Position numbers and translations under genes: made by a program. 64,000 nucleotides of DNA, from contig NC_087390.1 in NCBI RefSeq assembly GCF_963675165.1, positions 2,680,001 to 2,744,000 of the forward strand, written 5' to 3'. Position 1 is the stretch's first letter. Each line of letters starts with the position of its first letter. Shown piece by piece: positions 1-64,000 of this stretch. Under the pieces are notes generated by a model. It saw only the letters and a program-made list of their open reading frames with translations, did no database searches and had not been told where the DNA came from. Source of the stretch: Halichondria panicea. Lineage: Eukaryota > Porifera > Demospongiae > Suberitida > Halichondriidae.

Positions 1-304
1 ACACGCTATATAACGGCCAAGAGCTCAGGTCCGGATTGAAACTACAATGACTTCAATGTAAAGCGACCTCTCAGAAGCGACCATATGGCAAGCGGAGTGG
101 TTCAAAAATAGAAAGCACAAAACGTACTGTTATTATGCCTAAAAACCTACGTGTTTTGGCTAAAAACGTAGGTGTTTTCTATAAACGTACGTCTCCTGCA
201 ACGTATTATAAACATACGTGTTTTATTATAAACGTACGTGTTTCATTTTACGCAATTATTTAATAATTAGCCAGCTATGTTCTTTGTGCAAGTCTCTCTG
301 TCAC

Positions 305-339
305 TAGCCTCGATTCCAGGCGGCCTTGAATCGAGGCTA
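305..339. mobile_element. 35-bp micro-foldback element (TAGCCTCG ends)
   Basis: Begins TAGCCTCGATTCCAGG and ends CCTTGAATCGAGGCTA, with only three bases between the arms. The termini match those of the 759-bp elements at 1767 and 45353. The flanking 9-mers (CTCTGTCAC and CTCTGGGTG) share only their first five bases, so a target-site duplication is suggested, not proven. Confidence 0.6.
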
Positions 340-362
340 CTCTGGGTGTTTCAGATATAACC

Positions 363-421
363 TAGCCTCAATACCAGGCCGATTAAAATATCGTATTTTA
401 ATCGGCCTGGATTCGAGGATA
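363..421. mobile_element. 59-bp micro-foldback element with perfect 9-bp TSD
   Basis: Near-perfect palindrome starting TAGCCTCAATACCAGGCCG and ending CGGCCTGGATTCGAGGATA around a 3-base centre. It is flanked on both sides by GATATAACC (354-362 and 422-430), an exact 9-bp target-site duplication. The ends match the larger TAGnCTCG elements in this window, so it behaves as a transposon made of little more than its inverted repeats. Confidence 0.8.
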
Positions 422-1264
422 GATATAACCTGGCACGTACGTTTTTGTATGAAAAAACGTACGTACGTTTATAATAATAACATTATGTTGCAGGAGACGT
501 AGTGGTATAATGAAACACCTACGTTTATAGAAAACACGTACGTTTTTAGCCAAAACACGTAGGTTTTTAGGCATAATAACAGTACGTTTTGTGCTTTCTA
601 TTTTTGAACCACTCTGCTTGCCATACGACCACCTCTCTACTCAGTATAACGAGCAGCTTTCTAGTCCCCAACTAACTTTAGCAATGGAAAATAACCTCCC
701 AGAACGACAGCCACACCCAGAATTAGCAGAAAATTATTGCTGATTTTACACAATCGTGAAAACCTAGCTGTAGCTTGTCTCTACAGCCTTTTCAAGGCTT
801 GTATGAGCTAAATAAAGAAGCAGTTAGCAAAGCCCCAAGATTCATTTGCAGCAAGAAACGACCATAGAACATACATAGTTGGCAATCGAAACCTCCCAAG
901 GAAGACCACCTCTCTATAACGGCCAAAAGGCTGTTCCCCAATGGTGTCCGTTTTATGGAGGTTTCACTGTATAATTATGCTTACACCAAGACTTCCTTAT
1001 GAAGATTTAACTCTTGTTACTACATTGGCACATACGCTCCAGGATTTGGGTCAGGGGAGGTAAATAATATGTCATCACCCCACCATGTACCAGTGAAAAT
1101 TACTAGTGTTGGCTGGGGAAAACTACCAGCGAAGAAGTACATGTGAATGACGTTGTAATGGATGCTCTTATGCTCTCGTCTGATGTCTTGTTTCCACACT
1201 TTTTGGTGTTTCTCCCGGCTAATCCTAGTAATTTTTCACATTGCAAATGTTTTTCTAGTCAGAT

Positions 1265-1385
1265 AGCCCTTAGAGTCTGTTAGTCTCCATTAATAGCCCT
1301 TTGTGTTCGTTAATAGCCCCTAGTCCGGTCTCCGTTAATAGCCCCTGGTCTCCGTTCGGTCTCTGTTAATAATAGCCCATGGTCT
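1265..1385. repeat. Degenerate short tandem repeat (GTTAATAGCCC units)
   Basis: Five to six imperfect units of roughly 20-25 bp built around GTTAATAGCCC followed by CTGGTCTCC-like sequence. No ORF or mobile-element end is seen in it. Confidence 0.65.
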
Positions 1386-1766
1386 TTTTTTCGAAAATAG
1401 TGGCTGTTCCAAATTTGAATTGATATCCTTCTAAGATTCAAAATATCATAAAGTCGTGGAATTTTGATCATCAGAACTCTAGTTATAGACTAAGAGCCGA
1501 CTTTAGTCTCCACTAAGTCTCCCCTTAGTCTCCCAAACTATATAGTACAAAATTTATAAACGGATCGTAGGGGGGAAAACTAGGGGTCAATCACCAATCC
1601 CTCGTCCTCCCATAAATGCAGCCCTGCTATACATGCACAGACACATTAAACAGGTACAGCGAGTCTAGCAGTGATGCAAGACAGCTGGTGGCCATGATCT
1701 TTTTTTCCAGAGGCTCGACAAAACCAGGAGCATCATCAATCCGTCCTGAAAAGGTGAATCATTGAT

Positions 1767-2525
1767 TAGCCTCGATTCCCGGCCGCTTGAACAAGGCGGC
1801 CTGGTATACCTTGTATGCGCATGCGCAAAATAATTGACAACAATTTCATCATACAAATTGTAAAAAAACGGACAAAGTTACAGAAGGGAATAATACGTAT
1901 GACAATGTGACCACAATGGCAGCTTTCAGAGACACTAATCAAAGTAGAATAATTATGCTGCAGCAGTGTTGCTTCTTCTAGCTCTGTTTATCAAAGAGAC
2001 AGTTCAAGAAAGCCTCCCAGACAGCTAGAGCTGCCAGCTAGGAAGAGTGGTGGACTCTTTAATACATCAGTAGATCTTGAGTGAATAACTTCCTGAGTGT
2101 CGAGTTAAAGCTTATTAAAAGCTTTTAGGAGTAATCATTAGCTTCTTTATCTTCAGCAATGACTTCTTGTCGAACATAAAGGCAAGATTTAGTAGCAGAA
2201 CACTTGCCTGGTCTATATTACCACAGCCTCATCAGGGGACCCACAGGAACACATCATGCCTTTCCTATAACATCTGTAGCCTTACAGTGTAGGGTGTCTT
2301 TAAGTAGAGACTTGGCTTGATACAATAAAGGGCGTAAGAACTCAGTCATCTTTACACAATACTTCTATGTAACGGACTGTAAAATCAGAATACAAATAGT
2401 ATACGGTTTATTTTACTGACAGTATCCACAAATACACGGATTACCCCCTTTTTGGGGTAACGTACACGCATGCGCATACAAGGTATACCAGGCCGCCTTG
2501 TTCAAGCGGCCTGGAATCGAGGCTA
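1767..2525. mobile_element. 759-bp non-autonomous MULE-like element, copy 1
   Basis: Termini start TAGCCTCGATTCCCGGCCGC and end with the reverse complement, followed inward by GGCGGCCTGGTATACCTTG and an alternating GCGCATGCGC stretch. It is flanked by an exact 9-bp duplication, ATCATTGAT (1758-1766 and 2526-2534). Long TIRs and a 9-bp TSD are typical of Mutator-like elements; superfamily membership is inference. There is no transposase. A copy of identical length lies in reverse orientation at 45353-46111. Confidence 0.85.
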
Positions 2526-2653
2526 ATCATTGATCTGATTAGCACCTAATCAGGCCACCAGCCATATACTTGCGAATATGCACTGTACTATTATTAAAGG
2601 ATTGGCACTACTTCTGTAGCTAAAAAGCTACTAGGAAACGAAACTCATACATA

Positions 2654-2915
2654 CCGTATAGCGGGAAATATTTTCGCGTGCAAATTTTTACTATTTGGTT
2701 CTTTACTATTTGGTTCTAGAGCCCCTAGCAGACATTTTCGTGGGTTCTAATATTCGCGTTTCTATGCCAGGAAACCACACCCACCAAAAACTTTGAGAGT
2801 TCATCCCGGTTTTAATTTTTGTATTAATTGCTCTGCCCTCAAAAAACGCAAAATTTTGCCCACAAAAATTTCCCGCTGAACAGTACATATATGTACCGTA
2901 CAGCGGGATATTTTT
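2654..2915. mobile_element. MITE with ACCGTATAGCGGG termini
   Basis: Starts ACCGTATAGCGGGAAATATT and has an opposing end, TTTCCCGCTGAACAGTAC, near 2870-2885, directly followed by another terminus-like copy (ACCGTACAGCGGG) to about 2915. Similar ends occur at 8228-8440, 20812-21182 and 27067-27283, and half-copies near 13295, 20040 and 44425, so this is a dispersed family. A TA target is likely. Confidence 0.6.
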
Positions 2916-3982
2916 TTGTTGCTAGGCACAAGGAAACTGTATGTTCTTTATTTTCGTACATTTAGACCTACTTTTCTGTTACAGTGTATTTGTACCTACC
3001 TTGATTGTATATGTTGTTATTCTCGTTGTTAGTCAGTACCGCTTCTCTGACTTGTCCTACAGGTTAGGCTACCTCGGCGACTCAACACAGCTATCTCTCA
3101 CTTCACTAAGCTTTTATGAACCATAGGTGCGCGTAATGTAGTCATACTGTTGTGCAAGACCTATTCCATTTCATCATGGTGCATGTGTTATGTGGTCATA
3201 ATATTGACATTAGATCATAATTATTGCTGCAGACAGGAAATATGATATAATAATTATGCCTCGGTGCGCATGCGCAAGCGAGGTATACGGTAGTGTGTCT
3301 GTGTGTTTGGAAAGGTGGTAGTAAGCACAAGGCTAACTGGGTTGGATGGAACCTCGTCCGCTGAAGCATAAAATTGACTCAAACGGAATGCACATTTGAT
3401 TTTAATGAAGGACATTCAATTGACAGTTTTATTAATTATAGTAACAATTATAGTTTTTCCGGTCTTCAGAGGAGCACCAGACCCGTCATTGCCAGTCCAC
3501 AAGTTTCGGTCCCTTTAATTTCCTGACTTGTGGATAGCTCAAGGAAAGGCGGGACCACTCCCATACATGCAGAGTCCGGGTGTGGCTGTCAAACCATAGA
3601 TTCTATGGTTAAACACCACAAAACATGCAGTTGAAAAGCAAGCTAAATTTCTTATTCAAATATTTTTGTTTAGGAAGTACTCTATGTGCAACCTTATAAT
3701 TATTGTATGTAAATTGTTATGTAATTAAGATAAGCAAAATGTAACCCACGTGACAACGTCAGTTTCTTTCTTTTCCATTGTGAGGATTCTTTTACTTCTG
3801 TCTGTCTCTTTGTTAGCAGTTTTTAGCCAGTTTTTTAGTACCATGAGGATTATGTTTAGGCGCATGTGATTCCCATATCTGGGTGTATCATCTTACTTTA
3901 GGCGTTTTGTGGCTTGTAGCTACATGTACAATCAGTATGAGATCTAACCTTGGTTCTGCAGTATGAATTTTCCATTAGTCAA

Positions 3983-3984
<2 letters not shown>

Positions 3985-4016
<32 letters not shown>
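3985..4016. repeat. (GT)n microsatellite
   Basis: Uninterrupted GT run of about 15 units that decays to GGGTGTGGGTG. The surrounding 2.9-4.5 kb shows no convincing gene. Confidence 0.9.
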
Positions 4017-4018
<2 letters not shown>

Positions 4019-4516
4019 TGGGTGTAAGAGTTTCTATAGGCTTCTAGTCATGTTTACTTGGATTTTAATTCGTGGATTTGCAAAATAATGCTTCGTTCTC
4101 GAGTTATGCCTAGTTTTGCTTACTTGGAATGCCATTGCAGCCTTTTCAGAAGAGCACGTAGTCAAACTTGTTTACCGAGTGTTACTACTCTACTTAGTAG
4201 TTAGCTTTGCACTAGAATTAGCTCTGCACTAGAACGCTAGCTATTGGTAGCTGCAAGAGTGAGGAAGAGAGCTGCAAGGCTCTGTTGATGGCAGCCATTA
4301 ATTTTAGACTTGAACTTTTGGCATCGATCGTTTTTAACAACAATCATGGTTGATCATTACCCACTCTTTGAGTTTGCATGCAGCAAAAGCAAAAATGTTC
4401 ATCAGTATAAAAGCTATTAGTAGCTTCATGTTATGTAGCTTTGGCATCTCCACCGAGGCATCAGCACCTGCGGTGCTTTCATTATTATAGTAACTTCACT
4501 AGACTGCCAAAAGTAG

Positions 4517-5135
4517 TAGTCTCGAATACCCGCCTCAACCTAAAAGCTTGAGTCTGGTCAAACTCACATTGAGGTTTGGTTCAAGTGTGTCCAGGAATTT
4601 CTTGGACATTTAATTGACCACAAGTGGGTGTGAAACATGAATAAAATTATAGTCTACATGAATATCATTATAGCTAACCGCCACGGCAGCATGATATGGA
4701 TTGTTACTAGTAGAAAGAATTAGCCCCTGACAGAAGGCGACGTAGGAAAATTCATGGAGAGAGTTGTAAGGATGTGATACTAGAACTCTCCAGACTAGCA
4801 ACAGGACCTTTGGAATACCTTGTCGAAATTAACAGCCTAAATGCTCATTTATGTGAATGCGACCGTCGACCATGGTTTCATGGCCCTCTAGCTCTGTGCA
4901 ATGATGGCTTCAAGCTCAGTGTTTTTCTCGTAGGCTTTCAACTCCTAGCCTTAATTGATACACTGTCTGATATAGCCCTCTGTGTATGTTCTGTCCCTAA
5001 CATGCGTGGCTTGTGGCTTTATCACTATGCTTGTGGGCGTGTAGCCCACTTGACTTTGCTGACTGTGCAGAACAAAGTTCATATGTGAGTTTGACCAGAC
5101 TCAAGCTTTTAGGTTGAGGCGGGTATTCGAGACTA
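4517..5135. mobile_element. 619-bp TIR element with 9-bp TSD
   Basis: The TIR starts TAGTCTCGAATACCCGCC and is identical at both ends for about 52 bp, running through CTTGAGTCTGGTCAAACTC. An exact 9-bp duplication CAAAAGTAG flanks it (4508-4516, 5136-5144). The terminal TAGnCTCG and the internal GTCTGGTCAAACTC are shared with the element at 24204-25980. The short ORF inside has no recognisable domain. Confidence 0.85.
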
Positions 5136-5452
5136 CAAAAGTAGAGAGGTAGATCTCATAATTGTTTGCAGCTGAAGTGATCTTTTACCAGGATCAAAGT
5201 AGAAAATAGAATTGTTGTTAACTCTTATATTAAACTGGACGGTACTTTTTTATAAATCTTTTTATTCATGTCAACACTCAACAGCCCAGTTGTTATGTCA
5301 ACAATTCACATGCTGATTGCACATGCTGATGCCGTAGACTCGCTGGCCAGTCCATCCTAGGGATTGGGACTGGTCAACTGCCAATCATCGAGTTGTTCTA
5401 GTGGAATTTTAATTAGTTGTATAGGTATATACGTATGGAAGGTGCTAGTATA

Positions 5453-5617
5453 CTACAGAGAATTTCAGGCGGTTGACAGAAGTTAAAAGTTGTGCAGTCG
5501 ACCATGACCACTAATTACATTAGTGAAGTAAACTGTACACAGTGTGTGATTGAGATGGTCATGGATGGCTGCACTTCAACTTTTAACTTCTGCCAACCAA
5601 CCTGAAATCCTCTGTAG
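5453..5617. mobile_element. 165-bp hairpin MITE
   Basis: Arms CTACAGAGAATTTCAGG and GTTGACAGAAGTTAAAAGTT recur as reverse complement at about 5575-5617, making a near-complete foldback. No ORF. Confidence 0.7.
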
Positions 5618-6580
5618 ATCAGTTGACTTTTTTCTGAGATTTCTTTCACCAATAATACTTCTTTAGAAGATTATATAGAAGCGTCTGTGATGTTGCAGTA
5701 TAATTCTTGTTGATGATTTTGAGACTAACGGGTAAAAATTAATAGGTACAATGCATGAGACTTGGAGACTAGACTAATAGGCTAAATTTTGAGCATAATT
5801 GGGCAAAGCCTACTGGTCAGCGAGTCTACGCCACAGGTCAGTGTTACAGACCACAGTTTACTCAACAACACTCATATTGGGGTTCCCGGTTACTACAGCA
5901 GTTCAAACTCACTCTTGACTCATGTCAGAATCAGCTGAGGGGAGAAACCTGCTGAGCACTTTAGTCCAGAGGTCATTGCACAATGGAATGTTAATTGTCA
6001 TTACGTCAGTGTCAAAACCAATTATTGTCCAACGCATGCAAAGGTCACTCCTACAGATGCTCAAGAGCTCCCTTGGTTTAAGCGTTGTGCATTCGACGTC
6101 CCTTACTGGAGTTGCAAGCTCTTCGTTGTCTCTAAACCACACCCATGAACCCATGAAGGCAGAGCAGCTTCCGTGTTTCTGTCGTCGCTTTAGAGTCTTA
6201 GTACCATCAAGCATGGCTCCTTTCTTCTTGAAAAAACTTGAAAACTGTGCATACCTGGGGCCGTATGTTATTTTTCTATCCTACATCAATGAGATCAATC
6301 ACTGGTGACATAAGTGTGGTATAAAATCAAAGGCGCTAGCAATAACACAAAGGAAAATCAATGAATGGGTAATCAGCACAACTACAGCACTAATGTACGT
6401 TATTCATTTACAGTTATGCAACAACATTGAGTTGCGTAATGAACTCTGCTTAATGGCATTATTCATAGCTTGTTTGTGCGGTGGCAAGGTTGCTGATCAT
6501 GCATGTTGCTTGAATGTATTGTCAACAGGATTCATGTATTTACTAACCCATTGACACTAGCTGTTCTCTCACTTTTGCAG
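5618..6580. other. Non-genic stretch before the TERT exons
   Basis: Overlapping ORFs of 101-128 codons exist on both strands at about 5909-6308, but neither shows a recognisable domain. The left part (about 5820-5925) resembles one end of the TIR element at 55642-55930 (shared ACAGCAGTTCAA and AGTTTACT strings). TERT N-terminal (TEN) coding sequence was looked for here and not found. Confidence 0.4.
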
Positions 6581-7201
6581 ACACAAAGTGCCCTACCATG
6601 TTCTACTGAATTTCTATTGCCCAGTGTCTGCCGAGTGTCCAGGCAACCATGGCGATGAAGAGACCACTTCTGTACTTCGAAGTTTGGTGTCTGAACATTT
6701 GTCACATAATCAGGTGCCTGTGTTGCTGATCATGCATGATCTGTTTAGCCTACTTTCTATCACTGAAAGCACTAGCTTGCACTTTAGAACAACGCTAATG
6801 TGTGTATATACACTTGTTTTGCATTCACTATTATATTCATTGTCACACAGGTGTTGGGTTTTCTTAAAGCTGTATTGAAGCGTTTGGTTCCACTGAAGTT
6901 GTGGGGGTCAAAGTACAACAGGAAGGTGTTCTACCGTCACCTGCGGAAGTTCCTTCAGCTTCGGAGGAGAGAGACAGTGTCCGTGAAGCAAATGTGTGAG
7001 GGAGTTAAGGTGATCAATACATCCACCCCACCTCCTCCCACTAATCTGGTGTTGTGGGGTTTAGCAAAATCTGTTGTTTCTTTCACATGCAGCCTTAGTT
7101 TTGGGTTGTGGCCAGCATAATTTTGGCATGATCAATCAAAGCATTCCAGTTGCTGGAGTTTAGTTATTTTGGCAAGCATTGTGTTATGGCAGTGCCAATT
7201 A

Positions 7202-7592
7202 CTGTATTTACTTGATTAAACGCCCGGGCGTTTATTTCAGATCGAAGTCTTTAGAGGGGAAGTTTTATCCAGGAGGGCGTTTATTGTTATATCTACTCCA
7301 AAACTCTTGCACAGCAGCAGTTATTGTGCTCTTCTTGGGCTGCTGTCTCAGCTTAAATTTAAGTCATAGGAGTGCCCTCTGTGTCGGTATCTCTCTCTCT
7401 GCCATCGATGCATCATAAAAATTATTTTCTATGCTGCCATGCTTGCAACTGGGTTCCATGTGCTATTTCAGTCCACCCACAGTGGCACGCCCCACATTAT
7501 GGGCGTTTATTGACAAAGACAGAGCTTTTACCCTGGGCGTTTAAACGAGATGGGTGTTTATTCAAGGAGGGCGTTTAATCAAGTAAATACGG
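7202..7592. mobile_element. 391-bp TIR MITE in a TERT intron
   Basis: Ends CTGTATTTACTTGATTAAAC and, in reverse complement, CCGTATTTACTTGATTAAAC, flanked by TA. GGGCGTTTAAA/T motifs repeat inside. It lies in the intron between the QFP exon and the next TERT exon. A TA duplication suggests a Tc1/mariner-type MITE. Confidence 0.75.
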
Positions 7593-7866
7593 TATCTATA
7601 ATTATTGCACCCATTCATGCAAACTGTCATACCATGTTATTTTTGCATTTTCATTCATGCAGTTCTCCCACTGCGATTGGCTAAAGCTCCCCCCATCCAA
7701 GCACAAGGGAAGACCACACCCACTACAGACACGTCTCTTTGAGCGTCTGGTTCATTGGCTGATGACAAGTGTCATAATCAGAACACTCAAGGTGCAGACA
7801 TAATTATGTGTCCAGGGTGGGAAAATTATAGATTACAACAACTACAAGTGTTGCTATATATACCTT

Positions 7867-8228
7867 ACATCAAGAGTGTATGAAGAGGAGTATGCGACTC
7901 CCACGCACATTCCATTCTACATCTCGGACTGAATCCGTCACTGAGTTTTATGCTCTAAACTTGTCTCTTTATGGCGCTTACTTGCCACCAGTTGAATATC
8001 GTCATTGGAATGCATTTTAACAACTTCTTTGTCTTTCTTGCCTTCAATCAAGAAATAGCAGCCACGTGAGCTTAACCGTGTGTCGTATCCTCTGGTGTAT
8101 GTTTTAACAATTAACCACTACACCTACGCGCACCCACTTAAGATGAGGTCTGATAGTGAGGATACCATACTCATACCGTAACATGGTTTACACTACAACT
8201 GCTACAGTTGGATACTCCTCTTCATATA
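7867..8228. mobile_element. GAAGAGGAGT-end MITE, copy 1
   Basis: Left end GAGTGTATGAAGAGGAGTAT and right end ACTCCTCTTCATA. The interior (CCACTACACCTACGC, CTTAAGATGAGGTCTGATAG) is shared with the clean copy at 26480-26772. Located in a TERT intron. Confidence 0.7.
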
Positions 8229-8440
8229 CCGTATAGCGTGTAACTTTCGTGGGGCAAAATATTCGTGGTTTTCGTGGTTGGAGGTCTGACCACGAATATT
8301 TTACCCACGAATGAAGCGACCTTGCCTACCTTTACCTGCAGTGCAAGCAGCAACCACGAAAATATTACCCACGAAATGTCTCAATATTGCTGAACCACGA
8401 ATATTTTGTCCCTCGAAAATTACCCGCTATACGGTACACT
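8228..8440. mobile_element. CGTATAGCGGG-family MITE in a TERT intron
   Basis: Termini CCGTATAGCG and CGCTATACGG face each other and are flanked by TA. The interior holds several AACCACGAATATTTTACCCA-type subrepeats in both orientations. It directly abuts the preceding MITE. Confidence 0.7.
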
Positions 8441-8545
8441 CCTGGTTACATGGATTGCATCTACGGAAATGTTAATTTTATGCTATGCCTACTCAAAAAT
8501 GCTATCAACCTACTCAAACATGTGTTGCTCAACAAATCATGTCAT

Positions 8546-8548
<3 letters not shown>

Positions 8549-8613
<65 letters not shown>
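8549..8613. repeat. (AC)n microsatellite ending at a TERT splice acceptor
   Basis: About 32 AC units run straight into the CAG acceptor of the TERT T-motif exon at 8615, so the repeat takes the place of the usual polypyrimidine tract. Confidence 0.9.
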
Positions 8614-8615
<2 letters not shown>

Positions 8616-8938
8616 CTTTCTTTTACGTGACTGAGCATTCTGAGCACCAGAACTGCCTCTTCTACTACAGGAAAAAGGTGTGGTCTCGTATCCAAGAGCT
8701 AGCCGTTCGTATCATCCCCTACCAGCAGATCCCATTGGTCAGTATAATTATAGTTTTTCATACGATATAAATTATTTATGCCTGCTAATAATTATTTACA
8801 GTTGTAATCAATTATGAAACAATGCCAAGCTCAATTACTCGGCTGATTTAGCGGCATGTAATGTGATTGTTCATGCACTCATTCAACAGAACTATGTATG
8901 AATGGATGCTTGTCATGTGCACTGCTGTAATAGATACC

Positions 8939-9377
8939 CAGAGGAGGTTGGTCACGATTTAAACTGCGGCGATACATGCTATATGCAAACAGTGTTTGGC
9001 CTCGAATTCGCCTTCACCCGCTGAGTCAGCACTTTTGTCTCATTCTTGAGCATTTTTATCTTATGTTATCTCTCTTGTATTACATCTCCTGTTTGTTTAA
9101 GAATCATAGTAGAGTAAACCTATAATTATATATATTCCGACAGGAACCAAGGAAAGTGCAGTTTACTTAGTTTCTGTATCATTGCTTCGAGTGTGACTCT
9201 GCTACTCACTGCATGACTGGGTATTATTAGCATCATTTGCTACTAGTATGTAGTGCTACAATCTTTTGTAGCCTTCTGGCTCTAGCTAAGGATAGCTACT
9301 TTTCATGCTTTTCTCTGTAGGTTTCCTTTTTTCCGTGCACGCAAATTCCTCCGCTAAAATTTGACCAACCTCCTCTG
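8939..9377. mobile_element. 439-bp TIR element with 9-bp TSD
   Basis: TIR CAGAGGAGGTTGGTCA at both ends. Flanks are ATAGATACC (8930-8938) and ATAGATAAC (9378-9386), a 9-bp duplication with one mismatch. It sits between the T-motif and motif A exons of TERT, exactly where a motif 1/2 exon would be expected. No ORF. Confidence 0.7.
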
Positions 9378-10902
9378 ATAGATAACAATTCATGTGGTTG
9401 ATTTATGGCTTTATGGTTCGGGTCAGAGGAAGTATGACATACATGTACATGCTTCCACGAGTCACTACAAGTGCAGTACAGTGTATCACAGTGCTATCAT
9501 CAGCACTAGTACTTGTAGTGTCAGACCTCGAGTTTTGCCTCGTGTTTGCTTTTAATTTGGATGATGAATTTTACGAGCCTTCGATTATACTCCTGCCACC
9601 TCATAGCTATGAATATAAACTTTTCAGAACACACGGCCCGAGATCATTGCCAGCTCTTGTTTTGGGTTGCATGAGGTCTTCGTAAAACTGAAGAGATTCT
9701 CAACCGAACAAAAGAAAGTTGATACCCCAACCAAAGGGTTAGTTACAATTGACTAACCGCACCACGCAATCTTACGACTGCACGTAGCATATCTAGTGAA
9801 TGCATAGTTCACTGTTATAAGTTAGCATATTGCTATAAGATGAATATATAGTTCACTGTTAGTTACGTACTGTAACAGTGGCTTCTTACAAACGTACACA
9901 TTATGATTAACAGCTGGCAACAGTATAATTATGTGCAGTACCTAACTTGACAACATCCTTACCAGTGTGAGTTGCTGTGTTCGTTCCCTCAGGCCGTTGC
10001 TGTTTGTTCGAGTTGATATCTCCAGTTGCTATGACTCGATGGTTCCAAAGAGAGCTCTTGAGATTGTCTCCAACAATGTCTTGTCACAGGTTAGCAGCTA
10101 TACACTTTCAGGAAAGTAAGTACCTGTGGTTTTGTCTGAGGTTTTATGGTTTTAGCCTGTATCCACTGTAGCATATAATGACAACCACAATCATAATTAT
10201 TATTATGGTTGTCATTATATGAATATCGTTATGCTCGAGACTGAAATCTTGCTACTGAGTTTTTTCTGGACAACAGTTGCAACAAGGACTCATACAAATT
10301 CTCAGTACTGTAGAATAATGATCGATATTCATATAGCTGAACTATAATAATTATTATTGTGGTTTTAATAACATTATAGGAACCATGCACTAGTTCCTTA
10401 GTTTTGCTATCATGCTCCTAGCTGGACACTGTGATTTTCAAATATTGCATTGTGGGGACTGCCTATAATATGTGTCATTGTACCCTAATGCATATACGGT
10501 TTACATTTGTCTATTTCTAGAGATCTTATCTGATTCGCTGCTTTGCTAAGCTGTTCGTATCCAGGGAACGCATGATACTAAAATTGAGTTTGTTTAGTTA
10601 TTGATCTTTACCCACTCCCGCCTACAAGGTATGTTCACACAGCATTTATTCACTTCTCGACTTATATGCACTCATATAATTATGTGATGTTTTATGCTCT
10701 TATTCGTGTGTAGGGTACCATCAAGGTAAAGAAGAAGGTTGGCAGACAGACCTGTACTTAATTTTTATTTGGAGTCAATTACAGGACCACCTCAACAATA
10801 AATGCAACTTCAACCCGATAACATATACGTTAGTTCTACTGATTTCTACTGCCCTAACATATACGTACACTTGTTTTGCATTCTGTATTCATTATCACAT
10901 AG

Positions 10903-10992
10903 GGGTTGGTTCCTTAAGAGTGTATTGAGACGTTTGGTCCCACTAGAGCTGTGGGGGTCGAAGTACAACAGGATGTCACATTGTGTTCTACC
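10903..10992 (+). pseudogene. TERT QFP-exon fragment (block A)
   Basis: Reads WFLKSVLRRLVPLELWGSKY in one frame, clearly the same exon as TERT 6851-7009, then breaks after the NR residues. Isolated from other TERT exons. The preceding acceptor-like CACATAG is retained. A near-identical fragment lies at 42020-42111. Confidence 0.75.
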
Positions 10993-11280
10993 AGGTTTGT
11001 GGTTTCCATGAGTTTGTCTAAGCTAGTGTATACAAATGTACCTGTGTGGTTTTCATTGCATTTACTGTATGAATTCGATAAGTTGCCTTCTTGGAATTTC
11101 TATTGTACAACAGACGGCCTCCAATTAATCTTAGTTCGGAGATGTTCGCACTTACCGAACCCTCTAATGAGCGGCCTCCTTACATTAGATTATTGTTTTC
11201 TTACCATTTGTTTGTGTGCTCTTGCTTGTTTGTTTACTTAAAGCAGTTTATTTTTTAAAACTAGCCCCTCCCCCTTGCAG

Positions 11281-11454
11281 TGTGGCCTGAGCATCAAGGC
11301 CACGCCCCTCTCCCTCATGATGCTGGACCCTCGTAGCAAGTCGTACCTGATCAACATATTTCACACTCCAGGGCATGTGAACTTCTCCTCTGAGGTGACT
11401 GCTGCCTTCAGGCTCTGTGATGGTCTCGTACTGTTTGTGGATGCTTCAGAAGGG
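11281..11454 (+). pseudogene. EFTUD2/Snu114-like GTPase-domain exon (block A)
   Basis: EFTUD2 is the 116-kDa GTPase of the spliceosomal U5 snRNP. This 58-codon exon has a TTGCAG acceptor and a GTGAGT donor. It contains [33 protein letters not shown] and [10 protein letters not shown], matching the G3 region of EFTUD2. The invariant Asp of the G3 DTPGH motif is His here (FHTPGH). The neighbouring G1, G4 and G5 exons are absent, so this is an isolated fragment. Confidence 0.8.
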
Positions 11455-12090
11455 GTGAGTGCTCTCATACATGTTTTAGGGTTGGTAGATTATACTTACT
11501 ATGTAATGCAATAAAATTATTGTTCTGCTCAATATTATGCCAGCTGCATGAGTAGAACAATATTACATCACGTAGCTAGCACGTATAACAGGAGCCTATT
11601 TCACATGTGACTATACTATCATCCTAGAAATGTACTGCAACAAACCTTACAGTAGTTGCTCATCTAATTCCACAAATAAAATGTTTGAGTATAAAAGGAA
11701 TAAGCGTGAAGCATATAATGTAATTCCTGTTCATTTTGATCATCTTGTATGTACAGGTAATGTTGCTATAGTAACGTGTTACATGATATATAGTGCTATA
11801 TCTGAGTTTGAAACTCTAGGCTAGAGCCAAAGTTAGCCCACATGATCAATATGCTTGTCACAAATGGTGCATGCAATCTGATTGGTCACTGCACGAGATT
11901 TTACTTGTAGCTAGACCTATCTTTGTCAGATGTCTTCCAAGTAGGTTTATATTGATGCAAGCAAGGTGGATAGCGGCCAAATGGAATAGATTACAGTCAT
12001 ACGAGGAGTGCAGACAAAAAATATTGATTGAGGAAGTCACAATGTCACTAACCTTTTGTAATAACGTTTGAACAACTTCCCAACAAGGAA

Positions 12091-12098
12091 TATAAAAG
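12091..12098 (+). promoter_or_regulatory. Candidate TATA box
   Basis: TATAAAAG lies 57 bp upstream of the short ATG exon at 12155 and is repeated with the same spacing in block B (43208-43215). Confidence 0.4.
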
Positions 12099-12154
12099 TC
12101 ATGCACATATAGCCGACAGAGTCCCATGGATTTCACAACTCGTAAACAGAAACT

Positions 12155-12193
12155 ATGGCAACCTCATTTCAAACAGGATATGATGACTTCGAG
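12155..12193 (+). pseudogene. Candidate first exon of a TRAF-like gene (block A)
   Basis: ATG followed by 12 codons (MATSFQTGYDDFE) and a GTGGGTAG donor, with a TATA box upstream. Block B has MAASIQTGYDDFE at 43272-43310. The GYDDFE ending resembles the start of many invertebrate TRAF-type proteins just before the RING exon, and TRAF zinc-finger exons occur elsewhere in the block. No RING exon follows. The assignment is tentative. Confidence 0.35.
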
Positions 12194-12909
12194 GTGGGTA
12201 GAGAGTAGAGGGGACTACAGTGAGAGCACAATTAACATCATAATTTACATCAGCTAGTATGTGGTGCAAAAGATGGGCATTGATCATCGACCATAATTAT
12301 GATCGTTGCTAAAAAAGAGGCCGGCCTGTTGCATGAAACAGCTAAGTGCAGCTTTGCAGCTCTTTCCTCACTATTATAGCTAGCTTTCTAGTGCAGAACT
12401 AGTAAGTAGAGTAGAAACACTCTATGGACAATTTTTACTACGCACTGTTTTAAAAGGCTGCACTGGCACAAATTTCTATCCAAGAAATGCGACTTAGCCA
12501 CACACACACGCACACACAAGCACACTACCGTATAAATTTAATGTGTGCATTTCTCACTGAACAGGACTACATACCACACCTTTGTTATGCACAATGTCTA
12601 AACTACAGCAGCTGTTGCATGATGACTCTGGGCACCAGCAATAAAGCAACATTCGTTTTAACTCTTGACAATGTGTATAAAATAGCCCACCCAGTTTTGT
12701 ATCAATTAAGCCATTGTATATCTAAATGCATTTACATGATCATAACACCTCCTTTGATACAGTAGAAGGCATTGTATTACTTAATGCTATTTCGTATACG
12801 TTATACCTACCTACTACTAACCAACACGTACCAACCTACATGCATGTATCATGTACACAACCCATCTTTTGCTGTTTTTGATTGCAACCTTGCCTCCTTG
12901 TTCTCTCAG
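12194..12909. other. Intron-like spacer, no gene seen
   Basis: Contains a short (AC)n tract at about 12500. ORFs here match block B but show no domain. Part of 11870-12420 also resembles 21170-21430, so it includes older repeat sequence. Confidence 0.4.
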
Positions 12910-13051
12910 GTTGGTCGTCTATGGATCTCTGAAGCCAACTATCAAGTTGAGATCAGTCGAGTGCCGGCTGGTAACTGGGTGCTCATAGAGGGAGTGGACC
13001 AGACCATCACCAAAGACAGCCACCATCACACAGATCAACGACTCAGAGGAC
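12910..13051 (+). pseudogene. EFTUD2 domain II exon, frameshifted (block A)
   Basis: Begins after a CTCTCAG acceptor with [20 protein letters not shown], then [15 protein letters not shown], close to EFTUD2 domain II ([20 protein letters not shown]). One extra A near 13012 shifts the frame relative to the intact 141-nt block B exon, so the end reads [17 protein letters not shown] donor follows. Confidence 0.85.
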
Positions 13052-14637
13052 GTGAGTGGGTGTATGGTACTGTGAGACTGCTTGGCTTTTGGTTCAGTGG
13101 ATTTTGGCCCCTCTATATAAGACTTGATCTGAGCACATGCCGTGATAGGTTAGAGGTATCTTGGTATAGATCTTGCTATTTGTATTGTTAAGTTTCTGGG
13201 TATTTTCCTTCTACCGTTTATAGGGGGAGTTCCTTTACCATGAACGTGTTGATTATGACTTTATCGTGCACTGTATTGCATGCGTTCCTGTTAACCGTAC
13301 CAAAATGTTTTCGTGGTAAAATAGGTCAGCTTTGCCCACAAAAATTACCCGCTATATAATTATACTGTACCAGATGCATCCATTATCTAATACATGCACT
13401 TCCTTAGTAGGATTTTGCTAAGATTTCTTTGATAAGTTGCTTTGATAAGTTGCTACTATATGCTTCGATAATTAAGTCTGCATTATAATTAACGCAACGT
13501 ATTTCTTTTGTTGAATTGGCCGCCAATGCACAGTGCAGGTGAGGGATTTAGTCCTATAGAGCTACTCTTGAAGAGTGTGTCTATCTAAATCACTAGCATA
13601 ATTATAGTCAAATCCAACTCACCTTCGTTGATGGCCATTTCAACAAAAGTAACACGTTGTGTTAATTGGAATGCAGACAGGATTCGTTGACTTTTGACCT
13701 TGCGCAGACTGACCTGAAAAATTGTTGGTGGTTCTTTGTTTAACTGCGCGCAGGCATTAAGAATAATCACGCTCGTTTAAAGTGTCTACTGCAAATGCTT
13801 AGCCAAGCGAATCAGGCTTTCTTAATAAGTTAACCTTTTGCTGCAATTACGGTACACATACAGGACACACTCTTCTGCGTATGCTGGTCAGTTCTGACGA
13901 TACCAAAGTTAATATGGCCAGATATGACGTTTTGGGTGTGATTTCGCAGATTATACACTTAAAAGAGATCATAATAAATAGTTCATTATCCTTGAGACAG
14001 AACTCCTTGAGACAGAACCGCAAAATTAGTCATTAGATTCAAGGCAGGTTAGCTATATTTAGCTGCGGCTACTTCTGAAATGCTGTCACCTCGCTATTGC
14101 AGCCAAACTGCACTGTCTGTCCCATGGGTGGCCGGACTAACTGGAGTCTACTCAGTGTAATAGTAAAAAACATTTGTGGGAGTGACTTAGGAACAGACTT
14201 AACTGTCCAATTGACATGAACGGGCTATGATATGCATGCATGCCTTAAGTTCAGTGATTAAGTGATTTCCTGTAAATGTCGATTTTTGAGTCTTGGTTGT
14301 ACTTGCAAGATTTTTGTTGATACTTCAATTTATTCACTGTCCCACTAGTCTTTGCAACATCAACAAACAGCGTTGAGGGTTGAGCGCTCCATAAGGCCAG
14401 TGGTTCAAAGCGTTCCATATAAGGAACGCTGAACCCGACTCTATATTGCGCTGTTCTACACTCTGAAACCTTTCAACTGCTTACCTCATCAATCTATATA
14501 AGTCGGCTTAACAATATTCTATAATATAATTCATATACAATACACCCACGAGCTAGGGTATAGTACGCCTCCATTATATTGTGTGGGAATGTTTCTTTAT
14601 ACTTAGTGTCCCCTTAATTGTCTTCCATTCCCTGTAG
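13052..14637. other. Spacer shared with block B
   Basis: No coding exon recognised. Holds a half-copy of the CGTATAGCGGG MITE (about 13295-13360) where block B carries a 1.6-kb insertion. Otherwise it is co-linear with 44167-44500 plus 46140-47380. Confidence 0.5.
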
Positions 14638-14682
14638 ATTGTTCCCGGAGACCCACTGGACGTGATCCGGCCCCCTGTAGAT
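14638..14682 (+). pseudogene. EFTUD2 C-terminal exon fragment (block A)
   Basis: After a CCTGTAG acceptor the frame reads IVPGDPLDVIRPPVD, matching the EFTUD2 C-terminal IVPGDPLDKSIVIRP with an internal deletion, then a GTGAGC donor. Copies lie at 47381-47425 and 39675-39773. Confidence 0.75.
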
Positions 14683-15154
14683 GTGAGCATTGTCGGAACT
14701 CCTTGCATTATTATTATAATTATTTTAAAGTACATGCAACTACTGTATATATACTCACAAAATTGTGGTATTCTATACTCTCTAGATTACAGGCACTGTA
14801 GGTAGACAGGACGTCACATCCAATGTGAACTCTATTTTATTGACATTTATTCAAGTACAATATAACATATACCGCTAAGTACAATCTATTGCTAAGTACA
14901 AATCAATTAATCTATTATGTTTTCATTATTTTACGCTCTCAGCATCATTTATATTCGGAATCAAGATCCGAATTGACTGCATTGTGACACGATGGTTGAC
15001 CAAATTTGGGAGAGGGTCTCTCGAATCGTATACTTTGCTTGATAGGGGGTGATTTTATTAATACTTTTATTAATCGTAATCAATCAAATTCAGATCGATG
15101 TAGATGCTTTGCCATGTCCTCAGAAACAAGCAAAATTCAAATCATTTGTATGTC

Positions 15155-15160
15155 TTTATT
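15155..15160 (-). promoter_or_regulatory. Polyadenylation signal of gene A
   Basis: AATAAA on the minus strand (TTTATT on plus) 13 bases after the gene A stop codon. The same signal follows gene C at 59456-59461. Confidence 0.6.
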
Positions 15161-15172
15161 TTGCATATGTGA

Positions 15173-18100
15173 CTAGTTGAGAAATGGGTCCTTGAGAAGA
15201 GAGCTTGCTGAAGGCCGTTCCTCTGGATCCACTAATAGACACTTGCTGGCAAATTCATAGGCTCCTCTTAACCATCTTATCCTTGCATTGAGCTTGTGGA
15301 GCTGCAGAAATCAAAATCACACAATAATTATAATGAACCTCAATAATTACTTCAGTCAATATTCCAGGTTGCCCACCAAGTCAATTAATTAACTATCCAG
15401 TCACTCCAGTATATGCTTCAATACAATAAATTATAACTACAAGGAAACTTGGATAAGAGAAATAGGCACATACACATAATTATAATTATTGCTGGTATGG
15501 TACTGCACACTGGATCGATACAAGCTCAGAATTCAAAGCAAAAAATAATGAAAGTACCACGGATGCCGAAAAATGTAGGCAATGAAGCACGAGGGGAAAT
15601 GGTGAAAAGAGTGGGAAATGGTAAACCATGCTGTTGCTAAAAAGGATGCCAAAAGTTCAAAGTTTATAATTATTAATTGCTGCAAGCTCTTACTTGCACT
15701 TCATTTATCACTGAATAGTGCATTCTACACACGCAGATAAAGACCGTATGCGTAGCCAAGGCATAATGATGCACAAAGCAAACAATGGGCTACATACACA
15801 TTGCAATGCTCACCTTGAGCAACTTGAGTACTGTACTTTCATCCACCCTCCACACACTGGGGCTTTTGAGTCTCCCATCACTGACCCCCAGGCTCTGATG
15901 GTAGTAGAGTAACAGTGTGGACATAGCCCGCTGACTGTACGGAGTGTCTGTGCTCATCATGAGTCGCATTGAGAGAATACCAAAGCTGTAGATGTCCGCC
16001 TTCGTGGAGAGGGGTGGGGAGAATGCATCAGGGGAATTTGCAATCATGAGCATACTGGATTCAGGCGATCGGAACCCATTTGTACCCACCGGAACAATCT
16101 CATACTGAGGGGGGGGGACGGACAAGGACAGGATTAACATTTGGTATGGTATTGGAGAATACAATGAAACAATATGCAATGTAAAAAAGAGTATGACAAA
16201 AAGAGCTTATACTATAATTATAATAAGTATTGCAATAGGTCCATTATGTATAGTACTACAAAATGATGAATATAGGCTGGTCTTAAGAGGTCAGTAATCT
16301 TACCTGTTTAGTTTGTGAGCGTGATGAGTGAGTGGTGGTGGAAGGTATTTGAGAAGATGAGTCCAATTCTAGCGCAGCATCAAAATCACAGATTACCACC
16401 TACGAGACGAAAATAATCAACAAAATTAAGTATTTCAAGCTACACGAATTCAGTACAAGGACATTTTTAGCTGCAGTTTCAGTGGAAAAATTAGCCGTAC
16501 CCGTTATTTGAACGTGCAGTCGTCAAGGCAGTAATTGCACGTCGTTAATGACGACGTGCAATTACTGTCTTGACGACGTGCAATTAATTACTGATACGCG
16601 ATTAATCACTGTACGAATCACAGTGAATAATAGGACAACATGCGATTATACCCTAAATAATATAAAAGTATGAAACCACACACCTACACACCTGTACGAA
16701 TCACAGTGAATAATAGGACAACATGCGATTATACCCTAAATAATATTGATAATTATGTGTAAAAGTGTGAAACCACACACCTACACACCACTCACTTGAT
16801 ACTTGACATCACACGAGCACTGAACAGGGTTATCACAATTACAGAAGAACTTTATGAGCACGTTGCTGGCCTTCACATCCCTATGGATGCATCGACGGCT
16901 GTTGTGCAAATAATTCAATCCTTGAAGCACCTGTGAAAGAATGTATTTGACATTTCCGACAGCAACACCCATTGCTCGAGGGTTGTTATGATGACGCTTA
17001 TGGAAATCGTGCAGACTAAGTTCTTCTTTATCGGTCACCAATCTAGCCATATCGCCACTGAGTTTGGGCAGGTAGTGATAAACAAAAAATCTCCTTTTGC
17101 TTTCTTTGTGTTCTTCACCCCACACATACGCTAACAGGGGGACTATGTTTTTGTGGCGGATTTTCGTAATGATTGCATACTCTTTGCTGCGATAACTAGT
17201 CTTCTTTACTGCCAAAGCCAATCCATTCACATTTTCGCTGAATATTGATCCATTGCCACCCTTGCGAATAAGAGTGTGTTGGGTTGGTAGGGGCTGTATT
17301 CGATCAGATGGTATCTTGTCCGGAATGGAAGTATATAGTACAGTGCCTTGTCTGAGATTAGCCTGTCGTCTTGACGTTTGTTGTGCCTCACCAACAGCTT
17401 GTTCAGCGGTAAAGGTGGGTGCTGGAGAGAGGTGACTAGTTAGTCTTGGAAGTTCACGTTGAAAGTGCTGTTGAGCAAGTGGTCCAGCAAGAGCTTTAGT
17501 ATCAGAGTGAGGTCGTCTATCAGGAGGAGATGGTATAGAGTATTGCTGAGCATCTTCTTGAATGTAGTCGGACACTTGCTCTCCCACTGTTGGTAGTACA
17601 GGGACAAGGTCGAGTGAGGGTGGTTGAAGTGGTTGAAGGAAAGGCTTGGGAATAGCATGCTGAGCGCGTCCAGTTAGCATCTTTGGAACTATAGGGTAGG
17701 AAGGTAGTACTAACTCAGTATGTTTCTCGTCCACTAGCAGAGTGTCTACAGAACGCATCACGGCCTCAAGCTCACTTACTTCACGAAGATTTTCACAAGT
17801 ATTTTCAAGGGCGAGTTTCAAAGACAAATCTTGCGACAATACAATAGAAAACTGTTCATTTGTTATTGGAACAAAACCTCTTATTTTCCGAAGTAATGGT
17901 CGAAGCATGATGACAACTTCCATCGATGCACCGTTATGTCTCTCAAAGTTGTGCCAATCAGTACTAGACATTGATTCAGGAGGAATTTTGGAGAAATCTT
18001 TGACAGGTCCATTAAGAAAATGGATTGGCTGTAGTGAAAAAAACTGTACGTTAGCTGTAAACGACTCCTTAAAGCATTCACAAGTGAGAAAGCTCACATA

Positions 18101-19879
18101 CGACACGTTACTCGAGTCTCCTTTCAGTTTCACTTCCGAATATATAGGCAGTATTCGTTGGAAAATTTCTTTAACAGCTTGACAACAATACTGATGAAAT
18201 TTCTCAGCTTTTTGTTCATCTGATCCTTGAGATGAACTTGAGGCTTTTTCTACTTCTATGTATACTTTGTCAGCCTCAGCAATAGTCCTTTTGGGGCAGA
18301 TACCTATCTTATCAGTGAGTGAGTCATCAATTATTATTAAAATTGTTGCCTTCTCTGTTTGCTCTTTCAGAATATTTGCCAGGCCAACATTAGTAGACCT
18401 GCAACTGAGTATCCAATTAGTACAACCAGAATTGCTCATTAGTATTGAGATAGGCTGAATACAAGAATCAAATTCACTTTGGGGAACATAGAAATCGAGA
18501 ATTGCAGGATATTTTGTTGCCACTTTCCGAATTAAGCTCTTTTCTTGTGCTTCGACAATGCACTCGATTAGTGCATAGCGATGTTCTGGCTCAGTGTATA
18601 ACTTAAGCGATTCGACAAGAATATCAACAACCGAATTCATCATCAACTTAGTTGGATTATACAGCGTAATGTGGGACAAGTAATCTTCCCCAATCAATCC
18701 AAAGAAAAACTTAAGCCACGATTTGAATCCACAAACAAACAAAGGAAGACAATTTTTGTAGAGAAAATACAACTGATTCAGTGGTGGCTGTTGGTACAAA
18801 TGGAATGCAGCAAGAAACTGTGCCATGACCAAGGATACAAACTGGTAGCCATGTTGTTCATCTTTGTACAGCACACAGAACCGAAAAATATCTTTGCTCG
18901 TAGAAGTCATGTTGAGACCAAACACAGATAAAAACTGAAGTGATTCATCCAAATTTGTGCATTTATCACCTGTTAACAAATGCTGCATTGCAAATTCACA
19001 AACCACTTTGAACGAGGATTTAGCTGAGTCGGGCAGTTGCTCCAACTGCAAACCAGAAACTAGCGCTTCTTTTTCTTCGGAATCTAACTCGCGAAATATA
19101 ACACTCGTTAAAAATTTGTGAAGGCATTCGGACAATGCTTTTGGCCGCTCAAATTTTTGACCTTTGAACAAATTCCCGATAGTAGAACAAATAAACGGAT
19201 TTCTGCACATATCTAATAGCTTATTTTGTCGTAAGTAGGACACGATTTTCTCAGAATGCCTAGAATTAACAAGAAGGTAATTTCCAAATCCTTCAAGTGT
19301 GAGACCTTTAACATGCAATAGATTATCAATCAGACATATTGATTTCACATTTTCAATGAAATTAGGTCGAGTAACAATCAAAATCTTAGACTCTGGTAAA
19401 CATTTATGCTCTAAGATTCGCTTAACAAGGGAATTTGGCTTCAAGTATTGATCAGTAAAATTCTCCACGATTATCAGAATTCCATTGCCACGGGAATGTG
19501 CCACATCATTCATGGGTTCCTGCCATTCAATGTCTTCCCAATTGTCTACGTGTTCACAAATAGCCTCGTCAAGCAAATTAAAAAACAGCACAGTGTCAAT
19601 TGTATGCAAAACTGGTGTCTTTTGAAGATCATTTAGAAATTGCTTAATCACCGTGCTTTTTCCGATACCAGGTGGCCCGACCAAGACAGACAAAGATTTG
19701 GGTTTGCTATTATCTAAAAATTTGCAAAGATCAGGCAATTTCCTATCGTTGACTAGTATTTCATTTTTATTCGAAGCTTCTTCAAAAGTTGCAGTTAATT
19801 TCCCACTGCGAAATACAGCAAAGGAATTTTGTACCTCATCAGTATCACCAGTGACATTGCAAAGAGTGTGTTTGCTCAT
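15173..19879 (-). CDS. NACHT (NLR-like) - protein kinase fusion protein, gene A
   Basis: Four exons: 19879-16796, 16399-16304, 16104-15814 and 15301-15173, all joined in phase 0 at GT-AG sites, giving about 1199 aa. TAA lies directly before the ATG. Residues 68-76 are a Walker A loop (GPPGIGKST), 134-140 a Walker B-like strand (ILIIVEN), 164-172 a sensor strand (SKILIVTRP) and 197-233 NACHT-type GFGNYL and NPFIC motifs. Around 430-480 an NLR-like EAQ helix and one leucine-rich-like segment appear. A 350-residue linker (Pro/Gln-rich near 720-850) follows. The kinase runs from about 872 to the end: GGNGS loop, AVKK lysine (892), alpha-C Glu, HRDVKASN (999-1006), CDFD in place of DFG, SPES, DIYSFG and PEERPS. 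Most catalytic residues are present, so activity is plausible. No N-terminal CARD, Death or DED domain is seen; an upstream exon cannot be excluded. The role as an innate immune sensor with a kinase effector is inference. Confidence 0.85.
16516..16580. mobile_element. Perfect hairpin MITE in gene A intron 1
   Basis: CGTCAAGGCAGTAATTGCAC faces GTGCAATTACTGTCTTGACG around a GTCGTTAATGAC centre. Absent from the matching introns of copies B and C. Confidence 0.7.
16604..16790. repeat. Tandem duplication in gene A intron 1
   Basis: Two direct copies of about 88 bp beginning CTGTACGAATCACAGTGAAT and ending in an ACCACACACCTACACACC run. The second copy ends at the exon 1 donor. Not present in copies B or C. 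Confidence 0.8.
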
Positions 19880-20206
19880 TTAGAAAGTTGTGTGGTAGTG
19901 GCCTGTCCCTGCATCAAAGAATAAATATGGTAACGCTAAACATGTACCATGAACATTTATAACCCATGCATTTAATATTGTATGCATGCATGCTGGAAAA
20001 AGCTGCTATTCCGTAAAAATTAAACCCACGAAAACCGTCTTCCACGAAATTTATACCTTCAAAATATACCCTACGGTATGTGCCCCCTGGACATTTACTC
20101 TTTATTGAATTACAGCATGCACCATGCACATCATTATTATTAAGTGTATTTCTTGTATGCATGCATATATACATTCGCAAACGTAAAAAAGCGGCGCTTT
20201 ATTAAA
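19880..20206. other. Upstream flank of gene A
   Basis: No TATA box or exon recognised. Contains a half-copy of the CGTATAGCGGG-type MITE (about 20010-20080). Confidence 0.3.
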
Positions 20207-20697
20207 GGCTTGTCCAAACTTTTTCTGGAAACTATAGCGTCAATGTCAGTGACATTTATGGGGAAAGGATACATTGCCAGAGAGATTAGCACTGTTACAA
20301 AGCTTTTTTCTTTATGGGTGTCAGTTTTGGCATGCCTTCCCATGCACAATGGAAAGTGTTAGCATACATCATGCATATCATTAGTACTATTATTAAAGAG
20401 CAAGGCATCTCAGTCATGGAAGCAAAAGGATACGTATTTGGTAATATCGTGAAGCAGGAACTTGACCATGCCTATACAAGCAACCTCAGAGTAAATACGA
20501 GGAGTCTACTATAATTAATGAACACCAATGTCATACAAACACTACTATATACACAGTCATGCATGTATTCACACATTGAGAAAAATGTCAGCTTCTATCA
20601 AAAATTGTTTACATTATAAAGGGGGGAGGAGGGTCAAAAAGTAATTGATGTTACAATGACGATATGATTTCCAGAAATGGTTTGGACAAGCCCCGGC
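20207..20697. mobile_element. About 490-bp TIR element
   Basis: AGGCTTGTCCAAACTTTTTC, then CTGGAAACTATAGCGTCA at the left, and the reverse complement of GGCTTGTCCAAACCATTTC, then TGGAAATCATATCGTCATT, at the right. Short ORFs inside lack recognisable domains. Confidence 0.6.
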
Positions 20698-20811
20698 CTT
20701 AGAAGAAGACGGTGTGCTAATATAATATTATTGCCTCCACATTACATATAATTATTAAAGGACTTGTGAAAATTTAATAATAACTACAGAGCTGGATGTA
20801 GATCAATCAGT

Positions 20812-21182
20812 ATACCGTATATAGCGGGTACACTGTAAAAAATGATGTGTGGTTTTGACGCAGAGTGCGTGGCTATTGTGGCAAACGTGTGTTTTTTCTT
20901 GCGTTTTTTCCTAATAGTTGCCACAATAGTCACACACTTGCGTCAAAACCACACACCATTTTTTACAGTGTATATTTCGAGGGTATAAACTTTTGCGGAT
21001 TGACCATTAGAAAGGCTTTTGTGGATTTAATTTTCGCAGAATAGCAGCCTTTCTGCAGCATGCATTCATGCGATATTAAATTCGTGGGTATAAATGTTCG
21101 CGATACATGCTTGATTAGCGAAAACCACGAACATTTATATCCTCGAATTAGAAAATGCTTGTAGTAATACTGCAATCTGATA
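20812..21182. mobile_element. CGTATAGCGGG MITE carrying a nested MITE
   Basis: Left end ACCGTATATAGCGGGTA. Interior TTCGAGGGTATAAACTTTTG and repeated CGTGGGTATAAAT subrepeats run to about 21150. It is split by the palindromic element at 20831-20970. Confidence 0.55.
20831..20970. mobile_element. 140-bp palindromic Tc1/mariner-type MITE (nested)
   Basis: Begins CACTGTAAAAAATG and ends CATTTTTTACAGTG, with TA on each side. Arms extend through GTGTGTGGTTTTGACGCA and its complement for about 60 bp. CACTG ends and a TA duplication fit Tc1/mariner. Confidence 0.8.
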
Positions 21183-21623
21183 GGTCACTGAGAGGTCCAT
21201 TATTTCACTTATGGACCTGAGGTCTTCTAAGTAGGTCTATTATACTGATTATGCCTACAGGCAAGATGATGTCAAGATTAACTTGTATGGAACATGGCAA
21301 CATCACACAGTTTATGTTGAAGTCATAGTAACGATGATACAGTGCATCATTAAAAATTAAAGTTTTGCGTTCTGCAGTGCCGCTTTGCAGCTACAATAGC
21401 TAGTGCTCTAGTGCAGAGCTAACTACTATGACAATAGCAACTTTTTATTTGCAATGCGTGATTCTCAAGAAACAGAAACTGCCGGTGCCTTCATCAATGT
21501 GAGTTTTTTTATGTAGACTAGCCAGAGCAAAGCTTTAACGTTGCTTGAGGCTTGTAGAAACTCTTGGTTTCAGAGTCTTCTTTGTGTTAATATAGCCTAG
21601 CTTGCTTAGCACTATTCTAAACC

Positions 21624-21764
21624 AGTTATAGGCCTCGTCAACGGTCACTATGGAGTTTTGAGACCCTCAGGCCCTTAGTAGCACCCTCGCTACGCTCGAG
21701 ATGCTACAGCCTCGGGCCTTCAGGTCTCAAAACCCCATAGAGACCTTGGACTCAGTCTATAACT
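21624..21764. mobile_element. Hairpin MITE (about 140 bp)
   Basis: AGTTATAGGCCTCGTCAACG, then CTATGGAGTTTTGAGACC, faces GGTCTCAAAACCCCATAG, then CCTTGGACTCAGTCTATAACT, with an inner GCACCCTCGCTACGCTCGAG loop. Confidence 0.7.
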
Positions 21765-23622
21765 ATTATATATACACGCTATATTATAGACATGAACTAA
21801 TAATATACGTGCACTTACAGATGAGTCTTTCTAAATCCTCAGTCACTATAATATTATATATATATATATAAAACATTATAGCACACTACTCACAGTTGAC
21901 AATAATTAGTCACACTTCGTAGACACTTTATTCTTGTAATACACTTTTGTAATGTCTTGTAATCAATAACTTAAATAATTAGAGCTCTGATAGATATAAA
22001 ACGTGCACAAATATTTATACAAAAACAGAACAGTAAGAATGTTCCAGAATAAGAAGTTACTAGTACAAGACTAAGTATTTACTACTAACATCTAGAAGGT
22101 TCTACATCTATTAATATCCTGTTTACAAGTCCAAGGTTCTGGTGATTTCCTAAATCACATTACCAGATTACCACAACTTTATTCATGTAATACACATCCA
22201 GGGATATATAATACAGAACACATACATCTATTCATGCAGTTCTCCTACAGTTCTAGAACAAACTAGAATATCACTTAATCTAGATTATCTACATGGTTTT
22301 GACCCCCTGTCTTGCTAGTTGGGTGTGGCCCAGCACCCGTTCTGGCGGGTGGCCGGGGGACATGCTAATATAAGATTTGTACTGCTGTGCCGGTATGTGT
22401 AATGAAAGTATTAATTAACTCACATATGGTGTTGCCGGAACATTCTAGAACATTATACTCAAGATTAAGATGCTGCCAGACCGGTATACAAAATACTTCC
22501 AGAAAATTCTGTATAAGATAACTTTGGAACAATCTAGAATCTTTGTACTAGAGAGTATTTAACTATGCTGTGTGTTTTGTAGAGTTGTTGGATATAATTA
22601 TGATCACTATTAACCTCTCAAATTGTCTCTACCTCGACCACGATTACAGTATGCAATACTGCTCTGTTGAGTCATAAATATTGTCACTTTTTCCAGTGCA
22701 ATAATTTATATGCCTTACATTATGCCATATATATATATTATACTGGGGCACTGCATTTCCTTTGACCTCATGCAGAGGTCAAAAGGCAATAATAATCATT
22801 ATTGCTTTTTAATAAGTGCTGACATCAGCGTTTTACATTCAAATTGCACAGGAAGCGACTCATCACCGACTGTGCAGATATTTTACCATATCGCACACCT
22901 GGAAGTATTATTGCACACTTGTTATTGCACACTAGGAAGTGATTCTTATTTGGAATAAAACGTTTTCAGACAGTGAGAGAACAAGAAAAACATAGTTTAC
23001 ACACTTATAATCATGCATTGCAATGTTTATCAGTCTCTTTTCTTGTTTTCTGATGCTCTGTATCACTTCTGTGCTCTTTTTGCAGTGAAGCTGAGGGTCA
23101 GGAGGTTGTCAGTGTTCATATTTAATGCATCAAACAGGCATCAGTGTTGGGAGTGGGTGCTTTGAGCGGAGTATTGCACATGTAGAAGTGTACTGCACCA
23201 CCATATAAGCCTGTTCAGGCTTGTATAAAGTCGTTTTGGCTTCAAAAACGGTTGTCACACTTTTCTTCAGTTATAACGATGCATGTTTCCTCTTCTGATA
23301 CACTGGAGCATGATAGAAAGCAAGCACATGCTGTTTATCCTTCAGAACTATCCATTTTCAAAACGGGTTGCTGGTTGTCAACGTTTTCTTGTCTTTTTTT
23401 CTTGTCTGTTCTCTAAAAAATCTTTAAGTAGCCTTCTGCAAGCTCTCTTGGTGTTCTAGAGTCTTATTTCTTTGTCTTTCTAGCTGTTTTCTTTCTCTTA
23501 CACTCGTCTTTAAACTGGGAGAACTCAATTTTGTTGCTACGCATTCTTCTGGTTGATAAAGCAACCGCATGTTGCGCATGCGCAGATTCAACCTGCATTT
23601 TGGTTGCCAAGCAATAAATGCA
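21765..23622. other. AT-rich non-genic stretch
   Basis: An (AT)n tract at about 21850-21870 and AT-rich, stop-dense DNA. No exon, RNA gene or transposon terminus recognised. Confidence 0.4.
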
Positions 23623-23743
23623 TTATCCCATGGATACTGATGATTATCACTCGTCCGTGCCTAGTAACTGTCACTCGTGCCTTGCAGGCACTCGTGCAGT
23701 TACTGGCACAGACTCGTGATAATCTTCAGTATCCATGGGATAA
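23623..23743. mobile_element. 121-bp hairpin MITE
   Basis: TTATCCCATGGATACTGATG at the left pairs with the right end CAGTATCCATGGGATAA. Inner arms ATTATCACTCG and CGAGTGATAAT-like continue towards an ACTCGTGC-rich loop. Confidence 0.75.
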
Positions 23744-24382
23744 TATCATAGTATGCGAAAAGAAATAATCCGTAATACAGGTTTCCTGTACCTTAAGTCC
23801 TGCATTGATTTTATTTCTAGATTGGAGAAAAACAGGGCAAAAACTAGAGAAAGAAGAATAAACAACACGCATGCATGCATGGCCTATTACTAGGGTGATG
23901 CAATTAAGTGCCATGGGGCAAGCGTGATGAATATCAAAGTTGCTTGGTTGCAGTTGTTTAAACAATGATTCTTAAACTGGAACAAAGTAACTCCTCTAGA
24001 GTCTGGTATTCTATTACGCCATTATGAGAGAATTAAGGCATAACGAGCACATTTTTTTTGGTGAGAATCATGCTGGTATAGGAATAATAGGCAGGTTTTA
24101 TCGAATCATAAGTATACAGTAGTATTTAAATATTTCAGTGTGGACCTGATGGTCGTGATGGAATTAAATACTGGTGGTTAATATCTCCTTGGCATTCTGT
24201 ATTTAGACTCGCAAGTCGTCACTGTTACACAACAAACAGTAGACTGGTCAAACTCCGTGTAGAGACTTGTGCAACGTTTTCCACGATATTTGTGGCAACT
24301 CATTCACTATACCGCATACGATTACTGTGATGTCTTGAACATTTATTGCAGGACATAACTCGAATAGACTCTATCATGCAGG

Positions 24383-24562
24383 TGTTATAGTTGCAAACTG
24401 TGTCTACTGTATACTTATGATGTAATGTCTGTGTTCGAATATAATTATTCTAGTTAGTTCTCTTCTAGAATACTCCTTGAGTTATCGGTTTTGTATATAA
24501 ATACCTGTCATGAATCAGAGTTCTTTATTATTCAATTATTCATTTCCATCTACGATATTACA
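24383..24562 (+). repeat. Gypsy 5' LTR (candidate)
   Basis: A TG...CA segment of 180 bp with a TATATAAATA box near 24493, directly followed by TGGCGACGAGG (from 24565), a primer-binding-type sequence typical of Ty3/gypsy elements. No matching 3' LTR was found downstream. Confidence 0.6.
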
Positions 24563-24599
24563 ACTGGCGACGAGGATTGTGTGGATTAACAAATTCTAC

Positions 24600-25810
24600 G
24601 ATGGCAACTGCTCACATAGGAACTCTCATTCAACCCAACGGACGAACATATCACCTCCTACCTGGAATGTGTCCAACTTTTCTTTGCTGCAAATTCAGTT
24701 AGCCAAATCCCGAAGAATTGTTTGCAACCTTAGCAAATGGGGAACAATTGGATCTGTCTCAAGCCTATCTCCAGCTTCCGCTGGACGAGTCCTCGATACT
24801 CATCAAGGCCTGTACCAATACACTCTCTTACTATTTGGTATCGCATTGGCTCCAGCTATTTTTCAAAGGCTGATGGAGACAATTTTGCAAGGAATCCCTG
24901 TCGCGTATGCTACATTAACGACATTCTGGAAGAAAAACACCTCAGAAGTTTGAATCAAGTGTTTTCAAAATTGACGGATCACGGCTTTCGACTCAAGAGA
25001 GGAAAATGCAAATTTATGGCAAAGTCGGTGGAGTATCTCGGTCACAAAATTGACAAAGACGAAATTAGTGCACTATCAAACAAAGTGGATGCCATTGTCA
25101 ATGCTCCTCACCCAATCAACGTAGAATTACTACAGAAAGTTTATTTGAAATCTGGCCACTATACTTCATCCTCTCAACCAGCCACTGCAAGCCAACCACA
25201 AGTGGAATTGGACTGCAGAATGCGTGGCAGCCTTTCAGATGGCCAAAGACCACCTAGTATCAGCTGATGTGCTCACCCACTACAACCCAGACCTACCCAT
25301 TTGCATGGCCGCTGATGCTTCAGCTTATGGAATTGGAGCCGTGATATCTCATGTGTTACCGGATGGAAGTGAAAAGCCGATATCATTCGCTTCTCGAACA
25401 CTCACCCTGACTGAAAAGAATTATGCACAACTGGAGAAAGAAGCACTGTCCCTCGTGTTCGGAGTAAAAAAGTTTCACCAATACCTCTATGGAAGGAAAT
25501 TTACCCTCATTACCGACCACAAGCCCTTAACGGCCATATTTGGATCCAAGAAGGGCATACCCACTCTAGCAGCAGCACGTCTACAAAGATGGGCCCTACT
25601 TCTGTCGACATATGACTACAAAATACAGTTCAAGCCCACCAAAGCCCACCAAATCTCACAGCAATGCAGATGGACTCTCAAGACTTCCTCTACCAGTTCT
25701 CGATTCGGACAATGGAGGAGAAGCTGTCAGTCTCTTTAACGTGTTTCAGGTGCAGTCTCTGCATGCCTGTAACATTTCAACAAGCGCAATAAGCTACCAA
25801 ACGTGACCCT
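24600..25810 (+). pseudogene. Ty3/gypsy pol remnant (reverse transcriptase - RNase H)
   Basis: RT fragments are seen as DLSQAYLQLPLDES (about 24756-24800), LYQYTLLLFGIALAP-like sequence, a degraded catalytic box reading YINDILE where Y-x-DD is expected, then VEYLGHKI. RNase H follows: MAADASAYGIGAV, LEKEALSLVFG and LITDHKPLTAIFG keep the catalytic acidic residues. At least two frameshifts (about 24900 and 25130) separate the pieces. Gag, protease and integrase are not visible; the region just after the LTR runs almost directly into RT. Confidence 0.85.
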
Positions 25811-26479
25811 GTTTTGAGTAAAATTTTGTGATACACATGTATGTGAGGGACGTCACGAAAACCGCAGCCACTTAGAATCTTATCTGATATGCTGACTGTG
25901 CAACACGAGTCTCTACACGGAGTTTGACCAGTCTACTATTCGCTGTGCGCAACAGTGACGGCTTGCGACTTGTGAGTCTATTCTGTGTTAATAGATATAG
26001 AGCTATAGCCGGTCCCAGGTCGATTTTTTTCTAACAGACAGGACAGGAAAAAAACATGGCCTTAAAATAGAGTCATGTGGCCATTATTTATAGTTTGATG
26101 TTATACTTGTGCAATGTCCATGCAATCTCCTTGGAACAATGTCAGGCCTTGCTAAATTATAATATGTACACATGCACACTGCAATGCATGCAGCTCTCTG
26201 TGAGTTCCCTATATACACAAGTTTGGGATGCACTCAACCCAAGACCGAAACATTATTGTTGGCAGCTAAACAAAGCATATCTGCATGCTGTTGAGCTTAA
26301 CTTTCCAGAATCTGGAGTTAGCATCAACAGTTTCCTTAATTATTGTTACGTAAAAGTGTACCTATATACTTCGGTATAGATACACTTTTATATTTTTGTT
26401 ATACACCAACACAGCTACTATAAACAGATCTATAGAAACCAGAGTGTTATATACAATACATGCAGTAGTATAATATTAT

Positions 26480-26772
26480 CAGGAGTGTATGAAGAGGAGT
26501 ATGCGACTCCCACGCACATTCTATTCTACATACCGGACTGATTCCGTCACTAACACTTGTTGTGTAAACTGTTAGCCATGAATAAAATTAAATGAGGACT
26601 GGAGGTACAAACCACATGCGTGTATGCTGATATCATTTTTAACTAATTAACCACTACACCTACGCACCCACTTAAGATGAGGTCTGATAGTGACGTGGTA
26701 TGACATACTCATACTGGAACCTGGTTTACACTATAACTGCTACAGTTGGACACTCCTCTTCATACACTCCTG
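26480..26772. mobile_element. 293-bp GAAGAGGAGT-end MITE, copy 2
   Basis: TIR CAGGAGTGTATGAAGAGGAG at the left and its complement at the right. It is flanked by ATATTAT on both sides (26473-26479, 26773-26779), a TSD of at least 7 bp. Related to 7867-8228. Confidence 0.8.
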
Positions 26773-28819
26773 ATATTATGTATGAACATAAAAGCTGGCT
26801 AGCATGTAGCAACTAACAGGAGCAATAAAACTAAACTATACGTAGACAAAAACTCTTGACGTATAGACTAGAGGCACATTTGAGAACGAAGTTTAAACAA
26901 CGCAAGCACGCATGAACTTTTCCAGTATTATTATTTGAGAATGCATGTTACTATACATATATAGGGCTGTTAAAACAATTGCATGTTACTATATGGTTTT
27001 AGCGAGACCGTGCACCCAAGAAGAATTGTTTCTTCTATTCATGTATATGCCAGGCGTCCGTCCAAGCATACCGTATAGCAGATAATTTTGGGGGTGGGGA
27101 ATATTTGTAGTTAAGCAATATTTAGTCAGTTCGTGGTTGCTGCTTGCACCGCAAGGTGAATGTATATATAGGCAAGGTCGTTTCATTCGTGGGTAAAATA
27201 TTCGTGGTCCAGTATTCATGCAACCACAAAAACCACAAGTATTTGCCCCCGAAAATTACCAAAATTACCAAAATTACGGTATTATAGTTATGATCATTGT
27301 TCTGTAAAATATAATTATGCGGTTTAGTCTAGTTGCAATACTTTGCTTGCTGCGTTGGTTAAGTAATAATGCCTCATGAAGTGTGTATTCGATTGTTTCA
27401 AGCTCCAGTGGATTCTGTGAACAGGAACTTTATAAACTATGATATCATTTCCTCTAGCACTCAGCATGACACATACACACTATCCTCCCACACAACAGAC
27501 ATACGTACATGTACACACGAGAAACATACACATATTAAGCAGGTTCAGTGAGTCTAGCAATGACAATGATACAATTGTTAGCTATGGCTACATCTTCTGT
27601 TGATAGTCTTAACTATATCAACCATGATAATCATTAGAACTCTCAGTCCACCCTGAAAAAGTAGGTTATTTTGTGGTGAACATGTCAGGGCCACCAGCTC
27701 TAGCTCTATAGTGCACTTCTGCATGATAAAACGTATTAGCTAGGAATAAAAGATACTATAATGTTTTGCAAGCATCAAATATGCATGCCGAATTTAGTGA
27801 GTTTACAAAAATAAGGTGGCAAAGACCTATACGTACATGCCAGATTGCAAAAGTTAGGTTTTTCACTTTAATTAATTGTAAAACATTGTAGATCTAGTAT
27901 ATATTAAATACGGTATAGATGCTCTTTGGCTACAGGAACATGCAACTGTATAATTATGCTCTTAATTCTTTAATATACTTATGTCATGACTAGCTACTGT
28001 TATGTATAATATTATGTGTACAGGGCATAATACTCTGGCCACATCAGTGTAGCTACTTAAATACATATAGATATGGCACCTACCTTGTAAAAATGTCTGT
28101 TAATCCACTGTTTTTCCTCTCTGGTTGGTTGTAGATCTCTCTCTTTACTAATGCTATAGTGAACGCCTGTCCAATAAGTAGATCTTAGTTATATAAGTAT
28201 AGTCATACTGGGTTGACAGGCATATAACCGGAGCATAAACTAGTTTAGCATGCTGCTCCAGAGGAGGGAGGACACAATTAACCTTAGCTCTAATGACCTA
28301 TTATCGCGACCTTTTAATTACATTCTAGGAACGATTCATCGTTTCTTTCTTTATAACCTCCCTCCTCGATGCTGCTCAGGAGAGGCACATAGTTCATGAA
28401 TGCAATTATTGGCTGGTTGGGGAAAGGCCCAATTGACAGGATGCCTAGTTATTTCCTGTAAACTGTATACATGTATATTGTTTTCCTCAGCCTTGTCAGA
28501 ATACTCCTGGCCTCATCCACAGGTCGAGTTGCTGGCAGCCCCAGTGTTTGCCACAAATACAAGAGGAAACATCAATTTCCACATTAATAGACCCGTCACG
28601 AATTATAGTGAAGATCAAGAAGCATGTTTACTATAATCTGCTTCCTATATGGAGATAAGAATAAACACTCCCAATGCATGAGCTAGCTCTTTCATGTCAA
28701 ACTTCAATTCCTGTACTTAAAGTTATGTTTTCACCTTGTATAATTTCTTGCTTGTCTTGTGCTATAGAACCCACATAAAAACCCATATAGCTTTGTGAAT
28801 GTGGTACTAAGAATATCTA
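26773..28819. other. Non-genic stretch with a MITE
   Basis: Includes a CGTATAGC-family MITE at about 27067-27283 (CCGTATAGCAGATAATTTT at the left, AAAATTACGG at the right). An ORF at 28400-28636 has no recognisable domain and may be chance. Confidence 0.4.
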
Positions 28820-29200
28820 TCTGTCTGCCGAGTGTCTAGGAAAAACTGGTGATTAAGAGACAACTTTTGTACTTCGAAGTCTGATGTTTAAACACTTGTT
28901 ATGATCAAGTGTCTCAATTTATAGCCTACAATGTATATACACTGTAAAAAAGTGTGCCTTACACAATACGTGACTAAAAGCGTGCAATCGATCTGCACAT
29001 CTTTGCATTCAGTGTCACTATAAACTGTATTCATTATCACAGGTGCAATTATTGGGTTTCTGTAAGAGCGTATCGAAGCATTGGTCCCACTGGAGCTATG
29101 GGGGTCAAGGTACAGCAAGAGGGTGCTCTACCATCACCTACGGAAGTTCAGAGAAGGGAGACACTGCATGTCCGTGAAGTAAATGTGTGATGGAGTTAAG
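28820..29200 (+). pseudogene. Degenerate TERT CP + QFP exon pair
   Basis: 28820-28908 aligns with the 3' half of TERT exon 6581-6713 (CTGCCGAGTGTC, ACTTCGAAGT). 29043-29200 aligns with exon 6851-7009, including the GTGTGATGGAGTTAAG end and a GTATGT donor. Reading frames are broken: pieces of VPLELWGSRYS and VLYHHLRKF lie in different frames. It is an old duplicate of two adjacent TERT exons with their intron. Confidence 0.7.
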
Positions 29201-29873
29201 GTATGTACAAAGGCTATAGTAACTCTCTTGACCTAACAATTTAGTTAAGGTCCTGCTCACATTACCACAAATACTAAAAAAAGTTATGGCTACTCTTGTT
29301 TTATCTTTAGGCAAAATATGGCTACAGCAGTGCATCTTAAAAGGGGCACAGAACAATAACTAGTTTTCAAGCTCTAGAGTATAGCACAGTTAATTCTTAA
29401 AATTAAATGCACAGGACACATGTAGTCGCAATTCTAAGGTCTTAACAGACTATATATATAAAGTTATACTACTTTATTTTGCGGGCGCTGTACCGGGAAA
29501 TAATGCGCATCAAGGATGCATGGGTCTGTACACAACTACATGCATGTATGTATAAACCAATGTGAAATGATCCCGTGAGTTACTCCCGTTTCCAATCCCT
29601 CTTTCCTTATCTCTGGCCAAACTAATGGAAACCACACAAGTACAGTTATGCATTGGTACATCCATCATTTGAAAGAGTTACTTCCCGCTTTTCGTAATGA
29701 TTGAAATTTGACCTTCCTTAAGAGATGTGTGTGATGCTGATTGAGGGCCAGCGCCGTAATTACACAGCTACACTTGGTGCTGATAGTTACACTATAGCTC
29801 CACTGCGCATGCTACTTGCTACTGCACTGCTCTTACAGTATTCACAATAGCAACAATAATTCTTATCTCAACA

Positions 29874-31520
29874 TAATGCACCTGTCAATTTAATGCCCCA
29901 TCCCCCTACCGGGGATAGGTGGGGATTAGACCAATCACATAATCTAATATAGTATGGCTGTTGAAGGCCAAAAATGGGTCAAACCCGGAAATAATTGGTA
30001 TAGAAGTGATTTTGGTGTCAAAAGAAGCGGAATTTTTTGCACTACAATATATCCAAAATCCACCTGAATCCGCTTTGGGGAAAAAATTTTACAACCGTTT
30101 CAGTATAGTAAAAATATGGAGGTGAGAAACTTGATTACAGTACTTCCTTTTTTTATGCATTGTCATGAGCCTGCACATGTGGTTAAACCAGCTGCTCCTA
30201 AAACAGTTGCATAGTCCTACTAAAGTTTTGTGTAAAGTTGGTGTATCAGTCCCTTGTCTAGAGCTGCATGTAGGCACCACTTTACAGTGTATAACTGTGC
30301 ATGCATGTAAGTTGCAATGCAAGCTTCGAATCTATGTAGTGCATGGGTATAATTATTATACTTATTATATACTTACAGCTTTGTCTGCATGTGTATAGGT
30401 CAGGTTGCCATGGCTGAAGGACTACCTTTAGGAGTTACTAGTAGCAAGACTGTTGTGTTATCTGTAAGTTGCATGGTGTTCGAAAATGACAAAAAAGGGT
30501 ATAATGAGCCTTATCGGCTTCAGTGAAGAGAACGTGGATATTTAGAGCTGAATACCTACTTAACCAGATGTACCAACACAGCTCCCATTAGTACATATAG
30601 GAACTGCATGCCGTCTAACCGAAAATGAAAGCAGTGCTTAAGCAAAAAGGTTAAGATATAGCATTTTGTTGAAAGAAAACGGCATGATTTGCTGAATTTG
30701 ATACTTGCCATTCAGAAAGGATAATGTAAAACACGTCCCATGCGTGACAAGCTAGCTTCTAGAGTGTTGTAGCAAAGCATGTGCATTCTGAGGTTAAAAA
30801 TCGTTGTATTGACTTAGTTGCAGCAGAAGCAATTTATCTATTATTCACGGTTTTTGCTTATAATAAAGAGAACGCTTATCAGCAACAAGGGTTCTGGGTA
30901 TAATTATAGGCCTCAGGACAAAGGTTCCATAGGTCAGGTTGCATGGCTGAAGGGCTACCTAGCAACTTTGAAGAAGACTGTTGTGTTATCTGTAGTGCAT
31001 GGTGTTTGAAAGTATTGGTCATTCTATTATACGATCTGCTCATGCAGCCAAGGTCAGTTGTAACCCCAATACACTATTTGGCACTGGTGTTGAGTCGGAC
31101 CATGTATTTGGGTCAAGGTGGCTTACTTGTAAACGAAAAGTCACAGTTAGGTTTCTCCATCAGTTTATATATGATGAGGTAAACAGATACAAACAATCTG
31201 TTATTCAGAGCAAAGCGCTTGCTTACAGAGTGCTCTCCTGGACTATGGTACATTTGGCGGTAACATGCAGATAATGTTGACCACAATGTGGTAACATTAT
31301 ATAGGATGGTAAGGGTATATTGTATAGCTATTTCTTCATGGCGAAAAGATAACGAATTATTTGATTGACATTATGTGATCAATCTTAAATTGACCTTTGA
31401 CCCAATGCATACATCAGGTGATCTGTCTAAGTCCCCTAGGTAGGGGAGCAACTTCAAGTCTAATCCCCAACTAATCCCGGTATAGGGGGGAGGTGGGGCA
31501 TTACTTTGACAAGTGCATAA
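29874..31520. mobile_element. About 1.65-kb TIR element with broken ORF
   Basis: Left end GCACCTGTCAATTTAATGCC and right end, in reverse complement, GCACTTGTCAAAGTAATGCC, both followed by C-rich CCCCC and GGGGATTAG sequence. The same kind of end is seen at 48950-49290. The right half holds the ORF remnant described next. The boundaries and the link between ORF and TIRs are inferred. Confidence 0.5.
30932..31310 (+). pseudogene. Broken ORF of the DNVDHN family (uncharacterised)
   Basis: Pieces in alternating frames read FGTGVESDHVFGSRWL, QLGFSIS, YDEVNRYKQSVIQSK and ADNVDHNVVTLYRM. This order (YDEV-RYKQS then DNVDHN-TL-G) is recalled from an uncharacterised protein family that is abundant in cnidarian, mollusc and sponge genomes; its function is unknown to me. 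Frameshifts at about 31165 and 31270 break it. A partial repeat of its start (GLPLG, KTVVLS) lies at 30396-30462. Confidence 0.5.
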
Positions 31521-31546
31521 GACCAGGCAAGACACACTGATCATGT

Positions 31547-32215
31547 GTGTCCATAGACTCTCCAGCCAGCCCTTCTCGGGGTAAGGGACTGGTGGATTGC
31601 CTACTGAGAGTTGTGCCAGTGGAATTTTAATCAGTTGCATGACATCATGTATGACATCATCATGTGGTTTGTAATGTCTGACATGCGTGGGTTGCAAATG
31701 GCTACACAATTACAAATAAGCTCCCCTTGCTTAGTTTGTGGCAGGGAAACCGAGAACTGGTGGTAGAAGGCTACTGTTAAGCCCTTTCCATCCCCACATA
31801 CTTTCAGACTGGAAAGATTTTAAGACAAGTGGTGCAAATCATCTACATACTAAAGTCACTGGAGGATTTGTCTCAATTGCAGCTTGATTGATAAGCTCTG
31901 CTTGGTCGCTTAATCTTGCACTAGCACAGTAGTGTTGCTCATCTATTATTTTGTTATTATCATGCATTCTACCACAAAGAAACTAACTAAGCGATACTAG
32001 CTGTGGGCGTAAGAATGTCACATAACATTGATACTGCACTCTGATTGGTCATTACCAGATTCAGGTAACGGCACAACTCTCAGATAGGCAATCCACCAGT
32101 CCCTTACCCCAAGGAAGGGCTTGGTCATTACCAGATTCAGGTAACGGCACAACTCTCAGATAGGCAATCCACCAGTCCCTTACCCCAAGGAAGGGCTGGC
32201 TGGCGAGTCTAGTGT
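31547..32215. mobile_element. TIR element with duplicated right end
   Basis: ACTCTCCAGCCAGCCCTTC, then GGGGTAAGGGACTGGTGGAT at the left; the complement at the right (GCAATCCACCAGTCCCTTAC). The right end is a perfect tandem duplication of about 76 bp (32045-32199). A related but diverged end lies near 5335-5420. Confidence 0.6.
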
Positions 32216-32910
32216 GTCCACCTACACAAACATTAAATCACATGATGCAATTAATGATGTCATTCTAACTATAAGCTAGCAGTTCTACATAATTATTGTG
32301 TTACTGGCAACCGAACTCATTGAAATCACAACAGCGCATTAATTTTGTACATGAAATTATGCGCTTCATTGGGAAATCATGCGATGTGCACGTACATATT
32401 TATTTGTACACAGGCAAAACTCAAAGATTATACATGACATTGTCAAACATGCAGTACCTCTTGTTTTGTGAGCAGTGTGTCAGTGTACCGTACCTGCAGC
32501 AAAGAAAAACAAGTTATAAAGAAGGCCACTTGTAGGATGCGATTCACTCTAGCCTCTTTCAGGGTTAGTTATATCATGGGTCTGCTCAAGCATGCTGTCT
32601 ATAAAACATGTCTGAGAGGGTAAAAAAACACAAATAAAAGTTTAGGCTGATTTTATATTGTATAGCTAAACGCATACACGCTGAAGCCGGCTAACAATTG
32701 TCATTCCCTGGATACAATAATGAAATCAAAGAATGCAAAATTGCTTCAATGCGACCACTGGCTGCCTGAGCAATCATATAGATGCTGCATGGCATGAAGG
32801 ATAGGATCTATAATTATTATTAGGTGGTTCCTTAAACATGCATTTAGCAATTTCATAAACATCTTAGAGGGGCTAAGCAGTCTCACAGTACTATACACCC
32901 ACCCACTCAC
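32216..32910. other. Non-genic spacer
   Basis: No gene or transposon end recognised. The ORF at 32296-32535 has no domain. Confidence 0.3.
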
Positions 32911-33018
32911 GTCCTCTGAGTCATTGATCTGTGTGATGGTGGGCTGTCTTGGTGATGGTCTGGTCCACTCCCTCTATGAGCACCCAGTTACCAGCCGGCA
33001 CTCGACTGATCTCAACTT
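32911..33018 (-). pseudogene. EFTUD2 domain II exon fragment (minus strand)
   Basis: Reverse complement of the 3' part of the exon at 44026-44166 (from [20 protein letters not shown] on), including the GTGAGTGG donor on the minus strand. One extra base near 32944 shifts the frame. A third copy of this exon, inverted relative to blocks A and B. Confidence 0.8.
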
Positions 33019-33324
33019 AATAGCGGGCCTCAGACTAGACAACCAACCTGATAAGAGTTTTGGCACAAAGCATGAAGGGAATGTTGCTTTATTGCTGGTG
33101 CCCAGAGGTTGCTGTAGTGTAGACATTGCATGTTCTAATTACTGCCATAACCAACAAAAGTGTGAAACAGTATGTGTGTCGGACGTTGCATATGCGCATG
33201 GGAACCCTATATCAAGTATTATGTGAAATGTATAGACATGTAGCTCCCAACCAATTATAGATAGTTACTACTCTATCTATGAACCAATTAATGGGTACTA
33301 TTACCATGTTACTATCCCAACCAA

Positions 33325-33364
33325 TAGTCTCGTGGACCAGCCGATAACTGGGTCCGCGAGACTA
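33325..33364. mobile_element. 40-bp micro-foldback element
   Basis: TAGTCTCGTGGACCAGCC at one end and GGGTCCGCGAGACTA at the other, with a short centre. Termini match the TAGnCTCG family. Flanks CCCAACCAA and CCCAGTCTA match only partly, so a TSD is uncertain. Confidence 0.55.
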
Positions 33365-34078
33365 CCCAGTCTAGTCACTGACCGTCCTATTTTGAAGTTT
33401 ACCTTACTGCGAATTACTATGGATAGAGGTTTCGCTATGCAACAAGCATTTTAGAGTAGTCTTCATCGTCCAGTCTAGTGTGCAGTTCTCGCCCAGTGCA
33501 GCTTTTAATATAGTCACACGTCAAAGTCTCTGGTCACACGTACACAGAGATAGAGTGGGTAAAGATCGTTAATCCAGCAACCTCAAACTTATTAGAGGGA
33601 TAAGATCTTAGCATAGATAGTAGTATCTATGATCTTAGCCTCGAGTCCAGGCCGATTAATAAGATCTAGAAGCAACTCCTTCCTACTAAGATGTGCCCAT
33701 ATGCTGTTTTAGGGCTAACTTAGTTGGGTGCTGCTGCCTAATAAGATCTACATGGGAAGTACACGGGAATAGTGCTCAAGAGGATGTATACTACGGGACT
33801 TAGCATATCTTTCGGTCAAGAAGCAACTCCTTCCTACTAAAATGTGCCCATATGCTGTTGTAGGGCTAACTTAGTTGAGTGCTGCTGCCCTCTACCGTTG
33901 CACATTAGGTGGGAGAAAGGAGTTGCTTCTTGACGGTCATGTGCAAACGATAGAGCTAGGGTGGCGGCGCCCGACTAGGGCTAACTATCCCTAATAGGAT
34001 AGGAATGTAATACCATGTAAGCTGTTTGTATGGGCAGTAAAAATGTGTGGGTGGTGCATGCAAATAAATAGGCGATCT
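33365..34078. repeat. Non-genic stretch with a duplicated approximately 75-bp segment
   Basis: GAAGCAACTCCTTCCTACTA with TGTGCCCATATGCTGTT and GGGCTAACTTAGTTG occurs at about 33669-33742 and again at 33818-33890. An inverted AAGGAGTTGCTTCTTGACGG follows near 33917. A lone TAGCCTCGAGTCCAGGCCG end lies at about 33638. Confidence 0.6.
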
Positions 34079-34180
34079 ATCAGGTAGATTCTTCTCCCAT
34101 GCAAATGCAAGCTATACCCAGCTGATCACAATTAAGAGCTGATTGTTGATCTGAGCTTGTCATTGGACTGGAAATTCCAG
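34079..34180 (+). pseudogene. Degenerate fragment of the orphan small-ORF family
   Basis: CCCATGCAAATGCAAGCTA, then CCCAGCTGATCACA and GATCTGAGCTTGTCATTGGA, match the middle of the ORF at 58633-58956, but the frame is broken. Confidence 0.55.
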
Positions 34181-34592
34181 CTATATGTATTGGGTAGTCA
34201 ACACCCACGAGGCTATGCTGAGCCATATAGCAGACTACCTACAGACTTCTATATAATTATAATAGCTATAATTTATATCAAGGAGTTTTCTCCTAATTGA
34301 AATTCTGTTGTAAGTTTTGTTTCTATATCATCACCCCTGGTTTGTGTAATAGGCTGCATTTAGTATGAGGATCGAGAAAGCTTACATGTATGGTGTATAG
34401 GAATAGCTACTTTGCAAATTTTTTTTGTTATAGATAGTACATGCCTACTATATACATGGGCATGAGATTATTGAGGTATCTATATATGTGTTATAGTGTC
34501 CCATATCCCGAGGGCTTTCATGACATGTGTTAATTGATTTAGATCCCACTTTTCATTGGCTGCCTCAGGCAAGAAATGCATCTATATAATAG

Positions 34593-34719
34593 TTAGACAC
34601 TGTTTAGGAAGTTTCTACATGATTTAGAAGCCCAGTAGTATCCCGAAAGTTAGTGAGGGTTCTATACTATAGCCTTGAGGACTTCTAAATCATGTGGAAA
34701 CTTCCTAAACAGTGTCTAA
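34593..34719. mobile_element. 127-bp hairpin element (TTAGACACTGTTTAGG)
   Basis: TTAGACACTGTTTAGGAAGT with TTCTACATGATTTAGAAG faces its complement ending CCTAAACAGTGTCTAA, around a GTATCCCGAA centre. Family members lie at 44511-44643 and 56443-56578. Downstream repeats of TACATGATTTTCTAAGT are shared with the 56-kb copy. Confidence 0.75.
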
Positions 34720-36404
34720 GCATTTTAGATTATAGCAACCGTGAGTATCAATAGCCAATCAGATTTGAATGTTCTTATTTAATCTTTGCTACATGATTTT
34801 CTAAGTAAGTACATGACTTTCTAAGTTGGATAGAATACTTCCTTTATACTGACAATTGTTGTTGTGTACAACCCACATGCATGTACATGTGTATACTCAG
34901 GAATGTACTCCTGGTATACTGTATTGCATTAACTCAAGGTTTCCATGGATACTGTATAGGCCTAACCACAACCCTCACAGAAGCTGTATATAACTGACCA
35001 GTGGTTCAGTTAGTCTCGTCCCCAAGCTTTATTTTTTCTTTTGTCTTGTCTGTTCTCTCAATATAAATGTGGCTAGAGATGATGGAGGCACTAAAGAAGG
35101 ACACGATGGACGTAAAAGAAAAAGTAAAGCCTGGTATGCGAAGTTGTGTGATCCACATACATTTTTATGAACGTGGGCGATATGTAGCCCACAATCGTGA
35201 TGTAGAGTATCACAACAGTCTACTGAGCATCTACTCTGATAAGGAGGTGGGGTCTATCGTCTCACCTTTCCTAGGTAGGCAACGTCTGCTTTGCATTCAG
35301 TCAGTACGGTTTTTGCTTCACACTGCAGTCGTTTGCTAGGATCTACACTGATGCTTATATGGTGAGAGCTAGGCTATACAAACATTCAGTACTTGCACTG
35401 TATGTGACATTTTTTCCTGTGTGGTTAATGGTTGTTGGTGAAGTTTATAGATGAGTGAGTGCAATTAAAAACAATGCTAGTGTAGGTCTGTGCTTCAAAT
35501 ACCAATATATCACTGTAAACAATGCTCTTTGCATGCTTGCTAGACTTGAAGGCTGACACGTTAGATCTATAAGGGGTCAATTTGCAAAACTGTATAGGTA
35601 ATATTATATTTCAGTGTTATTCATTCCTGCACATTAAAGTACCAGGACGTTTTATAGTTATACTTCTTCGTCTTTAGCTAAAGCCGTCACTATGCCTTGG
35701 TGTGCACATGCGCAGCATGGCATTAATGACAGAATCTTGTGTAGCAAAATCTGTTGATATAACTATAGCTATTCTATACCTAGTAGTCAGCTCTGCACTA
35801 AAACGCTAGCTGTTGGTATAGCTTCAAGAGTGAGCTTATACACCTTGTTTTATTAGCCTGCATGGATTCCTGGCCATCTATCTTCACTGTAGTTCCAAGG
35901 AGAGGCTGAACTGTTCATACTTGTTTGCTCTGTAAACTGTTAAGTTGCTATAGGAACTAATATTCGTAGCTGACTACCTAATTGTGGTTTTGCTTTGAGC
36001 TAACCACTGATCGCATCCTCTATACTATAGTATCATGAATCAACCGACAGTTGCCCCGGCCCCTGGAATTCTAGATCTAGCTTTTAGCATTGTGCAATAA
36101 GTACTGTGAAAATTGATCTGCACGTACGCAATGCTTTGTTGAATTATACAGTGCATAGTGCATTGTAAACGATACAGTGTCGTAGGGAGCACCCTCTTAT
36201 CTCTAAATCATAATTATACGTTTAGTAGACTTCCCTTTGATCTTTATTATGCATACCATTGCATAAATGCTTCTGAGATTGAATGAGAGCAGCTACTGCA
36301 AAAGCTAACTGGGCCGAGTTTCCATGGCAATGTCTAATCAACCTCTCAATACTATACACAGTGGATTCTCCGTCCCTAAATCACATGACCACCATTGTAC
36401 AGAG
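34720..36404. other. Non-genic stretch with a dispersed repeat
   Basis: 35110-35225 (AGAAAAAGTAAAGCCTGG, GAACGTGGGCGATATGTAGC) recurs inverted at 52236-52330, so the 90-codon ORF overlapping it is probably repeat sequence. No other gene seen. Confidence 0.5.
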
Positions 36405-36414
36405 TTAAAAAGAG

Positions 36415-36594
36415 AACGTGAAATCACTGCTGCAAAAACATAATATGTTTAGGAACCTGGTCAAAGTGTGTGCACAGCATTCAGTATTCATTGGTCGTTT
36501 ATTTTCTGTGTTTGCTTGCAACTCAGCAACGACTACTACAAGCAGGTACAGGGAATTGCTCATGGAGCCAAACTGTCAACTATATGCTATGTGG
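36415..36594 (+). pseudogene. TERT motif B exon pair (separated fragment)
   Basis: 36415-about 36464 (SLLQKHNMFRNLVK, then GT before a GTGTGC donor) joins in phase to 36527-36594, giving NLVKVNDYYKQVQGIAHGA and KLSTICYV. This matches the TERT stretch ending in motif B (QGIPQGS-LST). Pro, Gln and Ser of that motif are replaced (QGIAHGAKLST), which suggests a decayed copy. The downstream catalytic motif C exon is not found; EFTUD2 sequence follows. It may once have followed the exons at 6581-10565. Confidence 0.6.
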
Positions 36595-37501
36595 GTGAGT
36601 TGACTTTTCCTTCCAGGTAGTATACATATAATTATGATTACAAATCACCTTATAGCTGTTGATTTTGCTTGATTGTGTGCAATACTTACACTCACACACT
36701 AGCTTGAATGTGCAACTTTACATCTGTATTAAATACTTGTACTTTTATCCCCTCTCCTTCAGACGTACATTCACTCGTAAGCCCCCCAGTGTGGACGCGG
36801 CCCGCAACTTTGTCGAGTTCCCCACTTTATAAGATATTCGCTCTGCATGACTGTGGGAGATGTGGACACTCACTATACTTCAGGTGACACTGACTTACTG
36901 ACAATTTTTACAATTGTGTTTGCCTGCTTACAATCGCCTGTGTAGACACACTACTGACATGCACTGTTGGTAAGATTTGATAATGCACTTATGGATGAAA
37001 TTTGCTAATGGCATAATTATATTAAAGTCACTGCTACATACCAGTATATATATGTGGCATGAATACATCATCTGGCACTATACCATTGTGTGTGTGTGCC
37101 ACACACTGTCAAGTGATGCATGGGTCTAGAGCAAATCACTAATTTAAAAAGGTCAAGATCAAACAAGTGCATTTATACCCACGTGGCCACAAACCTATCG
37201 CTTGGTTGGCTTGGGCTATCTTGTCTGCACATTAACTCCAGCTAAATGTTTGTTTTAAGGCACCCTCTGCTCTAGTAAGAATTACCTTCATCATTTTATA
37301 ACTTAGCTAGGTTACTATACACCCAATAACTGGCAGTATAAGTTTTGCTAAATGCTTCATCTTTTAGTCATCTCCCTCCCTCACACACAGGCTCAGATAT
37401 TCCGTCCTTTCAAGTTTAAAACTCTGTGATAAAGATCACTGTGGAGCCAGCAAATCCATTGGAATTTCCCAAGGTATTAAATGGTCAACAAGTCCTACCT
37501 A

Positions 37502-37720
37502 TACTGGTCATTATAGGTGTGTGGTATATACTGGTCATTATAGGTGTGTGGTATATACTGGTCATTATAGGTGTGTGGTATATATACTGGTCATTATAGG
37601 TGTGTGGTATATACTGCATGGTCATTATAGGTGTGTGGTATATACTGGTCATTATAGGTGTGTGGTATATACTGGTCATTACAGGTGTGTGGTATATACT
37701 GGTCATTATAGGTGTGTATA
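37502..37720. repeat. Minisatellite, eight 27-bp units
   Basis: Unit TGGTCATTATAGGTGTGTGG followed by TATATAC, with small indels in units 3 and 4 and one T-to-C change in unit 7. It starts at the 3' end of an EFTUD2 exon remnant. Translated ORFs on both strands are repeat artefacts. Confidence 0.95.
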
Positions 37721-37846
37721 TAAGCTGCTATGCATAAATACTTACTGACATGCAATGCATAAGTTCAGTCTACATAATAGCTCCAATTATGATGCAATTA
37801 ACAAGCCAGTCTCAAGCATTTTTCCTGCACCCAAGACCAAGTATCA

Positions 37847-38179
37847 ATGGATCTTAGCTATAGTTTGCAAAGTACTGGATGCAATAGTCTCTCTATAGAA
37901 TGCAGTGAAGCATCAAGAAGCTGTTTTGAGCTGGTGATTGGACTGCAGAACACTACCAAAGTCTACACTTGCACTGTTGCTCCAAGATTTGTTAGCTCAC
38001 CCATGCAAGTGCAAGCTACCCAGCTGATCACGAGGGCTGATTATCGATCTGAGCTTGTCACTGGACCGCAGAACTGTATCCAGTTGGTTCGATGCACTAA
38101 AGTCGTGCAACAAGAAACTGACTGCGCTGCAAGTGGAGGGATGACGCTGGCTAAAAGAGACATTCTGATTCACCGATAA
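37847..38179 (+). CDS. Orphan small protein, 110 aa (paralogue of 58633-58956)
   Basis: ATG to TAA ORF without introns, product not recognised. It has no obvious signal peptide or membrane segment, about seven cysteines, and two internal segments of similar wording (ELVIGLQN and ELVTGPQN, each followed by a Cys-containing strand). It aligns end to end with the 107-codon ORF at 58633; all length differences are multiples of three, and the C-terminus (VVQQETDC, MTLAKRDILIHR) is nearly identical. Preserved frame despite indels suggests it was coding at least until recently. It could be a terminal exon of a larger gene. Confidence 0.45.
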   Translation: MDLSYSLQSTGCNSLSIECSEASRSCFELVIGLQNTTKVYTCTVAPRFVSSPMQVQATQLITRADYRSELVTGPQNCIQLVRCTKVVQQETDCAASGGMTLAKRDILIHR

Positions 38180-38551
38180 CTGCAAAGAGATTATTTTATT
38201 ATTTTACCTTTGTGATATCTCTTTATATATAGTGTTTCTTTCGCATACCCCTTGCTTCTAGTTTTGTCTTATTGCATTATGTTTGTTTGCCATTACTGAC
38301 TTCTGATATGACGATCTGCATGCATTTCCACTTGGCTAAGACTATTTTCATTCTCTCATTCGTGCAAATTGTGTAATGTGTAAATGTACGTGTAACTTGG
38401 TTTTTTAATGTTTTATGGCTTATGATATGCACGGGTCCGCATGCATTTTCACTTGACCATTTTAATGGTGCTGATATGCATGGTGGTGTGCAGTAAGGCC
38501 ATGCATGTTTGGTGCACACCTCATCATTTCCTATCCTCCTCCCCCTTCCAG
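38180..38551. other. Intron-like spacer in the EFTUD2 pseudogene
   Basis: AT-rich, with TGATATGACGGTCTGCAT-like strings that recur near 40755 and 40860. No gene. Confidence 0.3.
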
Positions 38552-39773
38552 GAACAAACTGATCCTCCGGAGAAGGGACTGGTCGAGGACATTGAAGGGG
38601 AGGTGGTGCAGATAGCTAAGAAGATTGGAGGTTCTTCCAGATAAAGTTCGATTGGGACCTGTTGGGAGCTCGCTTCATCTGGGTACCGGACCCAACATTC
38701 TGTTGGATGACACTCTGCCTTCTGAGGTGAGTAGTACAGCTTATCATGATATCGTCGTTAATTATCTGTGAAACAAAATACTAATGATATCCATAGGAAT
38801 AATATTTAGGTAACTAACTGCCTCGAGACAAGTTATTTAGCACGAATATCAGCTATGCATGGTGGCTTAATGAGATTCATAACCTGAGCTTTAAACATTG
38901 TTGAGTTAGTACAGCTCTAAATATGTCGCGTTCATCATGAATCTAATGTCATTTTTTTTGCCAATTATGTGGGAATAATAGGCAATTTGAAAAGAATAAT
39001 AGGCTGTTAACTTGAGCATAAAAGAATAGCAGGTAATATCTCTACCAACCCATATTGCCTACTCAGCATTTATCACTGTATGTACACGGACTCTGCTGCA
39101 TGTACTACACACTGTACGTGTGTTTTAGCTGTCAATTTATTATAGATAGTACAGTCTTCATACTTGCACTGGGTAAAGATGCTGCAGTTAAAAAAGGCTA
39201 TGAATGTCATGGGTAGGGAAAATGGGAAATAGCGTAAACTGAGGTGCAAAACATGTGTATCTGATATCCATTTACCCCTACCAGGTGGTTAGCTTACAAT
39301 GTATAGCTGCAAGAGACTTCTCTCACAGTAAAAACACTTGGAAGGCCTGCAATTCCCAAGCAGGTGAGCTAGTGGTAGGGGGGGTGGGGGGGGAGCATTT
39401 GTAATAAAGTACCTATTTTCTTTCGCACCCCTCTTCTACTGCTTACATTACCTAGACTGTTAAATGTGATTGTTTTGGCCACTCAACCAGCTCGATTATA
39501 ATAATATGCAATAAAGTGTGTTTTATTGTGCTCATCTCTATAACAATAAACAGGTGTTTTCATGCAAGATTAGCATCCAACAGATGTATCCGAGACATTC
39601 TGAGCTTGTTTATACACTCTCATGAATTTGTTAGCGTAAGTTTGAAATATCCAATGCTTTAATATCCCCTGTAGATTGTCCCCGGAGACCCACTGGGCAA
39701 GAGCATAGTAATTCGTCCCCCTGGAGCCACAGCCTGTCCCCCACCTCGCCAGGGAGTTCATGATCAAAACGAG

Positions 39774-40092
39774 GTGTGTGGACTTTAACAACCTCTTTAT
39801 CAGTAACCGACGTGTCACTTAACAATAAACCCCAGTAGTTGATTGAGCTATACCTATACCTATACAGCAGAGATGTTCATTGTTGGAACTCCCATGATTG
39901 TATTTATAGCTGAAGTTATGAGTAGAGGAAATTCCCAAATGGAGTGTTTGTCTCAAAAATAGTACGTACCTTGGCCTTTAAGTAAGTTATTCAGAAAACG
40001 TAACTGTGCTTCTTTATCAAATATAGAAACACACAAACCATAGCTACGATCCCAACTAATTATCAACTAATTATCATGGTTCCCAAACACAC
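39774..40092. other. Spacer between EFTUD2 and TRAF remnants
   Basis: No exon or transposon end seen. Confidence 0.3.
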
Positions 40093-41750
40093 AGATTCAC
40101 GACTGTGAGAGGGCACTAGACTACTTGTGGGGAGAGGTGCCTAGGAGAGAGGTCAGTTCGGAGATGTGGTTAGAACACAAGATCCTGAGATATCATTTCC
40201 CAGTCTCAATGAATAAATTATACCCTAAAATGAAGGTTGTTTAGTTAATGATCGTTATCCACTTCCCGACACAGATGCTCAAGCAGACTCACCATGCATG
40301 CAACTACAAAGACTTAACGTAATTGATACTTAACTATGCACGTTAGCACATATATACGATTAGAATCCCAACTGATTAATGGTTCCCTATGGCTAACACA
40401 CAAATTCAGAAGGAGTGTGGGATGCACTAGACTATAATTTTGGACTGTGTTGATGGAGAACTATTTGGATTGATGTTTTCTCTGCCAGTTTGTTGTTTAC
40501 AGTGTTCTTTGTCTGTGTTTTCTGTGGAGCATAAGAATTCCTGCAAGTTTGGAGCAGTACAATGCCCCAACTAAACATACGGCTGTAAAGAGTAGGAGTC
40601 AATTACAGGACCACCTCAACAATAAATGCAACTTTAACCCCATCACTTGTGTGTTTGTTTGGCAATACTGACTTTGCATGTAGCAAGATATGAAATGTTT
40701 CCCCTCACTTTCGTGAACTGGTATGGGGTTTCCCTTGATGATAGGATACTAACTCATGATATGACGGTCTGCATTCATTTCCACTTGGCGCTTAGATTCA
40801 GGTATTGCATTGTATACAGGTACGTATATACATGTAGACCTCTTGGTTTTGTTATGGCTTATGATATGCGCGGGTCCTGCATCCATATACATTTTCACTT
40901 GGCTAAGACCATTTTAATATGGTACTGCATGATATGATGGTGTGCAGACTTTTGGTGCACAAAACAACTAATTGTGAATGACTAATGTCTCAGTATCTGT
41001 GTTGGTAGTCAACAACTAATTGTTAAAATGACAAATGTCTCAGTTTATGTGCTGGTATAGTCAACTATCTAACTCTTCTTTTGATGCCAGTTTGTTGTTT
41101 ACGGTGTTTTTTGTCTGTTTTTTCTTTAGGAGTATAATAATTCCTGCAAGTTTGGATCAGTACAATGCCCTAACTCAAATATGCAGCTGTAAAGAGGAAC
41201 TGTAGAAGTCAATTACAGGACCACCTCAACAATAAATGCAACTGCAACCCGATTACTTGTCGATGGTGTGGGACAACACACCCTCAATGAAGACATCAGT
41301 TATTCATCCATAATAATATAGAAAACCTTACTGTGCTTCTTAAGAGTCACTATTATAATAGCTGCACGTATAGCCGTTTAGAACTCCCAACTAATCATCA
41401 CGATTCCCAAACACACAGATTCACATTCAGAAGGAGTGTGAGATGGCACTAGACTACTGCCCCAATGGGTGTGGGGAAAGGTTACCTAGGAGAGAGGTGA
41501 GTTCTGATGTCAGAGGCTAATTCGATAAATTGCCTTTTTAGTACATTTTGTGTTATATTCTAAAATTGGTTATTGATCTTAGTATATTTTACAACATAAT
41601 TTCCTGTGTTATAGTGCATGATACTAAAATTGAGTTTGTTTAGTTATTGATCTTTACCCACTCCCTCCACAGATGCTCAAGCATACTAGAACAGTGTGCA
41701 CTCACCAAGTAAGAGAATGCGACTACAAAGACTTATGGTGCACCTACAAG
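40093..41750 (+). pseudogene. Tandem TRAF-type zinc-finger exon remnants
   Basis: TRAF zinc fingers mediate adaptor assembly in receptor signalling. The best-kept pair is 41419-41496 (ECEMALDYCPNGCGERLPRR) and 41673-41750 (HTRTVCTHQVRECDYKDL, CTYK), both 78 nt, phase 0, with AG/GT sites. Shorter, decayed copies sit at about 40093-40152 (IHDCERALDY, then a deletion), 40276-40320 (MLKQTHHACNYKDL) and 40400-40440. A repeated GTCAATTACAGGACCACCTC block at 40598, 41209 and 41893 (and 10779) separates them. After 41837 the next exon starts GTIK and fails. The 53861-56362 gene has the intact equivalent on the other strand. Confidence 0.65.
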
Positions 41751-42019
41751 GTACATTCACACAGCATTTATTCACTTTTCGACTTATATGCACTCCTATA
41801 ATTATGTGATGTTTTATGCTCTTATTCGTGTGTAGGGTACCATCAAGGTAAAGAAGGTTGGCAGACAAACCTGTACTTAATTTTTATTTGGAGTCAATTA
41901 CAGGACCACCTCAACAATAAATGCAACTTCAATCCGATAACATATGCGTTAGTTCTACTGATTTCTACTGCCCTAACATATACGTACACTTGTTTTGCAT
42001 TCTGTTCATTATCACATAG

Positions 42020-42111
42020 GGGTTGGTTCCTTAAGAGTGTATTGAGACGTTTGGTCCCACTAGAGCTGTGGGGGTCGAAGTACAACAGGATATCACATTG
42101 TATTCTACCAG
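42020..42111 (+). pseudogene. TERT QFP-exon fragment (block B)
   Basis: Near-identical to 10903-10992; reads FLKSVLRRLVPLELWGSKYN, then diverges. Confidence 0.75.
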
Positions 42112-42388
42112 GTTTGTGAGTTTGTCTAAGCTAGTGTATACAAATGTACTTGTGTGGTTTTCATTGCATTTACTGTATGAATTCGATAAGTTGCCTTCTT
42201 GGAATTTCTATTGTACAACAGAGGGCCTCCAATTAATCTTAGTTCGGAGATATTCGCACTTACTGAACCCTCTAATGAGCGGCCTCCTTACATTAGATTA
42301 TTGTTTTCTTACCATTTGTTTGTATGCTCTTGCTTGTTTGTTTACTTAAAGCAGTTTACTCTTTAAAACTAGCCCCTCCCCCTTGCAG

Positions 42389-42566
42389 TGTGGCTTGAGC
42401 ATCAAGGCCACGCCCCTCTCCCTCATGATGCTGGACCCTCGTAGCAAGTTGTACCTGATCAACGTATTTCACACTACAGGGCATGTGAACTTCTCCTCTG
42501 AGGTGACTGCTGCCTTCAGGCTCTGTGATGGTCTCGTACTGTTTGTGGATGCTTCAGAAGGGCTGG
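42389..42566 (+). pseudogene. EFTUD2 GTPase-domain exon (block B)
   Basis: Same exon as 11281-11454, with FHTTGH where EFTUD2 has DTPGH (both D and P lost). Four extra bases (CTGG) lie before the GTGAGT donor, changing the splice phase. Confidence 0.8.
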
Positions 42567-43271
42567 GTGAGTGCTCTCATACATGTTTTAGGGTTGGTAG
42601 ATTATACTTACTATGTAATGCAATAAAATTATTGTTCTGCTCAATATTATGCTAGCTGATCAGAACAATATTACATCACGTAGCTAGCACGTATACAGGA
42701 GCCTACTTCACATGTGACTATACTATCATCCTAGAAATGTACTGCAACAAACCTTACAGTAGTTGCTCATCTTAATTCCACAAATAAAACGTTTGAGTAT
42801 AAAAGGAATAAGCGTGAAGCATATAATGTAATTCCTGTTCATTTTGATCATCTTGTATGTACAGGTAATGTTGCTATAGTAATGTGTCACATTATATATA
42901 GTGCTATATCTGGGTTTGAAACTTTAGGCTAGAGCCAAAGTTAGCCCACATGATCTAAACTATTAATATGCTTGTCACAAATGGTGCATGCAATCTGATT
43001 GGTCACTGCACGAGATTTTACTTGTAGCTAGACCTATCTTTGTCAGATGTCTTCCAAGTAGGTCTATATTGATGAAAGCAAGGTGGATAGCGGCCAAATG
43101 GAATAGATTACAGTCATACGAGGAGTGCAGACAAAAAATATTGATTGAGGAAGTCACAATGTCCCTAACCTTTTGTAATAACGTTTGAACAACTTCCCAA
43201 CAAGGAATATAAAAGTCATGCACATATAGCCGACAGAGTCCCATGGATTTCACAACTCGTAAACAGAAACT

Positions 43272-43310
43272 ATGGCAGCCTCAATTCAAACAGGATATGA
43301 TGACTTCGAG
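43272..43310 (+). pseudogene. Candidate TRAF-like first exon (block B)
   Basis: MAASIQTGYDDFE then a GTGGGTAG donor, with TATAAAAG at 43208-43215. See 12155-12193. The two copies differ at codons 3 and 5, both amino-acid changing. Confidence 0.35.
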
Positions 43311-44025
43311 GTGGGTAGAGAGTAGAGGGGACTACAGTGAGAGCACAATTAACATCATAATTTACATCAGCTAGTATGTGGTGCAAAAGATGGGCATTGA
43401 TCATCGACCATAATTATGATCGTTGCTAAAAAAGAGGCCGGCCTGTTGCATGAAACAGCTAAGTGCAGCTTTGCAGCTCTTTCCTCACTATTATAGCTAG
43501 CTTTCTAGTGCAGAACTAGTAAGTAGAGTAGAAACACTCTATGGACAATTTTACTACGCACTGTTTTAAAAGGCTGCACTGGCACAAATTTCTATCCAAG
43601 AAATGCGACTTAGCCACACACACACGCACACACAAGCACACTACCGTATAAATTTAATGTGTGCATTTCTCACTGAACAGGACTACATACCACACCTTTG
43701 TTATGCACAATGTCTAAACTACAGCAGCTGTTGCATGATGACTCTGGGCACCAGCAATAAAGCAACATTCGTTTTAACTCTTGACAATGTGTATAAAATA
43801 GCCCACCCAGTTTTGTATCAATTAAGCCATTGTATATCTAAATGCATTTACATGATCATAACACCTCCTTTGATACAGTAGAAGGCATTGTATTACTTAA
43901 TGCTATTTCGTATACGGTATACCTACCTACTACTAACCAACACGTACCAACCTACATGCATGTATCATGTACACGACCCGTCTTTTGCTGTTTTTGATTG
44001 CAACCTTGCCTCCTTGTTCTCTCAG

Positions 44026-44166
44026 GTTGGTCGTCTATGGATCTCTGAAGCCAACTATCAAGTTGAGATCAGTCGAGTGCCGGCTGGTAACTGGGTGCTC
44101 ATAGAGGGAGTGGACCAGACCATCACCAAGACAGCCACCATCACACAGATCAACGACTCAGAGGAC
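44026..44166 (+). pseudogene. EFTUD2 domain II exon, open frame (block B)
   Basis: 47 codons in phase 0: [47 protein letters not shown], with a CTCTCAG acceptor and a GTGAGTGG donor. The frame is intact, unlike the block A copy. With no intact neighbouring EFTUD2 exons it is still treated as a fragment. Confidence 0.85.
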
Positions 44167-44510
44167 GTGAGTGGGTGTAGGGTATACTGTGAGACTGCTT
44201 GGCTTTTGGTTTAGTGGATTTTGGCCCCTCTATATAAGACTTGATCTGAGCACATGCCGTGATAGGTTAGAGGTCTCTTGGTATAGATCTTGCTATTTGT
44301 ATTGTTAAGTTTCTGGGTATTTTCCTTCTACCGTTTATAGGGGGAGTTCGTTTACCATGAACGTGTTGATTATGACTTTATCGTGCACTGTATTGCATGC
44401 GTTCCTGTTAACCGTGCCAAAATGTTTTCGTGGTAAAATAGGTCAGCTTTGCCCACGAAAACAACGAAATATTAACCCCACAAAAATTACCCGCTATATA
44501 TACATAATAG

Positions 44511-44643
44511 TTAGATACTGTTTAGGAGGTATCTATGGGAATTATAAGCCCAAAGGCCTGCTGTAGTATCCCGAGCGAAGCGAGGATACTACGAGTGCCT
44601 GCGGGCTTATAATTCCCATAGATACCGACTAAACAGTATCTAA
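44511..44643. mobile_element. 133-bp hairpin element (TTAGATACTGTTTAGG)
   Basis: TTAGATACTGTTTAGGAGGT with TATGGGAATTATAAGCCC faces its complement ending AAACAGTATCTAA, and the centre is itself a small hairpin (GTATCCCGAGCGAAGCGAGG). Same family as 34593-34719 and 56443-56578. Absent from block A. Confidence 0.8.
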
Positions 44644-44687
44644 CGAGTTTAGTTGCTAGGTTCATTTCAAAAACTAACTGAAAGAAT

Positions 44688-45131
44688 GGACGTGGACGAA
44701 GACCTAGGCCTAGACAAGCTCTTTTCTGAAGAAGTACTCGGTATAATAATGACCGAGCCCATAGACCCCGCCCTCTATGACATAAATGTGGAGGCAGAGC
44801 TGGCTACTCTTTCTACAGAACAAAGAAAGGAGGAGGAGCTGGACGAGCCAACAGAACCTGCACAATCTTCTCTACCTAACTCAAAGCGAATGAAGCAAAG
44901 TATCTGCAGGCCTCTTATCACGGCAGGTGCAGTGTACAGTTTGGATAGTGATATCTGCATAAGGTGAATAATTAGAATGGAAATCCCGGGATTGACCTGT
45001 TCAAGGATGCTTGTTTTGCTGACTTTCGAGTGTGCCTAAACTCCGAAATGAAGCGCTTGCAGAGAGCTGGACTAGGGTCACAAAAGAAGGCTGAACCTCT
45101 AATACATACTCCGTGCAACTGCTGCTACTAG
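44688..45131 (+). pseudogene. Crypton-derived DUF3504-type protein fragment
   Basis: An acidic 93-codon ORF (MDVDEDLGLDKLFSEE start) is followed in another frame by DLFKDACFADFRVCLNSEMK and RLQRAGLGSQKKAEPL. The latter resembles the segment just before the DUF3504 (Crypton tyrosine-recombinase-like) domain of ZMYM/QRICH1-type proteins. The recombinase core is absent. It lies between the hairpin at 44511 and the MULE at 45353, within DNA missing from block A. Confidence 0.5.
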
Positions 45132-45352
45132 ACAGCGACTGAACATTATAATTTTTTGTCATTACCAAAAACAGAACAGTTACTTCTCATTGTTTTTTAT
45201 AATACAATCTACAAAAAACATGTTTGAAAAACACAAAAATTAATAATGAATGGTTGTTGTGAACATGAAAATTACAGGTTTATATGAGAATTTACAGGTT
45301 AATATGGGAAATATAAACCCTGTACTGACCAATCAGATTGCTGGATTCTGGG

Positions 45353-46111
45353 TAGCCTCGATTCCAGGCCGCTTGAAGAAGGCGGCCTGGTATACCTTGT
45401 ATGCGCATGCGTGTACATTACCCCAAAAAGGGGGTAATCCGTGTATTTGTGGATACTGTCAGTAAAATAAACCGTATACTATTTGTATTCTGATTTTTCA
45501 GTCCGTTACATAAAATTATTGTGCAAAAATGACTGAGTTCTTACGCCCTTTATTGTATCAAGCCAAGTCTCTACTTAATGACACCCTACACTGTAAGGCT
45601 ACAGATGTTATAGGAAAGGCATGATGTGTTCCTGTGGGTCCCCTGATGAGGCTGTGGTAATATAGACCAGGCAAGTGTTCTGCTACTAAATCTTGCCTTT
45701 ATGTTCGACAAGAAGTCATTGCTGAAGATAAAGAAGCTAATGATTACTCCTTAAAGCTTTTAATAAGCTTTAACTCAACACTCAGGAAGTTATTCACTCA
45801 AGATCTACTGATGTATTAAAGAGTCAACCACTCTTCATAGCTGGCAGCTCTAGCTGTCTGGGAGGCTTTCTTAAACTGTCTCTTTGATAAACAGAGCTAG
45901 AAGAAGCAACACTGCTGCAGCATAATTATTCTACTTTGATTAGTGTCTCTGAAAGCTGCCATTGTGGTCACATTGTCATACGTATTATTCCCTTTTGTAA
46001 CTTTGTCCGTTTTTTTACAATTTGTATGATGAAATTGTTGTCAATTATTTCGCGCATGCGCATACAAGGTATACCAGGCCGCCTTGTTCAAGCGGCCTGG
46101 AATCGAGGCTA
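45353..46111. mobile_element. 759-bp non-autonomous MULE-like element, copy 2 (inverted)
   Basis: Same length and content as 1767-2525 but in opposite orientation. Exact 9-bp TSD GATTCTGGG (45344-45352, 46112-46120). Block A lacks it. Confidence 0.9.
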
Positions 46112-46139
46112 GATTCTGGGCTACTAGTAACTAAAGTAT

Positions 46140-47380
46140 AATTATACTGTACCAGATGCATCCATTATCTAATACATGCACTTCCTTTTGCTTTGATAAG
46201 TTGCTTTGATAAGTTGCTACTATATGCTTCGATAATTAAGTCTGCATTATAATTAACGCAACGTATTTCTTTTGTTGAATTGGCCGCCAATGCACAGTGC
46301 AGGTGAGGGATTTAGTCCTATAGAGCTACTCTTGAAGAGCGTGTCTATCTAAATCACTAGCATAATTATAGTCAAATCCAACTCACCTTTGTTGATGGCC
46401 ATTTAAACAAAAGTAACACGTTGTGTTAATTAGAATGCAGACAGGATTCGTTGACTTTTGACCTTGCGCAGAAAAATTGTTGGTGGTTATTTGTTTAACT
46501 GCGCGCGGGCATTAAGAATAATCACGCTCGTTTAATGTGTCTACCGCAAACGCTTAGCCAAGCGAATCAGGCTTTCTTAATAAATTAACCTTTTGCTGCA
46601 ACTACAGTACACATGCATACAGGACACACTCTTCTGCGTATGCTGGTCAGTTCTGACGATCCCAAAGTTAATATGGCCAGATATGACGTTTTGGGTGTGA
46701 TTTCGCAGATTATACACTTAAAATAAATAGTTCATTATCCTTGAGACAAAACCGCAAAATTAGTCATTAGATTCAAGGCAGGGCAGCTATATTTAGCTGC
46801 GGCTACTTCTGAAATGCTGCTACCTCGCTATTGCAGCCAAACTGCACTGTCTGTCCCATGGGTGGCCGGACTAACTGGAGTCTACTCAGTGTAATAGTAA
46901 AAAACATTTGTGGGAGTGACTTAGGAACAACTTAACTGTCCAATTGACATGAACGGGCTATGATAAACATGCATGCATGCCTTAAGTTCAGTGATAAGTG
47001 ATTTCCTGCATGTAAATGTCGATTTTTGAGTCTTGGTTGAACTCGCAAGATTTTTGTTGATACTTCAATTTATTCACTGTCCCACTAGTCTTTGCAACAT
47101 CAAAACAGCGTTGAGGGTTGAGCGCTCCATAAGACCAGTGGTGCAAAGCGTTCCATATATGGAACGCTGAACCCGACTCTATATTGCGCTGTTCTACACT
47201 CTGAAACCTTTCAACTGCTTACCTCATCAATCTATATAAGTCGGCTTAACAATAATTTATTCTACAATAATGTACAATAATATAATTCATATAATACACC
47301 CACGAGCTAGGGTATAGTACACCTCCATTATATTGTGTGGGAATGTTTCTTTATACTTAGTTGTCTTCCATTCCCTGTAG
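46140..47380. other. Spacer co-linear with block A 13360-14637
   Basis: No exon recognised. Small indels relative to A. Confidence 0.5.
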
Positions 47381-47425
47381 ATTGTCCCCAGAGACCCACT
47401 GGACGTGATCTGGCACCCTGCAGAT
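47381..47425 (+). pseudogene. EFTUD2 C-terminal exon fragment (block B)
   Basis: Reads IVPRDPLDVIWHPAD after a CCTGTAG acceptor; same internal deletion as 14638-14682, with extra substitutions (G to R, R to W). Confidence 0.75.
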
Positions 47426-48949
47426 GTGAGCATTGTCGAAACTCCTGCATTATTTTAAAGTACATGCAACTACTGTATATACCCTCACAAAATTGTGGTA
47501 TTCTATATTCTCTAGATTACAGGCACTGTAGGTAGACAGGACGTCACATCCAATGTGAACTCTTTTTATTTTCATTTATTCAAGTACAATAATTATAACA
47601 TATACCGCTAAGTACAATCAATTGCCAAGTACAAATCAATTAATCTATTATGTTTTCTTATTAATTTTACGCTCTTCAGTCAAGTATATACAAATCTATT
47701 ATGTTTCTAATTTTACGCTCTTCATCATTTATATTCGGAATCAAGATCTGAATTAACTGTGACACGATGGTTGACCAAATTTGGGAGAGGGTCTTTCAAA
47801 AAAGTATACGTTGCTTGGTAGGGGGTGATTTTATTCTTAATTGCAATCAATCAAAATCAGATCGATGTTAGATGCTTTGCCATGTCCTCAGAAACAAGCA
47901 CATTCGAATCGTTTGTATCTCTTTATTCTGCACATGTGACAATTAAGGAATGGATCCTTGAGAAGAGAGCTTGCTGATGGCCGTTCCTCTGGATCCACTA
48001 ATAGACACTTGCTGGCAAATTCATAGGCTCCTCTTAACCATCTCATCCTTGCATTGAGCTTGTGGAGCTGCAGAAATCAAGATCACACAATAATGAACCT
48101 CAATAATTACTTCAGTCAATATTCCAGGTTGCCCACTAATAAATAATTAACTATACGGTATGCAATTATTTCAGTCAATATTCCAGGTTGCCCACTAATA
48201 AAATAATTAACTATCCAGTGTATGCTTCAATACAAATTATCACAACTACAAGGAAACTTGGAAGAGAAATAGGCACACACACATAATTATAATTATTGTT
48301 GGTATGGTATAGTACTGCACACTGGATCGATACAAGCTCAGACTTCAGAGCAAAAAACTAGAGCACTGAAGTGCAAATCCTCGGCTGGTGACATGATTAT
48401 AAAGAAACCAGAATAGGGATATAATGCAGTGCATGTAGTGATGTATGACTGAGCTGTTTAGCACAGCAACTCAGGAGCAATAAAACTAAACCAGACTGGA
48501 GGCATGCTGAAACATTGAGAACAGAGTTTTAGTGGTACATGAGGTGAACTAGGCTAGTCTAGGATCACAGCAAAGAAACCTGGAGTCTCAGAGAAGTATG
48601 ACTCTTGGATAGAGTAGGATCCCAGAGTCAGCTAACAGACAACAAACAAGTCACAATTCTAGCTTTCTATTGTAGTGACCCTTTTCCACTGTTTTTGGTA
48701 CTGGATCACTTCAGCTGTAAATACGGAGGTTGCCTCGAATAAAGGCCGCGTGTAGTTAGCTAGCTAGCTGCCAACGTGCAAGTTAGTTTTTGCTCGCTTT
48801 TATTCGACAACAAAGCTCAAACATCGAAATCTACCATTAACTTACTGTGTGAAGGCTATCCAAGCTATAAACGCAGTGCTGTGGCAGCCAGGTGAGCAGA
48901 CCCAGAAATTACCAAACCAAACGACTACTATACCCGTGGCCGCCCACGC

Positions 48950-49290
48950 GCGCCTTGGGTATATCAATTCAGTCCCCACTACCCCTCATGCGGGCTATGT
49001 CGGGGTTTAGTGGGGATTTGATTTACATCAATATCAACTGCCCCACCCCAGGGGGCCTGGTTGAAATCAAATCCCCACTTCTCCTCCCATACCCCCACTT
49101 AACAACCCCGGGATTTGACTACACGCGTGCATGTGCTATACTTTTCCGGATATTACTGCTATAAGTTTGTATATTGAGGAAGTCAAATTCCCCACCCTAT
49201 CCCGCACCTCAGGGTTACTTGCTGAATCAAATCCCACTATGTCCCCACTATGCCCCGCAAGGGGGATAGTGGGGACTGACATTGATAGGT
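48950..49290. mobile_element. C-rich TIR element inside copy B
   Basis: Left GGGTATATCAATTCAGTCCC and right, in complement, TTATGCACCTATCAATGTCA then GTCCCC. Internal CCCCACTA/TAGTGGGG stretches recur. Ends resemble those at 29874 and 31520. Confidence 0.5.
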
Positions 49291-50730
49291 GCATAATGAA
49301 AGCACCACGGGTGCTGATGCCTCAGTGTAGGCAATGAAGCTACATGCTCAGCTATACATACACTGTGAATATACTTTACTACATATATACGGGGAAATGG
49401 TGAAAAGAGTGGGAAATGGTACACCATGCTGTTGCTAAAAATGAAGCCAAAAGTTCAAAATTCGTAATTATTAATGGCTGCAAGCTCTTACTTGCACTAC
49501 ACACGCAGATAAAGACCGTATGCGCAACAGAGGCACAAAGCAACCAATGGGCTACATACACATTGCAATGCTCACCTTGAGCAACTTCAGTACTGTACTT
49601 TCTTCCACCCTCCACACACTGGGGCTTTTGAGTCTCCCCTCACTGACCCCCAGGCTCTGATGGTAATATAACAACAGTGTGGACATAGCCCGCTGACTGT
49701 ACGGAGTGTCCGTGCTCATCATGAGTCGCATTGAGAGAATACCAAAGCTGTAGATGTCCGCCTTAGTGGAGAGGGGTGGAGAGAACGCATCAGGGGAATT
49801 AGCAATCATGAGTATACTGGATTCAGGCGATCGGAACCCATTTGTACCCACCGGAACAATCTCGTACTGGGGGGGGGGGGCAGGGACAGATCAACACGTG
49901 ATATGGTATTGGAGAATACAATGAAACAATACATAATGCAAAAAAGAGTATGACAAAAAGAGAACAATGCTATACTCTAATAAGTATAATTATCGCAATA
50001 GGCCCATTATGTACAGTACTCATTAGCAAAATGATGAATATAGGCTGATTTTAAGATGTCAGTATTCTTACCTGTTTAGCTTGTGAGCGTGATGAGTGAG
50101 TGGTGGTGGGAGGTATTCGAGAAGATGAGTCCAATTCTAGCGCAGCATCGAAGTCACAGATGACCACCTACAGACGTACAGAGAGATGATTAATCAACAA
50201 AATTAAGTATTTTAAGGTACATGAATTAAGTATTCAGTACAAGTACATCAAATGTACAGGTGATTGTGGATCCAGATTTATCATGCACGCTGATTATAAG
50301 GTTGAACAATAAAGGCAAAGCAATTATACCCTAAATTGATAATTATGTGTAAAAGTGTGAAACCACACACACCCACACACACCAAGACCACACCACTCAC
50401 TTGATACTTGACATCACACGAGCATTGAACAGGATTATCACAATTACAGAAGAACTTTATGAGCACGTTGCTGGCCTTCACATTCCTATGGATGCATTGA
50501 TGATTGTCGTGCAAATAATTCAATCCTTGAAGCACTTGTAAGAGAATGTATTTGACGTTTCCGACAGCAACACCCATTGCTCGAGGGTTTTTATGATGAC
50601 GTTTATGGAAATCGTGCAGACTAAGTTCTTCTTTATCGGTCACCAATCTAGCCATATCACCACTGAGTTTGGGCAGGTAGTGATAAACAAAAAATCTCCT
50701 TTTGCTTTCTTTGTGTTCTTTATCCCAAAC

Positions 50731-51005
50731 CATAGATTGAAGAGTTAAGAGGGATAGAAAACGGTTGGTATCTCGAGTAACATCCGCGCTATGCTGCGGT
50801 TTAATCGAGGCCATCACAACAATATCTATTTCTACACTCAGTGCATAATAAACTACAAGTAACTGTGCTTAGTCCTCCGTACAACTCACTTATATTTCAA
50901 GGTCTATACCTATTGTAGTAGTCATAACCAGCACGCTTACACGTTATATGTTCCAATAGCTCTAAAACAGCCTTGGGAACATATAACATTACTCTTCAAT
51001 CTATG
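50731..51005. mobile_element. 275-bp TIR insertion in the kinase exon of copy B
   Basis: CATAGATTGAAGAGT at the left and its complement at the right, flanked by CCCAAAC (50724-50730, 51006-51012). Removing it and one TSD copy restores alignment to genes A and C, so the insertion site is clear. Confidence 0.85.
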
Positions 51006-51600
51006 CCCAAACATACGCCGGGGGACTATGTTTTTGTGGCGGATTTTCGTAATGATTGCGTACTCTTTGCTGCGATAACTATAGTCTTCTTTACTGCCAA
51101 AGCCAATCCATTCACATTCTTGATAAATATCGATCCATTGCCACCCTTGCGAATAAGAGTGTGTTAGGTTGGTAGTGGTTGTATTCTATCAGATGGTAGA
51201 CTCTATCTTGTCAGGAACAGATGTATACAGTACTAGTACAGTGCCTTGTCTAAGTTTAGTCTGTCGTCTTGATGATCGATATGATCGATTGTTGCGCCTC
51301 ACTAACAGCTTGTTCAGCAGTAAAGGTGTGTACAAATGCTCCATTTCATGGACCATGAGACGGCTAATCTATAGATCTATAAATATGGAAGTGCCCCCTC
51401 CAGTTTGTGCAGGGGAGAGATTTAATCGTGAATGCTCATAAAAAATGTTGCCGTTGTGAAGAGTGCACAAGTGGTCCAACAGTATCAATAAGAGCAGTTG
51501 CTTGAGGATAGATTCGTGCAACAGGAGGGGGTGAATAAGTAGTGGAGTCTTGTTGAGCATGCCATCTCCTTGAATGCAATCAGACACAGAAACAGGGTCT

Positions 51601-52235
51601 ACTAATTTATAATGTTCTACTATCCTACGACCTATACCCTACGATCTACGGTTATTTTAGCCTCTACACAGGCTCTCCTTTTTCTGTTCTTTATCACAAT
51701 CTTTCAATAAGATAAAATACTGTATTATTCGTTCAATGAGATAAAATACGGTATTAATTGGAGGAATAAAGAAAGAAATAGACGTAGAGTTAGGAAAAAG
51801 GAGAGCCTGTATCGGGAAGTCGCGTGAGGGTAGAAGGGTGGTAGAAGGGTGAAAATGAGCGTGGGCATACTGAGCTAGAGATGTTGGACTGCCCACGCAG
51901 AGGTCTACGACTAATAAAACTTTGCCTGCAGCAAGCTGGACATGGACTTGGAACTGGAAGTTTGCAAGCACTAGCACTATAGCTAGCTATACCTTAGGCT
52001 TAGCTAGATGATCTACTAGTCTAGATTGTGTGTTTAGATTCTAATCAGACTATTACCTTTTCTTGTGTCTTTCTACATGCTATAGTAGAATAGCTTAGTC
52101 ATCATTATCATATAGCAGGTAGCTACTGCCACCAGAGCTGGCCACGCTGGTTCTCTGATCTGACTTGCAGCACAGCTTGGTGATTGTTCAGTACAGTTTT
52201 ATTAATTAACTCTGAATGCGTGGGAGAATACCTTA
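51601..52235. other. Non-genic spacer
   Basis: No gene recognised. A pair of GATAAAATAC(T/G)GTATTA strings near 51710-51755. Confidence 0.3.
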
Positions 52236-52435
52236 CGTCACGATTGTGGGCTACATATCGCCCACGTTCATAAAAATCCTTGTGGATCACGCGATTTCCC
52301 AAACCAGGCCTTACTTTTTCTTAACTGTACGCCCATTTCTTTCTTTGCTGCCTCACTATGTCTTTCTTATGTTTATGGATGAACAGTGACAACAGCAAGA
52401 AAAAGTAAGGCCTGGGAACGAGGCTAGGAAACAAT
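52236..52435. repeat. Dispersed repeat with AAGAAAAAGTAAGGCCTGG hairpin
   Basis: CCAGGCCTTACTTTTTCTT (about 52305) faces AAGAAAAAGTAAGGCCTGG (about 52397), and the right end GGGAACGAGGCTA matches TAGCCTCG-type termini. Its left half recurs inverted at 35110-35225. Confidence 0.6.
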
Positions 52436-52440
52436 GGCCC

Positions 52441-53609
52441 TGTGTCATAAAATTTTGGGCCCCCCCCCTGTTTACACCCCCCAGGGCCTAGAATTTTAAT
52501 ATTTTAGGCCCCCCGACCTAGAATGTTAACAGTTTAGGCCCCCCAAGGGGTCCATTCTCTAGGCGGCTGGCCCCTCTTTTCTGCTATCCTTTTCTGCACG
52601 ATAGAACAATTACGAACTCAAAGAGATATAATATAATGGTAAGGTTAGCTCTATTACTTGACAAAGTATCAAAGAGACATGCATGCAAAGACTCTGTATA
52701 AAAGTATGCAGCTCTGCAATGTTGGATCTGCCTGCATGTAAGACAATCGATGTTGTGCATAGCTATCGCCATAAAATTATTTGCATGCTAGGTTCGCCAT
52801 TCCAACTTTCCCAGCAGGATAAAACATGGTAGCGTTATCCCCCGAACGGCTGGCTGCCAAAAGAAGGCGAAATTTTGTGAATTCACAATAATTATAAAGC
52901 ACACGATTTTCAGTGCAAAGACAACAATTCATATCTTCTTCCATATGTTTTCCTAGATCGATTGTTGTGGATATGCTCCAGTGCAGTATATAGCATCACT
53001 ACCTCAGCTCTCAATATATGGAACCATATAGAGAGAAGAGAGAAACTCTTTTGTCTATGGTGGAATCACAGTACATGCATGTAATATAAGTGCACAAGCA
53101 AGTGAGTCCTGCATGCCCACTAATTGTTAGACTGATCAGCTAGTTTCTCTTGTGTAAAGCTCATTAATTGTTTGAAGAGTAGTCCAGGCTTGATAAGCTT
53201 TTTGGAGTAACCCATGCAGCTGCTCAGAAGCAGCAACCTTGAAAATCCGGGATATAATTATGAGGTGAATAGCAGTTTCCTTTGTAATCTGGCTGACCAA
53301 TTTGGGACAGTTGGCCCCTATGTGCTTCGTGCTGCATGAGAACTGATTCATGGAATGGTGCTGTGATGGCTGTGACCACCAGTTGCATGATATGTGTGCG
53401 TGTGAGGAGAGCTTCATTCAGCAACTGTTACTGCATGGACTGTAAATATTGTAATATAGCTGGTTTTATGTTGTTGTACGTACTTTTGAGAATACACATT
53501 CAATTACAGACTGTTGCGCTGTAATGGGGGGGGCCTAAACTTTTAAGAGGGGGCCTAGAATGTTAAAATTCGGGGCCCAATCTCATGGGGGGCCTAAAAT
53601 TATGACACC
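52441..53609. mobile_element. About 1.17-kb TIR element with GTGTCATAA ends
   Basis: GTGTCATAAAATTTT then G/A then GGCCCCCC at the left, and the complement of GGGGGGCCTAAAATTATGACAC at the right. Extra TTTAGGCCCCCC and CCTAGAATGTTAA subrepeats lie inside each end. No transposase ORF. Confidence 0.65.
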
Positions 53610-53860
53610 TGGTTCTTACACTATGCATGTCGCACAATATAGTCATATTAAGTTTTGCACGGTTCATAAAAATAGAGCACTGCACATTTCAAAATTGATA
53701 AATGTATACTACGTAGTCTTATGGGGATCATTTTGTCCTGCATGGTGACTTCAATCTTGTATTTTCAATGATATAATTATGTTCTTGTCTTGTGAGTTTA
53801 CTACCAGAAATTTCCCTACGAAATAATTGACATACATATAATTATATAAATTGATCAGCC
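53610..53860. other. 3' flank of the TRAF-Death gene
   Basis: AT-rich, no feature recognised. Confidence 0.3.
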
Positions 53861-56362
53861 TTAATTACCACAGTACTCTTCTTGTATCTTGTCAGCAAGG
53901 TTCCTATGATCCAGATGCCTTATAGCGTCCACCAAATCAGCCACACAACACTCACTGTTTTCTAGCCAATACCTCAGCATGTCAGAAAAGTACTGACTCA
54001 CGTTACTTTGCTCAATTTTTAAACTGTCAATGAAATCAGAGCTTATTCCCAGTGCTAGTGCAAACTGTTGCCATTGAGCTGTGCAACAGCCTAGAATTCG
54101 GAAAAGGCCACGTACTGTGTACACAAGATCTGATCGGGGTGGGGAGAGGGTATGATTTTGAGAGATTGTAAACAAAATTAATGGTCCTGTAAAAAGTAGA
54201 TGTATATAGCTAACACAATCATTATTACTGAGCTAAAACTGTGAAACAGATGCTCAAGAGCATTCACCTCGTGCGTTGAGCTATACATTGCATGCGCACA
54301 GCGATAAAATGGATATAATAACTTTTTACCATAATAACCTTATTATAATATTATGGGAATGATCGTGAATCTATATATTATAAAGCACATATAGATCGAT
54401 TGAAAAACAGTGATTTTGTCGCCTTCGAAGACAAGTTTTAATTTTTAACCTATTATTTTCAACTAGATCTATATACTGGTCTCATTAGCAATTAAAGCAG
54501 TCCATGAGAATGTCTAAAACAGCTCATCAATTTGTGCACACATTACACACCACGGCGTAAAATTTACAAAAGCTCTGCCAATCCTTATACAACCTATATA
54601 TATACTGCATGGTTATGAATTTCTTGTACTTTTACACTGATAATAACGACAATGCCTGTACTAATAATTCTCAACTTACTGATTTTTCCACTCTCAATTT
54701 CTCTAGAGAGGTTGCCCTTGGCTATGGCCGGAAATCTCAGAGCCTCAATGATGACCCATGTACACAGTCTCCTGTCATCAGTGCCAGTGTGTGCGTGGGT
54801 GGAGAGGAATCGCTCAAGTACTCGAGTGAAACAGTTCTCAGGAGTGGCCACTCGGCTCTCAATGCAGTCGAGCTCTTCAGGGGGCACTCCAAGATGCACT
54901 CCTAGTGATCTCCATTGCGCAGCCAGCGGTCTCAAGTCTTTTGCCAAATGTCTCAAATCTGAATAATGACCAAATATAATGCAACGGAAAAAACATGGCT
55001 AAGTTTTTCAATGGATTACTTATTGTTAATACCCTTTCTTACCAACTTTAAGTTTAAGCACTTTAAGTTTAAGCAGTTCATCTTCCATAGCTCGCCTTAG
55101 TTTGGAGGGCAATGTAACTTGAAGTGTTTGTAAAAAGTGACCATCCAGAGAAGCAGTTTTCTCCGTTATATAGCTTCTTGTCTTCTCCTAGTGACTTCAG
55201 GGATCTTCCAAATGAATGTTCCGTCGCAACTGGCGGTTTGAAGTGTTTTGTAATACCAAAAGTCTATCTTGTAGTTGGATAATTGCTGACTCAGCTTTCA
55301 CCACAGCCTCTGTTACTAGTTGTAGTCGTGAATGCACCTCAGATCGAATTTTGGTTATTTCCGACTGCAGAGCGTCTGTTTTGTTGTCTGAGGCAATTTG
55401 ATGCTCCATCAGAGATTGCTTTATGGCCAGTAGTTGATTGTGATATGCGGGGTACTCCTTTGCATGCTTCGTTAGTTCCTTGATGGTACCCTGCAGCAGA
55501 GTAATAATTATATGCGAGTACTATTATCATAGCAAATACCTTGTAGGTGCACCCCAAGTCTTTGTAGTCGCAGTCTCTTACTTGGTGAGTGCACACTGTT
55601 TTAGTATGCTTGAGCATCTGTGGGTGGAGTGGGTAAAGATTATTACGTAACCAAGAGTAGATAAGAGTAAGAGTGTTGAACTGCTAGTAACAGCAATTTC
55701 CTGCTCCTGCGTCATCACTTGATAGTAATCGGTACTATGTTAGCAACACTTCCCAGAAACTGCACATGCTGTGCGCAGTTCAGTGCTACAAACCACAGAC
55801 ACCACAGTTTACTTAACAGCACTCATTAATTGAATAGTGACGACAGTGATGACGCATGTCAAGGCAAATGCGGTTCCACGATTACTACAGCAGTTCAACA
55901 CTCTTACTCTTATCTACTCTTGACGTAACTATAGATCCCACTTGTGTGTGTTTAGCAGGGAATTATGAGCCATAATTAATCTCATAGTTTCCCAGGGCTT
56001 GAGGGTATAAAGTACAAGTATTGTTATCAGGGTGTCATACAGGATTTTGAAGTAGAGGGAGGAATTAAGAAAAGTAACCAGAAAAGTTTGCTAAAAAAGG
56101 TCAACTATATTATTTCAATACCCTGCATAGTATGTAAAATTGCCAGATATGGACACACACAACACACTATCGTATTCCTCGCTTGCGCATGTGCACCATA
56201 GCATAAAAACATTGACCCCGCACAGAAGCCATTTTCTTTTGTATTGCTCCCTCCCTCCACATTTGCATGTGAGTGTACGATTTGATTGCCATAAAATCGG
56301 AGTATCCACTAATGACTCACCTCTCTCCTAGGCAACCTCTCTCCACACCCATTGGGGCAGTA
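53861..56362 (-). CDS. TRAF zinc finger - coiled coil - double Death domain protein (5' incomplete)
   Basis: Exons on the minus strand: 56362-56321 (CPNGCGERLPRRE), 55617-55540 (HTKTVCTHQVRDCDYKDLGC), 55490-55257 (GTIKELTKHAKEYPAY, then a Glu/Gln/Leu coiled coil), 55187-55043, 54958-54680 (Death domain 1: LAAQWRSLGVHLGVPPEEL) and 54186-53861 (Death domain 2: AQWQQFALALGISSDFIDSL, ending EEYCGN). Splice phases agree across every junction (0, 0, 0, 1, 1), supporting one transcript of at least 365 codons. A 69-bp intron (55256-55188) must be removed to avoid two in-frame stops. The RING and first zinc fingers are missing; homology stops inside the 56321 exon at a join with an EFTUD2 scrap. Death domains recruit partners by homotypic contact and TRAF fingers belong to signalling adaptors, so an adaptor role is inferred. 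It may be a decaying 5'-truncated gene. Confidence 0.7.
55642..55930. mobile_element. About 290-bp TIR MITE in the TRAF-Death intron
   Basis: TACGTAACCAAGAGTAGATA and AGAGTGTTGAACTGCT face their complement at 55888-55930. One end recurs at about 5885-5925. Confidence 0.7.
56030..56105. repeat. Half-copy of the CAGGGTGTCATACAGG MITE
   Basis: Matches one arm of the element at 56825-56994 (CAGGGTGTCATACAGGATTT, TTGCTAAAAAAGGTCAACT). Confidence 0.65.
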
Positions 56363-56442
56363 TAGTCAAGCACACAGATTAACTACTCAGAGGACGTGGG
56401 TGGGTGGGTGTGAGACTGCTTATATAGCCCCTCTAAATAATA

Positions 56443-56578
56443 GTTACACTGTTTAGGAAGTTTCTACATGATTTAGAAGTCCAAAAGGCTGCATGGTTGT
56501 AGTATCCCGAACGCAGTGAGGGTTCTACTAGCCCTGAGGACTTCTAAATCATGTGGAAACTTCCTAAACAGTGTCTAG
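56443..56578. mobile_element. 136-bp hairpin element (TTACACTGTTTAGG)
   Basis: Third member of the family at 34593-34719 and 44511-44643, with the same GTATCCCGAA centre and TACATGATTTTCTAAGT repeats downstream. Confidence 0.75.
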
Positions 56579-56824
56579 CAACCATGAGTATTTAGCCAAT
56601 CAGATTTGATGTTCTTATCTAATCTTTGCTACATGATTTTCTAAGTGAAGTACATGATTTTCTAAGTAAGTACATGATAAATAAGTACATGATTTTCTAA
56701 GTTGGATAGAACACTTCCTTTAGCCAATCAAATTGCAGTATTTATGGCAAACATGATCTAGTACTTGATAGGGTTAGTTTAGTGCCCCCTAAAAACCTTG
56801 ATCTGAGCATGTACATGTACCATG

Positions 56825-56994
56825 CAGGGTGTCATACAGGGGGAAAGGGGGAATATCCCCCCCTACTAGCTCCAATTCCCCCCCCCCCCTTTCAATTATG
56901 ACTGTGGACATAACAGTTGACCTTTTTTTAGCAACATTTTCTGGTTACTTTTCTCATTTCCCCCCTCTACTTCAAAATCCTGTATGACACCCTG
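56825..56994. mobile_element. 170-bp palindromic-end MITE
   Basis: CAGGGTGTCATACAGG at the left and CCTGTATGACACCCTG at the right. Internal C-rich tract. Confidence 0.75.
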
Positions 56995-57323
56995 ATAGGG
57001 TTTGCTAGGAGCTACATACATGTATGGAATGTTTAGAAAGTTGCAGCAAACTTCTTGGCTAGCGCAAACATTCAAATATTAGTTACATGTTAGTGTCAGT
57101 GAAGTTTTGGGCAACTAAGTATATCCCTATAACTGACGTAAGGAGTGTTGACTGCATACACAACTTAGTTTGGTTTCGTTTGGCAGAATTCCCATTGATT
57201 TCAAACATTTTGATACTGAACCATAATAATTATTATGGACAAACTAATACTTTCTTGAGATAAAAATAATTACTTATATATAATTATATCTACGCCTGCC
57301 CCCTCCTTCTCTCACACACACAG
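56995..57323. other. AT-rich non-genic spacer
   Basis: No exon seen until the EFTUD2 scrap at 57324. Confidence 0.3.
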
Positions 57324-57385
57324 GCTCAGGTATTCCGTCCTCTCGGAAGGTCATCAAGTCCTATACCCTCTGCTGGTTACTAAGG
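57324..57385 (+). pseudogene. EFTUD2 exon scrap
   Basis: After an ACACACAG acceptor: AQVFRPL, then an internal deletion, then RKVIKSY, matching the two ends of the EFTUD2 exon also seen at 37391-37505. Confidence 0.6.
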
Positions 57386-58068
57386 TGATGCTAATCACTT
57401 TGTTGGTGCAGCCATTGTTGTGTTATAGCCAAAGGCCAGTGTGTGGGTGTACATGTACTTCAGTGGAACTGAACGATTTCAGGATATCACACTTTGAATA
57501 TGGATGGTGCATTGCTGGTGCTGTACGTACTACACAAACTCTGTTTATGTGGGTGCATGTTTACTTGGGAATGATGTGAAATTATAATAATGGCATGGCT
57601 ATTCACATTTTTGGCCTACTAAACTACAGCCTCGTTCCCAGGCCGATTTCATAGAACGAAAAGGATTGTAAAATAATACAAGCCTGGTATATTGATTGTA
57701 TCTGGGCGTGGTTAGGAACCGGAAACAAAAGCAGAGATTTTGCTGTTTCTCCTGGACTCTGTATAAAAGTTTCTGCTGTGTTAAAATCTAGCCATAGATT
57801 TATATCGAGCTAGCTGGCTATATAGCAAGAGTATAAGTTGTTCAGATTAACATATAATATTATATTGTCTTGTTGAAGCGAGAAGGCCTCACTCTCGTGG
57901 CAGAACAGCTCTCAAGCTGAACAACACACCTGTCGACAAGGGCAGCGTTGGTCCTCATCACAAAGGGCAGCAATTGATAGCAAAGAGACTTGCCCTGCCA
58001 TGTTGGAAAGACGTCCCTTCCTTTGACAGCAATTATATGACTATTGTGCAGTTTTGTTTTATTGACAC
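57386..58068. other. Non-genic stretch
   Basis: A lone CAGCCTCGTTCCCAGGCCG end lies at about 57631. No gene. Confidence 0.4.
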
Positions 58069-58465
58069 TACACATTAATAAACCACAGAGTACTTGTACA
58101 GCCATGAACCATTGCAACAATGAGATTCATGTATGGGCAATGCACCATTCATGGCTGTACAAGTACTCTGTGGGTTATTGTGGCTTATAATGAGATTCAA
58201 TGCATGGCTGTACAAGTACTCTGTGGTTTATTGTGGCTTATAATGAGATTCAGTGCACGGTTGTACAAGTACTCTGTGGTTTATTGTGGCTTATAATGAG
58301 ATTCAATGCATGGCTGTACAAGTACTCTGTGTTTATTGTGGCTTATAATGAGATTCAATGCATGGCTGTACAAGTACTCTGTGTTTATTGTGGCTTATAA
58401 TGAGATTCAATGCATGGCTGTACAAGTATATACTCTGTGGTTTATTGTGGCTGTGTAATATGAGA
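58069..58465. repeat. 53-bp tandem repeat with one inverted unit at its head
   Basis: Six direct units of GATTCAATGCATGGCTGTAC, then AAGTACTCTGTGGTTTATTG, then TGGCTTATAATGA, with small indels. A reverse-complement unit (CCACAGAGTACTTGTACAGC) precedes them, so the head can fold on itself. ORFs across it are repeat artefacts. Confidence 0.9.
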
Positions 58466-58632
58466 TTCATATGCCTGAATTTATGGGCATGATTATGGGG
58501 GGGTTGCCCACAATGCCCGTGTCTCCCTATGCATATCTGGCAGTTCACTCATGGGTGTTTCCCTATGCCTGCGTGTTTACAAAAGTTCAGTGATCTCTAA
58601 AATAACGCTATAGACTACAACCAAGACCATCA

Positions 58633-58956
58633 ATGGAGCTTAGTTTGCAAAGCACTGGATGCAGTAGTCTCTCTATAGAAGCATCAAACAGCAGTTCTGA
58701 GCTGGTGATTGGACTGCAAGATGTCTGCACTTACACTGTTGCTCCAAGATTACAAGCTACTGTTAGCTCACCCATGCAAATGCAAGCTACCCAGCTGATC
58801 ACACGGAGAGCTGTTGATTATCGGTCTGAGCTTGTCATCGGACTGGAGAACTGTATAAAGTTGGTTCAATGCAGTAAAGTCGTGCAACAAGAGACTGACT
58901 GCATTGCAAGTGGAGCAATGACGCTAGCTAAAAGAGACATTCTGATTCACCGATAA
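58633..58956 (+). CDS. Orphan small protein, 107 aa (paralogue of 37847-38179)
   Basis: Single-exon ATG-to-TAA ORF; product not recognised. Relative to its paralogue it has in-frame gaps near residues 5, 18 and 35 and an in-frame gain (QATV) near 45, while SSPMQMQATQLITR and the VVQQETDC...LAKRDILIHR tail are kept. It ends 20 bases before the duplicated 3' flank of gene C begins. No signal peptide or membrane helix is visible. Confidence 0.45.
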   Translation: MELSLQSTGCSSLSIEASNSSSELVIGLQDVCTYTVAPRLQATVSSPMQMQATQLITRRAVDYRSELVIGLENCIKLVQCSKVVQQETDCIASGAMTLAKRDILIHR

Positions 58957-59455
58957 CTGATGTGTAATAAAAAATAATTATTTTAAAGTACATGCAACTA
59001 CTGTATATATACTCACAAAATTGGTATTCTATACTCTCTAGATTACAGGCACTGTAGGTAGACAGGACGTCACATCCAATGTGAACTCTATTTTATTGAC
59101 ATTTATTCAAGTACAATAATTATAACATAATTATACCGCTAAGTACAATCAATTGCCAAGTACAAATCAATTAATCTATTATGTTTTCTTATTTTACACT
59201 CTTCAGTCAAGTACAAATCTATTATGTTTTCTTATTTTACTCTCTTTAGTTAATTGCATCATTTATATTCGGAATCAAGATCTGAATTGACTGTGACACG
59301 ATGGTTGACCAAATTTGGGAGAGGGTATCTCGAATCGTATATACTTTGCTGGTAGGGGGTGATTTTATTCTTAATTGCAATCAATCAAAATCAGATCGAT
59401 GTTAGATGCTTTGCCATGTCCTCAGAAACAAGCAAATTTGAATCATTTGTATCTC

Positions 59456-59461
59456 TTTATT
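59456..59461 (-). promoter_or_regulatory. Polyadenylation signal of gene C
   Basis: AATAAA on the minus strand 13 bases past the TGA stop, same placement as for gene A. Confidence 0.55.
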
Positions 59462-59473
59462 CTGCACATGTGA

Positions 59474-62400
59474 TCAATTAAGGAATGGATCCTTGAGAAG
59501 AGAGCTTGCTGATGGCCGTTCCTCTGGATTCACTAATAGACACTTGCTGGCAAATTCATAGGCTCCTCTTAACCATCTCATCCTTGCATTGAGCTTGTGG
59601 AGCTGCAGAAATCAAGATCACACAATAATTATAATGAACCTCAACAGTCAATATTCCAGGTTGCCCACCAAGTCAATTAATTAACTATCCAGTGCATGCT
59701 TCAATACAAATTATCACAACTACAAGGAAACTTGCAAGAGAAATAGGCACACACACATAATTATAATTATTGCTGGTATGGTATAGTACTGCACACTGGA
59801 TCGATACAAGCTCAGAATTCAGAGCAAAAAATAATGAAAGACCATGGGTGCCGATGCCTCAGTGTAGGCAATGAAGCTATACATGCTATACATACACTGT
59901 GAACATTTACTACATAATTATATACATTTGCATGAGGGGAAATGGTGAAAAAAGTGGGAAATGGTAAACCATGCTGTTGCTAAAAAGGATGCCAAAAGTT
60001 CAAAGTTCGAAATCATTAATGGCTGCAAGCTCTTACTTGCACTTCATTTATCACTGAGCAATGCATTCTACACACGCAGATAAAGACCGTATGCGCAACT
60101 GAGGCATAATAATGCACAAAGCAACCAATGGGCTAAATACACATTGCAATGCTCACCTTGAGCAACTTCAGTACTGTACTTTCTTCCACCCTCCACACAC
60201 TGGGGCTTTTGAGTCTCCCTTCACTGACCCCCAGGCTCTGATGGTAATATAATAACAGTGTGGACATAGCCCGCTGACTGTACGGAGTGTCAGTGCTCAT
60301 CATGAGTCGCATTGAGAGAATACCAAAGCTGTAGATGTCTGCCTTAGTAGAGAGGGGTGGAGAGAACGCATCAGGGGAATTAGCAATCATGAGCATACTG
60401 GATTCAGGCGATCGGAACCCATTTGTACCCACCGGAACAATCTCGTACTGGGGGGGGGGGGGGGGGCAGGGAGAGATCAACATGTGATATGGTATTGGAG
60501 AATACAATGAAACAATACAAAGAGTATGACAAAAAGAGAACAATGCTATACTCATAATAAGTATATCGCAATAGGCCCATTATGTACAGTACTCATTAGC
60601 AAAATGATGAATATAGGCTGGTCTTAAGAGGTCAGTAATCTTACCTGTTTAGCTTGTGAGCGTGATGAGTGAGTGGTGGTGGGAGGTATTCGAGAAGATG
60701 AGTCCAATTCTAGCGCAGCATCGAAGTCACATATGACCACCTACAGACGTACAGAGAGATGATTAATCAACAAAATTAAGGTACACAAATTCAGTATTCA
60801 GTACAAGTACATCAAATGTACAGGTGATTGTGGATCCAGATTTATCATGCACGCTGATTATAGAAGGTTGAACAATAAGGCAAAGCAATTATATCCTAAA
60901 TTGATAATTATGTGTAAAAGTGTGAAACCACACACACCCACACACACACACACCAAGACCACACTGGCCACTCACTTGATACTTGACATCACATGAGCAT
61001 TGAACAGGGTTATCACAATTACAGAAGAACTTTATGAGCACGTTGCTGGCCTTCACATCCCTATGGATGCATCGATGATTGTCGTGCAAATAATGTAATC
61101 CTTCAAGCACTTGTGAGAGAATGTATTTGACATTTCCGACGGCAACACCCATTGCTCGAGGGTTATTATGATGACGCTTGTGGAAATCGTGCAAACTAAG
61201 TTCTTCTTTATCGGTCACCAATCTAGCCATATCGCCACTAAGCTTGGGCAGGTAGTGATAAACAAAAAATCTCCTTTTGCTTTCTTTGTGTTCTTCACCC
61301 CACACATACGCTAACAGGGGGACTATGTTTTTGTGGCGAATTTTCGTAATGATTGCGTACTCTTTGCTGCGATAACTGGTCTTCTTTACTGCCAAAGCCA
61401 ATCCATTCACATTCTCGCTGAATATCGATCCATTGCCACCCTTGCGAATAAGAGTGTGTTGGGTTGGTAGGGGCTGTATTCGATCAGATGGTATCTTGTC
61501 AGGAACTGAAGTATATAGTACAGTGCCTTGTCTGAGATTAGCCTGTCGTCTTGACGATTGTTGAGCCTCACCAACAGCTTGTTCAGCAGTAAAGGTGTGT
61601 ACAAATGCTCCATGCGATGGCTGTATGGAGGTAGCCCCTCCAGTTTGCGCAAGAGAGTGGTAAGGATTCATGGGTACATGTCCGTACGGGGATACAGAGG
61701 GAAGCAATTGGTGATCTACGCTACCCATGTTGAGATTAGCAACACCGGGAGTTTGAATGCTATCCGATCTTTGAGACCCTTCTTGCAAGGTATTAGATAA
61801 ACCCTCGGGTAGTATTGAGTCAACTCTAGGAACTTCAGCTGGGTGAACAAAAGGCTTAGGGAGGGCGTGCTGGGCTCGGCCAGTTAGCATCTTCGGAACG
61901 ACTTGTAATGACGGGAGGATCATTTGTGTGTTATCTCGAGTGGCATCAAAATTATCCATGCAACGTACCGTTGCTACACATTCTTCAATTTTACTGAAAT
62001 TAGCGTTTGCGCTGCTATTCTCTTGATAAAATTCCACAGACAAATCGTTGGATAAAATTAGATTGAATTTTTCATTCGTCAACGGAACCACACCCTTTAT
62101 TCTTTCAGGTAAAGGACGAAGCATTAAGACCACCTCCACGGTTCCACCATTGTGTTTCTCGGCATTGTGACGATCTGACATAGACATCGATTCGAGTGGT
62201 ACATTTGATGTATTTTTTTTCGGTCCATCCAGATAGTGAATAGGTATTAATGGATATAATTGCACACACTTCGAAAACGATTCTTTGAAGCATTCGCACG
62301 TTAAGAAACTAACATACGACACATTGCTAGAATCACCTTTCAATTTAACAGCTGAGTACAGAGGGAACACTCGTTGCAAAATTTCACGGACAGCACGACA

Positions 62401-63990
62401 TACCAACTGATTTAATTTCTCCATTGATTCTTGGGGAGTTCGCTCGGACGTTTGATCACTTTCTCTGTATAGCCTATCGAGTTCAGCTGAGTTTCTTTTC
62501 GGAGTAATATCAAGTCGATCAATAACAGAGTCATCGTAGATCACCACAATTGATACGCTTTCAACTTTAGCTTTCAAAGTAAGTGCTAATTGCTTGTTTC
62601 TTGGTGAGGTCGTGATTATCCAATTTGCCATTCCAGAGTTGCTGATAATTGATACTACAGAATCAACACAAGAATCGAAAATTCCGATAGACATCGAGAA
62701 TGTTAGAACAAGCGAGTGTTTAGAGGATAGTTTTCTAAATATACTTTTTTCTTGAGCCTCGTTTAAAGATCTGATTAAAGCACACCGATATTTCGAGTTG
62801 GTGTTCAGTTTAAGGCTATCGACTAGCACATCGACAACTGAATTCATCATCAATTTTGTAGGATTAACAAATGCTGTTTGTGATGAAGTGTAAATATCAC
62901 TAGTTAGACCAAAGAAAAATGTTAGCCAATGGGTGTAACCGTTCTCGAACAATTTTAAAGAATTCTTAAACAAAAACGTGAGCTGATTGACTGGTGGTAG
63001 TTTGCGCAGATAAAAGCCGGCTAAAAATTCTGTTACCAGCGGATGTATAAATTGGTATGCATTGCAATGAAATGTGCTGCCAGTAGCAAGGTCCACTAGC
63101 CCAAATCTGAAGCAATCATTTCGTGACAATTTCGAAAGTTTGAGACAGAAGGAGGAAAAGAATTGTGACGATTCTTCGTAGCTAGCGCATTTACAGCCTA
63201 TCAGTAAATGCTCCATAGCTAAAGAACAATTTGCTTCAAAAGCAGCTTCTACAGTTTCTGGTAGTTTTTCTAAGCGTAATTTCCCGTCATGCAAAGCAGC
63301 TCTCTCGTCAGCATCTAACGCATGCTCAATCAGACCACATACTAGCTTATACACTAAATCTGTCATTGTCTTTGGCGTTTGGATTGTTATACTACCAATC
63401 GCTTCTACTAGAATTAAACAAGCAAGTGGGTTTTTAACGTCCCCTAGTTGATTTTGTTGCAGACAAGATAAAGAAGAATGGTCAGATCCTAATAAAGGCC
63501 TTTGCCTATTGTCTGAAGCACGTCTAGTGGTAATGTACTTTATCATTCCTTGTTTGGAGAAGCCTTGCAAGTTATAATGGTGTCGAATTTTAGCTATAGA
63601 CATAAGTTCATCTACTTGGCAAGGATTGCATAATATCAACATGGTTGCATCTGGTAGAACTTTCTTGTTTAGAAGGGCTCTAATGATCGAATTGGGCGAA
63701 AGTTTCTCTAGAAAGTCTGAGACACACCGGTGTAGTGCTAGTACTATCAACCACTTGTGACCACTAGCATTCTCGAGGCTGTAATCTTCTATACACTTCG
63801 TTAGCTTGAGCAAGTCATTAAGTTTTTCAATCGTGCAAATTTTATCACTGTCCGGTTTATTTAAGAGCAATATAGAAAAAAAAGTTCCAAAACGGTTACA
63901 AATAACGTTTTCCATGAATGTTGATTTACCAGTGCCTTTAGTACCTGACAGTAAAATAGCGGAGCCATGTTTATTATTAAACAAGGCCAT
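59474..63990 (-). CDS. NACHT-like - protein kinase fusion protein, gene C (5' end possibly outside window)
   Basis: Exons 63990-60976, 60740-60645, 60447-60157 and 59602-59474, all phase 0; at least 1176 aa. The first Met in the window is only 15 residues before the Walker A loop (GTKGTGKST, 16-24), whereas gene A has 67, and the frame stays open to the window edge, so the true start is probably upstream. The Walker B-like strand (KWLIVLALHRC) has no acidic residue, and the sensor strand ends CNP instead of TRP, so ATP hydrolysis may be lost. The NLR-type EAQ helix and one leucine-rich-like segment are kept. The linker (PKMLTGRAQHALPKPF, then FTAEQAVGEAQ) and kinase (GGNGS, AVKK, HRDVKASN, CDFD, SPES, DIYSFG, PEERPS) are almost identical to gene A. 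The function as a signalling receptor is inference. Confidence 0.85.
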
Positions 63991-64000
63991 GCTACTTGAA

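Follow-up and report, generated by a model that had tools for sequence, protein, structure and literature searches.

Animal NLRs are generally thought to work by recruiting separate proteins via death-fold domains. The locus analyzed here, in a 64,000-nucleotide stretch of the genome of the sponge Halichondria panicea (hereafter the window, to which coordinates refer), raises the question of whether an animal has also evolved a receptor of this kind with its enzymatic output built into the same polypeptide. The original prediction had posited as much: a NACHT NTPase and a nearly complete protein kinase in a single spliced gene, with the kinase standing in place of the leucine-rich repeats (LRRs). 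We find that the presence of a NACHT–kinase architecture in this genome is close to certain, and that the gene in question, K1, combines an NLR-type NACHT module with an apparently active kinase.

As reconstructed from the genomic sequence and its splice sites, K1 lies on the minus strand (15173..19879) and comprises four exons coding for 1199 amino acids; all three introns are GT–AG, and the 3600-nt coding sequence has a single terminal stop. A TAA is found immediately 5' of the ATG, and a polyadenylation hexamer, AATAAA, starts 12 nt past the stop. Exon 1 (16796..19879, minus strand) has 1028 codons and encodes, in order, the NACHT module, an LRR-like stub, a middle region, a linker, the kinase N-lobe and the HRD catalytic loop. 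The remainder of the kinase is distributed over three further exons on the same strand: exon 2 (16304..16399) carries DFD (residue 1033) and an activation-loop segment rich in Ser/Thr (11 of 32 residues); exon 3 (15814..16104) carries RSPE (residue 1072) and ADIYSFG (residue 1096); and exon 4 (15173..15301) carries ERPS (residue 1185) and the stop. In 2000 single-base shuffles of exon 1, a stop always appeared. With a four-exon model, GT–AG introns and one 1028-codon exon spanning both domains, the claim that NACHT and kinase belong to one spliced gene is borne out. The same evidence bears on a very improbable alternative, namely that adjoining NACHT and kinase genes with separate transcripts have been merged by an artefact of gene modeling. 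That the K1 model is drawn from genomic sequence leaves some room for such a merger; however, the NACHT–kinase junction falls within the single large exon, a search for AATAAA or ATTAAA from residue 37 to the final stop found no poly(A) hexamer that could separate the domains, and two lineages that agree at ~50% of positions through much of the receptor half, K1 and its paralogs K2–K4, both have an uninterrupted frame through a linker of variable length.

How NLR-like is the N-terminal half? The NLR core (NBD–HD1–WHD–HD2) occupies residues ~45–456 (18512..19747, minus strand) and has an NLRP3/NOD2-like predicted fold. Within it, the Pfam NACHT match covers residues 63–196 (19292..19693, minus strand) and falls below the cut-off of 26.7 bits both with exon 1 (23.2) and with its 5' part (24.1); among the paralogs, K3 (25.3) and K4 (25.6) are also below, whereas K2 (45.3) is above. 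The NACHT assignment thus fell short for K1 on the Pfam cut-off, but held for K2 and in sequence comparisons, where the best match of K1 among the other NACHT genes of the genome is L006, a NACHT–LRR gene (E 3.7e-21), and NLRP3 is recovered from PDB sequences at E 1.3e-4. The AlphaFold model of K1, built on a 25-row input alignment (16 NACHT locus rows, 5 of 15 canonical NACHT loci and 4 K rows), is usable over residues ~40–540 and poor beyond 560 (mean pLDDT 51.6). Set against 983 PDB chains re-aligned from the Foldseek top 1000, it is closest to NLRP3 (Z 22.6 over 409 residues, 3.8 Å), with NOD2 following (Z 21.9) and NLRC4 lower (Z 19.4); hence, structure prediction upholds the NACHT call. 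The model and an alignment with 21 other NACHT rows also place an HD1–winged helix–HD2 succession after the NACHT domain of K1.

At the level of individual motifs, the Walker A of the original prediction (GPPGIGKS at residue 68) is retained in all four intact K copies; its Walker B-like strand could be located, but departs from the consensus in all four, the departure being smallest in K2. The sensor arginine is R171 by alignment with other NACHT rows; this position is likewise Arg in K2 and is Asn in K3 and K4, and the winged-helix His is present in K2–K4 but replaced by Ser in K1. The degeneracy of Walker B makes fast ATP hydrolysis less likely for the NACHT part than a role as a nucleotide-binding switch, and the replacements of the sensor Arg in K3 and K4 and of the winged-helix His in K1 suggest that nucleotide control may be weakened. 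Two further strings had been taken for NLR motifs: NPFIC contains the invariant proline of the alignment, P228; GFGNYL, starting at G197, is not itself the conserved motif, as it is located in the helix following the invariant glycine G192.

The NLR core is followed by an LRR-like stub (residues ~457–520; 18320..18511, minus strand), in which strands and helices alternate in both AlphaFold models and which aligns with the first LRR-like units of other NACHT genes in the genome. It comprises about three β–α units, in place of the at most one leucine-rich-like segment claimed earlier. No LRR family appears among the Pfam matches shown for K1–K4, which by this measure have no C-terminal LRR array. 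Because the array is reduced to a stub, we file the K genes as NLR-derived rather than as bona fide NLRs. That the kinase has replaced the LRRs is mostly right, except that the stub and a family-specific region of ~220 amino acids intervene. A CARD, Death or PYD adaptor is likewise absent from the Pfam matches shown for exon 1 of K1–K4; such an N-terminal adaptor is not obligatory, adaptor-less NACHT–LRR genes having been counted as NLRX (PMC12909245).

The intervening middle region (residues ~521–742; 17654..18319, minus strand) appears to be peculiar to the family, a search with residues 459 to 750 having matched the four K genes only (4 matches from 5 candidates). It is of low confidence in two AlphaFold models, and sequence and profile searches returned weak matches only, with no family or fold recognised; the candidates rejected were FANCI_S3 (18.4 bits against a cut-off of 25, in one of four members) and katanin (E 0.11). 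It leads into a Pro/Gln-rich linker (residues ~743–861; 17297..17653, minus strand), in which the identity between K1 and its paralogs jumps near residue 820 (~17420).

On the kinase side, the part of exon 1 from the N-lobe to the catalytic loop (16796..17296, minus strand) contains KGGNGS (residue 873), LAVKK (889), KEYAIITKIRH (899) and HRDVKASN (999). The spliced kinase of K1 matches Pkinase (PF00069) at 87.7 bits (E 1.1e-24; cut-off 31.7) over profile positions 46–263 of 263, in agreement with the nearly complete kinase that had been predicted; as the first 45 positions are unaligned, the glycine loop and the β3 Lys were assigned by motif. All four intact copies contain KGGNGS, LAVKK, KE-AIITKIRH, HRDVKASN, DFD, RSPE, ADIYSFG and ERPS. 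With the roles of these strings assigned from sequence pattern, the catalytic set (Gly loop, β3 Lys, αC Glu, HRD, DFG and APE) is complete, DFG being represented by DFD and APE by SPE; active MNK kinases also carry DFD instead of DFG. The kinase part of the AlphaFold model is of low confidence, and the identification consequently rests on sequence. Placement in a kinase family by PDB sequence was tried and given up, the best 60 of 350 matches falling among STE20-type, BRI1 and other kinases alike, and the matches of an NCBIfam profile search were all below their cut-offs.

The closest kinases outside the K genes, by an exon-wise search that could miss a closer one, are 34–35% identical and lie on C3, at C14:2.29 Mb, on C13 and, in the case of a short one, at C8; for single exons in the main alignment blocks the identity is 30–40%. 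Relatives at three of these places (L051–L053) have DFD and a Cys-rich stretch preceding it, as in the K kinases; they have HSD or HGD for HRD, their exon limits appear different from those of the K genes, and they were treated as lacking a fusion, since the 4.5–5 kb retrieved for them showed no NACHT. This distance weakens, as far as sequence comparison can tell, an unlikely reading in which the kinase would be an integrated decoy, a bait resembling a host kinase attacked by pathogens, whose modification would trigger the NLR. Plant (PMC4759884) and fungal (PMC12258605) NLR–kinase fusions have been so interpreted, and intact catalytic residues are compatible with it; the fungal baits, by contrast, are highly similar to a resident kinase (PMC12258605), and in the K proteins no N-terminal output domain that might signal in the kinase's stead is recognised by Pfam.

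K1 is a member of a local family, in which four intact genes with one exon plan and one degraded copy lie within about 110 kb. A search of the genome with K1 returned, besides the kinase fragment K5, three more long copies on C14 with 53% identity (K2, K4 and K3). The four exons and GT–AG splice sites are common to K1–K4, whose lengths, from the starts chosen, are 1199, 1253, 1258 and 1276 amino acids, respectively (in-frame ATGs lie further upstream of the chosen starts in K2 and K3). K3 runs on the minus strand from 59477 to 64000 and beyond the window, with exons at 59477–59611, ~60154–60456, ~60633–60755 and from 60976 to past the window end. K5 (47942..51368, minus strand, limits approximate) reads HRN at the HRD position and its N-lobe is broken, and no NACHT was recognised in the ORFs listed upstream of it. 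In a tree of 25 NACHT-module rows, K1–K4 form one group on a long branch (support 100/100). When ORFs of at least 75 amino acids upstream of K2, K3 and K4 (one strand) were compared with the K proteins, nothing matched except the K starts. The genome lists place no CARD in the K cluster and, among the 150 of 503 Death candidates scored, a single Death match, at 53879–54082 of the window, which does not adjoin K1–K4; considered as an upstream adaptor exon, it reads instead as a separate gene upstream of the degraded K5, its neighbors being a sub-cut-off Death-like match, a weakly matching TRAF-type zinc finger and a putative coiled coil.

The two halves of these genes have different histories. 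In exon-1 windows, the identity of K1 to K2–K4 is 38–64% up to residue 800, 72–75% at 801–850 and 91–97% from 851 onward. Correspondingly, dS between K1 and K2 or K3 is saturated or >1.4 over alignment columns 76–900, falls to 0.35–0.42 at 901–975 and reaches 0.15–0.20 at 976–1125. The kinase block as a whole (exons together with introns 2 and 3) is 86–97% identical between K1 and its paralogs, with a dN of 0–0.03 between K1 and K2 or K3. Introns 2 and 3 are themselves 86–93% identical between K1 and K2–K4, which argues that the block has been kept alike by exchange and not by protein selection alone. Intron 1 is only partly alignable, at 65–67% identity across 210–220 of 396 positions, because K1 has extra sequence there. 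By the dS values between K2 and K4, there is a second exchange boundary inside the NACHT module: at least 1.75 over columns 1–300, 0.20–0.34 over 301–450 and 0–0.04 from 451 on. K3 and K4 are close along their whole length (dS 0–0.21), and the family has two diverged lineages, K1 and K2–K4. Exchange accounts for part of the likeness among the kinase copies, so a motif present in 4/4 copies has not passed four independent tests. We read this pattern as a constant catalytic output beneath varying nucleotide-binding heads. More tentatively, it is possible that these are immune receptors diversifying by exchange at two boundaries, one between the NACHT N-terminal halves and a shared middle, and the other between the receptor halves and a homogenised kinase cassette; if this is true, the two-boundary system would constitute the first animal NLR type on record to signal through a kinase of its own rather than through death-fold recruitment.

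The wider genome gives this family a setting rich in related domains, with at least 102 NACHT matches scored from 265 candidates, at least 148 Death matches (150 of 503 candidates scored) and 27 CARD matches; Death and CARD matches were found in 0 of 14 control genomes, and such a content is in keeping with an animal. Ten other NACHT ORFs (L006–L015, of L006–L020) all exceed the NACHT cut-off and eight exceed that of LRR_6, with L009 and L013 giving no LRR match at E 0.001. This setting sits poorly with a decidedly unlikely view of the K proteins as non-immune scaffolds, in which NACHT would be an ATP-controlled oligomerisation switch for a housekeeping or developmental kinase. The partly degenerate NACHT active site and the near loss of the LRR sensor are points in favor of that view; however, beyond the NACHT repertoire and its LRRs, the family has duplicated locally, exchanged sequence and let one copy decay, as immune loci commonly do.

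We consider it moderately probable that K1–K4 are animal NLR-derived receptors that have lost most of the LRR domain and use the C-terminal kinase as a built-in output. Briefly, a signal sensed by the NACHT module, the LRR-like stub or the middle region would alter the nucleotide state, and the NACHT module would mediate self-association of the protein. Adjacent kinase domains, with their Ser/Thr-rich activation loops, might then trans-phosphorylate each other, and the active kinases would launch a response in which no CARD, Death or PYD adaptor takes part. The earlier notion of a built-in kinase as a shortcut past RIPK is plausible. With a built-in kinase, the family would be a compact system for asking whether NACHT self-association alone switches a kinase on.

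The original prediction could name no family with this layout, which was too strong: NLR–kinase fusion as a kind is already described in plants (PMC4759884) and fungi (PMC12258605). By their sequence, the K genes appear to belong to this kind, as a single exon takes in the NACHT module together with the kinase as far as HRD in each of four copies. A literature search, with supplementary tables outside its scope, gave no published animal NACHT–kinase fusion, and none under exact phrases; nor was one seen in the available portions of PMC11797021, PMC8242945 and PMC2575513. For sponge NLRs, the available part of PMC12909245 names no kinase fusion, while reporting 64 NACHT genes with other architectures in Dysidea avara, which could include one.

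In plants, the kinase is the most abundant NLR fusion, with 161 proteins in which it is intact and N- or C-terminal (PMC4759884); unlike the K genes, these belong to the plant lineage, in NB-LRR receptors retaining their LRRs (PMC4759884). PKinase is also listed among fungal NLR domains (PMC4986451), and in Sordariales twelve NLRs carry it, nine of them C-terminally, some in orthogroups named for NACHT (PMC12258605). In those NLRs the kinase is similar to CHK2/PRD-4, a resident kinase, and the fusions are suggested to be decoys for a CHK2-like kinase (PMC12258605), whereas the K kinase has no such close outsider and its block is exchanged between copies. The sea-anemone 'Novel Gene 3', with Pkinase, Death, TIR and Roc/COR domains, also places a kinase inside an animal protein of immune type; in contrast to the K genes, the available text names no NACHT domain for it (PMC5094078).

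With the animal NLRs (NLRP3, NOD2, NLRC4), the K genes share the order and predicted fold of NACHT–HD1–WHD–HD2 and the start of the LRRs, and, as in NLRs including the NACHT–LRR genes of the same genome, they are clustered and multicopy; they differ in the reduction of the LRRs to a stub, the degenerate Walker B, the C-terminal kinase and the lack of a recognised CARD, Death or PYD. NOD1 and NOD2 also have a Ser/Thr kinase output, but in RIPK2, a separate protein recruited through CARDs. The LRRK/ROCO proteins do join a nucleotide-binding switch and a kinase in one chain, with a GTPase–COR module rather than NACHT. A built-in kinase in the K family, if real, would add animals to plants and fungi as makers of one-piece receptor-enzymes.

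The first intron of K1, the four-exon NACHT-kinase gene on the minus strand, spans window positions 16400-16795 (-) and at 396 nt is longer than its counterparts in the intact paralogs K2-K4 (225-235 nt); within it lie a repeated segment and a palindrome, a sequence that is perhaps a small mobile element. Upstream of K1 are retroelement remains, comprising reverse transcriptase and RNase H fragments (24501-25739 (+); RT_RNaseH, 118 bits).

Elsewhere in the genome, three kinase genes taken as non-fused to NACHT, L051, L052 and L053, carry DFD and HSD/HGD motifs, and are possible relatives of the donor of the K-gene kinase. In L051 a VQQSPVPRFEATS-like stretch is repeated upstream; L053 has only one copy of a similar stretch.

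Between the degraded kinase copy K5 and the paralog K3, a group of ORFs at 53864-55683 (-) encodes a Death domain (35.6 bits), a further Death-like match below the cut-off and a coiled-coil-looking stretch, along with a TRAF-type zinc finger whose match is weak (17 bits, below cut-off), and looks like a signalling gene of its own. A dense array of Death-domain matches also occurs on a single contig, C12:1.04-2.08 Mb (G000).
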